From Vannielia litorea (GTDB lineage Bacteria > Pseudomonadota > Alphaproteobacteria > Rhodobacterales > Rhodobacteraceae), in assembly GCF_018424695.1 (NCBI RefSeq), contig NZ_QTNQ01000012.1, positions 19,829 through 83,828 of the forward strand: a DNA stretch of 64,000 bases, in the 5' to 3' direction. The translations under genes and the position numbers were made by a program. The notes beneath the pieces are model-generated. The model had not been told where the DNA came from and ran no database searches. It saw only the letters and a program-made list of their open reading frames with translations. Shown here one piece after another: positions 1 to 64,000 of the stretch (within the stretch, counting starts at the first letter, position 1; each line of letters begins with the position of its first letter).

Positions 1-313
1 CCAGCTCGGCGTGCATCTCGGCGCTCATCCCCTTGGCCTTCGCCGCCGCCGTGTGGCTGTGCACGCAATACGAACATCCGTTCGCCGTGCTCACCGCCAC
101 GTAGATCATCTCCTTCACCAGCGGGTCGAGCGCGCCCGGGCCCATCAGCACCGAGAGCTTGCCCCAGGTCTCTTCCAGCGCGTCCTCGTCATGGGCCAGC
201 GCGCGCCAGAAGTTGTTGACGTAATCGGTGCCCCGCGCCTCTCGGATCGCCGTAAACACCGCCGCCGCGCGCGGCGAAAGCTCCTCGTCGGACAAGAGGG
301 GCACCGTTGCCAT
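1..313 (-). CDS. Carboxymuconolactone decarboxylase (AhpD-like) family protein, partial
   Basis: The C-terminus lies beyond the left edge of the window; the visible part is the N-terminal ~104 residues. It begins MATVPLLSDEELSPRAAAVF and carries the AhpD-type redox motif (N-G-C-S-Y-C-V-H-S-H), two cysteines separated by two residues and followed by His. Family members are small all-helical proteins acting as peroxidase-coupled reductases or decarboxylases, so the exact reaction cannot be assigned. Its ATG overlaps the TGA of the upstream cyclase gene by one base, so the two are probably co-translated. The pair stands where ureC might be expected in a urease cluster, and ureC may follow beyond the edge. 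Confidence 0.85.
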   Translation of the reverse strand, partial: MATVPLLSDEELSPRAAAVFTAIREARGTDYVNNFWRALAHDEDALEETWGKLSVLMGPGALDPLVKEMIYVAVSTANGCSYCVHSHTAAAKAKGMSAEMHAEL

Positions 314-1128
314 CAGATCACCGCCATAACGCGGGCCGGCCCGCCCGTGCCGCCGCCATGCTTGGGCGCGCCGACGAACAGCGTCGCCCCGGAGACGGGC
401 ACCTCGTCGAGGTTCGCCATGTTCTCGATCCCGTAACGCCCCGCCGGAAGCCAGGAGTAATGCACCGCGAAATCCGCCGAGTTGCCCGGATCGAGCGACA
501 GCGTGTCGACGCCAATACTGGCCACCCCCATTTCCATCAGCATGTCCGTCGCCGCCTTGGCAAAGCCCGGAAAGGCGAAATTTCCCTCGCCGTCATTGCG
601 GAAAGACGGATCACCCATCTTCGCCCCCCAGCCCGAGTTCATCGCCACGCAGGCGCCCTCGGGGATCTCGCCATTGGCCGAAACCCAGGCCTCGATGTCC
701 TCCGGCTCCACCATCGCGTTCGGGTCATCCGCGGCCTTGGCCTTGAGGTCAATCACGCAGAGCGGGCACATCAGGCTCTCGGGCGGCAGCATGTCGACCG
801 TGTTGGTCCCTTCGGCAAAGTGTGCGGGCGCGTCGATATGGGTGCCGGAGTGCTCGTAGAAGGTCACCTTCCAGATCTTGTAACCGTCGGCGGCATAGTC
901 CTTGTCGGACTCCATCATGATGCCCGGGTTGCCGTCGAAGGTGGGGAAGTCGGGCGTCAGCGTCCAGGTCAGGTCCAACACCTTGCCGCTCGATTGCGCC
1001 AGTGCGGGTTTCGAGGCCATCGCCCCGGCGGCCACAGCGGCCACTCCGGCGGCGGCAGAGCGGGCAAAGAAGGACCGGCGGTTCATCGCCGTCTTCCGGA
1101 CATTCTCGATCAGGCACGCGTTACACAT
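313..1128 (-). CDS. Cyclase family protein (kynurenine formamidase-like metal hydrolase), Tat-exported
   Basis: 271 residues. The N-terminus is MCNACLIENVRKTAMNRRSF; a twin-arginine motif (RRSFF, residues ~17-21), a hydrophobic Ala-rich stretch and an ALAQ cleavage-like site suggest Tat export. The diagnostic metal-binding motif of the cyclase/KynB family, HSGTHIDAPAHF, is present. Such enzymes hydrolyse amides such as N-formylkynurenine or related cyclic substrates, using a metal held by the HxGTHxD residues. The first ATG is chosen because the MCNAC leader looks family-like; an alternative ATG 14 codons later begins at the RR motif. It follows the small urease genes after 38 bases and overlaps the AhpD-like gene by one base. 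Substrate unknown. Confidence 0.8.
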   Translation of the reverse strand: MCNACLIENVRKTAMNRRSFFARSAAAGVAAVAAGAMASKPALAQSSGKVLDLTWTLTPDFPTFDGNPGIMMESDKDYAADGYKIWKVTFYEHSGTHIDAPAHFAEGTNTVDMLPPESLMCPLCVIDLKAKAADDPNAMVEPEDIEAWVSANGEIPEGACVAMNSGWGAKMGDPSFRNDGEGNFAFPGFAKAATDMLMEMGVASIGVDTLSLDPGNSADFAVHYSWLPAGRYGIENMANLDEVPVSGATLFVGAPKHGGGTGGPARVMAVI

Positions 1129-1166
1129 CTTGGCACTCCCTTTCTGGTTGGTCCGTCACTTCCCTT

Positions 1167-1460
1167 TCAGCGCAGTTTCGGTCCCCTCTTGGCGAGCCGC
1201 ACCACGTTTGATCGCGTCTTGCGCCGCACCGGGCGCAGCGCGGCGGCGGCCACGTTGCGGCCCCCCATGGCGGCGCGCGAGGCCTCCTGCGCGGACTTCA
1301 CGAAGGCGAGCTGCTTCTCGCGCACCATCCTGGCATTCTCACCGGCCGCCACGTTCCACGTGCCTGCCATGCCCATCATCCGCATCCAGATCACGGCAGA
1401 GGCCTCCATGGCCATCACCGCCATCTGCATCTGCAGGCGCATCAGCGCGGCGGGGCTCAC
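1167..1460 (-). CDS. Small Met/Ala-rich helical protein of the urease cluster
   Basis: 97 residues with a GTG start whose GTGA overlaps the ureB stop codon, so translational coupling is likely. The first half is rich in Met and Ala ([19 protein letters not shown]...), predicts as an amphipathic helix without charge clusters, and is followed by a basic C-terminus ([19 protein letters not shown]). Similar small proteins, sometimes labelled antifreeze-like, are remembered between the urease subunit genes of Rhodobacteraceae. That label rests on composition only and says nothing about function. No catalytic motif is visible. A role in urease assembly or membrane association is only a guess from position. 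Confidence 0.7.
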
Positions 1461-1765
1461 TCCAGCGCCCCCATGACGCGTCGGTTGAAGCCATAGATCT
1501 TCCGGTCGCCACCAATCGCAATCAGCTGCACCTCGCGGGCTTGGCCCGGCTCAAAGCGCACGGCAGTTCCTGCGGCGATGTCCAGCCGCATCCCCCGCGC
1601 GGCGTCGCGGTTGAAATCCAGTGCCGCATTGGTCTCGGCGAAGTGGTAGTGGCTGCCCACCTGCACCGGGCGGTCGCCGGTGTTGGCCACCATCAGCGTC
1701 ACCGCCTCGCGCCCCGCGTTCAGCTCGACCTCGCCGGGCGCGGTCATCACTTCGCCGGGGATCAT
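1457..1765 (-). CDS. ureB: Urease subunit beta
   Basis: 102 residues, the normal length of a separate UreB. It starts [20 protein letters not shown], and the motif [11 protein letters not shown] with the following FEPGQ segment is typical of the family. UreB is a structural subunit of the (UreABC)3 nickel urease that hydrolyses urea to ammonia and carbamate in the cytoplasm. The ATG overlaps the TGA of the preceding small peptide gene, and its own stop overlaps the GTG of the next gene. The catalytic ureC subunit does not follow directly, which is unusual. Confidence 0.95.
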
Positions 1766-1938
1766 TTGCGCACCTTCTGCGCCCGGCGGCGCAGCGCACA
1801 GAGCACCGCCGCCCCGGCGATCACACCGACACCGGCGATCAGCGGCAGCACCGAATTGGCCTCATGCGGGTGCAGATGCGCGCCGGAATGGGCGAGGGCG
1901 GGGGCGGCGGAGGCCATCAAGGCAACAAGGTATCTCAT
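1762..1938 (-). CDS. 58-residue His-rich single-span membrane peptide between ureA and ureB
   Basis: It reads [20 protein letters not shown], then a short His-containing stretch (HLHPHEAN), a hydrophobic span ([20 protein letters not shown]) and a basic tail RRRAQKVRK. The first 16 residues look like a signal peptide ending ALA, which would put the His-rich part outside and anchor the peptide by the second hydrophobic span. The ATGA overlap with ureB and the 12-base gap after ureA place it in the urease operon. The histidines invite a nickel-related guess, but nothing proves it. Small hydrophobic peptides are often missed here by gene callers. Confidence 0.75.
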
Positions 1939-1950
1939 GCGGGGTCCTTC

Positions 1951-2253
1951 TCAGCGGATCGGGTTGTGCACGGTCACCAGCTTGGTGCCGTCGGGAAAGG
2001 TCGCCTCCACCTGCACCTCGTGGATCATCTCGGGGATGCCCTCCATGCATTGCTCGGCGGTAATCACCTGTGCCCCGGCCTCCATCATGTCGGCCACCGA
2101 CCGGCCATCGCGGGCGCCTTCCACCACCGCGTCGGTGATGAGCGCAATCGCCTCTGGGTGGTTGAGCTTGACGCCACGAGCGAGCCGCTTGCGCGCCACC
2201 TCGGCAGCGAGCGCCACCAGCAGCTTGTCCTTTTCTCGGGGGGTGAGTTGCAT
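1951..2253 (-). CDS. ureA: Urease subunit gamma
   Basis: 100 residues, beginning [20 protein letters not shown], the highly conserved UreA start, with [21 protein letters not shown] in the middle and TVHNPI near the C-terminus. UreA is the small structural subunit of urease and forms part of the trimer interface. It starts five bases after the ureD stop, consistent with one transcript ureD-ureA-peptide-ureB. The length and ends match the family, so the start is secure. Confidence 0.97.
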
Positions 2254-2257
2254 CTCT

Positions 2258-3157
2258 CTAGAGCCTCCAGGATCGTGGAAGTGTATTGGCCGAAAGCCGG
2301 TCCAGCGCGGGCATTAGCAACCGGCGCAGTCCAAAGCCGTCAGGGCCAAGGAATCGGGCCACCATCACATCCTGCGCGATCAGCGAAGCGCCCGCCAGTG
2401 CGTCGTCGGGCAGGGCGGCGCGGAGGGCATCGCGCTGGTGCTCGGCGTCGGGCGCGACGTAGACGACAAGCGCCGATGCCCGGCAACCCGCACCGGTGGC
2501 GGGCCCTGCGAGCTGTGCGGCAATGTCTCCCACCAGCCGGGTCGCATCGGTGAAGGCGCGCTGCCTGTCCCGAAAGATCTCCACCCGGTCGCTGAACCAG
2601 CCTTCCGTCAGCTTCTCGCCCATCGCTGTGCGGCCAAAGACCAGCGGCTCGCACAGCAGCAGCTTGGCATCGTCCGCCAGGTCTACCCGCAGGCGGCGGC
2701 GCAGGGCGCAGGCCTGAAACAGGATCGTCTCCTGCGGCAGCCAGTACAGGCAGGCACCCGCGCCCGCGCTCAGCCGCACCGAAACCTCGGCGCATTCGTC
2801 CGGCTGGGCACGGTAGGCCCGCTCGGCGGCCTGGGTCGTCAGGCTCAGCGCCGCGCCCACCTCCGCCTCGGCGTCCAGCCGAAAGCGATCGCCGCCGGTG
2901 AGCCCGCCCGCCGAGTTGACCATCATCGCCTGAAGCGGGCCACGCGATTGCGGAAACAGCAGCTTCAGCGCCCCCGACATACGCAAATCGCCAATCCGGC
3001 TCCCGCGCGCGCCGGGCCGGGCCGAAACCCGCGCCGCACCTTCAGCCCTTGGCTGTTTCGCCCGCGCCGCGCCTATCTCGCTCCCGATGGTGATGGCCGT
3101 CCCCCGTCTCTGTGCCCTGCCGCCGTTTTCACCACGCGGCCCGTCGGCTGACCACAT
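2258..3157 (-). CDS. ureD: Urease accessory protein UreD
   Basis: About 299 residues from the first ATG. Family segments are clear: [22 protein letters not shown] and [11 protein letters not shown]. UreD (UreH) binds apo-urease first and recruits UreF-UreG-UreE for nickel insertion and lysine carbamylation. The N-terminal ~30 residues are poorly conserved and the true start may lie further in. It is the first gene of the leftward cluster and diverges from the urtA urea-binding-protein gene, which fits uptake and hydrolysis of the same substrate. The partner chaperones UreE, UreF and UreG are not in the window. Confidence 0.92.
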
Positions 3158-3467
3158 GGGAGAGCGGTTCTTGCCCTGAGGTCAAGTAGTGTGCGCAATT
3201 ATTGGGCGATGGCTGCGTTTGTCGCTTACGATTTAATCATTTGCGGGCGGAGGCAGCATTTCTGCACCGGCAGATTTGCGCCTTTCGGCTCCCGCTACAA
3301 AGCATGACCTCGCCCGGCAAAGGTGGCCCAGACGCCACGATCGGGTGCGCAGCCAACGCCGAGGGAGATCTGGCGGACCGCCCGCGCAATTGGCAACAAG
3401 AACTGGTTCCGGGGTTTCGATGCGTGCTGCCACAAGCCCGCCCGCGCGCCCCGAACGGAGGGATAAG
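3158..3467. other. Divergent intergenic region, ureD / urtA
   Basis: 310 bases between the divergently transcribed ureD and urtA. They contain an AT-richer core around 3180-3245 and a ribosome-binding sequence, GGAGGGATAAG, just before the urtA ATG. Promoters for both units should lie here. Urea transport is commonly under nitrogen control by NtrC, but I could not find a convincing NtrC dyad or sigma-54 promoter by eye. The short frames in this stretch have no gene-like features. Confidence 0.6.
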
Positions 3468-4757
3468 ATGACCACATTCAAGAAAACCGCAGCCTCAGTG
3501 CTCGCACTCGGCCTCACCGCCGGGGCCGCTTCGGCGCAAGAGGTGAGCTGCCCGATCAAGGTCGGCGTGCTGCACTCGCTTTCGGGCACCATGGCAATTT
3601 CCGAGACGACGCTGAAAGAGACCATGGAAATGCTGGTCGCCGACCAGAACGAAAAGGGCGGCGTCCTTGGCTGCGATCTCGAAGCCGTCGTCGTCGACCC
3701 GGCCTCCGACTGGCCGCTCTTTGCCGAAAAGGCCCGCGAGCTGCTGACCGTCCACGAGGTTGACGTGATCTTCGGCAACTGGACCTCCGTGAGCCGCAAA
3801 TCCGTGCTTCCGGTGATCGAAGAGCTGAACGGCCTTCTGTTCTACCCGGTGCAATACGAGGGCGAAGAGTCCTCCAAGAACGTGTTCTACACTGGCGCCG
3901 CCCCCAACCAGCAGGCCATCCCGGCGACCGACTACTACCTCGAAGAGCTGGGCGTCGAGAAATTCGCGCTGCTGGGCACCGACTACGTCTATCCCCGCAC
4001 CACCAACAACATCCTCGAGTCCTACCTGAAGGACAAAGGCATCCCCGCCGAGGATATCTTCGTCAACTACACCCCCTTCGGCCACTCCGACTGGTCCAAG
4101 ATCGTGTCTGACGTTGTGGCGCTGGGCGCTGACGGCAAGAAGGTGGGTGTGATCTCCACCATCAACGGCGACGCCAACATCGGCTTCTACAAGGAGCTGG
4201 CCGCGCAGGGCATCTCCGCCGAGGACATCCCCGTCGTGGCCTTCTCCGTGGGTGAAGAAGAGCTCGCCGGTCTCGACACCTCCAACCTCGTCGGACACCT
4301 CGCCGCGTGGAACTACTTCATGACCGCCGACACCGAGGCCAATGCCGAGTTCATCGCCAAGTGGCACGAATTCATCGGCTCTGAAGACCGCGTGACCAAC
4401 GACCCGATGGAAGCCCACTACATCGGCTTCAACATGTGGGTGAACGCGGCCACCGAGGCGGGCACCACCGACGTGGACGCCGTGCGCGAGGCGATGTGGG
4501 GCCAGGAGTTCCCCAACCTGACCGGCGGCACCGCCGTGATGGGCGTCAACCACCACCTCTCCAAGCCGGTGCTTATCGGTGAAATCCGCGAGGACGGCCA
4601 GTTCGACATCATCTCCGAGACCGATCCGGTCCCCGGCGATGCCTGGACCGACTACCTGCCGGAATCGGCTGTGCTGAAGTCGGATTGGAAAGATCTCGAG
4701 TGCGGCATGTACAATACCGAGACCTCGACCTGCGTTCAGCTCGAAAGCAACTACTGA
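3468..4757 (+). CDS. urtA: Urea ABC transporter substrate-binding protein
   Basis: 429 residues from the ATG preceded by GGAGGGATAAG. The frame stays open upstream, but the signal peptide MTTFKKTAASVLALGLTAGA...ASAQ fixes this start. The mature protein begins EVSCPIKVGVLHSLSGTMAI, the classic UrtA/amide-binding opening, and the 429-residue length matches UrtA. It binds urea in the periplasm and delivers it to UrtBC. It heads urtABCDE opposite the urease genes, so substrate specificity for urea is well supported by context. Two strong hairpins follow the stop codon, which could raise urtA mRNA level relative to the membrane genes. Confidence 0.96.
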   Translation: MTTFKKTAASVLALGLTAGAASAQEVSCPIKVGVLHSLSGTMAISETTLKETMEMLVADQNEKGGVLGCDLEAVVVDPASDWPLFAEKARELLTVHEVDVIFGNWTSVSRKSVLPVIEELNGLLFYPVQYEGEESSKNVFYTGAAPNQQAIPATDYYLEELGVEKFALLGTDYVYPRTTNNILESYLKDKGIPAEDIFVNYTPFGHSDWSKIVSDVVALGADGKKVGVISTINGDANIGFYKELAAQGISAEDIPVVAFSVGEEELAGLDTSNLVGHLAAWNYFMTADTEANAEFIAKWHEFIGSEDRVTNDPMEAHYIGFNMWVNAATEAGTTDVDAVREAMWGQEFPNLTGGTAVMGVNHHLSKPVLIGEIREDGQFDIISETDPVPGDAWTDYLPESAVLKSDWKDLECGMYNTETSTCVQLESNY

Positions 4758-4773
4758 GCCCTCGGGCTCGACC

Positions 4774-4836
4774 CGGGCGGCGCCCCCTCGTGCGCCGCCC
4801 GAGATAGCATCGAGAGGGGCAGCTCGCGCTGCCCCT
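4774..4836 (+). promoter_or_regulatory. Two consecutive stem-loops between urtA and urtB
   Basis: The first is a perfect 10-bp stem (CGGGCGGCGC, 4774-4783, pairing with GCGCCGCCCG, 4792-4801) with an 8-base loop. The second is a 9-bp stem (AGGGGCAGC, 4815-4823, with GCTGCCCCT, 4828-4836) and a TCGC tetraloop. Neither has a long T-run, so they look like mRNA 3' stabilisers or partial attenuators. That would fit the need for an excess of binding protein over permease. Their function is inferred. Confidence 0.7.
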
Positions 4837-4875
4837 TCCGGCCCACGGGACAAACGCGCGGCGGGACTTTCCAGC

Positions 4876-6873
4876 ATGATCAAGGCCTTGAAGGCACTGG
4901 CGCTCCTCGGCGCCCTCATCCTCGGCGCGCCGCTCTCGGCGCAGGACACGGCGACCGGCAGCCCCGCTGACACAGTCACACCCGGCCCGATCCAGAGCCT
5001 GCTGCAAGAACACGCCGCCGACATCGCCAAGCCCTCCCGCCGCACCATCCAGCCGGTGATCGACGCGCTATCCGGCTCCGGCTTGCCCGGCATGCAGCAA
5101 GTGCTGCAAACTTGGGAAGCGCGCGAGATGTATCAGCGCGAAAGCGACGGCTGGTTCTTCGCCGGCGAGAAGGGCCCCGATCGCACCATCATCCTCACCG
5201 ATTTCGACAGCGGCGAGGAGCTGGAGCCGGTGCCCTCCGACGCGGTCGATATCCTGCGCCCCAACTCCGGTGTGCGCGGCCTGATCGCCTCGGCGCTCGT
5301 CCGCTTCCAGCTTCAGGATGAAAACCCCACGCTCCGCCAGGATGCGCTCACCGCCATTTCCCGCAACCCCGACCCCTCCCACATTGCGCCACTGCGCGAG
5401 AGCATCGAGGGCGAGCCGGACCCGGCCATGAAGGCGCAGAAAGAGCGGCTTCTGACCCTGCTCACCATTTCCTTCGGTGAGGACGAGGCCGCGCGGATCG
5501 CCGCCATCGAAAGCGTCGCGGGCGATCTCAACGTCGATACCCGCGGCACCCTCAATCCGCTCGTCGCCACCACCCGCCGCCTCGCCGAGGGCGAGGTGCC
5601 CGAGGGGGCCAACGTCGCCCGCACCCTGCGCCCCGGCACCGAAGAACTGCCCCGCGAAGAGGCGTATGATCTTGTCGCCGCCGAGGCCGACCTGCCCGCC
5701 CGGATCGACCCGGCAGACCGCCGCAACGTGCTGCAAGCTAACATCGAAGGTGGTGCCGTGGGCGGCGTGCCGCTTGCAGAGCTGAACACCATCGAAGCCC
5801 GCGAACGCGCCTATGCTGCGCTGGTCGAGGCGGGCGCCGTGCCGCCCGCACCCACCGAGGCCGAGATAGATGCCGCGCTCGCCCGCTTCACCTTCTACGA
5901 AGAATATTCCGAGCCGTCCCCCGCCGTCACCGAGGCCGCCAACAAGGCGCTCCGCGCGATTGACACGAAGGTGGGCCTCAACACCACGCTCGATCTCGGG
6001 CTCGATGCCCTCTCACTCGCCTCGATCTATTTCCTCGCTGCCATCGGCCTGGCCATCACCTTCGGGGTGATGGGTGTCATCAACATGGCCCACGGCGAGT
6101 TCATCATGATGGGCGCCTACACCGGCTACGTCGTGCAGCAGATGATCCCCAACCACACGGTTTCGATCATCGTCGCCATCCCTCTCGCCTTCGCGGTGAC
6201 CTTCGCGGCAGGCGTGGCAATGGAGCGGCTGGTGATCCGCTGGCTCTACAACCGCCCGCTCGAAACCCTGCTCGCCACCTTCGGCATCTCCATCGCCCTG
6301 CAACAGCTGGCCAAGAACATCTTTGGCACCCAGGCCCGCCCCCTCACCGCCCCCGGCTGGCTCGACGGGCAGTGGCAGATCAACGAGATCGTCGGCATCT
6401 CGATGATCCGCGTCGCCATTTTCGTGCTCGCCATCGTTTTCCTGCTGTTCTTCCTCTTCCTGATGAAGAAGACCCGCCTCGGGCTGGAAACCCGCGCCGT
6501 CACGCAAAACCCGCGCATGGCCGCCTCCATGGGCATCAACCCCGGCCGCGTGAACATGCTCACCTTCGGCCTCGGCTCCGGCATCGCCGGCATCGCGGGC
6601 GTTGCTATCGGCCTCTACGCCAAGGTCACCTCCGAGCTTGGCACCGATTACATCGTGCAGAGCTTCATGACCGTCGTGGTCGGCGGCGTTGGCAACATCT
6701 GGGGCACGCTACTCGGTGCGGGCATGATCGGTTCCCTGCAAAAGGGCATCGAGTGGCTGAACCCGTCGAATACGCTCGCCGCGCAAACCTACATGATCAT
6801 CTTCATCATAATCTTCATCCAATTCCGGCCAAGGGGCATCATCGCCCTCAAAGGTCGCGCTGCGGGGGATTGA
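4876..6873 (+). CDS. urtB: Urea ABC transporter permease UrtB
   Basis: 665 residues. A signal-like N-terminus (MIKALKALALLGALILGAPL...) is followed by a ~350-residue soluble, helical-repeat-like segment and then a LivH-type permease domain. That domain includes GVMGVINMAHGEFIMMGAYTG and MAASMGINPGRVNMLTFGLG, with about eight membrane spans. The long N-terminal extracytoplasmic domain is a known feature of UrtB in proteobacteria. With UrtC it forms the urea channel. The ATG at 4876 lies 118 bases after urtA across the hairpins. Confidence 0.95.
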   Translation: MIKALKALALLGALILGAPLSAQDTATGSPADTVTPGPIQSLLQEHAADIAKPSRRTIQPVIDALSGSGLPGMQQVLQTWEAREMYQRESDGWFFAGEKGPDRTIILTDFDSGEELEPVPSDAVDILRPNSGVRGLIASALVRFQLQDENPTLRQDALTAISRNPDPSHIAPLRESIEGEPDPAMKAQKERLLTLLTISFGEDEAARIAAIESVAGDLNVDTRGTLNPLVATTRRLAEGEVPEGANVARTLRPGTEELPREEAYDLVAAEADLPARIDPADRRNVLQANIEGGAVGGVPLAELNTIEARERAYAALVEAGAVPPAPTEAEIDAALARFTFYEEYSEPSPAVTEAANKALRAIDTKVGLNTTLDLGLDALSLASIYFLAAIGLAITFGVMGVINMAHGEFIMMGAYTGYVVQQMIPNHTVSIIVAIPLAFAVTFAAGVAMERLVIRWLYNRPLETLLATFGISIALQQLAKNIFGTQARPLTAPGWLDGQWQINEIVGISMIRVAIFVLAIVFLLFFLFLMKKTRLGLETRAVTQNPRMAASMGINPGRVNMLTFGLGSGIAGIAGVAIGLYAKVTSELGTDYIVQSFMTVVVGGVGNIWGTLLGAGMIGSLQKGIEWLNPSNTLAAQTYMIIFIIIFIQFRPRGIIALKGRAAGD

Positions 6874-6992
6874 GCGATGTTTGGTTTGACCAGCAGAGCA
6901 GAGGCCAGCGCCCGCACCGCACGGGGCGCCTCGCAACAAGCGCCGCAGTCGTCATCAGGTACACCATCGCCGTCAGGTTTAGCGTCTGAGAA

Positions 6993-7042
6993 GCGCCCGC
7001 CCCGTGGGGGGGCGGTGCGGGCGCTGGCCGGCGGTGCCGGCC
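6993..7042 (+). promoter_or_regulatory. GC-rich stem-loops in the 215-base urtB-urtC gap
   Basis: The first arm GCGCCCGC (6993-7000) pairs with GCGGGCGC (7017-7024), and a smaller inner pairing is possible. A second hairpin GGCCGGC/GCCGGCC (7026-7032 and 7036-7042) has a 3-base loop. The gap between two genes whose products must be equimolar is unusually long. A 71-codon open frame (6877-7092) spans it but looks non-coding. These may be REP-like or processing hairpins; there is no T-run. Confidence 0.5.
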
Positions 7043-7088
7043 GGGTGCTCCGCTTTGATCAAGGCGCAATGGCCCAGAGGACAGCCCA

Positions 7089-8318
7089 ATGAAAAACCGC
7101 TCCTTCATCGCCCGAAACCCCTCCATCCTCGTCTTCCTCGCCTGCCTCGGCATCTTCACGCTGGCCGTCACCATCGCCTCCGAAGGCTTCGGCCTCGGCC
7201 TCATCTCCACCTCCTTCGTGAAGACACTGGGCAAAACCCTCTGCCTCTGCCTCGTCGCCGTGGCGATGGACCTGATCTGGGGCTACTGCGGCATCCTCTC
7301 CCTCGGCCATTTCGCCTTCTTCGGCCTCGGCGGCTACATGATCGGCATGTGGCTGATGTATGAGCGCACCCGGCTGATCGTCACCGAAAGCATGGCCGCG
7401 CAGGAAATTCCGCCAACGCCACAAGAGGTGGTCGACGCCATCGGCACGCAGATCTTCGGCGTGGTCGGCTCGTCGGAGTTTCCGCTGATCTGGTCCTTCG
7501 CCCACAGCCTCACCGTGCAACTGATCCTCGTGGTCGCCGTCCCCGGGCTCCTCGCCCTCGTCTTTGGCTGGCTCGCCTTCCGCTCCCGCGTGGCCGGCGT
7601 CTACCTGTCGATCCTGACCCAGGCGATGACCCTCGCCCTCGCCCTCTACCTCTTCCAGAACGACAGCGGCCTGCGCGGCAACAACGGCCTCTCCGGCCTG
7701 CAAAACCTGCCCGGCGTCACCGCCTCTCAGGATGTCGTCTCGATCTGGTTCCTCTGGGCCTCCGCCCTTGCGCTGGCCTTGGGCTACCTACTCTCCGCCT
7801 GGGTCGTCTCCGGCAAGTTCGGCTCCGTCATCCGCGGCATCCGCGACAACGAGGCCCGCGTCCGCTTCCTCGGCTACTCGGTAGAAACCTACAAGCTCGC
7901 CATGTTCACCCTTACCGCCTGCATCGCGGGCATCGCCGGGGCTCTCTACTATCCGCAGGCGGGCATCATCAACCCGGCCGAAATCGCCCCCATCGCCTCG
8001 ATCTACCTCGCCGTCTGGGTCGCCATCGGCGGGCGCGGCAGGCTCTACGGCGCGGTCATCGGCGCGGCACTCGTCAGCCTCGTCTCTACATACTTCACCG
8101 GCGGTCAGGCGCCCGACATCCCGCTCGGCTTCTACACCATCAGCTGGGTCGATTGGTGGACAGTTCTGCTCGGCCTCACCTTCGTCCTCGTCACCCTCTT
8201 CGCCCCCAAGGGCATCGGCGGCCTCTTCGACCTCGTCGCGCAGCGCGCCGCGCCCGATCGCCACGGGGCGGACTATGGCCCTGACAAGGGCGCCAAGCGC
8301 GAGGAGGAAGGCCAATGA
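7089..8318 (+). CDS. urtC: Urea ABC transporter permease UrtC
   Basis: 409 residues of LivM type with about ten membrane spans. Recognisable segments are CLVAVAMDLIWGYCGILSLGHFAFFGLGGY and FGSVIRGIRDNEARVRFLGY (the EAA-like cytoplasmic loop that contacts the ATPases). The C-terminus is a charged tail (DKGAKREEEGQ). The stop overlaps the ATG of urtD (ATGA). It pairs with UrtB in the membrane. Family and order urtABCDE leave little doubt. Confidence 0.95.
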   Translation: MKNRSFIARNPSILVFLACLGIFTLAVTIASEGFGLGLISTSFVKTLGKTLCLCLVAVAMDLIWGYCGILSLGHFAFFGLGGYMIGMWLMYERTRLIVTESMAAQEIPPTPQEVVDAIGTQIFGVVGSSEFPLIWSFAHSLTVQLILVVAVPGLLALVFGWLAFRSRVAGVYLSILTQAMTLALALYLFQNDSGLRGNNGLSGLQNLPGVTASQDVVSIWFLWASALALALGYLLSAWVVSGKFGSVIRGIRDNEARVRFLGYSVETYKLAMFTLTACIAGIAGALYYPQAGIINPAEIAPIASIYLAVWVAIGGRGRLYGAVIGAALVSLVSTYFTGGQAPDIPLGFYTISWVDWWTVLLGLTFVLVTLFAPKGIGGLFDLVAQRAAPDRHGADYGPDKGAKREEEGQ

Positions 8319-9055
8319 GCACGCTTCTCGAGGTCAACGGCATCTCCGTCACCTTCGACGGCTACAAGGCCATCCGAAACCTCAGCTTCAACATCGGCGA
8401 GGCCGAGTTGCGCGCCATCATCGGCCCCAACGGTGCGGGCAAGACGACCTTCATGGATATCGTCACCGGCAAGACCAAGCCCGACGAGGGAAAGGTTATC
8501 TGGGGCGAGATGAGCCGCAACCTGGTGGGCATGAACGAGGCCAGAATCGCCCAGGCGGGCATCGGCCGCAAGTTCCAGAAGCCGACCGTTTTCGAGGATC
8601 AATCGGTCCGGGAAAACCTCACCATGGCGCTGCAAAACAAGCGCGGCTGGTCCTCCGTCCTGTTCTGGAAGCCCTCCAAGGCCGACCAGAACCGCGTGGT
8701 CGAACTCGCCGCCGAGATCGGCCTTGCGGACGAGCTGGAGCGCACCTCCGGCGAGCTCTCCCACGGCCAAAAGCAATGGCTCGAAATCGGCATGCTGCTG
8801 GCGCAGGAGCCCCGCCTCCTGCTGGTCGACGAACCGGCGGCGGGGATGACGCTGGCCGAACGCGAGCACACCACCGACATCCTCAAGGAAGCGGCCAAAA
8901 CCCGCGCCGTGGTGGTGGTGGAGCACGATATGGAGTTTGTCCGCCGGCTCGAATGCAAGGTGACGGTGCTGCACGAAGGCTCGGTGCTGGCCGAAGGTTC
9001 GCTCGACCACGTCACCTCCAACCCCGAAGTCATCGAGGTGTATCTTGGCCGCTGA
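8315..9055 (+). CDS. urtD: Urea ABC transporter ATP-binding protein UrtD
   Basis: 246 residues. It has Walker A GPNGAGKT (residues 37-44), an ABC signature-like LSHGQKQWLEIGMLL and Walker B RLLLVDEPAAGMT. The signature is LSHGQ rather than LSGGQ, which is usual for UrtD/LivG. It couples ATP hydrolysis to urea import through UrtBC. It starts inside the urtC stop and overlaps the urtE start. Confidence 0.96.
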   Translation: MSTLLEVNGISVTFDGYKAIRNLSFNIGEAELRAIIGPNGAGKTTFMDIVTGKTKPDEGKVIWGEMSRNLVGMNEARIAQAGIGRKFQKPTVFEDQSVRENLTMALQNKRGWSSVLFWKPSKADQNRVVELAAEIGLADELERTSGELSHGQKQWLEIGMLLAQEPRLLLVDEPAAGMTLAEREHTTDILKEAAKTRAVVVVEHDMEFVRRLECKVTVLHEGSVLAEGSLDHVTSNPEVIEVYLGR

Positions 9056-9767
9056 TCCTTCCAAACCCGACATGCTCAAGCTCGACGGGCTGACGCTCCA
9101 CTACGGCCACTCCCGGATCCTCCACGGCATCTCGATGGAGGCCCGGCAGGGCGAAGTCACCTGCGTCATGGGCACCAACGGCGTCGGCAAAACCTCGCTG
9201 ATGAAGGCGATTTCCGGCACCCACCCCCGCTCCGGCGGCACCGTCACCTTCGACGGCGCCGAGATCGGCAAGCTCCCGGCCCACGAGATGGCCCAACGCG
9301 GCCTCGCCTATGTGCCCCAGGGCCGCGATATCTTCCCGCTGCTTACCGTGAAGGAAAACCTCGAAACCGCCTACGCCTGCCTGCCCAAGTCAGAGCACTT
9401 CATCCCCGATGAGGTCTTCGAGCTTTTCCCGATCCTCAAGGATTTCATCGCCCGGCGCGGCGGCGACCTCTCGGGCGGCCAGCAACAGCAGCTCGCCATC
9501 GCCCGCGCGATGATGACCAAGCCCAAGCTCCTCCTGCTCGACGAGCCGACCGAGGGCATCCAGCCCAACATCATTCAGCAGATCGGCAAGGTCATCGAAT
9601 ACCTGCGCGACCGGGGCGACATGGCGATCATCCTCGTCGAGCAATACTTCGAATTCGCCTACAATCTTGCCGACCGCTTCGTGGTGCTCCGCCGCGGCGA
9701 AGTCACCGCCCGCGGCGCGCGCGGCGAGATCGAGAAATCCACGCTGATGGCCGAAGTCTCGGTCTGA
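9045..9767 (+). CDS. urtE: Urea ABC transporter ATP-binding protein UrtE
   Basis: 240 residues from the first ATG. A second in-frame ATG nine codons later (MLKLDGLTLHYGHSRIL, start 9072) is closer to the family consensus and may be the real start. Walker A is GTNGVGKT (43-50), the signature LSGGQQQQLAIARAM and Walker B LLLLDEPTEGIQ, all typical of LivF/UrtE. It is the last gene of the transporter operon. The first start overlaps urtD by 11 bases. Confidence 0.95.
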   Translation: MAADPSKPDMLKLDGLTLHYGHSRILHGISMEARQGEVTCVMGTNGVGKTSLMKAISGTHPRSGGTVTFDGAEIGKLPAHEMAQRGLAYVPQGRDIFPLLTVKENLETAYACLPKSEHFIPDEVFELFPILKDFIARRGGDLSGGQQQQLAIARAMMTKPKLLLLDEPTEGIQPNIIQQIGKVIEYLRDRGDMAIILVEQYFEFAYNLADRFVVLRRGEVTARGARGEIEKSTLMAEVSV

Positions 9768-9888
9768 CCCCGGGCGAGGACGCCTCGAAGGGCGGATGAG
9801 CCCGCTCCGGGCAGGCCCATCAAGCACATCAGGCCTTTCTTCGCGACGGCGCAGGGCCCATGATCCGCTCTCGAAAAAGGAGCGCGCC

Positions 9889-10662
9889 ATGACCCTGCCC
9901 ACCCAAACCCTCGCCCTCATCGGCACCGGCATGCTCGGCCGCGAGATCGCTCGTGGCCTGCTCGCGTCCGGCCATCCGCCCGAGCGGCTGATCCTCGCCA
10001 ACACCACCGGCACCCCGCCCGAGGGCCTGCCCTGCCGCACCACCACGCCCGCCGTGGCTGCTGAAGCGGCCGATGCGATCCTCCTCTGCGTGCCGCCCGC
10101 CGCGGCCCCGCGCCTCGGCATCACCACTGACAAACCGGTGCTCTCAACCATGGCCGGTCTCACCCTCACCCGGCTCACCGCGCTCACCGGCAGCCCGCGC
10201 GTGATCCGCGCCATGTCCTCCCCCGCCGCAGGGCAGCGCCTCGCCTTCTCGCCCTGGGCCGCTGCCCCAGGCGCCACACCGGCAGACAAAGCCCTCGCCA
10301 ACGCCCTCTTTTCCGCCATAGGAACCACCGCCGAACTCTCCGACGAAGCCCAGATCGACGTCTTCACCGCCATTACCGGCCCGGTCCCCGGCTTCGTCGC
10401 CTTCTTCGCCGAGGCGGTGCAGGCCTATGCGGAAAGCGAGGGCATCGCCCCGGACACCGCCCTCGCCGCAACCCGCCAGCTCTTCCTCTCCGCCGGGCAG
10501 ATGCTGGCGGCCGGCCCCGCGCCCGCCGTGCATGTGCAACAGATGATCGACTACGCCGGCACTACCGCCGCCGGGCTCGACGCCATGCGCGCCTCGCCGC
10601 TCGCCGCGCTCATTGCCGAAGGCCTCGCCGCCGCCACCGCCCGCGCCCGCACAATCGGCTGA
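9889..10662 (+). CDS. Pyrroline-5-carboxylate reductase-like oxidoreductase
   Basis: 257 residues from the ATG preceded by AAAAAGGAGCGCGCC; the frame is open further upstream without a better start. There is an N-terminal Rossmann motif, LALIGTGMLGREIA (GTGMLG at 12-17). The C-terminal helical domain ends with GTTAAGLDAMRASPLAALIAE, the P5C-reductase dimer/substrate region. The usual TSPGGTT sequence is degraded to YAGTT, and the proposed substrate loop is divergent. It may therefore be a ProC paralogue acting on another imine rather than the main proline enzyme. The gene stands 121 bases after urtE and appears to be transcribed separately. Confidence 0.75.
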   Translation: MTLPTQTLALIGTGMLGREIARGLLASGHPPERLILANTTGTPPEGLPCRTTTPAVAAEAADAILLCVPPAAAPRLGITTDKPVLSTMAGLTLTRLTALTGSPRVIRAMSSPAAGQRLAFSPWAAAPGATPADKALANALFSAIGTTAELSDEAQIDVFTAITGPVPGFVAFFAEAVQAYAESEGIAPDTALAATRQLFLSAGQMLAAGPAPAVHVQQMIDYAGTTAAGLDAMRASPLAALIAEGLAAATARARTIG

Positions 10663-10760
10663 CAGCGGGGCCGCTCTCACATCCACGTCATCCGACATAT
10701 CCCGGCTATCCCCCGGCGCCCCGCCGCGCTACCTCCCGGCGCATTCCGCCGGAGCCGCCC

Positions 10761-11228
10761 ATGCCTCTCACCTTCGCCCGCCTGCCGCAGATCGACCCGA
10801 ACCTGCTGCTCGCCCATATGAACGACCCGCGCATCGCCGCCCACCTGCCGCTGCTCACGCAGCCCTGGGGGCCACAGGAAGTGGCCGCCTTCGTCGCCGC
10901 CAAGGAGGCCTGTTGGGCGCGCGACGGGCTTGGCCACTGGGCCTTTCTCGATGATGAATCCTACGTCGGCTGGGGTGGCTTCCAGAAGGAAGGGGAGGAA
11001 TGGGATTTCGGCCTCGTCCTCACGCCCGAGGCCTTCGGGCGGGGCCGCGCCATTGCCGCACAGGCGCTGGCAAAGGCCCGCACCGATCCGCGCATCCCCT
11101 TCGTCACCTTCCTCCTCGCGCCCTCGCGCCGCAGCCTCTCGGCTCTCACCCGGCTGGGGGCCCGGCCGCTGGGCGAGGTGGAGCACGCAGGGCAACGCTT
11201 CCTCAAATTCCGGCTCGATACCGCCTGA
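10761..11228 (+). CDS. GNAT family N-acetyltransferase
   Basis: 155 residues beginning MPLTFARLPQIDPNLLLAHM. The pattern of an N-terminal variable region, WAFLDDESYVGWGGFQ, DFGLVLTPEAFGRGRAIAAQAL (acetyl-CoA binding motif A, here with G-R-G-R-A) and LARRLGARPLGE-like strands fits GNAT enzymes of the RimJ/RimL type. The substrate cannot be predicted. It is followed after 83 bases by a GAPDH gene with no sign of shared function. Confidence 0.75.
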   Translation: MPLTFARLPQIDPNLLLAHMNDPRIAAHLPLLTQPWGPQEVAAFVAAKEACWARDGLGHWAFLDDESYVGWGGFQKEGEEWDFGLVLTPEAFGRGRAIAAQALAKARTDPRIPFVTFLLAPSRRSLSALTRLGARPLGEVEHAGQRFLKFRLDTA

Positions 11229-11311
11229 CCAGCCGGGCAGGGCAGGGGTTGCCCCCGGCAGCCGTCCGGCGCAGCCTCCGCCCCAACGCGCCCCCCGAGT
11301 CGGAGTTTCCC

Positions 11312-12286
11312 ATGCCCACCATCGCCCTCAACGGCTTCGGCCGCATCGGACGCACCGTCCTGCGCCAGCTTCTCGCTTCCCGGCCCGGCATCACCCTCGC
11401 GCTCATCAACGACATCGAGCCACTGGAAACCTGCGCCTACCTCTTCGCCTATGACAGCGTCTTCGGCCCCTGGCCCGGCGAGGTCAAAACTGCCCCCGAG
11501 GCGCTGGTGATCGACGGCAGGCCGATCCGCTTCACCGCCACGCCCGATCTCTCCACGCTCGATCTCTCGGGCGTCGACGTGGTGCTCGAATGCACCGGGC
11601 TCGCGGGCAAGCGTGCGGTGGCCGAGCGGGGGCTGGCGGCAGGGGCGAAATCCGTTCTTGTTTCCGGCCCGTCCGACGAGGCCGACATCACCATCGTGAT
11701 GGGCGCGAACGAGAGCGCCCTCACTGACCAGCGCATCGTCTCCAACGCCTCCTGCACAACCAACGCCCTCGCGCCGCTGCTGAAACTGCTCGACGAAGCC
11801 TTCGGCGTGGAGGCCGGGCAGATGACGACGGTGCATTGCTACACCGGCGCCCAGCCCACAGTGGATGCGCCCCGCAAAGCGCCCGAGCGCTCTCGCGCCG
11901 CCGCCCTCTCTATGGTGCCCACCACAACCTCTGCCGCCCGCCTGATCGACCGGGTGCTGCCTGGCCTCGCGGGCCGTATAGAGGCCCGTGCCCTCCGCGT
12001 GCCCACCGCCTCCGTGTCGGCCATCGATCTCACCGTTGCCACCCGCGAGGCGACGACGGTTGAAGCCGTCAACGCGGCCCTCGCGGCTGCCCGTGGCCAG
12101 ATCATCGGTTCCACCGATCAACCCTTGGTCTCCTCCGACCTGCGCGCCCGCGCCGAGAGCCTCATCGTCGCGCCGCGCGAAACATCCGTGGCGGGCGGGC
12201 TGACCCGGGTCTTCGGCTGGTATGACAACGAATGGGGCTTCTCTGCCCGGATGCTCGACATGGCCGAGCGCATGGCCGGGCGGTGA
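11312..12286 (+). CDS. gap: Type I glyceraldehyde-3-phosphate dehydrogenase
   Basis: 324 residues from ATG at 11312; the frame is open far upstream but the family start MPTIALNGFGRIGRTVLRQL is unambiguous. The NAD-binding GFGRIG, the active-site block SNASCTTN with Cys148, and the C-terminal WYDNEWGFSARMLDM are present. It interconverts glyceraldehyde-3-phosphate and 1,3-bisphosphoglycerate. It is a little shorter and more divergent than a typical housekeeping Gap, so it may be a second paralogue or an erythrose-4-phosphate dehydrogenase-like enzyme. Its TGA overlaps the GTG of the next, broken gene. Confidence 0.88.
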   Translation: MPTIALNGFGRIGRTVLRQLLASRPGITLALINDIEPLETCAYLFAYDSVFGPWPGEVKTAPEALVIDGRPIRFTATPDLSTLDLSGVDVVLECTGLAGKRAVAERGLAAGAKSVLVSGPSDEADITIVMGANESALTDQRIVSNASCTTNALAPLLKLLDEAFGVEAGQMTTVHCYTGAQPTVDAPRKAPERSRAAALSMVPTTTSAARLIDRVLPGLAGRIEARALRVPTASVSAIDLTVATREATTVEAVNAALAAARGQIIGSTDQPLVSSDLRARAESLIVAPRETSVAGGLTRVFGWYDNEWGFSARMLDMAERMAGR

Positions 12287-12797
12287 AACACCTGCTCGCC
12301 GTTCCCGGCTCTGCCCGCGCCGCCTCCACCAACCGCGCTTTCCTCGCCGCCCTGGCCGAGCTGGCACCGCCGGAGCTGGGAATCTCCCTTTGGGACGGGC
12401 TCGCCGGCCTGCCAATTTTCTCCCCCGATCTGGAGGCCGCCCCGCCGCCGCCCGTGCGGGACTGGGCGGCGCAGGTGGGGCGGGCCGACGGCTTGCTGCT
12501 GGCGGTGCCCGAGTATGTTCACGCTCTCCCCGGCGGTTTCAAGAACGCCATCGACTGGCTGGTGTCGCGCGAGGAAATCATCGGCAAGCCGGTGGCGCTG
12601 GGCATGGCTCGCACCGGGGCGAAGAGGCGCTGGCCCAGTTGCGCCGGGTAATGTCGACCGTGACCGAGGGCTTCATGGAGGAGCCCTTCCTGCGCCTGCA
12701 TCTGCTCTCGAAGTCCCCCGAGGAGGTACGGGCGGAGGTGCTTGCACAGGCCCGCGAGGCGCAGGCCTTCCTGTGCGCCCTCGCTGCGCGCCTCTAG
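12283..12797 (+). pseudogene. NADPH-dependent FMN reductase family protein, frameshifted
   Basis: The GTG at 12283 overlaps the gap stop. The frame encodes VKHLLAVPGSARAASTNRAF, then LLLAVPEYVHALPGGFKNAIDWLVSREEI, the flavodoxin-like FMN reductase core. It breaks after ...KPVALGMA near 12601-12615 and ends at 12651. The second half (GEEALAQLRRVMSTVTEGFM...) continues in the frame one base earlier to the stop at 12797. The two halves join well as one ~170-residue protein, so a single missing base near 12610 explains the break. It is either a real pseudogene or a sequencing error. Confidence 0.8.
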
Positions 12798-13164
12798 CCT
12801 CCAGACGCGGCGCGGGCCGTTAACCTCTCCGGCAGCCTGTAAACCCGTATGCATCGGTTGTGCATGGAATGTGCATCACTTGTTGTCCATAAAATTTCAT
12901 CGTTAACGCAAGTAAGGGCCACGTAACGTGCAATGGTGCACAGTCAAGCGGCTCGGATCCTCGGTCAATCTCGCCACAAAAGCGGCTTCCGAGGTATTGG
13001 TAAGTTTCGGAAAAGAATAGGATATTCCTGAAAATCGTCTTCCGCACGCCCGGCCCGTGCCGGGTTAACCACTGCCTGCCATACTCTCCGGCACTCAGGG
13101 GCTTCATTCCGCCCCCCGGCCTGATAGGCTTCTCCCAAAGCCTCTTCATGGAAGGATCAGCCAG
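12798..13164. other. 367-base intergenic region upstream of uraH
   Basis: AT-rich for this genome in 12840-13040, with no credible gene. It contains a phased TGTGCAT array (listed separately), a CACGTAACGTG dyad at about 12920-12930 and GTTAAC at 12902. A promoter for uraH is expected here. A long opposite-strand frame that crosses this region and uraH is a shadow. Confidence 0.6.
12848..12876. repeat. 11-bp-phased TGTGCAT array, copy 1
   Basis: Heptamers start at 12848 (TATGCAT, one mismatch), 12859 (TGTGCAT) and 12870 (TGTGCAT), exactly 11 bp apart, about one helical turn. The 14-mer TGTGCATCACTTGT (12870-12883) recurs, inverted and twice, at 49451-49486. Such spacing suggests side-by-side binding of a regulator on one face of the helix. 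It lies about 290 bases upstream of uraH and just after the broken reductase gene. Confidence 0.65.
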
Positions 13165-13521
13165 ATGCCGGGATATCTCACGACCCATGTGCTCGACACC
13201 GCGCGCGGGGTGCCTGCGGAGGGCCTTGTGGTGATGCTCTTCCGGATCGGCGAGGGGGGCGCGCGTGAAGGCATCGCCCAGATGGTCACCAATGAAGATG
13301 GCCGCACGGATGCGCCGATCCTGCCGAAAGAGGATTTCAAAACAGGGGCTTACGAGCTGGTTTTCCATGCGGGCCACTACCTCAAGGCGACGATGCAGGG
13401 CGGGGATGGCGAGCTGTTTCTCAACGAGGTGCCAATCCGCTTCACCATGACGGAAGAGACCCACTACCACGTGCCGCTCCTGCTCTCGCCCTACAGCTAT
13501 TCGACATATCGCGGCAGCTAG
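13165..13521 (+). CDS. uraH: 5-Hydroxyisourate hydrolase (transthyretin-like)
   Basis: 118 residues, the standard length for the family. The N-terminal signature LTTHVLDTARGVPAEGL with catalytic His8, and the C-terminal tetrapeptide YRGS, diagnostic of hydroxyisourate hydrolases, are both present. The enzyme hydrolyses 5-hydroxyisourate to OHCU in the uricase pathway. No other urate gene lies nearby. Because urate breakdown yields allantoin and can end in urea, a loose link to the urea genes is possible, but there is no operon link. Confidence 0.93.
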   Translation: MPGYLTTHVLDTARGVPAEGLVVMLFRIGEGGAREGIAQMVTNEDGRTDAPILPKEDFKTGAYELVFHAGHYLKATMQGGDGELFLNEVPIRFTMTEETHYHVPLLLSPYSYSTYRGS

Positions 13522-13524
13522 GGC

Positions 13525-13576
13525 TTGACCTTCCAGTGACTGGAAGCCCTATGTCCAGTGACTGGAAGCCCTATGT
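13525..13576 (+). promoter_or_regulatory. CueR-type copA promoter with tandemly duplicated operator
   Basis: A -35 box TTGACC (13525-13530) and a -10-like TATGTC (13550-13555) are separated by 19 bases. They flank the dyad CTTCCAGTGACTGGAAG (13530-13546). This overlong spacer with a dyad is the hallmark of MerR/CueR promoters. A 22-base segment (CCAGTGACTGGAAGCCCTAT plus GT) occurs twice head-to-tail at 13533-13554 and 13555-13576. The second copy repeats the dyad core but lacks the TTGACC -35. The copA ATG follows 36 bases later. Confidence 0.88.
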
Positions 13577-13612
13577 AAGGCTCCGGGCGATCCCCGCCCC
13601 GGAGTCCGTATC

Positions 13613-16327
13613 ATGCGCGATGACCACGTCGCAGAAGCCCGCCTCAGCATCACCGGCATGAGCTGCGGCAAGTGCACCGCCCGCGTTGAAGCCGCGCTTC
13701 GCGCCGCGCCCGGCGTGCGCTCCGCCACTGTGACCCGTGAGCTGGGAGAGGCCGTAACCCTCTATGATCCCTCGCAAATTACGCGCGAAGCCTTGGCGGA
13801 TCTGGTGACAGAAGCAGGTTATCCGGCCACGGCTGAGCCCCGCCCCAACGCTACGATCGAAGCGCCCGCAGAGCCTGCCGCACACCGCCCTGCTGCGCCT
13901 GAAACCACCGTCCTCAACATCGAGAACATGCACTGCGCCTCCTGCGTCGGGCGAGTCGAAAAGGCCCTCTCCGCCGTCCCCGGCGTTACCTCGGCTACCG
14001 TCAATCTCGCCACCCGCCGCGCCGCCGTGACCCACGGCCCGCTACCCGCTAATGCACTTGCCGAGGCGTCCGGAAACGCCGGTTACCCTGCGCATCTCCA
14101 TAGCGAGGCCACCACCACGCTTGCCATCGAGAACATGCACTGTGCCTCCTGCGTCGGCACGGTCGAAAAGGCCCTCTCCGCCGTTCCCGGTGTGACCTCC
14201 ACGACCGTCAACCTCGCGACCCGACGGGCCACCGTGACCCATGGAGGCGTTGCGGGTGACGCGCTCGAAAACGCCGCAAAATCAGTGGGCTACCCTGCAA
14301 GGGTGCAAAGCCGCCAGCACCATGAGGCCGGCCCCGCAGACACCGCGGAGGAAACGCGCGCAATGGCCCGCCGCACTCTTATCGCGGCTTTGCTGACAGC
14401 CCCTGTCTTCCTGCTCGAAATGGGCGGCCACCTCTACCCGCCGCTGCACCACTGGGTCATCGGCACGCTCGGGGAAACCCCGTGGCGTATCGTGCAATTC
14501 CTGCTCACCACAGCCGTCCTCGCCGTCCCCGGCCGCCTCTTCTTCACCTCGGGTATTCCTGCGCTCCTGCGCCGCGCGCCCGAGATGAATGCCCTCGTCG
14601 CCCTCGGCGCCGGGACCGCATGGGCCTATTCCACCCTCGCCACCTTCGCGCCGGGGCTCCTGCCCGAAGGCGCGAACCACGTCTATTTCGAGGCCGCTGC
14701 AGTGATCGTCACGCTCATCCTGCTCGGCCGCACGCTGGAGGCGCGCGCCCGCGGCCAGGCCGGGGCTGCGCTGCGCGGGCTGATGGCGCTGACGCCTGAA
14801 ACCGCACCGGTGCAAACCCCGCAAGGTGTTCAGAACAAACCGGTTTCCGAGATCGCGCCGGGTGACGTGCTTCACCTCGCGCCCGGGGCCCGCGTTGCCG
14901 TCGATGGGGTGGTGACGGAGGGCGAAGGCTGGCTCGACGAGGCCATGGTGACCGGCGAGGCGCACCCTGTGGCAAAGTCCAAGGGCGACGCGCTCACGGG
15001 CGGCACCGTCAACGGCACCACGGCGCTGACATACCGCGCCACTGCCGTCGGCAATGACACCGTGCTTGCCCGCATCGCCGCCCAGGTGGAACAGGCACAG
15101 GCCACGAAGCTGCCGGTTCAGCGCACCATCGACAAGGTCACCGCCGTGTTCGTCCCGGCCGTGCTGCTGATCGCGGCCCTCACCGTGGCCGTGTGGCTGG
15201 GGGCCACGGGCGATATCTCCCGCGCCCTCGTGGCCGGGGTGTCGGTGCTCATCATCGCCTGTCCCTGCGCCATGGGGCTGGCCACGCCCGTCTCCATCCT
15301 CGTCGCCACCGGGCGTGCCGCAGAGCTGGGCGTGATCTTCCGAAAGGGTGCGGCGCTGGAACAGCTCGGGGCCGTGAAAACACTGGCCTTCGACAAAACG
15401 GGCACGCTCACCGAAGGCCACCCTGCGCTTACCTCCGTCACGCCCGTTGGGATCGACCGCGCCGAGGCCCTCCGCCTCGCCGCCTCCGCCGAGGCCCGCT
15501 CGGAGCATCCGCTGGCCAAGGCGCTGGTGGCAGCCGCCGAGGCTGACGGGCTGGCGCTGGCCCCGGCAGAAAACGCCACCGCGAAACCGGGATACGGGCT
15601 CACGGCAACGGTGGAGGGCAAGGCGCTGATCGTCGGCGGACCGCGCGCGACGGAGGCGGACGGTCTCGCCATTCCGCCCGCCCTCTCTGACGTTCTGGAG
15701 GCTGCGGAAGCCCGGGCCGAAACCGCCTTCTTCCTCGCCGTCGATGGCAAGGTTGCGGCACTCTTCACCGTTGCGGATCCGATCAAGGAAGGTGCGCCAG
15801 CCGCCCTGAACGCGCTGAAAATAAAAGGCATTTCGCTCTCGCTCCTCTCGGGGGATGCGCCGGGCGTGGCCCGGGCTGTTGCGCGCGAGTTGGCCATAGA
15901 CAACCCGGAAGGCGGCTTGCTGCCGGGTGACAAGCTCGCCCGGATCGAGGCGCTGAAGGCAGGCGGGCCCGTAGGCTTCGTGGGAGATGGCATCAACGAC
16001 GCGCCCGCCCTCGCCGCTGCCGATGTGGGCCTTGCCATCGGCACCGGAACCGAGGTGGCGGTGGAAGCGGCCGATGTCGTGCTGCTCTCGGGTCGGCTTT
16101 CGGGCCTCGGCGCGGCGCATGACATCTCCCGCCGCACCATGGCCAACATCCGCCAGAACCTCGCCTGGGCCTTCGGCTATAACGTACTGCTGATCCCGGT
16201 CGCCGCCGGGGTGCTGGTGCCCTTCGGCGGGCCACAACTTTCGCCGATGCTGGGCGCGGGGGCCATGGCGCTCTCGTCGCTCGCTGTCGTTGCCAACGCA
16301 TTGCGCCTGAGGAGGGCCGCCTCTTGA
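13613..16327 (+). CDS. copA: Copper-exporting P1B-type ATPase with three HMA domains
   Basis: 904 residues. Three N-terminal heavy-metal-associated domains carry CxxC at C18/C21, C108/C111 and C177/C180. Eight membrane spans follow, with the CPC ion motif (C550-P-C552), the phosphorylation site DKTGTLTEG (D594) and the hinge GDGINDAP (~791-798). It exports Cu(I) from the cytoplasm. HMA2 and HMA3 are nearly identical (NMHCASCVG, VEKALSAVPGVTS, VNLATRRA) and offset by exactly 69 residues, a recent internal duplication. The upstream CueR promoter and the coupled cueR gene support copper over other metals. Confidence 0.96.
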   Translation: MRDDHVAEARLSITGMSCGKCTARVEAALRAAPGVRSATVTRELGEAVTLYDPSQITREALADLVTEAGYPATAEPRPNATIEAPAEPAAHRPAAPETTVLNIENMHCASCVGRVEKALSAVPGVTSATVNLATRRAAVTHGPLPANALAEASGNAGYPAHLHSEATTTLAIENMHCASCVGTVEKALSAVPGVTSTTVNLATRRATVTHGGVAGDALENAAKSVGYPARVQSRQHHEAGPADTAEETRAMARRTLIAALLTAPVFLLEMGGHLYPPLHHWVIGTLGETPWRIVQFLLTTAVLAVPGRLFFTSGIPALLRRAPEMNALVALGAGTAWAYSTLATFAPGLLPEGANHVYFEAAAVIVTLILLGRTLEARARGQAGAALRGLMALTPETAPVQTPQGVQNKPVSEIAPGDVLHLAPGARVAVDGVVTEGEGWLDEAMVTGEAHPVAKSKGDALTGGTVNGTTALTYRATAVGNDTVLARIAAQVEQAQATKLPVQRTIDKVTAVFVPAVLLIAALTVAVWLGATGDISRALVAGVSVLIIACPCAMGLATPVSILVATGRAAELGVIFRKGAALEQLGAVKTLAFDKTGTLTEGHPALTSVTPVGIDRAEALRLAASAEARSEHPLAKALVAAAEADGLALAPAENATAKPGYGLTATVEGKALIVGGPRATEADGLAIPPALSDVLEAAEARAETAFFLAVDGKVAALFTVADPIKEGAPAALNALKIKGISLSLLSGDAPGVARAVARELAIDNPEGGLLPGDKLARIEALKAGGPVGFVGDGINDAPALAAADVGLAIGTGTEVAVEAADVVLLSGRLSGLGAAHDISRRTMANIRQNLAWAFGYNVLLIPVAAGVLVPFGGPQLSPMLGAGAMALSSLAVVANALRLRRAAS

Positions 16328-16707
16328 ACATCTCCGAAGCCGCCAGCCGGGCCGGCTTGCCGCCCAAGACCATCCGATATTACGAGGAGATCGGCCTCGT
16401 CGCGCCCCGGCGCGATACCAATGGCTACCGCAGCTTTACCGAGGCGCATATCCACAAGCTGCACTTTCTCGCGCGGGCCCGGGGGCTTGGCTTCTCCATC
16501 GAGGATTGCCGCACCCTTCTGGCGCTCTACGAAGACGCGGGCCGCGCCTCGGCAGACGTGAAATCCGTTGCTCAGGACCACCTGGCGCAGATCGAGGCCA
16601 AGATTACCGAGCTGACCGCGATGCGCGATACCCTGACGGAACTGGTGCAGGCCTGCGCTGGGGATCATCGCCCGGATTGCCCCATTCTCAAGGGGCTGGA
16701 GACCTAG
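16324..16707 (+). CDS. cueR: CueR-type MerR family copper-responsive regulator
   Basis: 127 residues with a TTG start that overlaps the copA stop (TTGA). The N-terminal MerR helix-turn-helix (MNISEAASRAGLPPKTIRYYEEIGLV) is followed by a dimerisation coil. The metal loop has C111 and C119 separated by seven residues, the C-X7-C spacing of Cu(I)/Ag(I)/Au(I) sensors. It probably activates the 19-bp-spacer promoter upstream of copA and so its own transcription, since no promoter is visible between the genes. The rare TTG start probably keeps its level low. Confidence 0.93.
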   Translation: MNISEAASRAGLPPKTIRYYEEIGLVAPRRDTNGYRSFTEAHIHKLHFLARARGLGFSIEDCRTLLALYEDAGRASADVKSVAQDHLAQIEAKITELTAMRDTLTELVQACAGDHRPDCPILKGLET

Positions 16708-16732
16708 GCAGCATCCCTCAGCCTCGCGCCCC

Positions 16733-18842
<2,110 letters not shown>

Positions 18843-18864
18843 GGCGAAGGCAAAAGCCGGTCCG

Positions 18865-19983
18865 TCAGTGCTTCAGCGCGAGCGAAGGCGACAGCACATC
18901 GATCCCCAGGGCGCGGCCCACGGCGTAGTTCGTCAGCCGCCCGGCGTGGGTGTTGAGGCCCGCCAAGAGGTGCTCGTCGGCGGCGCAGGCCTCTTTCCAG
19001 CCGTGATCGGCCAGCGCGATGACGAAGGGCAGGGTGGCGTTTCCGAGGGCGATGGTGGAGGTGCGTGGCACGGCGCCGGGCATATTCGCAACGCAGTAGT
19101 GCACAACGCCGTCAATCTCGTAGATCGGGTCATCATGCGTTGTGGCTTTCGAGGTTTCGAAACAGCCGCCCTGGTCAATTGCCACATCCACCAGCACCGC
19201 GCCGGGCTTCATGCCCGAAAGCTCGGCCCGGCTGACCAGTTTGGGTGCCGCAGCGCCGGGAATGAGCACCGCCCCCACCACCATGTCGGCCCGCGCGACC
19301 AGTTCGGCGGTGGTGGCCGCGCTGGCATAGCGGGTGGAAAACTCGCCGCGGAAGGCATCGTCAAGGTAACGCAAGCGGGGCAGTGAGCGGTCAAGCACGG
19401 TGACCTGTGCGCCCATGCCAGCGGCCACGCGGGCGGCCTGTGTGCCGACGACGCCGCCACCGATCACAACGACCTCCGCCGGCCCAACACCGGGCACGCC
19501 GCCCATCAGCACGCCCCGGCCTCCATTGGCCTTTTGCAGCGCCCAGGCGCCGACCTGCGGCGCGAGCTTTCCGGCCACCTCGCTCATCGGCGCGAGCAGG
19601 GGCAGGGCGCCGTTGCGGTCGGTCACCGTTTCGTAGGCGATGGCGGTCACGCCGCTTTCGAGCAGGTCTTTCGTCTGTTCAGGGTCGGGTGCGAGGTGGA
19701 GATAGGTAAAGAGGATCTGACCCTCGCGCAGCAAGGCCCGCTCGGCAGCCTGCGGTTCCTTCACCTTCACGATCATCTCGGCGTCGGCGAAGACGTCCTC
19801 CGCCGTGGCTGCCAGCTGCGCGCCTGCAGCTTCATAATCTGCATCTGAAAACCCGGCCCCGGCCCCGGCGCCCGATTCCACAACCACCTCATGGCCATGG
19901 GCCACGGCTTCCTGCGCCGCGGCAGGTGTGAGCCCAACGCGGTATTCCTGTGCCTTAACTTCCTTCGGACATCCGATCAGCAT
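18865..19983 (-). CDS. ald: Alanine dehydrogenase
   Basis: 372 residues, full length. The N-terminus MLIGCPKEVKAQEYRVGLTP is the classic Ald start with the pyruvate/lysine-binding KE-RVGLTP region. The NAD-binding GGGVVGTQAARVAAGMGAQV and the C-terminal NMPGAVPRTSTIALGNATLPF are conserved. It reversibly deaminates L-alanine to pyruvate and ammonia. It is divergent from an Lrp/AsnC regulator, a classic arrangement in alphaproteobacteria where alanine induces ald through the neighbouring Lrp homologue. It ends 22 bases from pobR, convergently. Confidence 0.96.
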   Translation of the reverse strand: MLIGCPKEVKAQEYRVGLTPAAAQEAVAHGHEVVVESGAGAGAGFSDADYEAAGAQLAATAEDVFADAEMIVKVKEPQAAERALLREGQILFTYLHLAPDPEQTKDLLESGVTAIAYETVTDRNGALPLLAPMSEVAGKLAPQVGAWALQKANGGRGVLMGGVPGVGPAEVVVIGGGVVGTQAARVAAGMGAQVTVLDRSLPRLRYLDDAFRGEFSTRYASAATTAELVARADMVVGAVLIPGAAAPKLVSRAELSGMKPGAVLVDVAIDQGGCFETSKATTHDDPIYEIDGVVHYCVANMPGAVPRTSTIALGNATLPFVIALADHGWKEACAADEHLLAGLNTHAGRLTNYAVGRALGIDVLSPSLALKH

Positions 19984-20114
19984 GGGTCATCCTCCCCTTT
20001 TCTGCCCTCATCGTGCCACGACCTGCATGCAACTGCTTTGACATTTTGACCTCTTCAGGCCAGCCTCACGCACACATAGCGGCGCCGATTTGCGGCTTGG
20101 TGGGGGAATTTTGC

Positions 20115-20579
20115 GTGGAAGCGGAAATTGACGAAACTGACCGCAGGATTCTGGGCGCCCTGCAACGGCGCGGGCGAATGACTTCGGCAGAATTGGCCGA
20201 GGCCGTGAATCTATCTCCCTCGGCGTGCCATCGCCGGGTGCAGCGGCTGGAGAAGGCTGAGGTGATACGTGATTACGTCGCGCTGCTGGATGCCCGCAAG
20301 CTGGGGTTGGCCACCACCGTTTTTGTCGAGATCAAGCTGGCGGGGCAGACAGATGACATCCTCGACGGGTTCGAGAAGGCCGTGGCGCGGGTGCCTGCCG
20401 TGCTTGAGTGCCACCTTCTGGGCGGGGCGGCGGATTACCTCCTGAAGGTGATCGCCGAAGACACCGAAGACTTCGCCCGTATCCATCGCCAGTATCTTGC
20501 CCGCCTGCCCGGTGTGCAGGGCATGCAATCGAGTTTCGCGCTGCGCACCGTTTTCAAGACAACCGCCGTACCCACCTGA
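20115..20579 (+). CDS. Lrp/AsnC family regulator of alanine dehydrogenase
   Basis: 154 residues from a GTG at 20115 (VEAEIDETDRRILGALQRRG); the frame extends to an ATG at 20013, but the family starts close to the helix-turn-helix. The HTH reads MTSAELAEAVNLSPSACHRRVQRLEKAEVI, followed by a RAM ligand-binding domain (VLECHLLGGAADYLLKVIAED). It is divergent from ald with a 131-base spacer. It is therefore likely an AldR-like activator that senses alanine or a related amino acid. The start remains uncertain. Confidence 0.88.
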   Translation: MEAEIDETDRRILGALQRRGRMTSAELAEAVNLSPSACHRRVQRLEKAEVIRDYVALLDARKLGLATTVFVEIKLAGQTDDILDGFEKAVARVPAVLECHLLGGAADYLLKVIAEDTEDFARIHRQYLARLPGVQGMQSSFALRTVFKTTAVPT

Positions 20580-20703
20580 GGTTTGGGCCCGGAATGGATG
20601 CGTTTGGGCCGAAACGCCCCGCTGTTTTCGCCATCGCGCCGCATTGCCGCCACAGCTTTGTAGCTTGATGGGCAACAATGAGGGGTAATGCGAGGGGCGA
20701 TCC

Positions 20704-21876
20704 ATGGGTGGCCTTAACCGACTTTTTGCTGCGCTGGCCTGGCCGTTTCTTTTGGCCGGGATCGGTGCATTCGGCCTGTGCGGCTGGCTCCTGCTCGAGG
20801 AATTGCACGAGAGCCGGGAGATGGAGGCGCTTGCCCGGGCTCCGCAGCCGGAGGCGGTGGCAATCGAGGCTTTCGACCGCGCTGTGCACATCCACGCCTT
20901 TGACGAAGTGCACGTGAAAGGCCAGCTTGACCTGTCGATGCAATATGATCTCGTCGCGCCGAACCCCGCCGGGGGCGCAGACTATGTGGGCGTGATGATC
21001 CCGATCTATGCCGAGGGTGCCGAGAGCACCGAAGGCGGCGCACAGGGTGTTCTGCTCTTCGATCAGGGGCCGGGCGGCGACACCATCGGCGAGACCGAGG
21101 TGAACACCCTTGTCGCCCAGATCGACGGCGAAGGCGCGGTGGGGCCCATCATTTCCGTCGCAGGGCGGGCAGCCAGTGCCGGCCTCTACCGGCCTCTTGT
21201 GTTTGATGCCTTTGCCGAGAACGGCCGTGTTCTGGACGAGACATTCCTGACAATCGCGCCGTTCCGCGCGGCGCGGGAGCTTGCGCTGGCCCGCGCGCCC
21301 GACCTGGAGCAGCCGATGATCCTTGGCATGGGCGGCACCATTGCCGTGCTTCTGGCCATGATCGGCTTCGCCCGGGCACGGCATGTCAAACCCCGCGACG
21401 CAGGGGCGGAGGTGATCGCGCCGGAGGCTGAAGAGATCGCGCCGGAAGTGAGCGGGTCGCGCGACTTCGAAATCGATCCGGCCACCGGCCTTGTTTTCAT
21501 CCCGGCCTATGGCCCCGAGATGGCCGATGGCTCCACTGGTACCGCGGTGATGCGCGAGGTGCTCGCGCTGGGTCGTCGGTCTGAGGAAACCGGGACTTAC
21601 ACCGCGCGCCGTGACGGCATCGACGACTTCGCTGCGCTCGACAGCGGCGGGCTGAAACGCCCCCTGTCGGGCCGCGGCATCCCTGAAAAACTCGCAGGCC
21701 CGAAGCCGGTGAAGAAAGAAAGCACCCTTGCCGGACGTCAGGACCCGACGCAGGCCGCCGATATCATGGCCGCCGTGCAGGCGGAGATCACGGCGCCCAA
21801 GCTGGCGACCGCCAAAGGCGAGGGGGGCGATCTCTTCGCTGCAATCCAGGCGGCTGTGGGGGAAGGCCGCGCCTAG
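20704..21876 (+). CDS. Unknown two-span membrane protein
   Basis: 390 residues starting MGGLNRLFAALAWPFLLAGI. One membrane span near residues 8-32 and a second near 200-222 (MILGMGGTIAVLLAMIGFAR) enclose a ~165-residue, probably periplasmic, domain. That domain contains a repeated EG/GG-rich stretch. The last ~165 residues are cytoplasmic, acidic and low in motifs (PEAEEIAPEVSGSRDFEIDP). I recognise no family. It stands alone between lrp and mipZ, downstream of a 124-base gap. The ATG after CGATCC has only a weak ribosome-binding site, so the start is moderately sure. Confidence 0.75.
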   Translation: MGGLNRLFAALAWPFLLAGIGAFGLCGWLLLEELHESREMEALARAPQPEAVAIEAFDRAVHIHAFDEVHVKGQLDLSMQYDLVAPNPAGGADYVGVMIPIYAEGAESTEGGAQGVLLFDQGPGGDTIGETEVNTLVAQIDGEGAVGPIISVAGRAASAGLYRPLVFDAFAENGRVLDETFLTIAPFRAARELALARAPDLEQPMILGMGGTIAVLLAMIGFARARHVKPRDAGAEVIAPEAEEIAPEVSGSRDFEIDPATGLVFIPAYGPEMADGSTGTAVMREVLALGRRSEETGTYTARRDGIDDFAALDSGGLKRPLSGRGIPEKLAGPKPVKKESTLAGRQDPTQAADIMAAVQAEITAPKLATAKGEGGDLFAAIQAAVGEGRA

Positions 21877-21914
21877 CGCCGGATGACCTGTGCAGGCGCC
21901 GGTAAGTAGACGCC

Positions 21915-22724
21915 TCAGAAATCCGCTGTCACACCCGGAAGCCGAAGGTTTGTGATGAGGTCGCGCAGCTCCTGCCGGGCCGCGACGTTAGAGATGTTGA
22001 GCCGCTCAACACCAACGTCGCCAAGGTCGAGCAGCGTCAGCCCCCGCGGAAAAAGTTCGCGGAAGATCACGCGCTCCGAGAAGCCTGCCGCCGCGCGAAA
22101 CCCGATGCGCCGGGAGAGCTTTTCGAGCGCGTCGCCCATCTTTTTCTTGTTGTGCATCGCCTGCGGCCCGAGCCGGTTGCGCACAACCAGCCAGTCGATC
22201 GGCTGCAGGCCGGCCTGGGCACGCACCTGACGGGCGGACCATACCATCTCTGAATAGACGGACGGCCCCAGGATCTTGCCCGAGGCCGGGTCGATCCGGG
22301 CCAGCAGGTCAAAGTCCACGAAGCTGTCGTTCAGAGGGGTGACAAGGGTGTCGGCCAGCGAGTGCGCCACCTGGCTCAGGCGGGTATGGGAGCCGGGGCA
22401 GTCGATCAGGATGTAATCCATGTCACGGTCCAGCCCGGCCACCGCTGCCGAGAGCCTGCGGTCATAGATGTTCTCGCCGTCTTCGAGGCTGGACTGATCG
22501 ACTTGCGGCAACTCGCGCAGCACCGGCCCGGCAAGCTCAAGCCCCTGGCTTTCGGCAAAGACCCTGCGGTTATCGAGGTAACGGGCAAAGCTGCGCTGAC
22601 GCAGATCGAGATCGAGGGCACCAACCTTCTTGCCCATCCGTGCCAGTGCGGTGGAAATATGCATGGAGGTCGTGGACTTGCCAGACCCGCCCTTCTCGTT
22701 GCCGACGACGATGATATGCGCCAT
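21915..22724 (-). CDS. mipZ: Division-plane positioning ATPase MipZ
   Basis: 269 residues. It has a deviant Walker A, EKGGSGKSTTSMHISTAL (K11 and K16), of ParA/MinD ATPases and the MipZ-type opening MAHIIVVGNEKGGSGKST. There are also ALDLDLRQRSFARYLDNR and DYILIDCPGSHTRLSQVAHS. MipZ forms a bipolar gradient by interacting with ParB and inhibits FtsZ polymerisation away from midcell. It is found in alphaproteobacteria lacking MinCD, which fits the inferred host. It is transcribed divergently from a small secreted protein. Confidence 0.93.
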   Translation of the reverse strand: MAHIIVVGNEKGGSGKSTTSMHISTALARMGKKVGALDLDLRQRSFARYLDNRRVFAESQGLELAGPVLRELPQVDQSSLEDGENIYDRRLSAAVAGLDRDMDYILIDCPGSHTRLSQVAHSLADTLVTPLNDSFVDFDLLARIDPASGKILGPSVYSEMVWSARQVRAQAGLQPIDWLVVRNRLGPQAMHNKKKMGDALEKLSRRIGFRAAAGFSERVIFRELFPRGLTLLDLGDVGVERLNISNVAARQELRDLITNLRLPGVTADF

Positions 22725-22956
22725 GGCCCTTGCCCTTCTGGCCGCGCGTCACCGCAGCCGCTGCCCCTTCTTGATTGGCGCGCACCATATAACCGCCACC
22801 GGGCCGGGAAAAGCGGCTATCGAGCATTTTCGGCAGTTCTTTTTCGCGGCGCGCTCCGGGCGCAATCTGTCCAAGTGCGCAGGCGCGTTCTGTCCAAGCC
22901 ATCTTTCGGCGGGGCAAGTAGACTTCGGGACATATTGCATTTTCGAGGACCAACCC

Positions 22957-23445
22957 ATGCTTTACCTGTCTCGCCGCACATTGATCGCCGCAGCCTCCGC
23001 CGCACTGTTGTTCATCAGCCAGCCGGTCGCAGCCGATCCTTCGGAAGTGGGGGAGAAGGTAGGCCAGATCTGGCTGGATGCGTTGGCTGAAACCGCGAAG
23101 ATGGTGGAGGGCACGCCCCCCATCGAGGATATCAGGGCTGACTTCATGGCGATGAAGGAAGCCAAGATTTCCGAGTTGGTGGACCTTGGCCACCAGATCG
23201 CCGAGATGGACGCTGGCGACAAGGCACAGGTCGAGGCCAAGGTGAGCAGCGCCTACACCAAGGCCTCGATCGATCCCGAGGTCTCGGCCCAGTACAAGGC
23301 TTATTTTGAAGCCCAGAAGGCCTATCAGAAGAGCGATTCAGAGTTCTTCAACGAATTGAAGGCCATCAACATTCTGACCCAATACGCTTTCTTCGATCTC
23401 TTGAAAAAGCAGGCCCCCAAGGAGGCGGAGCGGCTCGGCCTTTGA
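22957..23445 (+). CDS. Unknown secreted protein with helical C-terminus
   Basis: 162 residues from the ATG at 22957. The frame is open upstream, but a signal peptide (MLYLSRRTLIAAASAALLFI, ...ADPSEVGEK) starts here. The mature part is charged and helical with no Cys and contains repeated KAY/YKAYF segments. No enzyme motif is seen. Two copies of TCTGTCCAAG lie in the upstream divergent region (22866-22875 and 22889-22898), 23 bases apart. It may be a small periplasmic stress or envelope protein; that is a guess from the signal peptide. Confidence 0.7.
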   Translation: MLYLSRRTLIAAASAALLFISQPVAADPSEVGEKVGQIWLDALAETAKMVEGTPPIEDIRADFMAMKEAKISELVDLGHQIAEMDAGDKAQVEAKVSSAYTKASIDPEVSAQYKAYFEAQKAYQKSDSEFFNELKAINILTQYAFFDLLKKQAPKEAERLGL

Positions 23446-23518
23446 CGCCGGGTGAGTGACGTGACGCCTTTGCCATCTGCCCCGCCCGAGATTGCTTTGG
23501 GCGGGGTCATTTCTTGCA

Positions 23519-24457
23519 TCACTGCCCGTGGCGCGCCTCGCCAGGTGTCATTCCGAAGCGACCCTTGAAGCAGCGGTTGAAGTAGGAAATATCGCCAAAA
23601 CCGCAAGCGAGCGCGACATCGGTGATCGCGGTGTCTGGGCTGTGCCGCAAGGCTGCCATGGCACGTTCGAGCCGGACGTTGCGCAGTCGAGTGGAAAAGC
23701 TCTGCCCCTCCGACGCAAGCAGTTTGCGGATATGGCCGGGTGAAAGCTGGAGGTGGCGCGCGACTGTATCGATTCCGAAATCCGGTTCGGTTGCGTGGCG
23801 TTCGATCTCCGAGGTGATTGCCGCGATGCGCGCCGCCGTGAGCCCGCCGCCGGGCGCCGAGGCAATTTGCCAGTGATCCCGGCTGCCTCCAAGAACGAGC
23901 CCCGCAAGCTCCTGCACGTGCCGCACCGCCATATGGGCTGCGTCCAGCGCACCGGGGCCGGTTTCCTCGGGCAGGAGGGCGCCTGAGAGCAGCATGCGAA
24001 GGTAGCCTTCGAGAAGCCCGAGTGCCGGCGTCTGCCCCGGGATCACGGCAAATCCGAGCCGTCCAAGGTCGCCTACCTGCGTCGCCAAGGCGCTGCGCGA
24101 GATGCTCAATGTCAGGAAATCGCCCGCCGTCGACACTGTTTCGGCAACTTCCGAACTGTGGCGCACCATCGCGTCGCCGGGCCCGAACTCCACGCTATGG
24201 CCACGTTCGCGCAACTCCATCTGGCCGCGCTGCGGGATCAGCAAGATAAGGTCATCGTTGTCGTCCTCAAGCAGGCGTTTGGTCCGGGCGCAGCGCATCG
24301 CGCTGACAGAGCCGGAAGACAGCGTGAGGCCGGGGAGGGCCAGAAGATCCACGTCAAAGCGAAACGGCGCATCATCCAGCGGGTCGATGTCGAGGCGCAG
24401 AAATTGCTCTGCAAAATGCTCGCGCCACGAATTGACGCGGGACGCTGCCGGAAACAT
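23519..24457 (-). CDS. AraC family transcriptional regulator
   Basis: About 312 residues from the ATG at 24457 (MFPAASRVNSWREHFAEQFL). The frame stays open to 24751, giving a 410-residue version whose extra 98 residues look unrelated to the family. The N-terminal AraC-binding-like domain has DDLILLIPQRGQMELRERGH and VEFGPGDAMV. The C-terminal HTH pair has HLQLSPGHIRKLLASEGQSF and VALACGFGDISYFNRCFKGRFG. The ligand is unknown. It is divergent from tolQ, but a regulatory link to the Tol operon is not implied by any shared site I can see. Confidence 0.85.
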   Translation of the reverse strand: MFPAASRVNSWREHFAEQFLRLDIDPLDDAPFRFDVDLLALPGLTLSSGSVSAMRCARTKRLLEDDNDDLILLIPQRGQMELRERGHSVEFGPGDAMVRHSSEVAETVSTAGDFLTLSISRSALATQVGDLGRLGFAVIPGQTPALGLLEGYLRMLLSGALLPEETGPGALDAAHMAVRHVQELAGLVLGGSRDHWQIASAPGGGLTAARIAAITSEIERHATEPDFGIDTVARHLQLSPGHIRKLLASEGQSFSTRLRNVRLERAMAALRHSPDTAITDVALACGFGDISYFNRCFKGRFGMTPGEARHGQ

Positions 24458-24832
24458 CGCAGCCGAAAGCTGGCCGCGCAGGATGGGTGGGGGTGCAGGG
24501 TGGCTGTCTATGGCAGTGGCCCTCCGTGGAAATACCGAGCCTGCCGCCTCTTGCGGGACGTGCAGAAAAATGAAGCCCCGGGCCTGCTCTGCGGCGAAAT
24601 CCGCGCCCGGCGCGCCAAGTATGATCCCGAACGCCGTTTTGACGCAAGGGAAGCCTTGCTGCGGCTGTTGCATCCCTGCGCGGGCCTCCGCCATCGCCCG
24701 CTGCTCACGCGATGGTGTTGGCTTTTGCGCTTTCGGAACTGTATAGTTCACGCCAGAAGGCCGACGACAGATCGGCCCCTATCGGGCGGCTCCTCCGGGA
24801 GCGACAAAACAAAGAGGCGGGAACGTAGGCAC

Positions 24833-25528
24833 ATGGGTTCCGAAACAGCTGCTATGGCGCAGGAGATAGACTTCTCCCTGCTCGCGCTTTTCATGCGCGC
24901 CACCCTGACCGTGAAGATCGTGATGATCCTGCTGATCATCGCGTCTTTCTGGTCGTGGAAGATTATCATCGAAAAGATCATGATGTATCGTTTGCGCCGG
25001 TCAGAGGCCGGCAGCTTCGATCGGGCGTTCTGGTCGGGCGAGCCGCTCGACGAGCTGTTCGACCAGATCGGCACCGAGCCAAAGGGCGCGAGCCAGAAGA
25101 TATTTGCCTCTGGCATGATAGAATGGCGCCGCTCTCACCGGGATGACGGCGCGCTCATCGCGGGCGCGCAGGCGCGGATCGACCGGTCGATGGATGTGGC
25201 GATTGCCAAGGAAACCGACAAGCTCAACCAGGGCCTGCCGTTCCTGGCCACGGTGGGCTCGACCGCGCCCTTCGTCGGCCTCTTCGGCACAGTCTGGGGG
25301 ATCAAGAACTCCTTCGAGGAGATCGCCATTTCAAAGTCGACCGACCTTGCGGTTGTTGCGCCCGGCATCGCCGAAGCGCTGGTGGCCACCGGCCTCGGCC
25401 TGCTCGCGGCCATCCCGGCGGTGATCTTCTACAACAAGCTCTCGGCGGACAGTGACCGGATCGCCGGCAACTACGAGAGCTTCGCCGACGAATTCGCCAC
25501 CATCCTTTCGCGCCAGTTGGACAGCTGA
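24833..25528 (+). CDS. tolQ: Tol-Pal system protein TolQ
   Basis: 231 residues from the ATG at 24833; the frame is open upstream but MGSETAAMAQEIDFSLLALF is the expected start. One N-terminal span (IVMILLIIASFWSWKIIIEK) and a two-span hairpin (LPFLATVGSTAPFVGLFGTVWG and ALVATGLGLLAAIPAVIFYN) are typical of TolQ/ExbB. With TolR it forms the proton-driven motor that energises TolA. TolR follows two bases after the stop. The usual ybgC thioesterase gene in front of tolQ is absent. Confidence 0.94.
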   Translation: MGSETAAMAQEIDFSLLALFMRATLTVKIVMILLIIASFWSWKIIIEKIMMYRLRRSEAGSFDRAFWSGEPLDELFDQIGTEPKGASQKIFASGMIEWRRSHRDDGALIAGAQARIDRSMDVAIAKETDKLNQGLPFLATVGSTAPFVGLFGTVWGIKNSFEEIAISKSTDLAVVAPGIAEALVATGLGLLAAIPAVIFYNKLSADSDRIAGNYESFADEFATILSRQLDS

Positions 25529-25529
25529 G

Positions 25530-26006
25530 ATGGGCGCGGGTGTCATCAACACAGGCGGCGGCAATCGCAAGCGCAGATCGCGCGGGCGGGGCCGGGCCGC
25601 TGCGATGAGCGAGATCAACGTCACGCCTTTTGTCGATGTGATGCTGGTGCTGCTCATCATCTTCATGGTCGCCGCGCCGCTGCTGACGGTGGGCGTGCCG
25701 ATCCAGCTACCCGAAACGGCGGCCCAGGCGCTGCCCTCCGAACAGGAAGAGCCGCTGACCATCACGCTGACTGCCGAAGGCGAGACGCTTATTCAGACGA
25801 CGCCAGTGGAAGAGGCCGCGCTGATCACCCGGCTGCGGGCGATTGCCGCCGAGCGGGCGGATGACAAGGTGTTCCTCCGCGCCGACGGGGCCATTCCCTA
25901 TGAGCGGGTCATGCGCATCATGGGCGCGCTCAATGCGGGCGGGTTCGGTAACATCGGCTTGGTGACCGACACCGGCGGACCGACGCTCGACGGGTCGGAC
26001 GGGTAG
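25530..26006 (+). CDS. tolR: Tol-Pal system protein TolR
   Basis: 158 residues from the ATG at 25530 (MGAGVINTGGGNRKRRSRGR), which has a basic cytoplasmic N-terminus. The membrane span contains the conserved proton-pathway Asp in SEINVTPFVDVMLVLLIIFM. A periplasmic ExbD/TolR domain follows (LRADGAIPYERVMRIMGALN). It is the second motor subunit and binds TolQ. It lies two bases after tolQ and nine bases before tolA, within the operon. Confidence 0.94.
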   Translation: MGAGVINTGGGNRKRRSRGRGRAAAMSEINVTPFVDVMLVLLIIFMVAAPLLTVGVPIQLPETAAQALPSEQEEPLTITLTAEGETLIQTTPVEEAALITRLRAIAAERADDKVFLRADGAIPYERVMRIMGALNAGGFGNIGLVTDTGGPTLDGSDG

Positions 26007-26015
26007 GGGGCGCTC

Positions 26016-27200
26016 ATGCCCGAGAAACTCGACACAAGCACGATCATATCCGGCGGGGCGCACCTCGGCCTGATCGGCTGGGCGCTGATCGGCGGCGTGC
26101 TCCATTGGGAGTCGCCGCCCGAAACCGTGACCAACGTGTCGATGATCTCGGGCGATGAGTATGCGGCGCTGGTGTCGAACGCGACAGATCCGGCCACGCC
26201 TGGCCCCGAAGTGCCGGAGGCTCCCGACACGCCCGAACCACCCGAGGTGGCCGAGCCCGAAACGCCCGAGCCGCCCACGCCGGAGACCGAGCCGCAGCCC
26301 TCAGAGGCGCCTCCGCCGCGCACCGCCGAGGTTGCCCCCGATTCCGCGCCCGACACCTCTGCGCTGGAACCGCTGCCTGAGGCCGAGGTGACGGAAACCG
26401 CCCCGCCCGCGCCCGAGGCCCCAAGCGCAACGCCAGATGAAAACCCCGGCGCGAGCCTGGTGCTCGACAACTCCAAGCGCCCCAAGGAACGCCCGGCGCA
26501 ACGCGTGGCCCCAACGCCCGCCCAGCCGCCCGAGCCCGACGCGGCGGTGGATACCGAGGTGACGGAGGCTGCCGAGCCCACGCCCGCCGAGGAGGAGCCT
26601 GCGCAAGAGGTGCAGGAAGATACCGCGCCAGAAGCCGCCAACACCGAGATCGTCACCGAGGCTGAGGAGCCCTCGGGCGGCGAGGTCGTGGCGCTGGCCC
26701 CCACCGGCTCGCCACGCCCCAGGGCGCGACCGGCCCGGCGTGAGCAAGAGGCCGAACCGGCCCGAGCGGAGACCTCGCAGGAGACCTCCGACGCCATCGC
26801 CGATGCGGTGGCCGACGCTGTGAGCGAAGGTCAATCGGCCTCCGAGCCGGCCCCGTCGCAGCCCGCGCGCAGCGGGCCACCGATGACCGCGGGCGAAAAG
26901 GATGCGCTGCGGGTGGCGGTGCAGCAGTGCTGGAACGTGGGCAGTCTCTCCAGCGACGCCTTGCGCGTGACTGTTACGGTGCTGGTCTCGATGAACGAGA
27001 ATGGCACACCCGATAACGGCTCGATCCGGATGGTGGGCTCCGAGGGCGGCTCGGGCGATGCCGTGCGCCAGGCCTTCGAAGCCGCACGCCGCGCGATCAT
27101 CCGTTGCGGCGCGAGGGGTTTCCCGCTGCCTGCGGAAAAATACGGCGAATGGGCGGAGATCGAGATGGTCTTCAATCCAGAGAAGATGAGGATCAAATGA
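26016..27200 (+). CDS. tolA: Tol-Pal system protein TolA
   Basis: 394 residues in three parts: a short cytoplasmic start and membrane span (STIISGGAHLGLIGWALIGG), a ~250-residue Pro/Glu/Ala-rich periplasm-spanning region (PEAPDTPEPPEVAEPETPEP and similar), and a C-terminal TolA domain. The last starts near LRVAVQQCWNVGSLSSDALR and ends EMVFNPEKMRIK. It connects the TolQR motor in the inner membrane with TolB-Pal at the outer membrane. The repetitive middle is low-complexity rather than a DNA repeat. Its ATGA stop overlaps the next gene. Confidence 0.93.
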   Translation: MPEKLDTSTIISGGAHLGLIGWALIGGVLHWESPPETVTNVSMISGDEYAALVSNATDPATPGPEVPEAPDTPEPPEVAEPETPEPPTPETEPQPSEAPPPRTAEVAPDSAPDTSALEPLPEAEVTETAPPAPEAPSATPDENPGASLVLDNSKRPKERPAQRVAPTPAQPPEPDAAVDTEVTEAAEPTPAEEEPAQEVQEDTAPEAANTEIVTEAEEPSGGEVVALAPTGSPRPRARPARREQEAEPARAETSQETSDAIADAVADAVSEGQSASEPAPSQPARSGPPMTAGEKDALRVAVQQCWNVGSLSSDALRVTVTVLVSMNENGTPDNGSIRMVGSEGGSGDAVRQAFEAARRAIIRCGARGFPLPAEKYGEWAEIEMVFNPEKMRIK

Positions 27201-27565
27201 TCCGGGCCGCAGCGATATCGCTGGCCGCCGTGGGCCCTGCCGCCGCCGAGGTGCCCGCCCCGATCCGCGCCGAGATGATCCCGGTGGCGCAATGCTGGAA
27301 CGTGGGCAGCCTCTCTCCCGTAGCAGCGCTTACCTCTGTGACGGTTGCCTTTTCGTTGAGTCGCGACGGCAAAGTGGTGACGGACAGCCTGAAGATGACC
27401 GCATGGGACGGCACCAGCGAGGCGGCCGCGCTGGAGGCCTACGAGGCCGCGCGGCGGGCGATCCTGCGATGCAGCCAGGACGGGTTTGATCTTCCGGCGG
27501 AACAATATGACGCCTGGAAGCATATCGAGATGACGTTCGATCCACGTCGGATGGAAGTGTCATGA
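27197..27565 (+). CDS. Stand-alone TolA C-terminal-domain protein, secreted
   Basis: 122 residues from the ATG that overlaps the tolA stop (ATGA). An N-terminal signal-like stretch (MIRAAAISLAAVGPAAAEVP) is followed by a domain closely matching the end of TolA: QCWNVGSLSP, YEAARRAILRC, FDLPAEQYDAWKHIEM. Both proteins also share the ending F[ND]P[ER]xM. It lacks the membrane span and Pro-rich stalk. It is most likely a periplasmic paralogue arising by duplication of tolA's 3' part. It could compete with TolA for TolB/Pal or act in assembly. Placement before tolB keeps it in the operon. Confidence 0.85.
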   Translation: MIRAAAISLAAVGPAAAEVPAPIRAEMIPVAQCWNVGSLSPVAALTSVTVAFSLSRDGKVVTDSLKMTAWDGTSEAAALEAYEAARRAILRCSQDGFDLPAEQYDAWKHIEMTFDPRRMEVS

Positions 27566-27708
27566 TGCTGTGGCAGGTTGCAACAGGTGGAAAATGCGGC
27601 ACCGTCAGCGGCGCGACACGGGTTTTTGGGCGGCGGGAAGCCGCCGATATTGAATAACGAAGGCCCGCAGGGCTTCATGAGCGGTGAAATGCGAGGAATG
27701 ACAGCGGC

Positions 27709-29031
27709 ATGAAAAAGTTAACGCACCTTCTGGCGGGGCTGGCCCTTGCCCTCGGGATCACCCCTGCAATCGCGCAGGATGGCCCGCTCCGGATCGAAAT
27801 CACCGAGGGCGTGATAGAGCCCTTGCCTTTTGCGATCCCGGTTTTCATCGCCGAGAACGCGGCGGCGCAGGAATATGCCGCGCAACTCAGCCAGGTGGTC
27901 GCCGCCGACCTTGCGGGAACGGGGCTGTTTCGCCAGATCTCGCCCGACTCCTTCATCTCGACGGTCTCCAACTTCGACGCTCCGGTGCAATATGCCGACT
28001 GGAAGGCGATCAACGCGCAGGCGCTGATCACCGGTGCCGTCTCGGTAGCCGAAGGCGGGCGGGTGAACGTGAAGTTCCGCCTGTTCGATGTGTTCTCCGA
28101 GGCACCGCTTGGCGACGGGCTGCAACTCGGGGGCACCACCACGAGCTGGCGCCGGATCGCGCATAAGGTGGCCGACCAGGTCTATTCCCGGATCACCGGC
28201 GAGGGTGGCTATTTCGACAGCCGCGTTGTCTTCGTGCATGAGGAAGGCCCCAAGAACGCCCGGCAAAAGCGGCTGGCGGTGATGGATTACGATGGCGCCA
28301 ACGTTCAGTACCTCACCAACAGCGCCTCCATCGTGCTGGCCCCGCGCTTCTCCCCCACTGGCGACCGGGTGATTTATACCAGCTATGAAACCGGCTTTCC
28401 CAAGATCTACGTGATGGATGTGGGCACGGTGCAGCGCCGCATCCTCGAAGATCAGCCGGGCACCATGACCTTCGCCCCGAGGTTCGCGCCAGATGGGCAA
28501 ACGGTTGTCTTCTCGCTGGAGCGCGGCGGGAACACCGACATCTACCGCTACTCGCCGGGCGGCACCACGCAAGCGCTCACCAACGCGCCCTCGATCGAAA
28601 CCGCACCCAGCTACTCACCCGACGGCACACAGATCGTGTTCGAGAGCGACCGCTCCGGCACCCAGCAGCTCTACAAGATGCCGGCCAATGGCGGCGAGCC
28701 CACGCGGATCAGCTTTGGCGAGGGCCGCTACGGCACGCCGGTCTGGAGCCCGCGTGGCGACCTCATCGCCTTCACCAAGCAGCATCAGGGCCGGTTCCAC
28801 ATCGGGGTGATGCGCACCGACGGCTCCGAGGAGCGGCTATTGACGGCAAGCTTCCTCGACGAGGGCCCGACCTGGAGCCCCAATGGCCGGGTCATCATGT
28901 TCACCCGCTCGGGCAGCGGGGCAGGGGGGGAAAGCGCGCTCTATTCGGTGGATATTTCGGGACGCAACCTGAAGCGCGTGCCCACCCCGGGCGCGGCCTC
29001 AGATCCGGCTTGGTCACCGCTTCTGCCCTGA
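27709..29031 (+). CDS. tolB: Tol-Pal system beta-propeller protein TolB
   Basis: 440 residues, full length, with a signal peptide ([20 protein letters not shown]...IAQ). The N-terminal alpha/beta domain contains [20 protein letters not shown]. The C-terminal six-bladed propeller shows repeated WSPx[21 protein letters not shown] blades. It is periplasmic, binds Pal and TolA and supports outer-membrane constriction at division. It is separated from the extra TolA-domain gene by 143 bases. Confidence 0.97.
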
Positions 29032-29147
29032 TGGCAAACGGCTTTGCCCGGTAACAGAGGTGTTTCCCAACCCCGGGCCGGGGTGGTATAGACATCGTAA
29101 AGGAAAGCGCCCGCGAGAGGGCGCACCATGAGAGAGAGGCAGTCGAG

Positions 29148-29666
29148 ATGAACAAGATCCTCGTGAAATCCGGGCTGATCGCCCTGGCCGTTGCGGTTTC
29201 GGCCTGTACCGATCCGGGGCGCTTCGGGAATGGCGCAGGCGGCGACGGGACAGTAGGCGCCGATGCCTACGACCCGAACAACCCTGCATCGAACCCGAAT
29301 TCGCCCGCGTATTTCTCGCAGCGCGTGGGAGACAGGGTCTTGTTCGCCGTAGACCAATCCACCCTTTCGCCCGAAGCGCAGCAAACGCTGACGGCGCAGG
29401 CGCAGTGGCTGAACACGAACAGCTCCTACTCGGCCATCGTGGAAGGCCATGCCGATGAGCAGGGCACGCGCGAATACAACCTCGCGCTGGGCGCACGCCG
29501 CGCCAACGCGGTGCAGGAATACCTGATTTCACAAGGCGTGGCCGGCTCGCGGCTGCGCACCGTGAGCTACGGCAAGGAGCGCCCGATCGAGGTGTGCTCG
29601 ACCGAGGCCTGTTATTCCCAGAACCGCCGTTCGGTGACCGTGCTCTCCGCGGGTGCAGGATCCTGA
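29148..29666 (+). CDS. pal: Peptidoglycan-associated lipoprotein Pal
   Basis: 172 residues. The lipobox LAVAVSAC (Cys20) follows a short signal. The OmpA-like peptidoglycan-binding domain contains FAVDQSTLSPEAQQTL, IVEGHADEQGTREYNLALGA and RRANAVQEYLISQGV. It anchors the outer membrane to peptidoglycan and is the last classical Tol-Pal member. A strong GAGAGAGAGGCAGTCGAG-type region precedes the ATG. cpoB follows one base after its stop. Confidence 0.97.
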   Translation: MNKILVKSGLIALAVAVSACTDPGRFGNGAGGDGTVGADAYDPNNPASNPNSPAYFSQRVGDRVLFAVDQSTLSPEAQQTLTAQAQWLNTNSSYSAIVEGHADEQGTREYNLALGARRANAVQEYLISQGVAGSRLRTVSYGKERPIEVCSTEACYSQNRRSVTVLSAGAGS

Positions 29667-29667
29667 C

Positions 29668-30522
29668 ATGAGGCTACGGGGCGCGCTCTTCGCATCGATC
29701 CTCGCCGCTGCCCCGGCGATGGCGCAGGATGCAGAAACATTGGCTGACATCCGGCAGGAACTGGCAACGGTTTACGTGTCGATGCAGGAGCTGAAGCGCG
29801 AGCTCTCCACCACGCAGGGTGCTTCGGGCGGCGCGGTGGCTGGCTCGGTGCTGGACCGTGTGAATGCGATCGAGGCCCAGCTTCAGGCCCTCACATCGCG
29901 CACCGAGGAGATGCAGAACCAGATCGACAGGGTCGTGACCGATGGCACGAACCGGATCGGTGACCTCGAGTTTCGCGTCTGCGAGATCGAGCCGGGCTGC
30001 GACTTTGGTGATATTGGCGAAACGCTACCGCTTGGCGGCACCGCCCCGGCGACGAGCGGCGGTGGCGGGCAGCAGGCTGTGATCACCCCCGACAACGGCA
30101 ACGGCGGCACCACCGCCCCCTCCACCGGCCCCGCGATGGCCGTGGCCGAGCAGGCCGATTTCGACCGGGCGAAGGCGGCCCTCGACTCCGGTAGCTTTCA
30201 AAGCGCCGTTGACCTCTTTGCGTCCTTTACCCAATCCTACCCGGGTGGCCCGCTGACCAGCGCCGCGCATTTCTGGCGCGGCGAAGCGCTCTATGAGCTG
30301 TCGAAGGTGCCCGAGGCCGCCCGCGCCTACCTCGAGAGCTATTCCTCCGATCCACAGGGGCCGATGGCGGCGGACGCGCTCTTCAAGCTTGGCACCTCGC
30401 TGGCCGATCTGGGCCAGAACGTGGAGGCCTGCACGACGCTTGGCGAGGTGCAGGTGCGCTTCCCCGACAGTGACGTGGCCTTCGATGCCGGTGCCGCCCG
30501 CCGTTCCATCGGGTGCAGTTGA
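29668..30522 (+). CDS. cpoB: Cell division coordinator CpoB (YbgF)
   Basis: 284 residues from the ATG at 29668 (MRLRGALFASILAAAPAMAQ). It has a signal peptide, then a coiled-coil region (LADIRQELATVYVSMQELKRE and VLDRVNAIEAQLQALTSRTE). A low-complexity Gly/Thr linker and a C-terminal TPR-like region (AAHFWRGEALYELSKVPEAA, DALFKLGTSLADLGQNVEAC) follow. CpoB links Tol-Pal with peptidoglycan synthesis at division. Position directly after pal is classical. The C-terminal end overlaps the tilS start. Confidence 0.92.
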   Translation: MRLRGALFASILAAAPAMAQDAETLADIRQELATVYVSMQELKRELSTTQGASGGAVAGSVLDRVNAIEAQLQALTSRTEEMQNQIDRVVTDGTNRIGDLEFRVCEIEPGCDFGDIGETLPLGGTAPATSGGGGQQAVITPDNGNGGTTAPSTGPAMAVAEQADFDRAKAALDSGSFQSAVDLFASFTQSYPGGPLTSAAHFWRGEALYELSKVPEAARAYLESYSSDPQGPMAADALFKLGTSLADLGQNVEACTTLGEVQVRFPDSDVAFDAGAARRSIGCS

Positions 30523-31763
30523 GCCTCCTCCGGACCGCTTCAGACGCGTATGCGCGCCTCTTTGCAGGCGATCCGCCGCGGCGGTTGGGGATTGCCCTGT
30601 CCGGCGGGGGGGACAGTACCGCGCTGCTCATCCTGACCCGAGAGGCGCTGCCTGAGGTGGAGCTGTGCGCCGCCACCGTAGACCATCGGCTGCGCACCAG
30701 TTCCGCCGAAGAGGCGGCGCAGGCGGGGCGGCTTTGCCGAGAGTTCGATGTGCCGCATGAAATTCTACCCTGGGAGGGCTGGGCCGGTGAGGGCAACCTC
30801 CAGGCCGAGGCCCGCTCTGCCCGGAGCGCCCTGCTTGCGGATTGGGCGGAGCGCAACGACCTGGACCATATAGCCCTCGGCCACACGCTGGACGATCAGG
30901 CCGAAACCGTGCTCATGCGCCTGGCGCGCGGATCGGGCGTGGATGGGCTGGCGGCGATGGCAGGGCGCAAGGCCTCGCAGGGACTCACCTGGCTGCGCCC
31001 CTTGCTGGACACACGCCGCGCGGACCTTCGCGCCTTCCTGAGCGAGCGCGGGATCAGGTGGTCAGATGATCCTTCCAACGACGATGAGCGGTTTGACCGC
31101 GTGAAGGCCCGCCGCATGGGAGAAGAGCTTGCACGCCTAGGCCTCACGCCGGAGCGACTCGTCAGAACCGCAGACCAGATGGCGATGGCCCGCGACGCTC
31201 TGAATGAAAGCGCCGCCGCCTACCTGACTCGGGCCCGGGTCGAGCAGGGCGACCTCCTGATGCCGAACCCGAACCGGTTTCCGGCGCCGCGCGACACCCT
31301 GCTGCGGGCATTCGCGCATGCACTCTGTTGGGTATCCTCGTCCGTCTACCGCCCGCGTTTCGAAGCGTTGACCGCAATGCTCGATGAGTTGGAACCGGGA
31401 AAGGCGGGCACTTTGCACGGCTGCCGTATTTCCAGCGAGGGCACCATCTGGCGGGTTTCAAGGGAGTATGCGGCGGTGTCTGATCTTGCCACGCCGCCCG
31501 CGATGCGATGGGACAAGCGCTGGCAGTTTCATGGCCCCACGCCCCCCGAAGGCGCTCATTTGGCTGCGCTCGGGCCGATCGGACTCGAGGAGTGCGAAGA
31601 CTGGCGCGCCTCCGACCTGCCGCGCCCCTCGCTCATGGCCTCTCCCGCGCTCTGGTTGGGGGAACGGTTGCTCTCTGCACCCCTGGCCGGACGGCCCGAA
31701 GGCTGGACCGCGCGGCTTTGTCACGGGCAGGAACACCTTGTTTCCACCCTCCGTGCCGATTGA
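30513..31763 (+). CDS. tilS: tRNA(Ile)-lysidine synthetase TilS
   Basis: 416 residues from a GTG at 30513, 8 codons inside the end of cpoB; a TTG at 30519 overlapping the cpoB TGA is an alternative. The PP-loop SGGGDST (S30-T36) and the region HTLDDQAETVLMRLARGSG match TilS. It ligates lysine to cytidine 34 of the AUA-reading tRNA-Ile, using ATP. tolB-pal-cpoB-tilS-ftsH is a common order in alphaproteobacteria. Confidence 0.93.
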   Translation: MQLSLLRTASDAYARLFAGDPPRRLGIALSGGGDSTALLILTREALPEVELCAATVDHRLRTSSAEEAAQAGRLCREFDVPHEILPWEGWAGEGNLQAEARSARSALLADWAERNDLDHIALGHTLDDQAETVLMRLARGSGVDGLAAMAGRKASQGLTWLRPLLDTRRADLRAFLSERGIRWSDDPSNDDERFDRVKARRMGEELARLGLTPERLVRTADQMAMARDALNESAAAYLTRARVEQGDLLMPNPNRFPAPRDTLLRAFAHALCWVSSSVYRPRFEALTAMLDELEPGKAGTLHGCRISSEGTIWRVSREYAAVSDLATPPAMRWDKRWQFHGPTPPEGAHLAALGPIGLEECEDWRASDLPRPSLMASPALWLGERLLSAPLAGRPEGWTARLCHGQEHLVSTLRAD

Positions 31764-31841
31764 ACCCCCGGCAAAAACCCCTATGTTGTGGGCTGAACCG
31801 CGCCCGCGCGGCATTTTAGCTTTCCGGGAGGTGTCTGCCTG

Positions 31842-33767
<1,926 letters not shown>

Positions 33768-33788
33768 TGATCGCCGTGACCCATGAGA

Positions 33789-33820
33789 ACGCCGCGCTGA
33801 TGCGCGGCGTTTTTGCTTTT
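33789..33820 (+). terminator. Rho-independent terminator after ftsH
   Basis: A perfect 9-bp stem, ACGCCGCGC (33789-33797) with GCGCGGCGT (33802-33810), a TGAT loop and a downstream T-run (TTTTTGCTTTT). It lies 22 bases after the ftsH stop. Confidence 0.93.
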
Positions 33821-33881
33821 GGTGGCTCGTTCTCGCTCCGAGGGGTGGGCCGTTGGCCGGGCTTGGCTGGCGCGGGTAAAG

Positions 33882-33903
33882 TTGGTATACGATTGCATAC
33901 CAA
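33882..33903 (+). promoter_or_regulatory. Palindromic operator TTGGTAT-N8-ATACCAA
   Basis: A 7-bp perfect inverted repeat (33882-33888 and 33897-33903) ends 11 bases before the methyltransferase ATG. Its shape recalls operators of GntR/FadR-type repressors (GGTATACC-like). No GntR gene is adjacent, so a regulator encoded elsewhere, probably repressing by blocking initiation, is inferred. Confidence 0.6.
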
Positions 33904-33914
33904 ATGAGGTACCC

Positions 33915-34685
33915 ATGTCAGACTGGAACAGTGATCTCTACGCGCGCTTCGCCGCCCCGCGCCTGCGACCGGCCATGGACCTGCTGGCGCAGACCGGGCC
34001 GCTCATGGAGGGCCCGGTGGTTGACCTCGGATGTGGCACCGGCGCTATGGGAGACGCGCTTGCGTCGCGCTTTCCCGAAAACCGGCTCATCGGGATCGAC
34101 AATTCGGCCGCCATGCTTGCCAAGGCGCGCGCTGTTTCTGCCTATGACGACCTGATCGAGGATGACGCTGGCCAATGGGCGCCGGACACGCCGCCTGCCT
34201 TGATTTACTCGAACGCAGCCCTGCAATGGCTCCCAGATCATGCCCGGCTATTTCCGCGCCTGTTGCGGCTGCTTGCTCCGGGCGGCCAACTCGCTGTTCA
34301 GATGCCTCGGCAGCACGATGCACCCTCGCACCGGCTGATCCATGAAATCGCCGCCGAGCTGTTTCCTGCCCGTTTCGATAGCCCCCGCTCACCCGTGGAT
34401 GAGGCGCACAGCTATGTACGGCTGCTTGCGCCCTTCGGGATGACCGAGGCGTGGGAAACCACCTATTTTCAACGCCTCGCTCCCGCCCCGGACGGCCACC
34501 CGGTGCGGCTCTTTACGCAGTCCACCTTTATGCGGCCCTATACCGCGCGGATGAACGCCGAAGAGCAGCACCGGTTTCTGGCCGCTTATGAGGCCGAACT
34601 GGCCCGGGCTTATCCGCCCGACCCCGACGGCTCTGTGCTCTTTCCCTTCCGGCGGCTCTTCCTTACGGTCCGGCGCAGCAGTTGA
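33915..34685 (+). CDS. SAM-dependent methyltransferase, trans-aconitate methyltransferase-like
   Basis: 256 residues from ATG at 33915 (MSDWNSDLYARFAAPRLRPA); the frame is open upstream but this start matches Tam/BioC-type proteins. The SAM motif VVDLGCGTGAMGDAL is followed by LIGIDNSAAMLAKA and later YSNAALQWLPDH, a Tam-family signature. Trans-aconitate methyltransferase esterifies a toxic citrate isomer, but the substrate here is not proved. The palindrome just upstream suggests dedicated control. A MOSC protein follows 11 bases later. Confidence 0.8.
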   Translation: MSDWNSDLYARFAAPRLRPAMDLLAQTGPLMEGPVVDLGCGTGAMGDALASRFPENRLIGIDNSAAMLAKARAVSAYDDLIEDDAGQWAPDTPPALIYSNAALQWLPDHARLFPRLLRLLAPGGQLAVQMPRQHDAPSHRLIHEIAAELFPARFDSPRSPVDEAHSYVRLLAPFGMTEAWETTYFQRLAPAPDGHPVRLFTQSTFMRPYTARMNAEEQHRFLAAYEAELARAYPPDPDGSVLFPFRRLFLTVRRSS

Positions 34686-34696
34686 AGGAGCGCGCC

Positions 34697-35281
34697 ATGG
34701 CCGGACTCAAGAAGATCGATGCAACCGCCACCGTGACGTGGCTGGGCTGGGTCGAAAGCCGCGAGGACACGCTGCGCGCCGAACCGCTGGAAGCCGCCGA
34801 GGCGACGCTAGATGGCTTTCCCGGCGAAGACCATGGCGGGGCAACGCGACCCTCCTGCTCACGCGTACTGGCGCTCTATCCGGAACGGGGCACGATAATT
34901 CGCAATACCCGGCAACTCTCGATCCTCTCTGCGGAGGAACTGGCCGAAATTGCCACAACGCTCGATCTCGATGTGCTCTCTCCGGACCTGCTCGGTGCAT
35001 CGCTCGTTATTTCCGGCCTGCCGGACTTTTCACACATCCCGCCCGGGACCCGGCTTCAGGCCCCCTCGGGCGCGACGATAACAGTGGATGTAGAGAATGG
35101 TCCCTGCAACTTTCCGGCCAGAGAGATCGAAGACACCCACCCCGGCCACGGCAAGGGCTTCAAGGTCGCCGCAATGGGCAAGCGCGGGGTGACGGGCTGG
35201 ATCGAGCGGGCGGGGCGGATTGCCCTTGGCGATACCCTCACGGTCTTCATTCCAGATCAGCCCGCCTGGGCTGGGGCCTGA
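34697..35281 (+). CDS. MOSC domain-containing protein
   Basis: 194 residues from ATG at 34697 (MAGLKKIDATATVTWLGWVE) with AAGGAGCGCGCC before it. The MOSC fold elements NTRQLSILSAEELAEIATTL and GPCNFPAREIEDTHPGHGKG, with a conserved Cys in CNFPAR, are present. MOSC domains carry molybdenum-cofactor sulfur chemistry or relay, and single-domain forms such as YiiM reduce N-hydroxylated compounds. Which one applies is unknown. It lies 11 bases after the methyltransferase, possibly co-transcribed. Confidence 0.88.
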   Translation: MAGLKKIDATATVTWLGWVESREDTLRAEPLEAAEATLDGFPGEDHGGATRPSCSRVLALYPERGTIIRNTRQLSILSAEELAEIATTLDLDVLSPDLLGASLVISGLPDFSHIPPGTRLQAPSGATITVDVENGPCNFPAREIEDTHPGHGKGFKVAAMGKRGVTGWIERAGRIALGDTLTVFIPDQPAWAGA

Positions 35282-35415
35282 CAGGGTTTCCGATCCGCCG
35301 CTTCGGTTTCCCCACTCCGGCGTTTCCGCGCCTCAATATGTCGCAATAGGCCCCCACCCCGGCTGGCGCGAGCGCTACCACCTTTGTAGCACCGCAACCG
35401 GAGGAGGGAGGCCCC

Positions 35416-37092
35416 ATGAGCGTCAAGTCTGACATCGAGATTGCCCGCGAGGCAAAGAAACGCCCGATCCAGGAGATCGGAGACAAGCTGGGCATCCCGG
35501 CCGATCACCTGCTGCCCTATGGCCACGACAAGGCAAAGGTCGACCAGGAGTTTATCTCGGGCTTGAAAGGCCGGGAGAACGGCAAACTCATTCTCGTCAC
35601 CGCGATCAACCCGACCCCGGCGGGCGAAGGCAAGACGACCACCACCGTGGGCCTTGGCGATGGACTCAACGCCATTGGCAAGAAGGCGGCGATTTGCATT
35701 CGCGAAGCCTCGCTCGGCCCCTGCTTCGGGATGAAGGGCGGCGCGGCGGGCGGCGGCTACGCCCAGGTGGTGCCGATGGAGGAGATGAACCTCCATTTCA
35801 CCGGCGACTTCCACGCGATCACCAGCGCCCACAACTTGCTTTCGGCGATGATCGACAACCACATCTACTGGGGCAACGAGCTGGGCATCGACGAGCGCCG
35901 GGTGGTCTGGCGGCGGGTGATGGACATGAACGACCGCGCCCTGCGCGACGTGGTGGTGAGCCTTGGCGGCGTCGCCAACGGCTTCCCCCGGCAGGGCGGG
36001 TTCGACATTACCGTGGCCTCGGAGGTCATGGCGATCCTCTGCCTCTCCACCGATCTTGCAGACCTCGAGCGGCGGCTTGGCCAGATCATTGTGGCCTACA
36101 CCCGCGACCGCGAGCCTATCACCTGCGCCCAGATCGGTGCGGCAGGGGCCATGACAGTGCTGCTCAAGGACGCGATGCAGCCCAACCTCGTGCAGACGCT
36201 GGAGAATAACCCGGCCTTCGTGCACGGCGGGCCCTTCGCCAACATTGCTCATGGTTGCAACTCGGTGATCGCCACAACGACGGCGCTCAAGCTGGCCGAC
36301 TACGTGGTGACCGAGGCGGGCTTCGGGGCCGACCTCGGGGCCGAGAAGTTCATGAATATCAAGTGCCGCAAGGCCGGGCTCGCACCCGATTGCGTGGTGC
36401 TTGTGGCGACCGTCCGCGCGATGAAGATGAACGGTGGCGTGGCCAAGGCCGACCTCGGGGCCGAGAACGTGGAAGCCGTTCAAGCGGGCTGCCCCAACCT
36501 CGGGCGGCATATCCAGAACGTAAAAAGCTTCGGCGTGCCGGTCGTTGTCGCCATCAACCACTTCATCTCCGACACGGATGCCGAGGTGCAGGCGGTGAAG
36601 GACTACGTGGCCGAGATGGGTTCGGAGGCGATCCTCTGCAAGCACTGGGCCGAAGGCTCGAAAGGCACAGAAGAGCTGGCGACCCGCGTGGCTGAAATCG
36701 CCGACAGCGGCGCATCGCAGTTTGCGCCCCTGTACGCCGACGAGATGGGCCTTTTCGAGAAAATTGAAACCATTGCTACGCGCATCTACCACGCCGATGA
36801 GGTGCTGGCCGACAAGAAGATCCGAGACCAGCTGCGCGCGTGGGAAGAGGCCGGCTTCGGGCACTTGCCGGTTTGCATGGCCAAAACGCAATACAGCTTC
36901 TCGACCGACCCGGGCCTGCGCGGTGCGCCCACCGGCCATTCGGTGCCGGTACGCGAGGTTCGGCTTTCGGCTGGCGCAGGCTTCGTGGTGGCGATATGCG
37001 GTGAAATCATGACGATGCCCGGCCTGCCGCGCCATCCGGCTGCAGAAACCATCGGGCTGAACGACGCCGGAGAGGTGGAAGGACTGTTCTGA
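35416..37092 (+). CDS. fhs: Formate-tetrahydrofolate ligase
   Basis: 558 residues. It has the ATP-binding [18 protein letters not shown] (P-loop-like, ~67-84), [22 protein letters not shown] and [20 protein letters not shown]. The C-terminal [15 protein letters not shown] is also typical. It makes 10-formyltetrahydrofolate from formate, ATP and THF, and pairs with FolD downstream. Both feed one-carbon metabolism, common in marine Rhodobacteraceae. The gap upstream (35282-35415) shows a GGAGGGAGG ribosome-binding site. Confidence 0.97.
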
Positions 37093-37403
37093 TGCGCAAG
37101 AGCCCTGCCGAAATCGACACCATGGCCGAGATGCGCGCCCAGATCGACGAGATCGACGGCGAGTTGATCGCCCTGTTGGCTGAGCGGCAGGCCCATGTGG
37201 ATTGCGTTCCAGCACTTAAGAAGGCGGCGGGCATTTCAGCCGCCGCCCCTTCCCGCAGTGCGGCGGTTCTGGAGAACGTCACGACGAAGGCCGAGGCCGC
37301 CGGGTTTGCACCGGAGCTGGCGCGGGCGATGTGGCGGGAAATGATCGACTTCTACGTGGCCCGCGAGCAGCAGCACCTCGGAACCGGCGGGGAAGACCGC
37401 TAG
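37092..37403 (+). CDS. Chorismate mutase (AroQ type) family protein
   Basis: 103 residues with a one-base overlap of its ATG with the fhs stop. The AroQ pattern of an N-terminal helix ([26 protein letters not shown]), a second region and a final helix ([20 protein letters not shown]) is visible. It converts chorismate to prephenate or works as a related isochorismate-pyruvate lyase. Position between fhs and folD is unexpected for aromatic biosynthesis, and the active-site residues could not be fully checked. Confidence 0.85.
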
Positions 37404-37458
37404 CGGCCCGCGCCGCCGCAGACCCAGCAATGCAAAACCCTTTCACATGGAGAGCCCC

Positions 37459-38358
37459 ATGAGCGCAAACATCATCGACGGAAAGGCCTTTGCCGCAACG
37501 GTTCGCGAGAAAGTGGCGGGCCATGTGGCGCGCCTGAAAGACGAGCACGGTATTACCCCCGGCCTCGCGGTGGTGCTTGTGGGGGAAGACCCGGCGAGCG
37601 AGGTCTACGTGCAGGCCAAGCACCGGCAGGCGGTTGAAGTGGGCATGGCCTCTTTCGAGCACAAGCTTCCTGCCGATACGCCCGAGGGCGAGCTGTTTGC
37701 CCTTATCGACCGGCTCAATGCCGATCCCGCGGTGCATGGCATCCTATGCCAGTTTCCTGTGCCCGACCATCTCGACGAGCGCCGCACCGTGGCGCGGATC
37801 GACCCATCGAAGGATGTCGACGGGCTCAGCGTCGCCAACGCAGGCCTGCTCGCCACCGGCGGCGAGGCCCTGGTGAGCTGCACCCCGCTCGGGTGCCTGA
37901 TGTTGCTGCGCGACCAACTCGGCGACCTCACCGGCAAAGATGCCGTGGTAATCGGGCGCTCGAACCTCTTTGGCAAGCCGATGGGGCAACTGCTGCTGCG
38001 TGACAACTGCACCGTGACCATCGCCCACTCTCGCACCCGTGATCTGCCCGAGGTCTGCCGCCGCGCCGATATTCTCATCGCCGCCGTTGGCCGTGCCGAG
38101 ATGGTAAAGGGCGATTGGGTGAAGCCGGGCGCCACGGTGATCGACGTTGGCATCACCCGCGTTCCGCACCCGGAGAAGCCGGGCAAGACCAAGCTGATCG
38201 GCGACGTGGCCTTTGCTGAGGCCTCTGAGAATGCCGCGGCGATCACGCCCGTTCCGGGCGGGGTTGGGCCGATGACCATCGCCTGCCTTCTTGCCAACAC
38301 GGTCACGGCCTGCTGCCGCGCGCACGGGCTTGCAGAGCCGGAAGGGCTAACCGCCTGA
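37459..38358 (+). CDS. folD: Bifunctional methylenetetrahydrofolate dehydrogenase/cyclohydrolase FolD
   Basis: 299 residues from the ATG at 37459 (GGAGAGCCCC ahead); an ATG 4 codons upstream is too close to the ribosome site. It has the catalytic Lys region [27 protein letters not shown] and PSKDVDGLS. The NADP fold [17 protein letters not shown] and the ending [17 protein letters not shown] are also clear. It interconverts methylene-, methenyl- and formyl-THF in the cytoplasm, directly following fhs in one-carbon flow. It converges with a small leftward gene, overlapping 12 bases. Confidence 0.97.
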
Positions 38359-38571
38359 CCGCAGACGAATTTCGCGGGCCAGCGCCTGCCGCTCGTCGGC
38401 AAGCGCGCCTTCGATCGCAAAGGCTTCCTCGTTTACAGCGCCCGGATCTTCCTGCCCGTCGCGCATGGCCTCTTCAAGCCAGTGCAGAATTTCCTCGCGC
38501 CCGCGCCCGGCGACCATCATCGCGATCATCTGGCGTTGGGCAATCAACCTGCCTTCCGTCGTGGAATCCAT
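38347..38571 (-). CDS. Small conserved helical protein
   Basis: 74 residues from an ATG with a good ribosome site, AAGGAGGAGCCG (the frame continues to 38616). It reads [20 protein letters not shown] and [20 protein letters not shown], predicted helical and acidic. No motif is recognised. Its 3' end overlaps the folD 3' end by 12 bases on the opposite strand. It starts 42 bases after the pdeM stop codon on the same strand and could be a third member of that leftward unit. Confidence 0.65.
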
Positions 38572-38612
38572 CGGCTCCTCCTTGGTTTTGCTGCCAAGGA
38601 TGGTAGTGCGTT

Positions 38613-39269
38613 TCACGCCAGAGGCACGGCCAGGGCGCGCGGGCCCGTAAGCACGGCGATAGCCCGCGCCGCGAAGAGGTTGCGAAGCGCCGGTGTTTCA
38701 CAGCGCAGGCCGCCGGTATAGGCGCCGAAGGCCGGCAGGATCAGCCGGGTCTCGTCGTAGACGAAGGCGGGCCGCGATGTGCCCGAGCGGGGCAGGCGGT
38801 GCTTGGGGTGATAGTGGCCTGAAACCTCGCCGGGCGCGCAGCCTTGGGTGGCAATGTGGCGAAAGACAAGCCCCTGCACGGCAAGGTCAGAGCGATGCGC
38901 ACCGCCAAGCTCTACTGGCCCCGGATCGTGATTGCCCTCGATCCAAACCCAGCGCCGGCCCGCCTGCATCGCCTGCAGCCGCAGTCGCACACCTTCGGGC
39001 ATGGCGAGGGCAGCGCCCAGATCATCGAAACTGTCGCCCAGGCACACCACGCAGCGAGGCGCGAGCGCCTCGACCTCGGCCTCCAGCCGCGCCAACGTTT
39101 CCTCGGTCTCGTAGGGTGGCAGAAGCGCGCCGCCCCGCCGTGCCATCCGCTCCGACTTGCCAAGGTGCAGGTCGGAAACACAGAGCAGGCGCGCCTCGGG
39201 CATCCAGAGGGCACCTGAAGCGCGCGCCTTAAGGTGGCAACCGGCAAAGGTGAAAGCGTGGGCGTTCAT
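38613..39269 (-). CDS. pdeM: Ligase-associated DNA damage response endonuclease PdeM
   Basis: 218 residues. Metallophosphoesterase motifs are SDLHLGKS (D33, H35), LGDSFDDLG, EGNHDPG and GHYHP, all spaced as in PdeM. Family members act with a DEXH helicase, an ATP-dependent ligase and an exonuclease in a bacterial repair system. Here pdeM follows the helicase gene after 39 bases, but the ligase is not seen. Confidence 0.92.
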   Translation of the reverse strand: MNAHAFTFAGCHLKARASGALWMPEARLLCVSDLHLGKSERMARRGGALLPPYETEETLARLEAEVEALAPRCVVCLGDSFDDLGAALAMPEGVRLRLQAMQAGRRWVWIEGNHDPGPVELGGAHRSDLAVQGLVFRHIATQGCAPGEVSGHYHPKHRLPRSGTSRPAFVYDETRLILPAFGAYTGGLRCETPALRNLFAARAIAVLTGPRALAVPLA

Positions 39270-39308
39270 GTTCCGTTCTTAGATCGGAATGTCGGATTTC
39301 TGCAAGCC

Positions 39309-41708
39309 CTAGCCGGTGAGGCCCGCCTTGGCCATGAGCGCGGCGGCCTCTTCCTCGGCCAGCCGTTCCCGCCCCTTGCCGGCCACCGGAACCTTGCCCA
39401 CTTCAAGAAGGAGCGGGGCGGCCATGGGCGTCACCCGGTCGAGCGTGACATGGTCGATCCGCCCGGCGACGCGCGCCAACATCTCTTCCACACGTCCGAA
39501 ATCAACCAGCCCCTTCATCGCCTCCTCCCGTGTGATCCGCATCAGGAGATGGTCCGGGTCGTACTTCAGAAGCGTGTCATAGAGGATATCGGAGGAGAAG
39601 GTCGCCTGGCGCCCGCTCTTGCGGTTTTGCGGCAGGTTGCGCTCGATCAGCCCGGCGATTGTCGCCGAGGCGCGGAAGGTGCGCTTCATGACGGCATTGC
39701 GCGCCAGCCAGCCCTCCAGCACGTCTCGCAGCACCTGTGGGGCAAGAAGCGGTGCCGGGTCTTCCACCGGCTCCAGCCCCCAGATGAGCGTGGCGTAATC
39801 CGTGGCGACGAAACCCAAAGGGTCGAGCCCCAGCTCTTCCATCCGGCGGGTAACGAGCAGGCCCAGTGTTTGTTGCGCGTTGCGCCCGGCAAAGCCGTAG
39901 AGGCAGGTGTGCGCGCGGCTGTCATGCGAGAAACTCTCGACAAGCAGGCGGTCGCTTCGTGGCAACAGGGACACGTCTCGCTGGAGCGAGAGCCAGTCGC
40001 GGATCGTTCCGGGCAGGTCCTCCCAATTGCCGTGGATCAACTCGAGAATGCGCGCGGTGAGGCGGGTGGAGGCGGAAAACTTCGTGCCGCCGAACACGGC
40101 GATCTTCGGCGTCTTGTTGGCGGAGCGGGAGACCTGCACGGTCATCTCCTTCAACCCTTCGTAACGAACGATCTGGCCACCGATGAGAAAGGTATCACCC
40201 TCTGTAAGGGAGGCGGCGAAGGCCTCTTCGACCTCGCCCAAGGGCTGCCCGCCGCGCCCGCGCATACGCACCTTCAGCAGTTCCGTGTCCTGTATCGTGC
40301 CGATGTTCATCCGGATGCGTTGCGCGGCACGCGGATCTCTCAGGCCCCAGAGGCCATCGCGCTTCATCAGCTTTTGCCAGCGGTCGTAGGCGCGCAAGGC
40401 GTAACCGCCCGTTGCGCAGAATTCGAGGCAGTCATCGAAAGCCGCACGAGAGAGGCTGGCGTAGGCGCCCACCGTCCTTACCTCGTGGAACAGCTCGCCC
40501 TCGTCGAACGGCCCGGCGCAGGCGCGGATGAGGATATGCTGGCAGAGCACATCGCGGGGGCCGGGGCCGCGCGGGTCACCATCGAGATCATGCTCGGCGG
40601 CGGCCTCCAGTGCCGCCCGGCACTCCAGCACTTCGAAACGGTTGGCGGGCACGAGCCGGGCTTTCGAGGGTGCATTGTAGCGGTGGTTGGCCCGGCCAAT
40701 GCGCTGCACGAGGCGTTTCACGTTTTTTGGCCCGCCGATCTGGATGATAAGGTCGACATCGCCCCAGTCGATCCCGAGGTCGAGCGTGCCGGTGCAGACG
40801 ATGGCGCGCAGCTCACCCGCCACCATGGCATCTTCCACCTTCTGGCGCTGTGCACGGGCGAGGCTGCCGTGGTGAATTGCGATGGGCAGGGAATCGGCAT
40901 TCGCAAGCCACAGGTTGTGAAAGAATATCTCGGCCTGCGCGCGGGTGTTATGGAAGATCAGCGTCGTACGGTGAGCGCGGACCTGCTCCAGCACTTCGGG
41001 GATGGCGTGGGCCGCCCCACCTCCGGCCCAGGGCGGCGGAGCGGCAGTGTCCAGCATGGCAATGTCGGGCAGGGGGCCCGGATCGGCCATGATGACAGGG
41101 CAGGGATCGGGGTGCCGGGCGAGTTGGCGTGCCAGGGCGGGCGGATCTTCGACCGTGGCGGACAGGCCCACGCGGCGCAGCCCGGGGGCAAGCGCCTGCA
41201 GACGGGAGAGGGCGAGCATCAACTGATCGCCGCGCTTGCTCTCCGCGAGAGCATGAATTTCGTCAATCACCACGCGCGACAACCCTGCGAATATCCGCGG
41301 GGCGTCTTCATAGGAGATGAGAAGCGCGAGGGACTCTGGCGTGGTCAGAAGGATATGCGGCGGATCGGCGCGCTGACGCTTGCGGGCGGTGGCAGAGGTG
41401 TCGCCGGTGCGATCCTCGATGCGGATAGGCAGGCCCATATCCTCGACCGGACGCCGCAGGTTGCGACGGATGTCGGAGGCCAGTGCCTTCAGCGGTGAGA
41501 TATAGAGCGTGTGCAGGCCGTCATGCGCGCCGTCGGCCAGTTCGACCAGAGAGGGCAAGAAGCCTGCGAGGGTCTTGCCGCCGCCCGTAGGCGCGATGAG
41601 CAGCGTCGCCGGCTCTTCGGCGCGTTCCAGCATTTCCAGCTGGTGCGGGTGTGGGTCCCAGCCATGAGTGGCGAACCACTCCCGGAAACGCGGCGGAAGC
41701 GCGGCCAT
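39309..41708 (-). CDS. Ligase-associated DNA damage response DEXH box helicase (Lhr-like)
   Basis: 799 residues. Walker A is APTGGGKT (39-46) and the DEXH box is VVIDEIHALAESKRGD. Helicase motifs include SATVEDPPALARQL, FHNTRAQAE, CTGTLDLGIDWGDVD and QRIGRANHR. The Lhr-core C-terminus follows. It is the partner of PdeM in the ligase-associated repair module. It begins immediately after a leftward MarR gene (6 bases), so the four leftward genes may share a transcript. Confidence 0.93.
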   Translation of the reverse strand: MAALPPRFREWFATHGWDPHPHQLEMLERAEEPATLLIAPTGGGKTLAGFLPSLVELADGAHDGLHTLYISPLKALASDIRRNLRRPVEDMGLPIRIEDRTGDTSATARKRQRADPPHILLTTPESLALLISYEDAPRIFAGLSRVVIDEIHALAESKRGDQLMLALSRLQALAPGLRRVGLSATVEDPPALARQLARHPDPCPVIMADPGPLPDIAMLDTAAPPPWAGGGAAHAIPEVLEQVRAHRTTLIFHNTRAQAEIFFHNLWLANADSLPIAIHHGSLARAQRQKVEDAMVAGELRAIVCTGTLDLGIDWGDVDLIIQIGGPKNVKRLVQRIGRANHRYNAPSKARLVPANRFEVLECRAALEAAAEHDLDGDPRGPGPRDVLCQHILIRACAGPFDEGELFHEVRTVGAYASLSRAAFDDCLEFCATGGYALRAYDRWQKLMKRDGLWGLRDPRAAQRIRMNIGTIQDTELLKVRMRGRGGQPLGEVEEAFAASLTEGDTFLIGGQIVRYEGLKEMTVQVSRSANKTPKIAVFGGTKFSASTRLTARILELIHGNWEDLPGTIRDWLSLQRDVSLLPRSDRLLVESFSHDSRAHTCLYGFAGRNAQQTLGLLVTRRMEELGLDPLGFVATDYATLIWGLEPVEDPAPLLAPQVLRDVLEGWLARNAVMKRTFRASATIAGLIERNLPQNRKSGRQATFSSDILYDTLLKYDPDHLLMRITREEAMKGLVDFGRVEEMLARVAGRIDHVTLDRVTPMAAPLLLEVGKVPVAGKGRERLAEEEAAALMAKAGLTG

Positions 41709-41714
41709 GCGGGT

Positions 41715-42326
41715 TTAGCGGGTTTCAGGGTCTGACGTCAGGTCGGAAAGGCTATCGCGCAGCGCGGCGATTTCGGACACGATAACGCCGCTCGGATCAT
41801 CCGGCTCTTCGGACCAGCTGGAAAAACGCTCCAGAAGAGGGACGAACGTGCGAACCTCTTCTTCGGTCCAACTCTTCAGGAAATGCCCGAGCGTGTAGAA
41901 CTTGAAGGCGCGCACGGCGTGAACGATCCGGTCCCCCTCGGGCGTGACTTGGAGGATGGCGCGGCGTGCGTCTTCCTGGCTGACGCCGCGGCGGACAAAA
42001 CCCTTGCGGATTAGCTCGGTTGTCAGGCGAGAGGCGCGGGACGGGTCGATGCCCAGACGGTTTGCCACGCTTCCGACCGTGGTTTCACCGCTCGTTTCGT
42101 CCCCGAACTCATTGGCCGGCCGCCAGACGGCGATCAGCGCGTCAAGCTCTGCCAGCTCTACCTTCAGGCCAAGCTCGCGCACGGCCCGCACACCAAGCTC
42201 TCGCTTGAACACCCGGCGGCGCCAGCGCTGCATGATGGCGTCGAGTTCAAGTGCGCTCTGGGCCAGCGATTCCCCCACGCCGACATGCTCGAGCTTCTCT
42301 ACGACTTCCCGATCTCTGTCGCCCAA
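41715..42326 (-). CDS. MarR family transcriptional regulator
   Basis: 203 residues from a TTG at 42326 preceded by AGGGGAG; an upstream ATG in the same frame lies in the operator and has no ribosome site. The HTH (VGSVANRLGIDPSRASRLTTELIRKGFVRRG) and wing (ARRAILQVTPEGDRIV) match MarR. It is divergent from a 14-span exporter with a palindrome between them, the standard design of a ligand-released repressor of a drug pump. The inducing ligand is unknown. Some downstream coupling to the helicase is possible. Confidence 0.88.
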   Translation of the reverse strand: MGDRDREVVEKLEHVGVGESLAQSALELDAIMQRWRRRVFKRELGVRAVRELGLKVELAELDALIAVWRPANEFGDETSGETTVGSVANRLGIDPSRASRLTTELIRKGFVRRGVSQEDARRAILQVTPEGDRIVHAVRAFKFYTLGHFLKSWTEEEVRTFVPLLERFSSWSEEPDDPSGVIVSEIAALRDSLSDLTSDPETR

Positions 42327-42347
42327 TGCAACTCCCCTAATTAGTGT

Positions 42348-42372
42348 TGTTGACATATGTATGCTGTCAACA
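42348..42372. promoter_or_regulatory. MarR-type operator, TGTTGACA-N9-TGTCAACA
   Basis: A perfect 8-bp inverted repeat (42348-42355 and 42365-42372) in the divergent MarR/MFS region, surrounded by AT-rich sequence that supplies promoter elements. The centre is close to the promoter positions for both genes, so one dimer could repress both. Confidence 0.75.
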
Positions 42373-42430
42373 CATATATACTTCAAGCGGTTTCACCAAG
42401 CCCGACGGCTTGAATGTGAAGGGAATACAT

Positions 42431-43945
42431 GTGCGTGCAGCAGTCGAAAAGCCTTTATTGGCCGAAGAAGCGCCCAAGAGCCGCGTTGGTCTGGTCATGG
42501 TGGCCGTTGCCGCAACGCTGCTTTTTGCCTCCCTCGGTCAGACAATCGTTACAACGGCGATGCCCACGATGGTGGCGGATCTTGGCGGTGTCGATCACAT
42601 CACCTGGATCATAACGGCCTTCCTGCTCGCCTCAACGATCGGTGCCCCGATAAGCGGCAAACTCGGCGACCTGTTCGGTCGGAAGATCGTGATACAGGGC
42701 GGTATTCTGGTTTTCGTCCTCGGTGCGGCGATTGCGGGATGCGCGCAGTCGATGGGGATGCTCATTGTGGGCCGCGCGGTGCAGGGGCTTGGTGGCGGCG
42801 GGCTTATCGTCGTGTCGATGGCCGTTGTGGCCGATGTTCTGCCGCCGCGAGAGCGCGGCAAGGCGCAGGGGCTTCTCGGCGCGGTCTTCGGCGTCTCAAC
42901 CGTGATCGGTCCGCTCATTGGCGGCTTTCTGGTGGAGGCGCTGAGCTGGCACTGGATCTTCTTCGTCAACTTTCCTGTAGGATTGCTGGCCTTCGTGGTG
43001 CTTGGCTTTGCCCTCGAAACACCCGTGCGCGAAAGCAAGGCCAAGCTCGATTTTGCAGGCGCCGGGCTTCTGGCCACCGTGCTCTCGGTGGCGGTTCTCG
43101 GCTCCAACCTCGGTGGGACGGTCCTCCCCTGGGGCAGCCCTGAGTTCCTCGGCCTCGTGGCCTTGGGCGCTGCGGCTGCGACCGGGTTCGTCATTGCCGA
43201 GCGGCGTGCGGAAGAGCCCATTCTCCCCTTGGGGCTCTTCCGCAACAATACCTTCCTTGTGGTCAACTCAGTGGGCTTCATGGTGGGGGTGGCGATGTTT
43301 GGCACCATCACCTTCATTCCGCTTTACTTGCAGGTGGTTCAGGGTGTCTCGCCTGCCGTGTCAGGGCTTTTCCTCACCCCGATGATGGCCGGGCTCATCG
43401 CCTCTTCTACGGGGGCCGGACAGGTGATGGCGCGCACCGGTCGTTACAAGATCATGCCAACGCTCTCCACCGGGCTTCTGGCGCTTGCAATGGTGTCGCT
43501 TTCAACGCTTTCCGAAGGCTCGCCGCTGTGGCTCGTGGCGGTGTCGATGATCTGCGTCGGGCTTGGTCTCGGACCGGTGTTTTCCATCGGCGTGGCCGCT
43601 ATCCAGAATGCTGTGCCGCGGCATATGCTGGGCGTTGGCACCGCCTCGGCCAACATGTTCCGCCTCATTGGCGGCTCCATCGGCACGGCGGCCTTCGGCG
43701 CGCTCTTTGGCACCGGGCTGGCGGACAACGTTGCAGGTGTTCTGCCCGGTGAGGCCAGCCTGAGCTCGATCAGTGCCGCCACACTGGCGAGCCTGCCACC
43801 GGAGGCACAGCAGGAAGTGACCCGTGGCTTCTCGATGGCGCTGCACCCGATCTTCTGGGCGGGCGCGGTGGTGGCGGTGGTGGCGTGCCTCGTCTCGCTT
43901 GCCCTGCGTGAGTTGCCCCTGGAACATGGCCCGTCCACGGCATGA
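42431..43945 (+). CDS. MFS multidrug exporter, 14-span (EmrB/QacA type)
   Basis: 504 residues from a GTG at 42431 with AAGGGA eight bases upstream; longer forms start up to 42344. MFS motif A SGKLGDLFGRKIV and the DHA2-type motif C region GAVFGVSTVIGPLIGGFLVE are visible, and the hydrophobicity pattern gives about 14 membrane spans. Such proteins expel drugs or dyes with proton exchange. Substrate unknown, but the MarR partner suggests induction by a small toxic compound. Confidence 0.9.
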   Translation: MRAAVEKPLLAEEAPKSRVGLVMVAVAATLLFASLGQTIVTTAMPTMVADLGGVDHITWIITAFLLASTIGAPISGKLGDLFGRKIVIQGGILVFVLGAAIAGCAQSMGMLIVGRAVQGLGGGGLIVVSMAVVADVLPPRERGKAQGLLGAVFGVSTVIGPLIGGFLVEALSWHWIFFVNFPVGLLAFVVLGFALETPVRESKAKLDFAGAGLLATVLSVAVLGSNLGGTVLPWGSPEFLGLVALGAAAATGFVIAERRAEEPILPLGLFRNNTFLVVNSVGFMVGVAMFGTITFIPLYLQVVQGVSPAVSGLFLTPMMAGLIASSTGAGQVMARTGRYKIMPTLSTGLLALAMVSLSTLSEGSPLWLVAVSMICVGLGLGPVFSIGVAAIQNAVPRHMLGVGTASANMFRLIGGSIGTAAFGALFGTGLADNVAGVLPGEASLSSISAATLASLPPEAQQEVTRGFSMALHPIFWAGAVVAVVACLVSLALRELPLEHGPSTA

Positions 43946-44174
43946 AGGTTTGCTGTGTTCTGCCCGGGATCGTGTGCCAGTCATGAGCGAAATCGGCGGA
44001 CGTTGAATGCGGCACCCTTCGCCTAGGAACTCAGCCAATGGCCAAGGGCCACGCGATCGTCGGCCCGGTTTACGATACGGGCGCTTCAACGTGTCGGCAT
44101 TGCGCAGCGGCCCCTGTAGGAAATCAATGTCATCAGCCGGCGGGCTATCACGTACACCGTGCCAGCCTGATACG

Positions 44175-44202
44175 AAAAAACGCGAGCCCGAAGGCCCGCG
44201 TT
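44175..44202 (-). terminator. Rho-independent terminator for the leftward AAA ATPase gene
   Basis: On the minus strand the stem AACGCGGGCC pairs with GGCTCGCGTT through one G-T wobble across a TTCG tetraloop and is followed by TTTTTT. It lies 28 bases after the stop of the ATPase gene. The rest of 43946-44229 holds nothing else recognised. Confidence 0.9.
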
Positions 44203-44229
44203 CCTGATCCGTGGCTGAGGCGACGGGCC

Positions 44230-45549
44230 TTAGTGCACGATGGTCTCTTCCTTGACGAACATGTTCGCCCAGGCGCGGTCGATCAACTCGGGCGTCATTT
44301 GGTAGGGGATGCCCTCGAACTCGCAGATCGCGATCATCTGGTCGATCAGGAAGATCGGCTGATAGTTGGCATAGATGTTGTCGATCTCGGGATACTTGAC
44401 CTTCAGCAGGTGAATCAGCGCATCCTGATCCAGCGGCATGCCGCGCTTCTTGGCGACCATGGCAAAGATCTTGAGGTAATCTTCCTGCTCCGGCCCGTCG
44501 ATCTTGATCTTGAAGAAGATCCGGCGCAGCGCCGCCTTGTCGAAGATCTCGTTGGGGTGGAAGTTGGTGGAGAAGATCACCAGCGTGTCGAAAGGCACCT
44601 CGAACTTTTCGCCCGATTGCAGGGCGAGGATGTCCTTGCTCTCTTCGAGCGGAACGATCCAGCGGTTGACCAGCGCCTGCGGCGGCTCGGCCTGACGGCC
44701 AAGGTCGTCCACGATGAAGATGCCGCCCGACGACTTCAGCTGAAGCGGCGCCTGATAGGTGCGGGCGGTGGGGTTGTAGACGAGGTCGAGCATGGAGAGG
44801 GAAAGCTCACCGCCGGTGATCACGGTCGGGCGCTCGCAGCGCACATAACGGGTGTCGAAGCGGCCGGAAGTGCGGCGCAGGCTGTTGGGGTCGTCGGCCT
44901 CTTCCTCGACGGCGGTATGCACGATCGGGTCAAAGACGGTGATCACCTGACCGGCGTATTCAATGGCGCGGGGGATGAAGATCTTGTCACCCATCGCATC
45001 GCGAATACCGTTCGAGATCGAGGATTTTCCGTTGCCCGGGGGGCCATACATCAGGATCGAGCGACCGGCAGAGACCGCCGGGCCGAGGTGGTCGAGCAGG
45101 CTGTCGGGAAGGATCAGGTGGCCCATCGCGTCGGTCAGCTGCTGGCGGGTGATCTGGATGTTGCGGATCGACTGGCGCTTCACCTGCTCCTGATACACCT
45201 CCAGCGGCACCGGCATGGCGCCGTAGTACTCCGACTGAGCCAGCGCATCGAGCGCACGGGCCTTGCCTGCATCTGTGAGCTGGTAGCCCATCTCACCGGA
45301 GCCGCCCGCCGTCATCGAGCCGGTGGCTTCAACCAGCTTTTGCGTGCGGGCAAGGTCCACCAGTTCCTGTGTCACGGGGATCGGCAGGCAGATGGCGGGC
45401 GCAATCTCGGCCACGGTTTCCACGTTCTTGCGGAAAATGGTCTTCAGCACGATGTCGCGCATCATTACCAGGGGCAACTGCATGTCTTCCAACCGCTTCG
45501 GTGCGGGAGGCGCAATCACATTGGCCACTTCCATATTCATCCGGGTCAC
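44230..45549 (-). CDS. AAA ATPase of the Tad pilus region
   Basis: 439 residues (first ATG; MEVANVIAPPAPKRLEDMQL four codons later is an alternative). The Walker A is MYGPPGNGKSSISNGI, Walker B IFIVDDLGRQ, and the arginine region is near RRIFFKIKID. The N-terminal ~150 residues resemble the ATPases remembered next to Tad pilus genes in Rhodobacteraceae, where they appear without a defined role. It lies divergently from a membrane protein gene and downstream of nothing on its strand, so transcription starts in 45550-45678. Confidence 0.8.
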   Translation of the reverse strand: MTRMNMEVANVIAPPAPKRLEDMQLPLVMMRDIVLKTIFRKNVETVAEIAPAICLPIPVTQELVDLARTQKLVEATGSMTAGGSGEMGYQLTDAGKARALDALAQSEYYGAMPVPLEVYQEQVKRQSIRNIQITRQQLTDAMGHLILPDSLLDHLGPAVSAGRSILMYGPPGNGKSSISNGIRDAMGDKIFIPRAIEYAGQVITVFDPIVHTAVEEEADDPNSLRRTSGRFDTRYVRCERPTVITGGELSLSMLDLVYNPTARTYQAPLQLKSSGGIFIVDDLGRQAEPPQALVNRWIVPLEESKDILALQSGEKFEVPFDTLVIFSTNFHPNEIFDKAALRRIFFKIKIDGPEQEDYLKIFAMVAKKRGMPLDQDALIHLLKVKYPEIDNIYANYQPIFLIDQMIAICEFEGIPYQMTPELIDRAWANMFVKEETIVH

Positions 45550-45678
45550 CTGCTCTTATTGGCGCGCGTCAAAAAAATTCCCCGAGTTTCGCCCGATAAC
45601 CGCCCAACGCGTGGACAATACCCGTGGTTAGCCGGACTGTGCATCGCTAATGTGGCCAAAAAATGGACAAGAGCAGCG

Positions 45679-47298
45679 ATGAAAAAGACAAACTCAGGAA
45701 GGTTCTTCGCTTTTTTGCTGGCGGTTCTGGCTGTTGAAGCTGGAATTTCCATGTGGCGCGGGCAGTTGCTCGTAGGCAAGCACGAAGGCGACATGTTGCA
45801 TTTGCTGGAGATTGTCTTCCGCATGGCTGACGGGGAGTGGCCACATCTGGATTTCATGACGCCGATCGGCTTCATGGCCTTCGCCCCCATCGCCCTCTTC
45901 GTAAAGCTCGGTGCCGGGGTGGGGCATGCCATCCTCTATGCACAGGCGCTGGTGGGGCTGTGCCTCGTGCCTCTGGCGTGGCGCGCGGGCCTCTCGCGGC
46001 TCACAGGCTACTGGCCCTATCTTTTCGGTGCAGTGGTGATCGTGCTCGCCACGGCCCTTGTGCATGGCGAGGCGCAGCGCTCGGTTTCGATCTCGATGCA
46101 TTACAACCGATGGGCCTGGGCTGCGGCCTTCCTTGCCATTCTCATCGCCACGCTGCCGCCCGTGCCGGAGCGCCGCAACCAGCTGCTCGATGGGGTAGTG
46201 GTGGGCCTCGCGCTTGCCTTCATGGCGCTCTGCAAGGTCACATATTTCGCGGCCTTCGTGCTGCCTGTGGCGGTGGGTCTGCTGGCCCACAAGCAAAACC
46301 GCAGCTTTGTGGCGGCGCTCACCACGGGCCTCATCGTGGCTGCGCTTGTGACGGCTTTTGCCGGTGTCGATTTCTGGCTGGCCTATCTGCGTGACCTGCT
46401 TCGCGTATCCGCCTCGGAGGTGCGCTCCAACCCGGGCGAGCCCTTTGCCGCCGTTGTCGCCGCGCCCGCTTACATTGGCGGCTCGCTGGTCCTTCTGGCG
46501 GGGGTCATCCTGCTGCGGCAGGGGGGCAAATCCGTTGAGGGCATGATGCTCCTTCTGCTGACCCCCGGCTTCTTCTACGTTACCTTCCAGAATTTCGGGA
46601 ATGATCCTCAGTGGCTTTTGCTGCTCGGCATCCTACTCTTTGCCGCGCGGCCGGGACACGAGGTGAAAAACAGCTTCGGCTGGGACATGCGCAATGCAGT
46701 CGGACTCGCGGCGGCGGCGGCCTTTGCGATGATCGTGCCCTCGGCCATCAACCTCACATACAGCCCGCTCCGTCACCTCGGGCAGAACCCCGAGCATCAC
46801 ACACCGTTGCTGCCTCGTGCAACGCTTCACGGGGACCTGAAGACAGCGAGTATCCGGGCCCATCGTGCCGAAAAGCGCGTGCCAATGGATGGACCGGGCA
46901 GCGGGATGGAAGAATGGGCCGTGCGGGCCGAACGGGAAGAGCCGCTCATGCTCAACGGCGTGCCGCTGGAGCAGTGCGAGATCATGCTGGGCCTGCCCGC
47001 TTGGTTCGACTCCATCGCGCGGAGCCTTGAGGAAGGCGGCCACCGGGGCGAACGGATTTTCTTCGCCGACCTGTTCTCTTCGATCTGGCTCTTCGGCGAG
47101 TTCGAGCCCTTGGAGAATGGCGCGCCCTGGTATTACGGCGGGCTCCCAGGTTTTGACACGGCTGACTACGTGCTGGTGCCGCTCTGCCCGGTTTTGCCGC
47201 CGGTGCGCAAGCTGGTGCTGGAGCGGATCGAAGAGCGTGGCGTGACACTGGAAGAAGTCGAGCGCACGCCTCTCTATATCCTGCTTCGGAAGGGTTGA
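45679..47298 (+). CDS. Unknown polytopic membrane protein in the Tad region
   Basis: 539 residues from the ATG at 45679 (MKKTNSGRFFAFLLAVLAVE). The frame is open upstream by 547 codons over the ATPase gene, but that part is antisense shadow. About eight to ten membrane spans occupy residues ~8-380. A ~160-residue soluble C-terminus follows (MDGPGSGMEEWAVRAEREEP, FFADLFSSIWLFGEFEPLEN). The overall shape resembles membrane glycosyltransferases of GT-C/PMT type but the needed acidic motif was not confirmed. Its convergent end is 5 bases from cpaA. Confidence 0.7.
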   Translation: MKKTNSGRFFAFLLAVLAVEAGISMWRGQLLVGKHEGDMLHLLEIVFRMADGEWPHLDFMTPIGFMAFAPIALFVKLGAGVGHAILYAQALVGLCLVPLAWRAGLSRLTGYWPYLFGAVVIVLATALVHGEAQRSVSISMHYNRWAWAAAFLAILIATLPPVPERRNQLLDGVVVGLALAFMALCKVTYFAAFVLPVAVGLLAHKQNRSFVAALTTGLIVAALVTAFAGVDFWLAYLRDLLRVSASEVRSNPGEPFAAVVAAPAYIGGSLVLLAGVILLRQGGKSVEGMMLLLLTPGFFYVTFQNFGNDPQWLLLLGILLFAARPGHEVKNSFGWDMRNAVGLAAAAAFAMIVPSAINLTYSPLRHLGQNPEHHTPLLPRATLHGDLKTASIRAHRAEKRVPMDGPGSGMEEWAVRAEREEPLMLNGVPLEQCEIMLGLPAWFDSIARSLEEGGHRGERIFFADLFSSIWLFGEFEPLENGAPWYYGGLPGFDTADYVLVPLCPVLPPVRKLVLERIEERGVTLEEVERTPLYILLRKG

Positions 47299-47303
47299 GT
47301 GGC

Positions 47304-47801
47304 TTATTGCAAGCCGTATTTCGCCGCCATGGCGAGATAGGCGGCAAGCGTTCCGCCCAGTGCCAGACCCATGGGGAAATCCTTGCGCTTCCAGCTTTCC
47401 CAATGCGGCACGAGGTTACGCACCGGCGGGATGGCACGCGCGAGGCGATGGGTGAAGAAGGCCGCCAGCATGATCGCCGCGAAGAGCATCATGACGTTGA
47501 AAAGGTCGCCCACGGCGATGAAAGGGGCCATGGCGGCGGCAAACTTTGCATCCCCCGCGCCCAGCATTCCCACCATGTTCATGACAAAACCAATCACAAG
47601 AACCACCACGAGATGGAGCCAGCGCCAGGCGTAATCGGTGAATGGCAGCAAGATCAGCCCCGCCACGGCAAAGACCGCGACGGTGACCATCACCGCCTTG
47701 TTCGGAATCTTCATCCGGGCCATGTCTGACCACGCGACGAAAAAGCAGATCGGCGCGGTCAGCCAGAAAAACCAAAGGCTGGGGTAGGCGGGGGCGAGCA
47801 T
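47304..47801 (-). CDS. cpaA: Prepilin peptidase CpaA/TadV
   Basis: 165 residues with about five spans. The two catalytic aspartates of A24 peptidases sit in FFVAWSDMARMKIPNK and GMLGAGDAKFAAAM. It lacks the N-methyltransferase domain, as usual for TadV. It processes Flp pilins and pseudopilins at the inner membrane. It is the last gene of the leftward block, 15 bases after the TPR lipoprotein gene. Confidence 0.93.
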   Translation of the reverse strand: MLAPAYPSLWFFWLTAPICFFVAWSDMARMKIPNKAVMVTVAVFAVAGLILLPFTDYAWRWLHLVVVLVIGFVMNMVGMLGAGDAKFAAAMAPFIAVGDLFNVMMLFAAIMLAAFFTHRLARAIPPVRNLVPHWESWKRKDFPMGLALGGTLAAYLAMAAKYGLQ

Positions 47802-47816
47802 CGCGCCGCGACCGCC

Positions 47817-48674
47817 TTAGTTGGTGACGTTGTTCTGAAGCGCCCGGAGCGCGCGAACGGCCTCTTCGAAGTGCTGCGGATGGGCGTCGATCGCCTCCTG
47901 CAGCAGCCCCTTGCCGGTTTCGACGTCGCCCTGCTTCACGGCTGCCAGCGCGGCAGTGTGCAGCAGCTGCGCACGCTCCACCTGCGTCATCTGAACCAGC
48001 GGCAGCTGATAGTTGCGCTGGGCCCCGCGGGCGAGGACGAGGTTGTTCTTGGCGGTGAACAGCTCGGGGTCGTACTGGATCGCTTCGACGAAGAGCTTTT
48101 CGGCGCCCGGATAGTCGCCGCGCGAGAGCTTGGAGTAGCCCCAGTTGTTGAGCACGCCGGAGGGCTTGGTGGTGAGGCCAACGGCAATCTCGTAGAAGCT
48201 GTCTGCCTTCTTCCATTCCTTGTTGCTGTCGGCCACCATCGCCTCAAGCCGATAGCGCTTGTAGGTCTCGTGGGTCGGGGGGATGCCGTCGAGCGTGGTC
48301 TCGGCCTCCTTCCAGTCGCCGTTGCGCAGCAGGGCGTCGGCGAAGTCCACCTTGTCATCCAGCGTGCTGTCTTCGTGCTTGACGACGGCGCGCCAGGCGG
48401 CGACGGCCTCGGTGTTCTTCTTGGCCCGCACGAGGCTCATGGCGAGGCCGCGCTTGAGGTCGATCCGCTTGGGGTTCTCGCTGCTGGAGCGCTTGAAGTA
48501 GCTGACGGCCTCGTTGGGGTCGGCGACTGTGAGCATGATGTCGGAGAGGCCGTTTTCGTCTACGGCGTTCACCGAGGCCATCGCGCGGGAAACCTCGCCG
48601 TCGGCGGATTTCTGGCAGGCCGTGAGGGCCAGGGCACATGTAAGTGCAAGGGAAATAACGATTGTCTGGCGCAT
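47817..48674 (-). CDS. TPR-repeat lipoprotein of the Tad locus
   Basis: 285 residues from the ATG at 48674 (MRQTIVISLALTCALALTAC); the frame goes further upstream without a good start. The lipobox LALTAC marks Cys20. Tetratricopeptide-like repeats include DFADALLRNGDWKEAETTLD, VLNNWGYSKLSRGDYPGAEK and TAKNNLVLARGAQRNYQLPL. TadD-type lipoproteins assist secretin assembly. Two TPR lipoproteins in a row occur in this locus; this is the second in transcription order. Confidence 0.88.
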   Translation of the reverse strand: MRQTIVISLALTCALALTACQKSADGEVSRAMASVNAVDENGLSDIMLTVADPNEAVSYFKRSSSENPKRIDLKRGLAMSLVRAKKNTEAVAAWRAVVKHEDSTLDDKVDFADALLRNGDWKEAETTLDGIPPTHETYKRYRLEAMVADSNKEWKKADSFYEIAVGLTTKPSGVLNNWGYSKLSRGDYPGAEKLFVEAIQYDPELFTAKNNLVLARGAQRNYQLPLVQMTQVERAQLLHTAALAAVKQGDVETGKGLLQEAIDAHPQHFEEAVRALRALQNNVTN

Positions 48675-48705
48675 TTTGCTGCGTCCTTTTACTGCTCTTG
48701 CTGCC

Positions 48706-49299
48706 TCATGGCGTGCTGAGAAGGAGGTATTCCCCACTGCCCCTGCGCACCAAGTCGAAATTGGTTTCTTGTTCTTCTTCAACACCGTAGCCGGGGATCT
48801 TCGAGCGATCCATGGCGAGGTTGAGATTTTTCTTGATCTGGGCCGAATTGCCACTGTCGAGCGCGAAGGCGATCTTGAACACCCTTGCGGCCTCTCCGTA
48901 GTTCCCCTTTTCCATCAGGATCACGCCTAAGTTGTTCCAGGCAGGGGGAAATTTTTCGTCCTTCTTCACCGCGCGACGCAGCAGATCCTCGGCCTGCCCG
49001 AGACGGCCGAGCTTGAGATTTGCACTGCCGAGTGCGCTCAATACATCAACAGTCAACCCCTGTTCAGCGCCCGCGCGATAGTAGGCGGAAAGCGCCAGCT
49101 CATACTCGCCGGCGGACATGAGGCGATGACCGACGATCAATCCGTCCGGATCTTCGTAGCCACGGCTCGCGGGGGCCTTAGTGCCTTGATTCAACCCGGA
49201 AAGCTTGTCGGACCCGCAAGCCGCCAGCGCCAGCAGGAGAAGGGCCGCGAGGGCCTTGGGGAGATGTGCAATGTGTGACAGGTGACTGCTCGCCTGCAT
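48706..49299 (-). CDS. tadD: TadD-like TPR lipoprotein
   Basis: 197 residues from an ATG at 49299; a start seven codons upstream is also possible, and the frame opens to 49485. The lipobox LLLALAAC follows a hydrophobic signal. The TPR portion includes SAYYRAGAEQGLTVDVLSAL, GSANLKLGRLGQAEDLLRRA and PAWNNLGVILMEKGNYGEAA. It is placed upstream of the other TPR lipoprotein, 31 bases apart. Ribosome-binding sequence is weak for both starts, so the start is uncertain. The role as secretin pilot is inferred from TadD. Confidence 0.85.
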   Translation of the reverse strand: MQASSHLSHIAHLPKALAALLLLALAACGSDKLSGLNQGTKAPASRGYEDPDGLIVGHRLMSAGEYELALSAYYRAGAEQGLTVDVLSALGSANLKLGRLGQAEDLLRRAVKKDEKFPPAWNNLGVILMEKGNYGEAARVFKIAFALDSGNSAQIKKNLNLAMDRSKIPGYGVEEEQETNFDLVRRGSGEYLLLSTP

Positions 49300-49446
49300 G
49301 TTCTTGTTGCGCGCGAGCATGCGCAGGGCAGGGCTTTCTGGCAACCACCATACCCGCATCTTCCGGCCGTCAGGCGGCAAAAGGGGCAAAAAGGTGACAG
49401 GGGCGCCCGGTGGGGCAGGGGGTGAACGGGGGGTATTACAGCACCT

Positions 49447-49486
49447 CAGCACAAGTGATGCACAACCCATGCACAAGTGATGCACA
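49447..49486. repeat. 11-bp-phased TGTGCAT array, copy 2 (inverted orientation)
   Basis: On the plus strand ATGCACA occurs at 49458-49464, 49469-49475 and 49480-49486, exactly 11 bp apart, with a 5/7 match (CAGCACA) at 49447. ACAAGTGATGCACA appears twice at 49451-49464 and 49473-49486, 22 bp apart. The complement TGTGCATCACTTGT is identical to the element at 12870-12883. It lies about 150 bases upstream of the TPR lipoprotein start and 150 bases upstream of the accessory cassette. Confidence 0.75.
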
Positions 49487-49633
49487 TGTCGGATGACATA
49501 GTCGGATGGTTAATGGGATGGGGCGGTGGTGTACGTTCAATTCTACTGAAAATCGCAAAGCTTGAGTTGAACTGATCTGGTAACCTTCTATGGTCTCGCT
49601 TAGATATGGGCAGGACACGATGATGCTCAGCAA

Positions 49634-50446
49634 ATGAACAACAGTCAGACAGCTACTGCGAACTATGAGTCGCCTCCGCTTGATGAAGTGGTCCTCGGCG
49701 TTCAATTTGAAGCGATACCCGACTTTACCTCGGCGGAGATTGGTGCTGTCAGGAGCCTCTTCTCGGGGGAGTTCCCTCTAGTTCAAGAACAGCCCCCCTT
49801 GACGCCACAGTTTGAAGTATTCGGTCGAGATCCCGGCGGAGCTGTTCTCCCTCGCATTAGCCTAGAGCGGGCCCCTCTTCGAAGTAGAATGTGGTTTCTG
49901 TCTAACGAGGGTAACCACTTGGTTCAGTTTCAAGAGGATAGGTTCTTATTGAATTGGCGGCGCGGTACCAATGGTGCAGAGTATCCGAGATTTTCCGGTA
50001 CTTCAGCAGTGTTTTTAAAGAACCTCAGCCTATTGGATGAATACGTATCTCAGACCAGGGGGCAGAAGCTCAAGTATAATCAGGCAGAAGTTTCTTATAT
50101 CAATATAATAGATATGGAGAACCTCGCAGAAGCTGGCGATTGGCTGAGGTTCTTATCTTTTGAGAATCAAGATATAGAAACAGTTGCGGCCAGCTTTTCT
50201 GAGGTAATTCGTGATGAAACCAAGAGTGCACCGTTCGCGCGGCTCCACGTCGAATTATCTACGGTGCTCCGGCGAGATACTCGGAAAAGGAGCTTAAGAC
50301 TAGGGTTGACTGTTCGCGGGCGCCCAACTGAGATTGGTCAGGATGGTGTGGGCGCATTCGTAAAGCGCGCTAGGGATAGGATCGTAAAACGATTCGGGGA
50401 GCTAACCACTCAGAAGGCCTCCATTGCTTGGAGAAAGATAGAATGA
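49634..50446 (+). CDS. TIGR04255-family protein, first gene of accessory cassette
   Basis: 270 residues. It begins MNNSQTATANYESPPLDEVV, followed by LGVQFEAIPDFTSAEIGAV, then RMWFLSNEGNHLVQFQEDRF, LLNWRRGTNGAEYPRF and later EVSYINIID. This order (PPxxEVVLxVQF, WFxxxGxxLVQxQxDRFxxNWR, YPR, NxxxVxYxN) is the pattern of the sporadically distributed TIGR04255 family, whose function is undetermined. The DNA is AT-richer than the flanks (about 42% GC by hand count over 50041-50160), and the gene lies on the strand opposite the Tad genes. The stop overlaps the next ATG (ATGA). Confidence 0.85.
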   Translation: MNNSQTATANYESPPLDEVVLGVQFEAIPDFTSAEIGAVRSLFSGEFPLVQEQPPLTPQFEVFGRDPGGAVLPRISLERAPLRSRMWFLSNEGNHLVQFQEDRFLLNWRRGTNGAEYPRFSGTSAVFLKNLSLLDEYVSQTRGQKLKYNQAEVSYINIIDMENLAEAGDWLRFLSFENQDIETVAASFSEVIRDETKSAPFARLHVELSTVLRRDTRKRSLRLGLTVRGRPTEIGQDGVGAFVKRARDRIVKRFGELTTQKASIAWRKIE

Positions 50447-50943
50447 CTAATGTTAACAGCGATGCGACGGCCTTCCAGCGGCGGAGTATATTTACCGTTA
50501 TTGACGGTGGCGGAGCAGGGCAGACAAACGCGTTTCAGAGCCTCGACGTTGTCGGTAACTGTTCTAGTTGGGTGCGGGCCTTGGAAAGTCGCTTTGAAGA
50601 AGTTACCGCGCTATCGTCGGGTTGGGATGGATATGCTGGTAAGCCAGTTTCCTTTGGATGTGCAACCTTTGCAGCAAACCTGCTTGAGGCAATTTGCATA
50701 GACTCCCTGCCGGCTCCCCAACTCGTTCCAGGTTCAGATGGTACGTTGCAATTGGAGTGGCACCTAAACGGCTTTGATCTAGAGTTGGATGTTCTGGGGC
50801 CGAACGAAGTGGTAGCATATCGCTTCAACGAGCGGCTTGAGATTGAAGAGACAGAAGAGTTGCAAAATGACTTCGCTCTAGTCGCTGATTGGGTCGATGA
50901 TTTGCAACGGCATCCTCAAGTGGGTCAAGCGTTTCGTGCTTAA
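50443..50943 (+). CDS. Accessory-cassette protein with WDGY motif
   Basis: 166 residues; the ATG overlaps the TIGR04255 stop (ATGA), so translation is coupled. The centre reads ALSSGWDGYAGKPVSFGCAT, then APQLVPGSDGTLQLEWHLNG. I associate the pattern GWDGY-x-x-KPVS...P-x-x-VP-x-x-DG-x-x-x-LEW with small unknown proteins in genomic islands, from memory and not checked. No catalytic residues are evident and no membrane span or signal. It looks like a small soluble partner of the TIGR04255 protein. Confidence 0.75.
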   Translation: MTNVNSDATAFQRRSIFTVIDGGGAGQTNAFQSLDVVGNCSSWVRALESRFEEVTALSSGWDGYAGKPVSFGCATFAANLLEAICIDSLPAPQLVPGSDGTLQLEWHLNGFDLELDVLGPNEVVAYRFNERLEIEETEELQNDFALVADWVDDLQRHPQVGQAFRA

Positions 50944-50951
50944 TTACAAAA

Positions 50952-51365
50952 ATGCCGCCTTACGATGATCCAAATATCTCCGACGAGGATTTGATCGTGC
51001 GCAGGGTGAACCCAGAGCAGCATCTAGTTTACGATGAGAACTTGGGGCGCCAAAGAGTTTCTTCAAAACTGTTTGCCGCTTCTTCGGGTCCGGAAGGCGG
51101 TATGTCTGTTGACATCCCAGCGTTGATGGTCGCCGACGGTGTGGTAGCCGAAGAGTTCGTTAAGACGCCCCCTTTTCTTGGTGCCGTTAGTTTCACTGCG
51201 GGCTGTATTCGTGAGGCTCACTTAATTGTAGGTTATCATCCTATCCCAGATAACCCATACCACGGGGAAGTGTGGCGCGCACCGGATGGAGGAAGATTCA
51301 CACGGGCGCAAAAGAAGCATTTGTCCGAGAACTATGAATGGTTCGTGAAGGTTTCTGAGGATTAA
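50952..51365 (+). CDS. Third accessory-cassette protein, unknown
   Basis: 137 residues, starting MPPYDDPNISDEDLIVRRVN nine bases after the second stop. Conserved-looking elements are a phrase DLIVRRVNPEQHLVYDENLG, then RVSSKLFAASSGPEGGMSVD, and later HPIPDNPYHGEVWRAPDGG. The second has a serine-rich, glycine-flanked SSGPEGGMSVD stretch. It has no signal peptide or span. No known fold is recognised. It ends 45 bases before the convergent tadC stop. Confidence 0.75.
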   Translation: MPPYDDPNISDEDLIVRRVNPEQHLVYDENLGRQRVSSKLFAASSGPEGGMSVDIPALMVADGVVAEEFVKTPPFLGAVSFTAGCIREAHLIVGYHPIPDNPYHGEVWRAPDGGRFTRAQKKHLSENYEWFVKVSED

Positions 51366-51410
51366 GCGAGTTTTTTTGTTTGCCATTCTTCCTATGGTCA
51401 ATCACCCCCT

Positions 51411-52409
51411 TCAAAAGAACGTCGCGTTGCTCAGCGTCTCGTAGATCCGATACACCGACGGGCCAATGAGGATGATCATCAGCGGGGGGACGGTGAACAT
51501 CATGGTGCCGAGCGTCAGCTTGGTGGGCAGGACGTTGGCCTTTTCTTCGGCGCGCATCACCCGCTTGTCGCGCATCTCCTCGGAGAAGACGCGGAGCGCG
51601 TCGGCGATCGAGGTGCCGAAGCTGGCGGATTGGATCATCACCGTCACGAAGGAGGCGATGTCTGGCACCCCGCAGCGCTCTGCCATGTCTTTCAGCACGT
51701 TGGTCTTGTCTTTACCGGCCTTCATCTCGTGGGCGACGATGGCGTATTCTTCGGCCAGCGCGGGGTAGCCCTGCTCGATCTCCTTGGAGACGCGGATGAT
51801 GGCCTGGTCCATCGACTGGCCGGCCTCGACGCAGACCAGCATCATATCCAGCGAGTCCGGAAAGCCGTTGGTGATTTCTTCCTGGCGCTTCTTCAGGCGG
51901 CTGTTCACCCAGTAGCGCGGCAGGTAGTAGCCGGCGAAGCCGGGCAGCAGCACCATCAGCAGGATCTGCTGCATCGAGAGGTCGCCGTTGGCCGAGCTGA
52001 TGATGGCCGCCAGCAGGCCGACGAGCAGCATGCCGATGCCGAGGGCGAACTGGATGAAGTGATACATCCGCACCGCGTTCTTGCCGCGGTAGCCGGCCTG
52101 CATCATCCGCAGCTTGGCGGCGCCCATCTCTTCCTCGCCCTGGGGTTCGAGGAAGGTGGCGAACTTGTCGAGTTTCTCGGCGTTCTTGTCCTTGGTGCGC
52201 AGCCTGGCGCCCTTGCCATCGACCTCGGTCCGGGCCGCGCGGGTGCCGCCGGTGCCCTTGAGCTTGTCCATCGGGTCGGCCTGCCGCTTGAGGAAGGAGG
52301 GCAGGGTGAGCAGCACGAGCACCAGCCCGAGCGCGCCGATGGCGTAGAGGGGGCCGAGCTCGCCGAAGGTGGCGACGAGCCATTCGTTGGCGTTTTGGAG
52401 GAGTTCCAT
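51411..52409 (-). CDS. tadC: Tad inner-membrane platform protein TadC
   Basis: 332 residues of GspF type. An N-terminal span (LYAIGALGLVLVLLTLPSFL) is followed by the T2SF domain (NGFPDSLDMMLVCVEAGQSM, ALRVFSEEMRDKRVMRAEEK) and spans near the C-terminus. With TadB it forms the platform on which CpaF drives pilus assembly. It is the first leftward gene after the accessory cassette, transcribed from tadB with a 10-base gap. Confidence 0.94.
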   Translation of the reverse strand: MELLQNANEWLVATFGELGPLYAIGALGLVLVLLTLPSFLKRQADPMDKLKGTGGTRAARTEVDGKGARLRTKDKNAEKLDKFATFLEPQGEEEMGAAKLRMMQAGYRGKNAVRMYHFIQFALGIGMLLVGLLAAIISSANGDLSMQQILLMVLLPGFAGYYLPRYWVNSRLKKRQEEITNGFPDSLDMMLVCVEAGQSMDQAIIRVSKEIEQGYPALAEEYAIVAHEMKAGKDKTNVLKDMAERCGVPDIASFVTVMIQSASFGTSIADALRVFSEEMRDKRVMRAEEKANVLPTKLTLGTMMFTVPPLMIILIGPSVYRIYETLSNATFF

Positions 52410-52419
52410 GCGTGCGGCC

Positions 52420-53388
52420 TCAGACTTTGATGTTCACCATGATCTTCATGAAGATCACGTTGACGGTGAGAAAGGTGCCCACGACCAGGCAGGCGGGAAT
52501 GAAGGCGGCGGTGTCCTTCACCTCATCGTAGTAGTCGGGCTTGATGACGTTGATCATGACGATCGCGAGGATCGGGAACATCGACAGGAACATGCCGGAC
52601 CACTTGGCTTCGGCGGTGATCGCCTTGACCCGGCGGAACAGCTTGAAGCGCGAGCGGATCACCTTGCCGAGGCCTTCGAGGATTTCGGCGAGGTTGCCGC
52701 CCGACTGCTGCTGGATGGTCACGGCGACGGCGAGGAAGCGCAGATCCTGCATGTCCATCCGTTCGGCCAGGTCTTTCAGCGATTCAGACATGTCGCGGCC
52801 ATAGGCGGCCTCGTCGGCGATGACGCCGAATTCGGAGCCGAGCGGATCGGGGACTTCCTTGGCGACGATGTTGACCGCGGAGGAGAAGGGGTGGCCCACG
52901 CGCAGGCTCCGGACCATCAGCTCGACCGCGTCGGGCAGTTGCTCTTCGACCAGGCCGAGGCGCTTCTTGGCCTTGCGGTTGACCCAAGTGTAGACGCCGC
53001 CGATGCCCATCACCAGCGAGACGATGAGGCGCACGCCGATGCCGGCGGAGGAGGCGACCGAGAGCGCGCCGAAGGCGACCACGGAGAGGCCCAGCATGAT
53101 CAGAACCAGCGTTCCGGGGGAGAAGGCGATGTTGGCCTTCTGGGCCTTGTTGGCGAGGATCGAGTAGAGCGGGATGCTCTTGGTCGACATGTGCTGCTTC
53201 ATTTCCTTGCGGAGCTGTTCGAGCACCTCTTCGCGGTTGCCGCCCTTCTCCATCATGTCGAGGCGGCGGTTGACCTTGCTGTTGAGCGAGATCGACTTGC
53301 CGAAGACCACCAGGTAGATGCCTTCGACCAGCACGATCACGGCCACGAAGATCAGGCCGTAGATGAGCGGTTCTGCTGAGATTTGCAT
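52420..53388 (-). CDS. tadB: Tad inner-membrane platform protein TadB
   Basis: 322 residues of GspF type. There is an N-terminal span (LIYGLIFVAVIVLVEGIYLV), then the T2SF core (LPDAVELMVRSLRVGHPFSS and GRDMSESLKDLAERMDMQDL), and C-terminal spans. Partner of TadC at the inner membrane. It starts 15 bases after the cpaF stop. Confidence 0.94.
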   Translation of the reverse strand: MQISAEPLIYGLIFVAVIVLVEGIYLVVFGKSISLNSKVNRRLDMMEKGGNREEVLEQLRKEMKQHMSTKSIPLYSILANKAQKANIAFSPGTLVLIMLGLSVVAFGALSVASSAGIGVRLIVSLVMGIGGVYTWVNRKAKKRLGLVEEQLPDAVELMVRSLRVGHPFSSAVNIVAKEVPDPLGSEFGVIADEAAYGRDMSESLKDLAERMDMQDLRFLAVAVTIQQQSGGNLAEILEGLGKVIRSRFKLFRRVKAITAEAKWSGMFLSMFPILAIVMINVIKPDYYDEVKDTAAFIPACLVVGTFLTVNVIFMKIMVNIKV

Positions 53389-53403
53389 GTGCTGCGCTCC
53401 CCC

Positions 53404-54858
53404 TTACTGCGCGGCGATGGGTTCGAAGATCGTCGCCGGGAGGTCGTAGCCCCAGGACTTGAACCGGTCGGAATAGGCGGAGCGGACGCCGGTGGCGTTG
53501 AAGCGACCGATGATCTTGCCGTCAGACGCCAGCCCGAGGCGCTCGTAGCGGAAGATCTCCTGCATCGAGATCACCTCGCCTTCCATGCCGGTGATCTCGG
53601 TGATCGAGACCATGCGGCGGGAGCCGTCTTGCAGGCGCGAGGCCTGCACGATGAGGTTCACAGCCGAGGAGATCTGCGAGCGCACCGCCTTCAGCGGCAT
53701 TTCGATACCGGCCATGGCGATCATGTTTTCAAGGCGGGAGACGCCGTCGCGGGCGGAGTTGGCGTGGATCGTGGTCATCGAACCGTCGTGGCCGGTGTTC
53801 ATGGCCTGGAGCATGTCGATCACCTCCTCGCCGCGGGTCTCACCCACGATGATGCGGTCGGGGCGCATCCGCAGGGCGTTGCGCAGACAGTCGCGCTGGC
53901 TCACCGCGCCCTTGCCCTCGACGTTGGCCGGGCGGCTTTCCATCCGGCCCACGTGGGTTTGCTGGAGCTGAAGTTCGGCGGTGTCCTCGATTGTGAGGAT
54001 GCGCTCGCTGTCGTCGATGAAGGACGACAGCGCGTTGAGCGTGGTGGTCTTGCCCGAGCCCGTACCGCCGGAGACGATGACATTGAGGCGGCAGGCGACG
54101 GCGGCCTGGAGATAGGCGGCCATCTCCTCGGTGAAGGCGCCGAACTTGACGAGATCGTCAATCGCCAGCTTCTCCTTCTTGAACTTACGAATGGAGACGA
54201 GGCTGCCGTCCACCGCGATCGGCGGGACCATGGCGTTGAAACGCGAGCCGTCCTGCAGACGGGCATCGACGTAGGGGTTGCTTTCATCGACGCGGCGACC
54301 CACGGCGGACACGATCTTGTCGATGATCCGCAGCAGGTGCTTTTCATCCTTGAACGTGATGTCGGACAGCATAAGCTTGCCCGCCCGTTCAATGAAGATC
54401 TGCTTGGGGCCGTTCACGAGAATATCGTTCACGTCGTCATCTTTGAGCAGCGGCTCCAGCGGGCCGAGGCCGGTGACCTCGTCGTAGAGATCCTGGTGCA
54501 GGGTCGCGCGCTCTTCCTTGTTCAGCACAACGCCCATCTGCTCGAGCGTTTCGGCGGAGATTGCGACGATCTCGGCTTTCAGGTCGCTCTCGGTGGCGGT
54601 TTCGAGAGCGGCGAGGTTGAGGTTGTCGAGCAGCGCCTTGTGCAGCTCGACCTTGATCTCGGAGATCCGCTCTTTGCGCTTCTTTTCCTTGTCCTCGGGC
54701 GTGGCCACGGCCGAGACCTTGCCCGGTTTCTGCGGCGCAATCGCGGCGCGCTGAATCTTGGCCTTGGGCGCGGCTGCTGCCGCAGGCGCGGCTGCTGCCG
54801 CAGGCGCGGCCTGGTTTGCGGCGTCCGGGGCGGCCTGTTTCTTGTAGCGCGAGAACAT
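53404..54858 (-). CDS. cpaF: Tad pilus assembly ATPase CpaF/TadA
   Basis: 484 residues. An N-terminal Ala-rich low-complexity region with near-identical Ala/Pro repeats ([16 protein letters not shown]) is followed by the conserved core. This has Walker [41 protein letters not shown] and [20 protein letters not shown]. It powers both extension and retraction in Tad systems. It is 26 bases from cpaE, inside the main leftward unit. Confidence 0.96.
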
Positions 54859-54884
54859 GGGCGTAATCCTTCAGGGCTATGCGA

Positions 54885-56144
54885 TCAGCCGGCTTCCTGT
54901 TCGACTTTCACGAGGTCGAGCATGGAGTGGGCGAGTTTCTGGACGTCGCGGCGGAATGCGTTCTTGGGGGCGAATTCGCCAAGCGGCTGGCCGTGATCGG
55001 CACTGTCGCTGACCTGCTTGGCGCCATTGGCCAGCATCAGCTCGATGTCGATGTCGAGCCCCTCGGCCATTCGCTTGACGCGGGCCTTGCCGGAAAGGTC
55101 GGTGAACTTGGGCGAGCGGTTGAGTGCGAAGCGCAGCTTCTCGGCGGGCAGATCCTCGGATTTCAGCGCCCGGATCATCCGCATCACGTTCTGGGCCGAG
55201 CGCATATCGAGCTCGATGGTGGCGAAGTAAACCTGCGCAGCCTCCAGCACCGTCTCGGTCCATGCGCAGACGGTGCTTGGCATGTCGATCACGACGAAAT
55301 CGAAGTTGTAGCGGGCCACGTCGATGACGGCGGAGATATCTTCCGGCGCCACGATATCGAGCGGGAGCATCTCGGCGGGGGCGGTCAGAACCTGGATCTT
55401 GTCTTTGTAGTTCTGAAGCGCGGCGATGAAGGCCGCGCTATCCATTGAAGCGGTGTCGCTCAGAAGCTCGTAGACCGCTTCCTTGCGGTCGAGGTCCAGA
55501 TAGGTGGCGGCGGAGCCGAACTGGAAATCGAGGTCCAGCAGGCAGACGCGGGTGTTGGTGACCTTGTCGAGCGTGGCCAGCTCGTAGGCGAGGTTGACGG
55601 CGAAGGTGGTGGAGCCGGTGCCGCCTGCCATGCCGTGCACGGCCAGCACAACGCCGTTGCGATCGCTCGCGGTGTAGACGGTGGGCACGCCGGCCTGGCC
55701 GGGGGCTTGCATTTGCATCGGAGCCGGTGCTGGCTCGGGCTTGCGCAGACGCTCGATGGCATCGTGCAGGGCGCTCTCGGGGAGCGGGTAGGGCACGAAA
55801 TCATCCGCACCGCCGTGCAGCAGCTGGTGCAGGACGATGGGGCTGACGTCTTCGGCGATGACGATGACCTTAACGCCGTTGTCGCGCGCCTTGGTGATGA
55901 GTGCGGTGATTTCGGGGAGGGAGCCTTCATCCTTGCTGTCGAGCGCGATGGCGAAGAATTCGAGATCCTTGGCTTCCTCCTGATCGAGAAAAGAGTAGGC
56001 ATCGGAAAAGCCGAGATCGCCCCAGCTTTCGCCAAGCTCGGTTTCCATGTCTTCGATGAGCAGATCGAAGTTCTGCACATCACGCGACACGGTGCACGCA
56101 GTGATTGGCGCCGGTTCTGGCTGCAAAACTGCTGTCATCGTCAT
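54885..56144 (-). CDS. cpaE: Tad pilus localisation ATPase CpaE/TadZ
   Basis: 419 residues from the ATG at 56144 (MTMTAVLQPEPAPITACTVS), with AAAGGACGTGAGGC upstream; the frame runs far further but that part is shadow. An N-terminal receiver-like domain (VIVIAEDVSPIVLHQLLHGG) is followed by a ParA/MinD-type domain with a reduced Walker A, AVHGMAGGTGSTTFAVNLAY, and LLDLDFQFGSAATYLDLD. It positions the pilus machine at the cell pole. Confidence 0.93.
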   Translation of the reverse strand: MTMTAVLQPEPAPITACTVSRDVQNFDLLIEDMETELGESWGDLGFSDAYSFLDQEEAKDLEFFAIALDSKDEGSLPEITALITKARDNGVKVIVIAEDVSPIVLHQLLHGGADDFVPYPLPESALHDAIERLRKPEPAPAPMQMQAPGQAGVPTVYTASDRNGVVLAVHGMAGGTGSTTFAVNLAYELATLDKVTNTRVCLLDLDFQFGSAATYLDLDRKEAVYELLSDTASMDSAAFIAALQNYKDKIQVLTAPAEMLPLDIVAPEDISAVIDVARYNFDFVVIDMPSTVCAWTETVLEAAQVYFATIELDMRSAQNVMRMIRALKSEDLPAEKLRFALNRSPKFTDLSGKARVKRMAEGLDIDIELMLANGAKQVSDSADHGQPLGEFAPKNAFRRDVQKLAHSMLDLVKVEQEAG

Positions 56145-56536
56145 TGCCTCACGTCCTTTTCTAGCAACGACACCCGGTAAACCGCGGAAGGGGAGAAGCG
56201 CATTTTGCCGGCAACCGCCCCCTTTGGCCCGGGCGCCTGCGCGAGTCGGTATACGCGCACTGCTCCCAATGAAGTGTTGATGCCCGTGAAGTTGGGCAAG
56301 ATTGCGGCTGAAAAACCGAAATTGTTTGGTATCTGCCGGGGGATTAACCCCTTGGAAGGCTGTTGTTTCTGGTCTGCGGAACAATCGCTCGACTTCTCCA
56401 CAGTTTTTGTTGCGCAGGCGGAAACGAAAGACCCTGAAACGAGAAACGCGCGCCGGGGTGCGGCGCGCGTTCTGGTGTTCGGATTGGGCCCCCTGCCGCT
56501 GTGAGAGGCAGGGCAGGGGAAAGACCCGGCCCGGGT
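56145..56536. other. 392-base intergenic region, cpaE / OmpA-like gene
   Basis: No credible gene. The part near 56437-56471 is a terminator for the OmpA-like gene (listed separately). 56145-56420 is AT-richer and should carry the leftward promoter of the cpaE-cpaF-tadB-tadC unit. A GGGGGATTAACCCC dyad at about 56338-56351 is visible. Confidence 0.6.
56437..56471 (-). terminator. Terminator downstream of the OmpA-like lipoprotein gene
   Basis: A perfect 11-bp stem AACGCGCGCCG (56445-56455) with CGGCGCGCGTT (56461-56471) and a 5-base loop. On the minus strand it is followed by TTTCTCGTTT. It separates the cpaC block from cpaE. Confidence 0.85.
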
Positions 56537-57190
56537 TTAGCGCTCTTCGGCGTCGCCCCCTTCGTCGATGATGACCAGCTCGTGCGGCTCGGTCGCGGAG
56601 GTGATCGTCTCGCTGTAGGAGAACAGCGCGTATTTGCCGTCCTGATACTGCTGGCGCTTGCCCAGGAAGCCCGACACCTCGGTGACCGTGCGGCGGTTGC
56701 GGCGCTCGCGGGTCTGGGTGTGAACGAGCGGCTGGGTTTCGCCGTAGGAGACCACCGCCTCGAGCCGGGAGCGGGAGATGCCGCGCGACACGAGGTAGTT
56801 GACCGCGGCGCGGGCCCGGCGCAGGCCGAGGGCCTTGTTGTAGCCCGCAGAGCCCACCAGGTCGGTGTGGCCGTAGACGCGGAAGCGCACGGTCGGGTAG
56901 TTGGCGATCCAGGCGGCCTGCTTGTCCAGCGCGGCGCGTGCAGCTGCATCGAGCGCGGCGGAGTTGAAGGCGAAGGTGATCGTCGTGGGCGCCTCGGCGG
57001 CGAACTTCCGGCTGAGTTCGATGGCCGCGTTGAGCTGACCGGTGTGAACCAGATGGTTGTTCATCGTCGCATTGCCGAAGCCGCCGATGTCGAGATCGCT
57101 GCCGACCACCTGGCCGGAGTTGGTGCACCCGGCCACTGCGATCGCGGTGGAGAGGATGCCGAAGGTAAGTGCCTTTTTCATGGTCTTCAC
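56537..57190 (-). CDS. OmpA-family lipoprotein of the Tad locus
   Basis: 217 residues (first ATG overlaps the cpaC stop, ATGA; a second start, MKKALTFGIL, is three codons on). The lipobox is AIAVAGC. The OmpA C-terminal domain reads TITFAFNSAALDAAARAALD, RVYGHTDLVGSAGYNKALGL and RRARAAVNYLVSRGISRSRL. The acidic C-terminus is not conserved. In this position many Tad loci carry CpaD. An OmpA-like protein may replace it in anchoring the secretin to peptidoglycan. Confidence 0.87.
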   Translation of the reverse strand: MKTMKKALTFGILSTAIAVAGCTNSGQVVGSDLDIGGFGNATMNNHLVHTGQLNAAIELSRKFAAEAPTTITFAFNSAALDAAARAALDKQAAWIANYPTVRFRVYGHTDLVGSAGYNKALGLRRARAAVNYLVSRGISRSRLEAVVSYGETQPLVHTQTRERRNRRTVTEVSGFLGKRQQYQDGKYALFSYSETITSATEPHELVIIDEGGDAEER

Positions 57191-58635
57191 TCCATCACGT
57201 AGCCGTAGGAACCGGAGAAGTCCTGCCGGGCAACCTCACCTGCGCCGCCCTTGGTGGAGGCCCGGGTGGAGCCTGCGCCAGCGGGGGCCGCATCGAGACC
57301 GCCGAGGAAGAGCTCGCGCTCTGTGGGCGGGCGGACACGGTCGGTCGGCAGCGCGAGGGCTTCGCCGGTGGTGGGCGACACCAGGTGAGCCGACACGATG
57401 ATGACGAGCTCGGACTGGTTGCGCTGGTAGTCGGCGGAGCGGAACAGCGTGCCCAGGATCGGGATGTCACCGAGCCATGGCACCTTGGAGATGCCGTCGG
57501 TGAAGTCGTCCTGCAGGAGGCCCGCGATGGCGAAGCTCTCGCCGTCCCGCATTTCCACGGTGGTCGAGGTCGACCGGGTGCGGAAGCCGTTCACGGTGAA
57601 GCCCGCATCGGTGAAGCCGATGGTGGTGTCGACGCCCGAAACCTCTGCCGTCAGGCGCAGGTTGATGTTCTTGCCGATCACGCGGGGCGTGAAGTTGAGC
57701 AGTATGCCGAAGGGCTTGAAGTCCACCGTCACCGAGCCGTTGTCGTTGGCCACGGGCACCGGATACTCGCCACCGGCGAGGAATTCGGCGTTCTGGCCGC
57801 TGAGCGCGGTGAGGTTGGGCTCTGCCAGGGTGCGGATGAAGCCGCGGGTTTCGAGCGCTTCCAGCAGGATCGCCAGCTCGACATTGGAGCCGCCGAAGCC
57901 GAAGGAGATGGCTCCGGTGCTCTCACCCGAGCGGGTGATGTTGGTGGAGCTGTCGCCGTCGAACAGGTTGCTGAGGTTGTTGCCGTCGATGTAGGTGCCC
58001 GAGCCGCCGACAGTGCCGAAGTCACCGCCGCCGGAGATGCCGTTGACACCCACGGACGCGGAGAGCGACTTGGAGACCGAGCGGTTCATCTCGGCGAAGC
58101 GGACTTTCAGCATCACCTGCTGGCTGCCGCCGACCGTCATCAGGTTGGACACCCGCTGCGGCGCATAGCGCTGGGCGAGGTCGAGCGCGCGGTCGAGCGA
58201 CGCGGCCGAGCTGACGATGCCCGAAAGGATCAGGCCGTCATTGGCCGGGCGCACCTCGATGTGTTCACCGGGGAGCACTTCACGCAGGCGTTCTTTCAGC
58301 TCGGAGATATCCGGGGTGACCTGCACTTCGACGTTGGTGATGAGCGAGCCATCGGGCGCCAGCAGCGTGAGCGTCGTGCGGCCCGGTGCCTTGCCGAGCA
58401 CGTAGATGGTGCGCTCCGACAGCGTGGAGATATCCGCGATGCCGGGGTTTGCGATGGAAAGCTCCGCAAAGGCCTCGTCGCTCTCGACGACGACGGCCCG
58501 ATTCATCGGAACCTTCAGGCTGGAGGACGCCGACCCGGCCATGACCCGGAGGGTCTGGGCGGCTGCGCCTTCGATATGGGGAATGAAAGCAGCAAGGCCC
58601 AGCAGGCCCGCCGCCATAAGCGATCTAAGTTTCAT
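57187..58635 (-). CDS. cpaC: Tad secretin CpaC/RcpA
   Basis: 482 residues with a signal peptide (MKLRSLMAAGLLGLAAFIPH...AAAQ). It has an N-terminal BON/pilus-specific region (SELKERLREVLPGEHIEVRP) and the secretin homology domain (VNGFRTRSTSTTVEMRDGES, FAIAGLLQDDFTDGISKVPW, LGDIPILGTLFRSADYQRNQ). It forms the outer-membrane channel for the Flp pilus. It heads the cpaC-OmpA-like unit after a 348-base gap. Confidence 0.96.
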   Translation of the reverse strand: MKLRSLMAAGLLGLAAFIPHIEGAAAQTLRVMAGSASSSLKVPMNRAVVVESDEAFAELSIANPGIADISTLSERTIYVLGKAPGRTTLTLLAPDGSLITNVEVQVTPDISELKERLREVLPGEHIEVRPANDGLILSGIVSSAASLDRALDLAQRYAPQRVSNLMTVGGSQQVMLKVRFAEMNRSVSKSLSASVGVNGISGGGDFGTVGGSGTYIDGNNLSNLFDGDSSTNITRSGESTGAISFGFGGSNVELAILLEALETRGFIRTLAEPNLTALSGQNAEFLAGGEYPVPVANDNGSVTVDFKPFGILLNFTPRVIGKNINLRLTAEVSGVDTTIGFTDAGFTVNGFRTRSTSTTVEMRDGESFAIAGLLQDDFTDGISKVPWLGDIPILGTLFRSADYQRNQSELVIIVSAHLVSPTTGEALALPTDRVRPPTERELFLGGLDAAPAGAGSTRASTKGGAGEVARQDFSGSYGYVME

Positions 58636-58983
58636 GTGACCCTGCCTCTATAGTCACTTCGTTTGAATGGAGCCTTATGGCCCACTTGTGGTGGCCACAT
58701 CCTGAGTGGCCTTGTGTTTTTTTGCAATAATCAATGTGTTGCGGCGATTCGTTTATGTAGTTTCACAGCAACAGAACGCAACTTGTAGCGGCAAACGCCG
58801 GACCCTGCCCCTAGGGATAGCGGCACCCAGACCGTCAGGCAGCGCGGCTCTCCGGATGGGCCGGCGCAGGCACGGCGGATTGGCCTCGGGCGCCGTGATG
58901 CCCCAAGGGAAAGGCCCGGCGCCTCGTGGGGAGGGCCGGGCCTTTTGCAAGTGAGATTGCCGTCTGTGAGCGTGCCGCTCTGC
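58636..58983. other. 348-base intergenic region, cpaC / cpaB
   Basis: Contains no credible gene. The cpaC-proximal half (58640-58790) is AT-rich and should include the cpaC promoter. The cpaB-proximal half carries the terminator at 58910-58946. Short opposite-strand frames here look spurious. Confidence 0.6.
58910..58946 (-). terminator. Bidirectional terminator after cpaB
   Basis: An 11-bp stem AAAGGCCCGGC (58910-58920) with GCCGGGCCTTT (58935-58945), a 14-base loop, flanked by T- and A-rich ends. It falls 38 bases after the cpaB stop on the leftward strand, before cpaC. Confidence 0.85.
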
Positions 58984-59817
58984 TCAGTTGGTGCAGGGGA
59001 TTGGCTGCTCGATAACCTCGGCCCCTTTGCGGACCTTGGTGGTGCAGATCTTCTCGACCTCGACCTTGCGCACCTCTTTCTCCTGGATCCCCAGGAGGCG
59101 CTTCTGGTCGACTTCGACGCCTTCGGCCACGGTCTCGTCTTCTGCACCAACAAGTGAGAGCGACAGGCGGCCGGTGCTTTGGGCCTGGGCCAGCGCAGCG
59201 ACCTGATCGGGCGAGATGGCGACGGTGACGGTGCGGGCGATGGACGGGCTCTGGTGGCCTTCGTCGTAGGTCTGGTCGACGGCGATGAGGCGGATGCCGG
59301 CCTCGATCAGCTTGGTGACCTCACGGCCCTCGATGCCGCCTGTCCAATAAACGTCGACCCTGTCACCGGGGCGCAGGAAGCCCGACACACCGGAGGTCCG
59401 GTCGACCTTGATGGCGAAGGCCCGCATGCCCTTGCCAAGGCGGGAGGTGATGCCTGCATCCTCGCCCGGCTCGGTGACCTTGCTCTTCAGCACGGGCTCG
59501 AACTTGTTCATCGCGGTGATGACGGTGCGCGGATCTTTCCCGGCGGGGAAGAGATCTTCCATCTCGAGATAGTGGCCCTCGGGGAGGCTGTCTTTCTGCC
59601 AGCGGATTGCAACCACGTCTTCGGGCAGGATGGTTTCGCCGTAGGCCTTGTCTTTCTTCACCACGATCAGGTTGACCGTGGGCTTCGCCTTTTGTTGCGC
59701 CGCGATCAGCGCGTTCCGTTCGGCGGTGGTTTTGGCGAGGTAGCCCTGCGCCATGTAGACCGCGAAACCTGCCAGTGCGACCCCGATGATCAGGACCAGT
59801 CCGAAAACCAAACGCAT
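58984..59817 (-). CDS. cpaB: Tad pilus periplasmic protein CpaB/RcpC
   Basis: 277 residues from the ATG at 59817, with AAAGGAAAGACC before it; an in-frame ATG eight codons upstream is rejected. An N-terminal span (MRLVFGLVLIIGVALAGFAV) is followed by an SAF domain (GETILPEDVVAIRWQKDSLP) and RcpC-type sequence (AIKVDRTSGVSGFLRPGDRV, VYWTGGIEGREV). It stabilises the secretin in the periplasm. A terminator-like hairpin lies 150 bases upstream, isolating it from the pilins. Confidence 0.94.
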   Translation of the reverse strand: MRLVFGLVLIIGVALAGFAVYMAQGYLAKTTAERNALIAAQQKAKPTVNLIVVKKDKAYGETILPEDVVAIRWQKDSLPEGHYLEMEDLFPAGKDPRTVITAMNKFEPVLKSKVTEPGEDAGITSRLGKGMRAFAIKVDRTSGVSGFLRPGDRVDVYWTGGIEGREVTKLIEAGIRLIAVDQTYDEGHQSPSIARTVTVAISPDQVAALAQAQSTGRLSLSLVGAEDETVAEGVEVDQKRLLGIQEKEVRKVEVEKICTTKVRKGAEVIEQPIPCTN

Positions 59818-59965
59818 GGTCTTTCCTTTCTCACTTGCCACGGGTCGGGGGAAAGGCGGTAGAGCCCCACGCGCCGCCCGCGAGTCAAACTTGCTCGTGC
59901 TCCCTGTTTCCTCGAGAATTTTGGCAAGAACGCGGCATGGCCACGGCGGCGAGAAGAAATGTTGG

Positions 59966-59996
59966 TCAAAAGGAAACGCCGGCCCAGGGCCGGCGT
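59966..59996 (-). terminator. Terminator after first Flp pilin gene
   Basis: On the minus strand, a perfect 9-bp stem ACGCCGGCC with GGCCGGCGT (59976-59984 and 59988-59996) and a 3-base loop is followed by TTTCCTTTTGA. It lies 48 bases after the pilin stop. Confidence 0.88.
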
Positions 59997-60044
59997 GTCA
60001 TTGTCTCTTCTGGATGTGCCAGCGCCGTTCTGGCGCTGCGGCAC

Positions 60045-60230
60045 TCAGTAACTGGCGATGGACATCGCGCTGACGTAGTTGCCGAGGCTTGTCGAGTGGC
60101 TCATCGCGCCCTGGCCGACAACGGTGGCGACGGCGATGCCGAGGCCCACGATGGCGGCTGTCAGCACAACCCAGTCGACGGTCACTGCGCCATCATCCTC
60201 GCGCAGAAATTTGGAAAGCATCTTTTCCAT
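60045..60230 (-). CDS. flp: Flp-family type IVb pilin (copy 1)
   Basis: 61 residues from the ATG at 60230 (MEKMLSKFLREDDGAVTVDW); the frame extends upstream without gene-like features. The short basic leader ends in Gly before AVTVDWVVLTAAIVGLG, the Flp hydrophobic spine. Mature residues 5-6 are Asp-Trp, where Flp pilins usually have Glu-Tyr. It is processed by CpaA and assembled into the pilus fibre. It is followed by a terminator, giving it its own short transcript. Confidence 0.93.
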   Translation of the reverse strand: MEKMLSKFLREDDGAVTVDWVVLTAAIVGLGIAVATVVGQGAMSHSTSLGNYVSAMSIASY

Positions 60231-60442
60231 GTGTCTTCTCCGGTTTGGGCCGGCTCCCCATGCCGACGATCTTGTGGTTACCCCTGCATTTCTCATTCCC
60301 AATTGCGGCGGCAACGTGTTGGGCGCGGGGTAAGATGGTGAAATGACGTAATGGCTAAAGAAACAGTAGGTGCAAGGCGGGGCTGGCGGGACGCCTGAAC
60401 GAAACACGCCGCCATTGGCGGCCCGCCCTGGCGTGCAGACAA

Positions 60443-60472
60443 CAAAAAACCGCGCCTCCAGGGAGACGCGGC
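60443..60472 (-). terminator. Terminator after second Flp pilin gene
   Basis: A 10-bp stem, CCGCGCCTCC (60450-60459) with GGAGACGCGG (60462-60471) and one wobble, with a two-base loop. On the minus strand it is followed by TTTTTTG. It lies 25 bases after the pilin stop and separates the two pilins. Confidence 0.88.
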
Positions 60473-60496
60473 TCTTTTTGGGCTAGACGCCGCGAC

Positions 60497-60688
60497 TTAG
60501 TAGGTCGCGATGGTCTGACCTTCCAGGTTGCTGGAGATCTTGCCGGCCAGCGAGGTCACGCCGTTCGAGACGGAGGCGAGAACGGCAATGCCGAGGCCCA
60601 CGATGGCGGCGGTCAGCACAACCCAGTCAACGGTGACGGCACCGTCTTCGTCGTTGCGGAAGTTCTTGAACATGTTGAACAGTTTCAT
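60497..60688 (-). CDS. flp: Flp-family type IVb pilin (copy 2)
   Basis: 63 residues from the ATG at 60688 (MKLFNMFKNFRNDEDGAVTV), with GGAGGGATACACC before it. The core GAVTVDWVVLTAAIVGLG is identical to copy 1, while the C-terminus (ASVSNGVTSLAGKISSNLEG) differs. It also has Asp-Trp at mature positions 5-6. Each pilin gene carries its own terminator, so their ratio may be set by separate promoters. One is likely the major pilin. Confidence 0.93.
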   Translation of the reverse strand: MKLFNMFKNFRNDEDGAVTVDWVVLTAAIVGLGIAVLASVSNGVTSLAGKISSNLEGQTIATY

Positions 60689-61058
60689 GGTGTATCCCTC
60701 CAAGGATTTCGCTCGTTTCCAGTGTGTTACCTTGGCGGATCATCTCGGACCGGCCTCTGAATTGGCCCGATCCCCGTCTCGGTATGGATGCTAATAAGCC
60801 GGTGGAATGGGGCATGAATTTGGCGCGGGTCGTACAATTTTCGAGCGATGGTTAAAAGTGGATGTATTCAGGTTAAGATGCTGTTGTTAAACGATAAAAA
60901 CTTTTTACAGCGTCGTTTCTAGGATTTGATTGCGGGTGGACTGCGGCAAAATCACCGCGTGTTTCCACCTTTGTTTCGTGCCCGCTGGCTTTGGGGCCGG
61001 GTTTTTGCGAGGCTCTGGCAAAACGATAAACGATCATTGAGCAGGAAAGGCGCGAAAC
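60689..61058. other. 370-base divergent intergenic region, flp / lytic transglycosylase
   Basis: No credible gene. AT-rich stretches with several GTTAA motifs lie at 60840-60920 (GGTTAAAAG, GGTTAAGATG, TTGTTAAACG). Half-sites TTAA suggest a possible CtrA-type control of the pilin promoters, but no full TTAA-N7-TTAA match was found. The transglycosylase promoter is also expected here. Confidence 0.55.
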
Positions 61059-61937
61059 ATGCGTCATCAAGTTGTGGCCGCGCTGGCCCTGGCGGGGGTT
61101 TGCCTCTGCGGGACGGCAGAGGCGGAGACCAAGGGCACCTACCCCGATTTCACCTTCAAGCGCGTGAAAGCGGGCAAGGGGCTGCCCGGCAAGCGTATTA
61201 CCGTGCAGATCGACCCCAAGGAACAGGCTGAGTATATAGCCGCGCTCCCGAAGCCCTCGGCCAAGACCAAGGCAGAGCCCGCGGTGGCGAAGGAAGGCGA
61301 GGGCGAGGTGGTGACGGCGAGCATCGCGCCGACGGCGCTGCCGGATGCGCCTACCTATGGCTGGTTCTGGACCCAGATTTCGCCGGATCTTGCCGACAAG
61401 GCGCCCGGGCGGCTGAATGCGGCGGTGCAGATGCTCACCAACGGCCCCGAGGGCCAGACGGTGAAGGCGCCGCGCCTGTCGCACATGAAGAAGATCTCGG
61501 ACAAATACGGGGCTGAGATTCTCAAGGCGACGATCGGCACCGATGTGTCGCCCGCGCTGGTGCTCGCCGTTATCGGAATCGAGAGTTCCGGGAAGGTAGA
61601 GGCCGTGAGCAGCGCGGGGGCGCAGGGGCTGATGCAGCTCATGCCCGATACGGCCGCCCGCTTCGGCGTGGAAGACAGCACCGACCCTGTGCAGAACATA
61701 AAGGGCGGCGTGGCCTATCTCGACTGGCTGATGAAGGAGTTCGACCGCGATCCGCTGCTGGTGCTGGCCGGGTATAATGCGGGGGAGGGCGCGGTGAAGA
61801 AGAACAACGGCGTGCCGCCCTATGCGGAGACGCGCGATTACGTGCCCAAGGTGCTTGCCGCGTGGACGGTGGCGCGGGGCCTGTGCCTCACCCCGCCGCA
61901 ACTGGTGAGTGACGGCTGCGTTTTTGCCGGGGGGTAA
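61059..61937 (+). CDS. Lytic transglycosylase (SLT domain)
   Basis: 292 residues with a signal peptide (MRHQVVAALALAGVCLCGTA...EAE). The C-terminal SLT domain shows the catalytic Glu in VIGIESSGKVEAVSSAGAQG, then LMQLMPDTAARFGV and LVLAGYNAGEGAVKKNNGV. It cleaves peptidoglycan to make space for envelope machines. Adjacency to the Tad genes suggests a role in pilus assembly through the wall. The ATG is preceded by AGGAAAGGCGCGAAAC. Confidence 0.92.
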   Translation: MRHQVVAALALAGVCLCGTAEAETKGTYPDFTFKRVKAGKGLPGKRITVQIDPKEQAEYIAALPKPSAKTKAEPAVAKEGEGEVVTASIAPTALPDAPTYGWFWTQISPDLADKAPGRLNAAVQMLTNGPEGQTVKAPRLSHMKKISDKYGAEILKATIGTDVSPALVLAVIGIESSGKVEAVSSAGAQGLMQLMPDTAARFGVEDSTDPVQNIKGGVAYLDWLMKEFDRDPLLVLAGYNAGEGAVKKNNGVPPYAETRDYVPKVLAAWTVARGLCLTPPQLVSDGCVFAGG

Positions 61938-61942
61938 GCAGG

Positions 61943-63379
61943 GTGAGCGACGCCAAGCCGCTGGTGCTGGATGTCGACGGCACCTTTCTGAAAACCGACC
62001 TGCTGCTGGAGAACTTCTGGGCTGCGCTGGCGCGTGATCCGCTGCGGACTCTGGCGCTGAGTTTTGCGCATTTCCGGCGGCCCGAGAAGCTGAAGGCGGG
62101 GCTTGCGGCGATTGCGCCCCTGCGGACTGACCTGATGCCGGTGAATGCCGACATCAGGGCGCTGGCCGCGGAGTCTTCCGCCGCCGGGCGCGAGGTGGTG
62201 CTGGCGTCCGCCTCCAACGAGGCGCTGGTGCGGAAGGTGGCCACCGATCATGGCTTCTCGTCGCGCATCTTCGGCTCGACGGAAGAGGTGAACCTGAAGG
62301 GCGCCGCCAAGGCGGGCGCGCTGGTGGAGGCCTACGGCGAGAAGGGGTTCGACTACGCGGGCAATGCGCCGGTTGATGCGAAGGTGTGGGACCACGCCGA
62401 GAATGTCATCATGGTGGGCGAGCAGCCCGCTGTGGCGGCGCGGCTCGCGGCCAGGGGCCGCAACGTGGTGACCTATGAGGGCGGCTGGAAGCTGGCGGAC
62501 CTGGTGAAGGCGCTGCGGCCGCACCAATGGGTGAAGAACGTGCTGCTGCTTCTGCCGATGGTCGCCGCGCATGAGTTTTCATGGGGCGTGTTGCTGCCGG
62601 TGCTGCTGGGCATACTGGCCTTCTCCGCTGCCGCCTCGTCGATCTACATCGTCAACGATCTGCTCGACCTCGAGGCTGACAGGCTGCACCCCACCAAGTG
62701 CCGCCGCCCCTTTGCGGCGGGCACGGTTCCGATAGGGGCGGGGATGATCGTGGGCGTTGGGCTGGGGCTATCGGCCCTGATCCTCGCCGCCGCGCTAAAC
62801 TGGGCCTTTTTCGGGATCGTGGTGCTCTACATCGCCACCTCGCTGGCCTATTCGCTGAAGCTCAAGCGGATGCGCTGGGTGGATATCGTGGTGCTGGCCT
62901 CGCTTTACACCATTCGCGTCATCGCGGGCGCGGCGGCGGGCGAGGTGGCGATTACCACGGCGATGCTCGTCTTTGTCTTCCCGGTGTTCATCACGCTGGG
63001 CTGCGTGAAGCGGATCACCGAGCTGGCCAAGGCGGAAGGGGACGAACGCCTGCCGGGACGGGGCTATGGCCGCCCTGACAGGCATGACCTGCTGAACGTG
63101 GCAGGCATCGGCGTGTTCGGGGCGCTGCTGATCTTCTTCATCTACACGCTCTCGCCCCAGGCCAAGGCGCTCTACCCCGACCGCTGGCTGCTCTGGGCCG
63201 CCATGCCCTTCCTCGCGCATTGGCTGATCCGCATGGTGCGCCTCGGCTGGCAGGGCAAGATGGATTACGACCCCATCGTCTTCGCTGCGCGGGACCGCGT
63301 GGGGCTGGGGGTGATGCTCTTTACCCTGTCGCTGATGTTCTGGGCAGCGAAGCTCTGGCAGCAGTGGTTTGGTGGGTAG
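61943..63379 (+). CDS. UbiA-family prenyltransferase with N-terminal HAD-like domain
   Basis: 478 residues from a GTG at 61943, 5 bases after the transglycosylase stop. The N-terminal ~190 residues start LVLDVDGTFLKTDLLLENFW, the HAD nucleophile motif (D10-x-D12). Then eight or nine membrane spans of UbiA type with NDLLDLEADRLHPTKCRRPF (the prenyl-diphosphate Asp motif) and PDRHDLLNVAGIGVFG follow. Fusions of this form occur in phosphoribosyl- or prenyl-lipid transferases; the product is unknown. Confidence 0.88.
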   Translation: MSDAKPLVLDVDGTFLKTDLLLENFWAALARDPLRTLALSFAHFRRPEKLKAGLAAIAPLRTDLMPVNADIRALAAESSAAGREVVLASASNEALVRKVATDHGFSSRIFGSTEEVNLKGAAKAGALVEAYGEKGFDYAGNAPVDAKVWDHAENVIMVGEQPAVAARLAARGRNVVTYEGGWKLADLVKALRPHQWVKNVLLLLPMVAAHEFSWGVLLPVLLGILAFSAAASSIYIVNDLLDLEADRLHPTKCRRPFAAGTVPIGAGMIVGVGLGLSALILAAALNWAFFGIVVLYIATSLAYSLKLKRMRWVDIVVLASLYTIRVIAGAAAGEVAITTAMLVFVFPVFITLGCVKRITELAKAEGDERLPGRGYGRPDRHDLLNVAGIGVFGALLIFFIYTLSPQAKALYPDRWLLWAAMPFLAHWLIRMVRLGWQGKMDYDPIVFAARDRVGLGVMLFTLSLMFWAAKLWQQWFGG

Positions 63380-63457
63380 GAACGCGTGAAGTACCTGCGG
63401 TTCGTCCGGCCCAACCGGGGTGAGGACGGCGCGGCGCGGCGGAGGAGCCGGCAATGA

Positions 63458-63859
63458 TCAGGCGCGCCCGTCGGTGAATTGCACGAGATCCCAGAGTGTG
63501 CCGTAGAGATCCTTGAACACGGCGACGGTGCCGTAGGGGGCCTCGACGGGCGGGCGGTGGAATGCCACGCCCTTGGCCACCATGGCGCGGTAGTCGCGCC
63601 AGAAGTCATCGGTGCGCAGGAACAGGAACACCCGACCGCCGGATTGGTTGCCGATGGCTTCCTCCTGAACGGGCGAGGCGGCGCGGGCGAGCAGGATCGA
63701 GGTTTGGCCGCCCTTGGGGCGGACCACCACCCAGCGCTTGTCCTGTTCGGGCTGGTAGCTGTCTTCGACCAGCTCGAATCCGAGGGTGTCGACGTAGAAG
63801 GCGATGGCCTCGTCGTAATCGCGCACAACGAGGGCGATATGGGCGATGGACTGGGGCAT
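63458..63859 (-). CDS. VOC family (glyoxalase-like) protein
   Basis: 133 residues. The vicinal oxygen chelate fold starts MPQSIAHIALVVRDYDEAIA with the metal-ligand His8, then FYVDTLGFELVEDSYQPEQD, and ends with FKDLYGTLWDLVQFTDGRA. Such proteins include glyoxalases, dioxygenases and resistance proteins, and none is specific here. Its ATG overlaps the stop of the SHOCT gene by one base. Confidence 0.88.
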   Translation of the reverse strand: MPQSIAHIALVVRDYDEAIAFYVDTLGFELVEDSYQPEQDKRWVVVRPKGGQTSILLARAASPVQEEAIGNQSGGRVFLFLRTDDFWRDYRAMVAKGVAFHRPPVEAPYGTVAVFKDLYGTLWDLVQFTDGRA

Positions 63860-64000
63860 CAGAGGCGGGCCAGTAGCTCGGCCTTCTTGGTCTCGAATTC
63901 GGCGTCGGTGAGGATGCCGTTGGCCTTGAGCGCGGCCAGCTTTTCGATCAGGGCGATGATGGTGTCGCTGTCGGTCGGGGCGGAGGCAACTGGCGGGGAG
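63859..64000 (-). CDS. SHOCT-domain protein, partial
   Basis: The N-terminus lies beyond the right edge. The visible 47 residues end in a SHOCT domain: DTIIALIEKLAALKANGILT, DAEFETKKAELLARL, then TGA. SHOCT is a short oligomerisation or membrane-recruitment domain found at the ends of many bacterial proteins. What precedes it is not visible. The stop overlaps the start of the VOC gene by one base, so it is probably upstream in the same operon. Confidence 0.85.
   Translation of the reverse strand, partial: SPPVASAPTDSDTIIALIEKLAALKANGILTDAEFETKKAELLARL

Follow-up and report, generated by a model that had tools for sequence, protein, structure and literature searches.

Gene layout and base composition

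The window (the whole 64,000-nucleotide stretch of Vannielia litorea DNA analyzed here) carries a Tad pilus locus in which three rightward genes lie between a leftward TPR lipoprotein gene (48706-49299, minus strand) and leftward tadC (51411-52409, minus strand). The first, orfA (49634-50446, plus strand; 270 amino acids [aa]), encodes a TIGR04255 family protein; orfB (50443-50943, plus strand; 166 aa counted from ATG) encodes a GWDGY/EWH protein; and orfC (50952-51365, plus strand; 137 aa) encodes a small protein with a predicted ADP-ribosyltransferase (ART)-like fold. An earlier sequence-only reading had given the same arrangement, coordinates, and sizes; the ATGA overlap that it reported between orfA and orfB is present, while its nine-base gap between orfB and orfC is 8 bases. 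The end of orfC faces the end of tadC across 45 bases.

The trio has a GC content of 50.5%, against a mean of 64.4% (standard deviation, 3.3) for 623 equal-length stretches of the window, only two of which fall below it; the lowest begins at 49701, on the trio itself, making this region the AT-richest of the window. A hand count of about 42% GC over 50041-50160 was recomputed as 0.417. Codon use, compared solely by GC content at third codon positions (GC3) with five genes of the window, was 0.48 to 0.53 for the trio, 0.87 to 0.93 for tadA, tadB, and tadC, 0.88 for tadD, and 0.71 for the TPR lipoprotein gene. The trio is thus AT-richer than its neighbors, strongly unlike the Tad genes of the window in GC3, and foreign to the locus, as the sequence-only reading had proposed.

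Insertion site

An inserted stretch of about 1,878 bp (49530-51407; GC content, 49.9%) is absent from the empty sites of two sister genomes, G005 and G006. Homology to G006 stops 3 bp beyond the tadC stop codon and returns about 1.88 kb further on by a 23-bp match, on which the far edge of the insert rests; solid homology is found only from about 49476. In the six other genus genomes compared, the junction between tadC and the TPR lipoprotein gene on the opposite side of this hotspot was empty in these two and held other genes in four. Five of seven genus genomes, counting that of the window, have cargo right past the tadC 3′ end; set against the empty sites, all five cargoes start no more than about 30 bases from the tadC stop codon, and most start within 10. 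At the 15 best tadC loci of other genera of the family, tadC and the lipoprotein gene are no more than about 440 bases apart, and none of the three genes was matched. Since the trio is missing from the tadC-lipoprotein junctions of the relatives examined, a standard Tad locus does not include it.

The alternative cargoes differ from genome to genome. G001 (L063:5366-7896) carries a RES toxin (E value, 1.1e-27), an Xre/MbcA/ParS-type partner (E value, 3.6e-11), and a formate/nitrite transporter, with a 220-bp, 96% identical duplicate of the stretch across the tadC 3′ end placed between the RES-Xre pair and the transporter. G004 carries a 459-aa reverse transcriptase (RVT_1 E value, 2.4e-13; PADLOC RT_UG17 E value, 1.2e-32). 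G002 carries a 663-aa HATPase protein (L064:2129-4120) and G003 a 555-aa P-loop (ORC-CDC6-like) ATPase (L065:2043-3710); both gave weak, partial PADLOC matches only and are candidates for uncharacterized defense genes. Sites of variable cargo are ordinary as such; the telling point is that defense or toxin-antitoxin types make up two of the four alternatives, and the tadC site offers a readable place for finding further systems in this genus. The G004 junction also contains an exact 131-nt duplication (L066:8109-8239 and 8461-8591) upstream of the DRT-like reverse transcriptase, which could be its repeated template or non-coding RNA.

Distribution and mobility

A scan with an orfB alignment (one genome per species; 84,980 species) returned 31 loci, at 26 of which A, B, and C lie in that order on the same strand (a count that includes L005, where A is split into two frames, and L026, where A is cut by a contig end). 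The remaining loci hold B and C without A (L019 and L022, the latter a Chloroheliaceae genome), B and C preceded by an unrelated-looking gene (L030), A and B with a different third gene (L031; Spirochaetota), or B alone (L020). The coordinated module suspected from gene spacing therefore recurs as a unit. With the GC3 contrast and the relatives that lack the trio, this means that none of the three outcomes counting against the sequence-only reading was seen. The two frames of orfA at L005 (L005:9076-9881) overlap, and each matches one part of the protein, as a metagenome frameshift or a natural split would produce. The orfB-type gene at L020 (L020:9504-11050), which has no A or C match, lies near a gene resembling, by eye, a PIN-domain toxin.

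Protein distance matrices over 30 loci were correlated (r = 0.90 for A and B, 0.84 for A and C, and 0.86 for B and C; none of 2,000 permutations reached as high), with two pairs of loci (L007/L009 and L024/L025) alike in DNA at 87 to 89%. With starts set by hand, the 4-base A-B overlap was exact at 20 of the 29 plus-strand loci among those listed. In a draw of 289 class genomes, four had orfB, the window's own included, and all four had the trio; orfC was matched six times in this set, and two of these matches were weak and came without A or B. The trio was also found on three viral-collection contigs, with C and a B remnant on one more, and on a Mycobacterium paragordonae plasmid directly after mobF in the same order (A, 143 bits; B, 44 bits; C, 35 bits). 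No match to orfA or orfB was found in a phage collection of 50,697 records, which weighs against an anti-phage role. Taken with the Pseudomonadota loci, the plasmid places the full trio in Pseudomonadota and Actinomycetota, with partial forms in Spirochaetota (L031) and Chloroheliaceae (L022). The trio is a single conserved and co-evolving unit whose patchy distribution spans two phyla or more.

Several copies are bounded by direct repeats. At L003, L005, L009, and L010, a tRNA-Thr gene lies immediately upstream of the trio, and 48 to 60 bases of its 3′ part are repeated about 80 to 115 bases past orfC (95 to 100% identical). The repeat at L027 (95 bp at 88%) overlaps a tRNA-Ser, that at L015 is 29 bp long, and at L087:5486-7981 the trio lies between 137-bp, 98.5% identical copies of the 3′ end of a neighboring gene. 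A search of 500 bp of flank to either side (E value, 1e-3) found repeats at 7 of 30 loci, L031 included and L026 excluded for its short flank; among control positions taken from these loci, 2 of 248 had them (Fisher P = 2.7e-6). Two loci were left out of the count: L007, where a tRNA-Thr lies upstream and what looks like the 3′ half of another tRNA-Thr, judged by eye, lies downstream, and L023, whose repeat is weaker (48 bp at 79%) and on one side is about 2 kb away. By eye, the trio in L087 sits among genes resembling a phage tail cluster.

From one repeat to the other, the bounded copies span about 2.05 to 2.4 kb, of which the trio takes about 1.75 kb, so an integrase gene does not fit, and we infer that an integrase encoded at another site moves them in trans. 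Like tRNA-integrated genomic islands and cis-mobilizable elements, several copies of the trio have a tRNA 3′-end direct repeat on both sides; unlike them, these elements are about 2 kb long, have three recognized genes with no room for an integrase, and in the case of the window's copy lack repeats. The repeat-bounded, integrase-less form may illustrate how a complete module, as cargo of minimal size, hops from one tRNA or gene 3′ end to another. That the trio itself helps a tiny integrative element to insert at gene 3′ ends, with any defense role incidental, would account for the enrichment of repeats and for A-B-C stretches too short for an integrase, but we consider it very improbable: the window's copy and 22 of the other loci in the set of 30 have no such repeats within 500 bp, and a similar end duplication accompanies the G001 cargo at the tadC site, which lacks A, B, and C. 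No recombinase appears among the listed fold neighbors of orfA and orfC, although such lists exclude nothing.

These mobile settings also bear on whether the trio is an addiction module stabilizing its own element, with orfC as toxin, orfB (with orfA) as antitoxin, and phage protection not the selected role. Copies beside mobF on a plasmid, on viral-collection contigs, and between tRNA repeats would suit such a role, as would the RES-Xre pair at the same junction in G001. However, three genes are present where two suffice, no DNA-binding regulator was recognized among orfA, orfB, and orfC, and the 1.88-kb insert of the window carries the trio without an element gene; we regard this reading as unlikely.

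Protein families

The orfA product matched TIGR04255 (E value, 8.6e-17; 61.8 bits; model positions 2 to 247 of 252) well over the curated cutoff of 30, in keeping with the sequence-only assignment. It is a clear member of this NCBIfam subfamily (“sporad”), a family that itself carries no function and of which a full-text literature search found no mention. The predicted model is an alpha/beta protein of two similar lobes, whose fold neighbors differ between programs. The family is also used with other partners: a Crinalium plasmid (NC_019754.1; L106:4001-5831) has a TIGR04255 gene (125 bits) with two coupled downstream genes, the first overlapped by 4 bases. Neither of the two matches orfB or orfC, so TIGR04255 has settings other than the trio. 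We propose orfA as a sensor because of this use with other partners, and not from its fold. The sequence-only remark on small proteins near TIGR04255 genes understated the association, since at these loci TIGR04255 heads a set of three co-evolving genes, while elsewhere it has other partners.

For orfB, 148 homologues were found. The motifs that the sequence-only reading quoted from orfB and orfC are present, and each is conserved in its own family. Positions 247 to 356 of 375 in the PADLOC model PDC-M32A were matched by orfB (E value, 6.5e-10). Because orfB still accompanies orfC at loci without orfA (L019, L022, and L030), we propose it as the partner of orfC, an antitoxin or adaptor that would restrain or target it.

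Residues R17, S52, R87, P97, and H104 of orfC are invariant down to 24% identity, and no Glu is invariant across 38 sequences of the family. Classical ADP-ribosyltransferases use the catalytic sets R-S-E or H-Y-E; with no glutamate in its invariant set, orfC is not a classical enzyme of either type. Its predicted model is ART-like, with Tpt1/KptA as best structural neighbors at a best Z score of 6.8, below the value of 8 under which the structure tool warns of a merely common arrangement. Foldseek on its own gave nothing significant (best E value, 0.69), and orfC had no sequence relative in the PDB and no Pfam match up to an E value of 1. Comparison with nine RES proteins (PF08808) by hhalign found no profile similarity (probability, 0.1; E value, 0.5). 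From this model and the invariant residues, we propose orfC as a putative NAD+-using effector of ADP-ribosyltransferase type; should it be an ART, the NAD+ enzymes of immunity would gain a very short clade whose active site is unusual.

Another reading, which we consider improbable, is a system like Tpt1/KptA, an RNA 2′-phosphotransferase, in which orfC would act on RNA 2′-phosphates or other RNA ends, orfA or orfB would bind RNA, and the system would perform repair after anticodon nuclease attack. These enzymes are the best structural neighbors of the predicted orfC model; orfC aligns only to their C-terminal half, and sequence similarity is undetectable.

Proposed function

Genes of defense type lie beside some relatives: type I restriction and specificity subunits at L008, a type I restriction gene with a methylase-specificity fusion at L031, a type IIG enzyme at L032, and, at L088, a GajB-like helicase adjoining, by eye, an integrase-like gene. 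Six of ten neighbor genes were matched; the ten were picked by eye from among the neighbors listed, with no background rate, so that the figure is an illustration and not a statistic. The sequence-only guess at a defense, toxin-antitoxin, or effector system gains support from the hotspot cargo, from restriction genes next to some relatives, and from the ART-like orfC model, and the function remains a predicted one.

Our leading interpretation, to which we give nearly an even chance, is that the trio is an anti-phage module in which orfC is an NAD+-using effector, orfB a restraining or targeting partner, and orfA a sensor. In such a module, orfA would catch an infection signal and, with it, bring about the release of orfC from orfB; freed orfC would use NAD+, either modifying an essential target or draining the pool, and the infection would abort.

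The nearest parallel is CmdTAC, a toxin-antitoxin-chaperone anti-phage system described (PMC11618068) as a three-protein complex from which infection frees an ART that modifies mRNA. Like the trio as we interpret it, CmdTAC joins an ART-type effector to two proteins that restrain it and sense infection, and this parallel is the analogy by which we assign the roles of effector, holding or aiming partner, and sensor to orfC, orfB, and orfA, with fold calls taken from predicted models. The sensor CmdC is SecB-like, whereas orfA belongs to TIGR04255 and has no SecB among the fold neighbors listed.

According to a second source (PMC9503650), ART-family enzymes are used repeatedly by either party to conflicts with phages, and NAD+ is converted by RES enzymes to ADP-ribose-1″-phosphate. 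The RES-Xre systems, one pair of which occupies the G001 tadC site, are likewise small operons with an NAD+-degrading toxin of the ART superfamily; they differ in that orfC lacks RES profile similarity and the trio has no Xre antitoxin.

The PADLOC phage defense candidate PDC-M32 (A plus B), a prediction in a Sinorhizobium prophage that PMC12429752 terms a hypothetical system, resembles the trio through the match of orfB to part of PDC-M32A and through matches of 2 of 14 orfC relatives scanned (L028, E value of 2.5e-4; P0154, E value of 1.3e-3) to PDC-M32B. The trio differs in having three genes, TIGR04255 first, and orfB does not cover the whole PDC-M32A model (about 375 positions). At an E value limit of 10, orfA had no match to PDC-M32A and orfC itself none to PDC-M32B.

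More speculatively, and unlikely in its full form, the trio may be an undescribed ART-based abortive module (a two-lobed TIGR04255 sensor, a GWDGY protein, and a new minimal ART clade lacking the usual Glu) that spreads as an integrase-less cassette of 2 kb, moved in trans between the 3′ ends of tRNA-Thr and protein-coding genes, which would place it among the smallest site-specifically inserted defense elements. Were the defense reading true, TIGR04255 would get its first function; for a family named for its sporadic distribution and without one, a module with a testable effector makes the question experimental.

Three further viral-collection contigs had no A or C match in the fetched stretches. 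Each encodes an orfB-type GWDGY/WDTYG domain (L083:5533-6396, L084:5995-6198, and L085:5971-6339; E values, 3e-9 to 3e-8), and these domains might be antidotes to the module.
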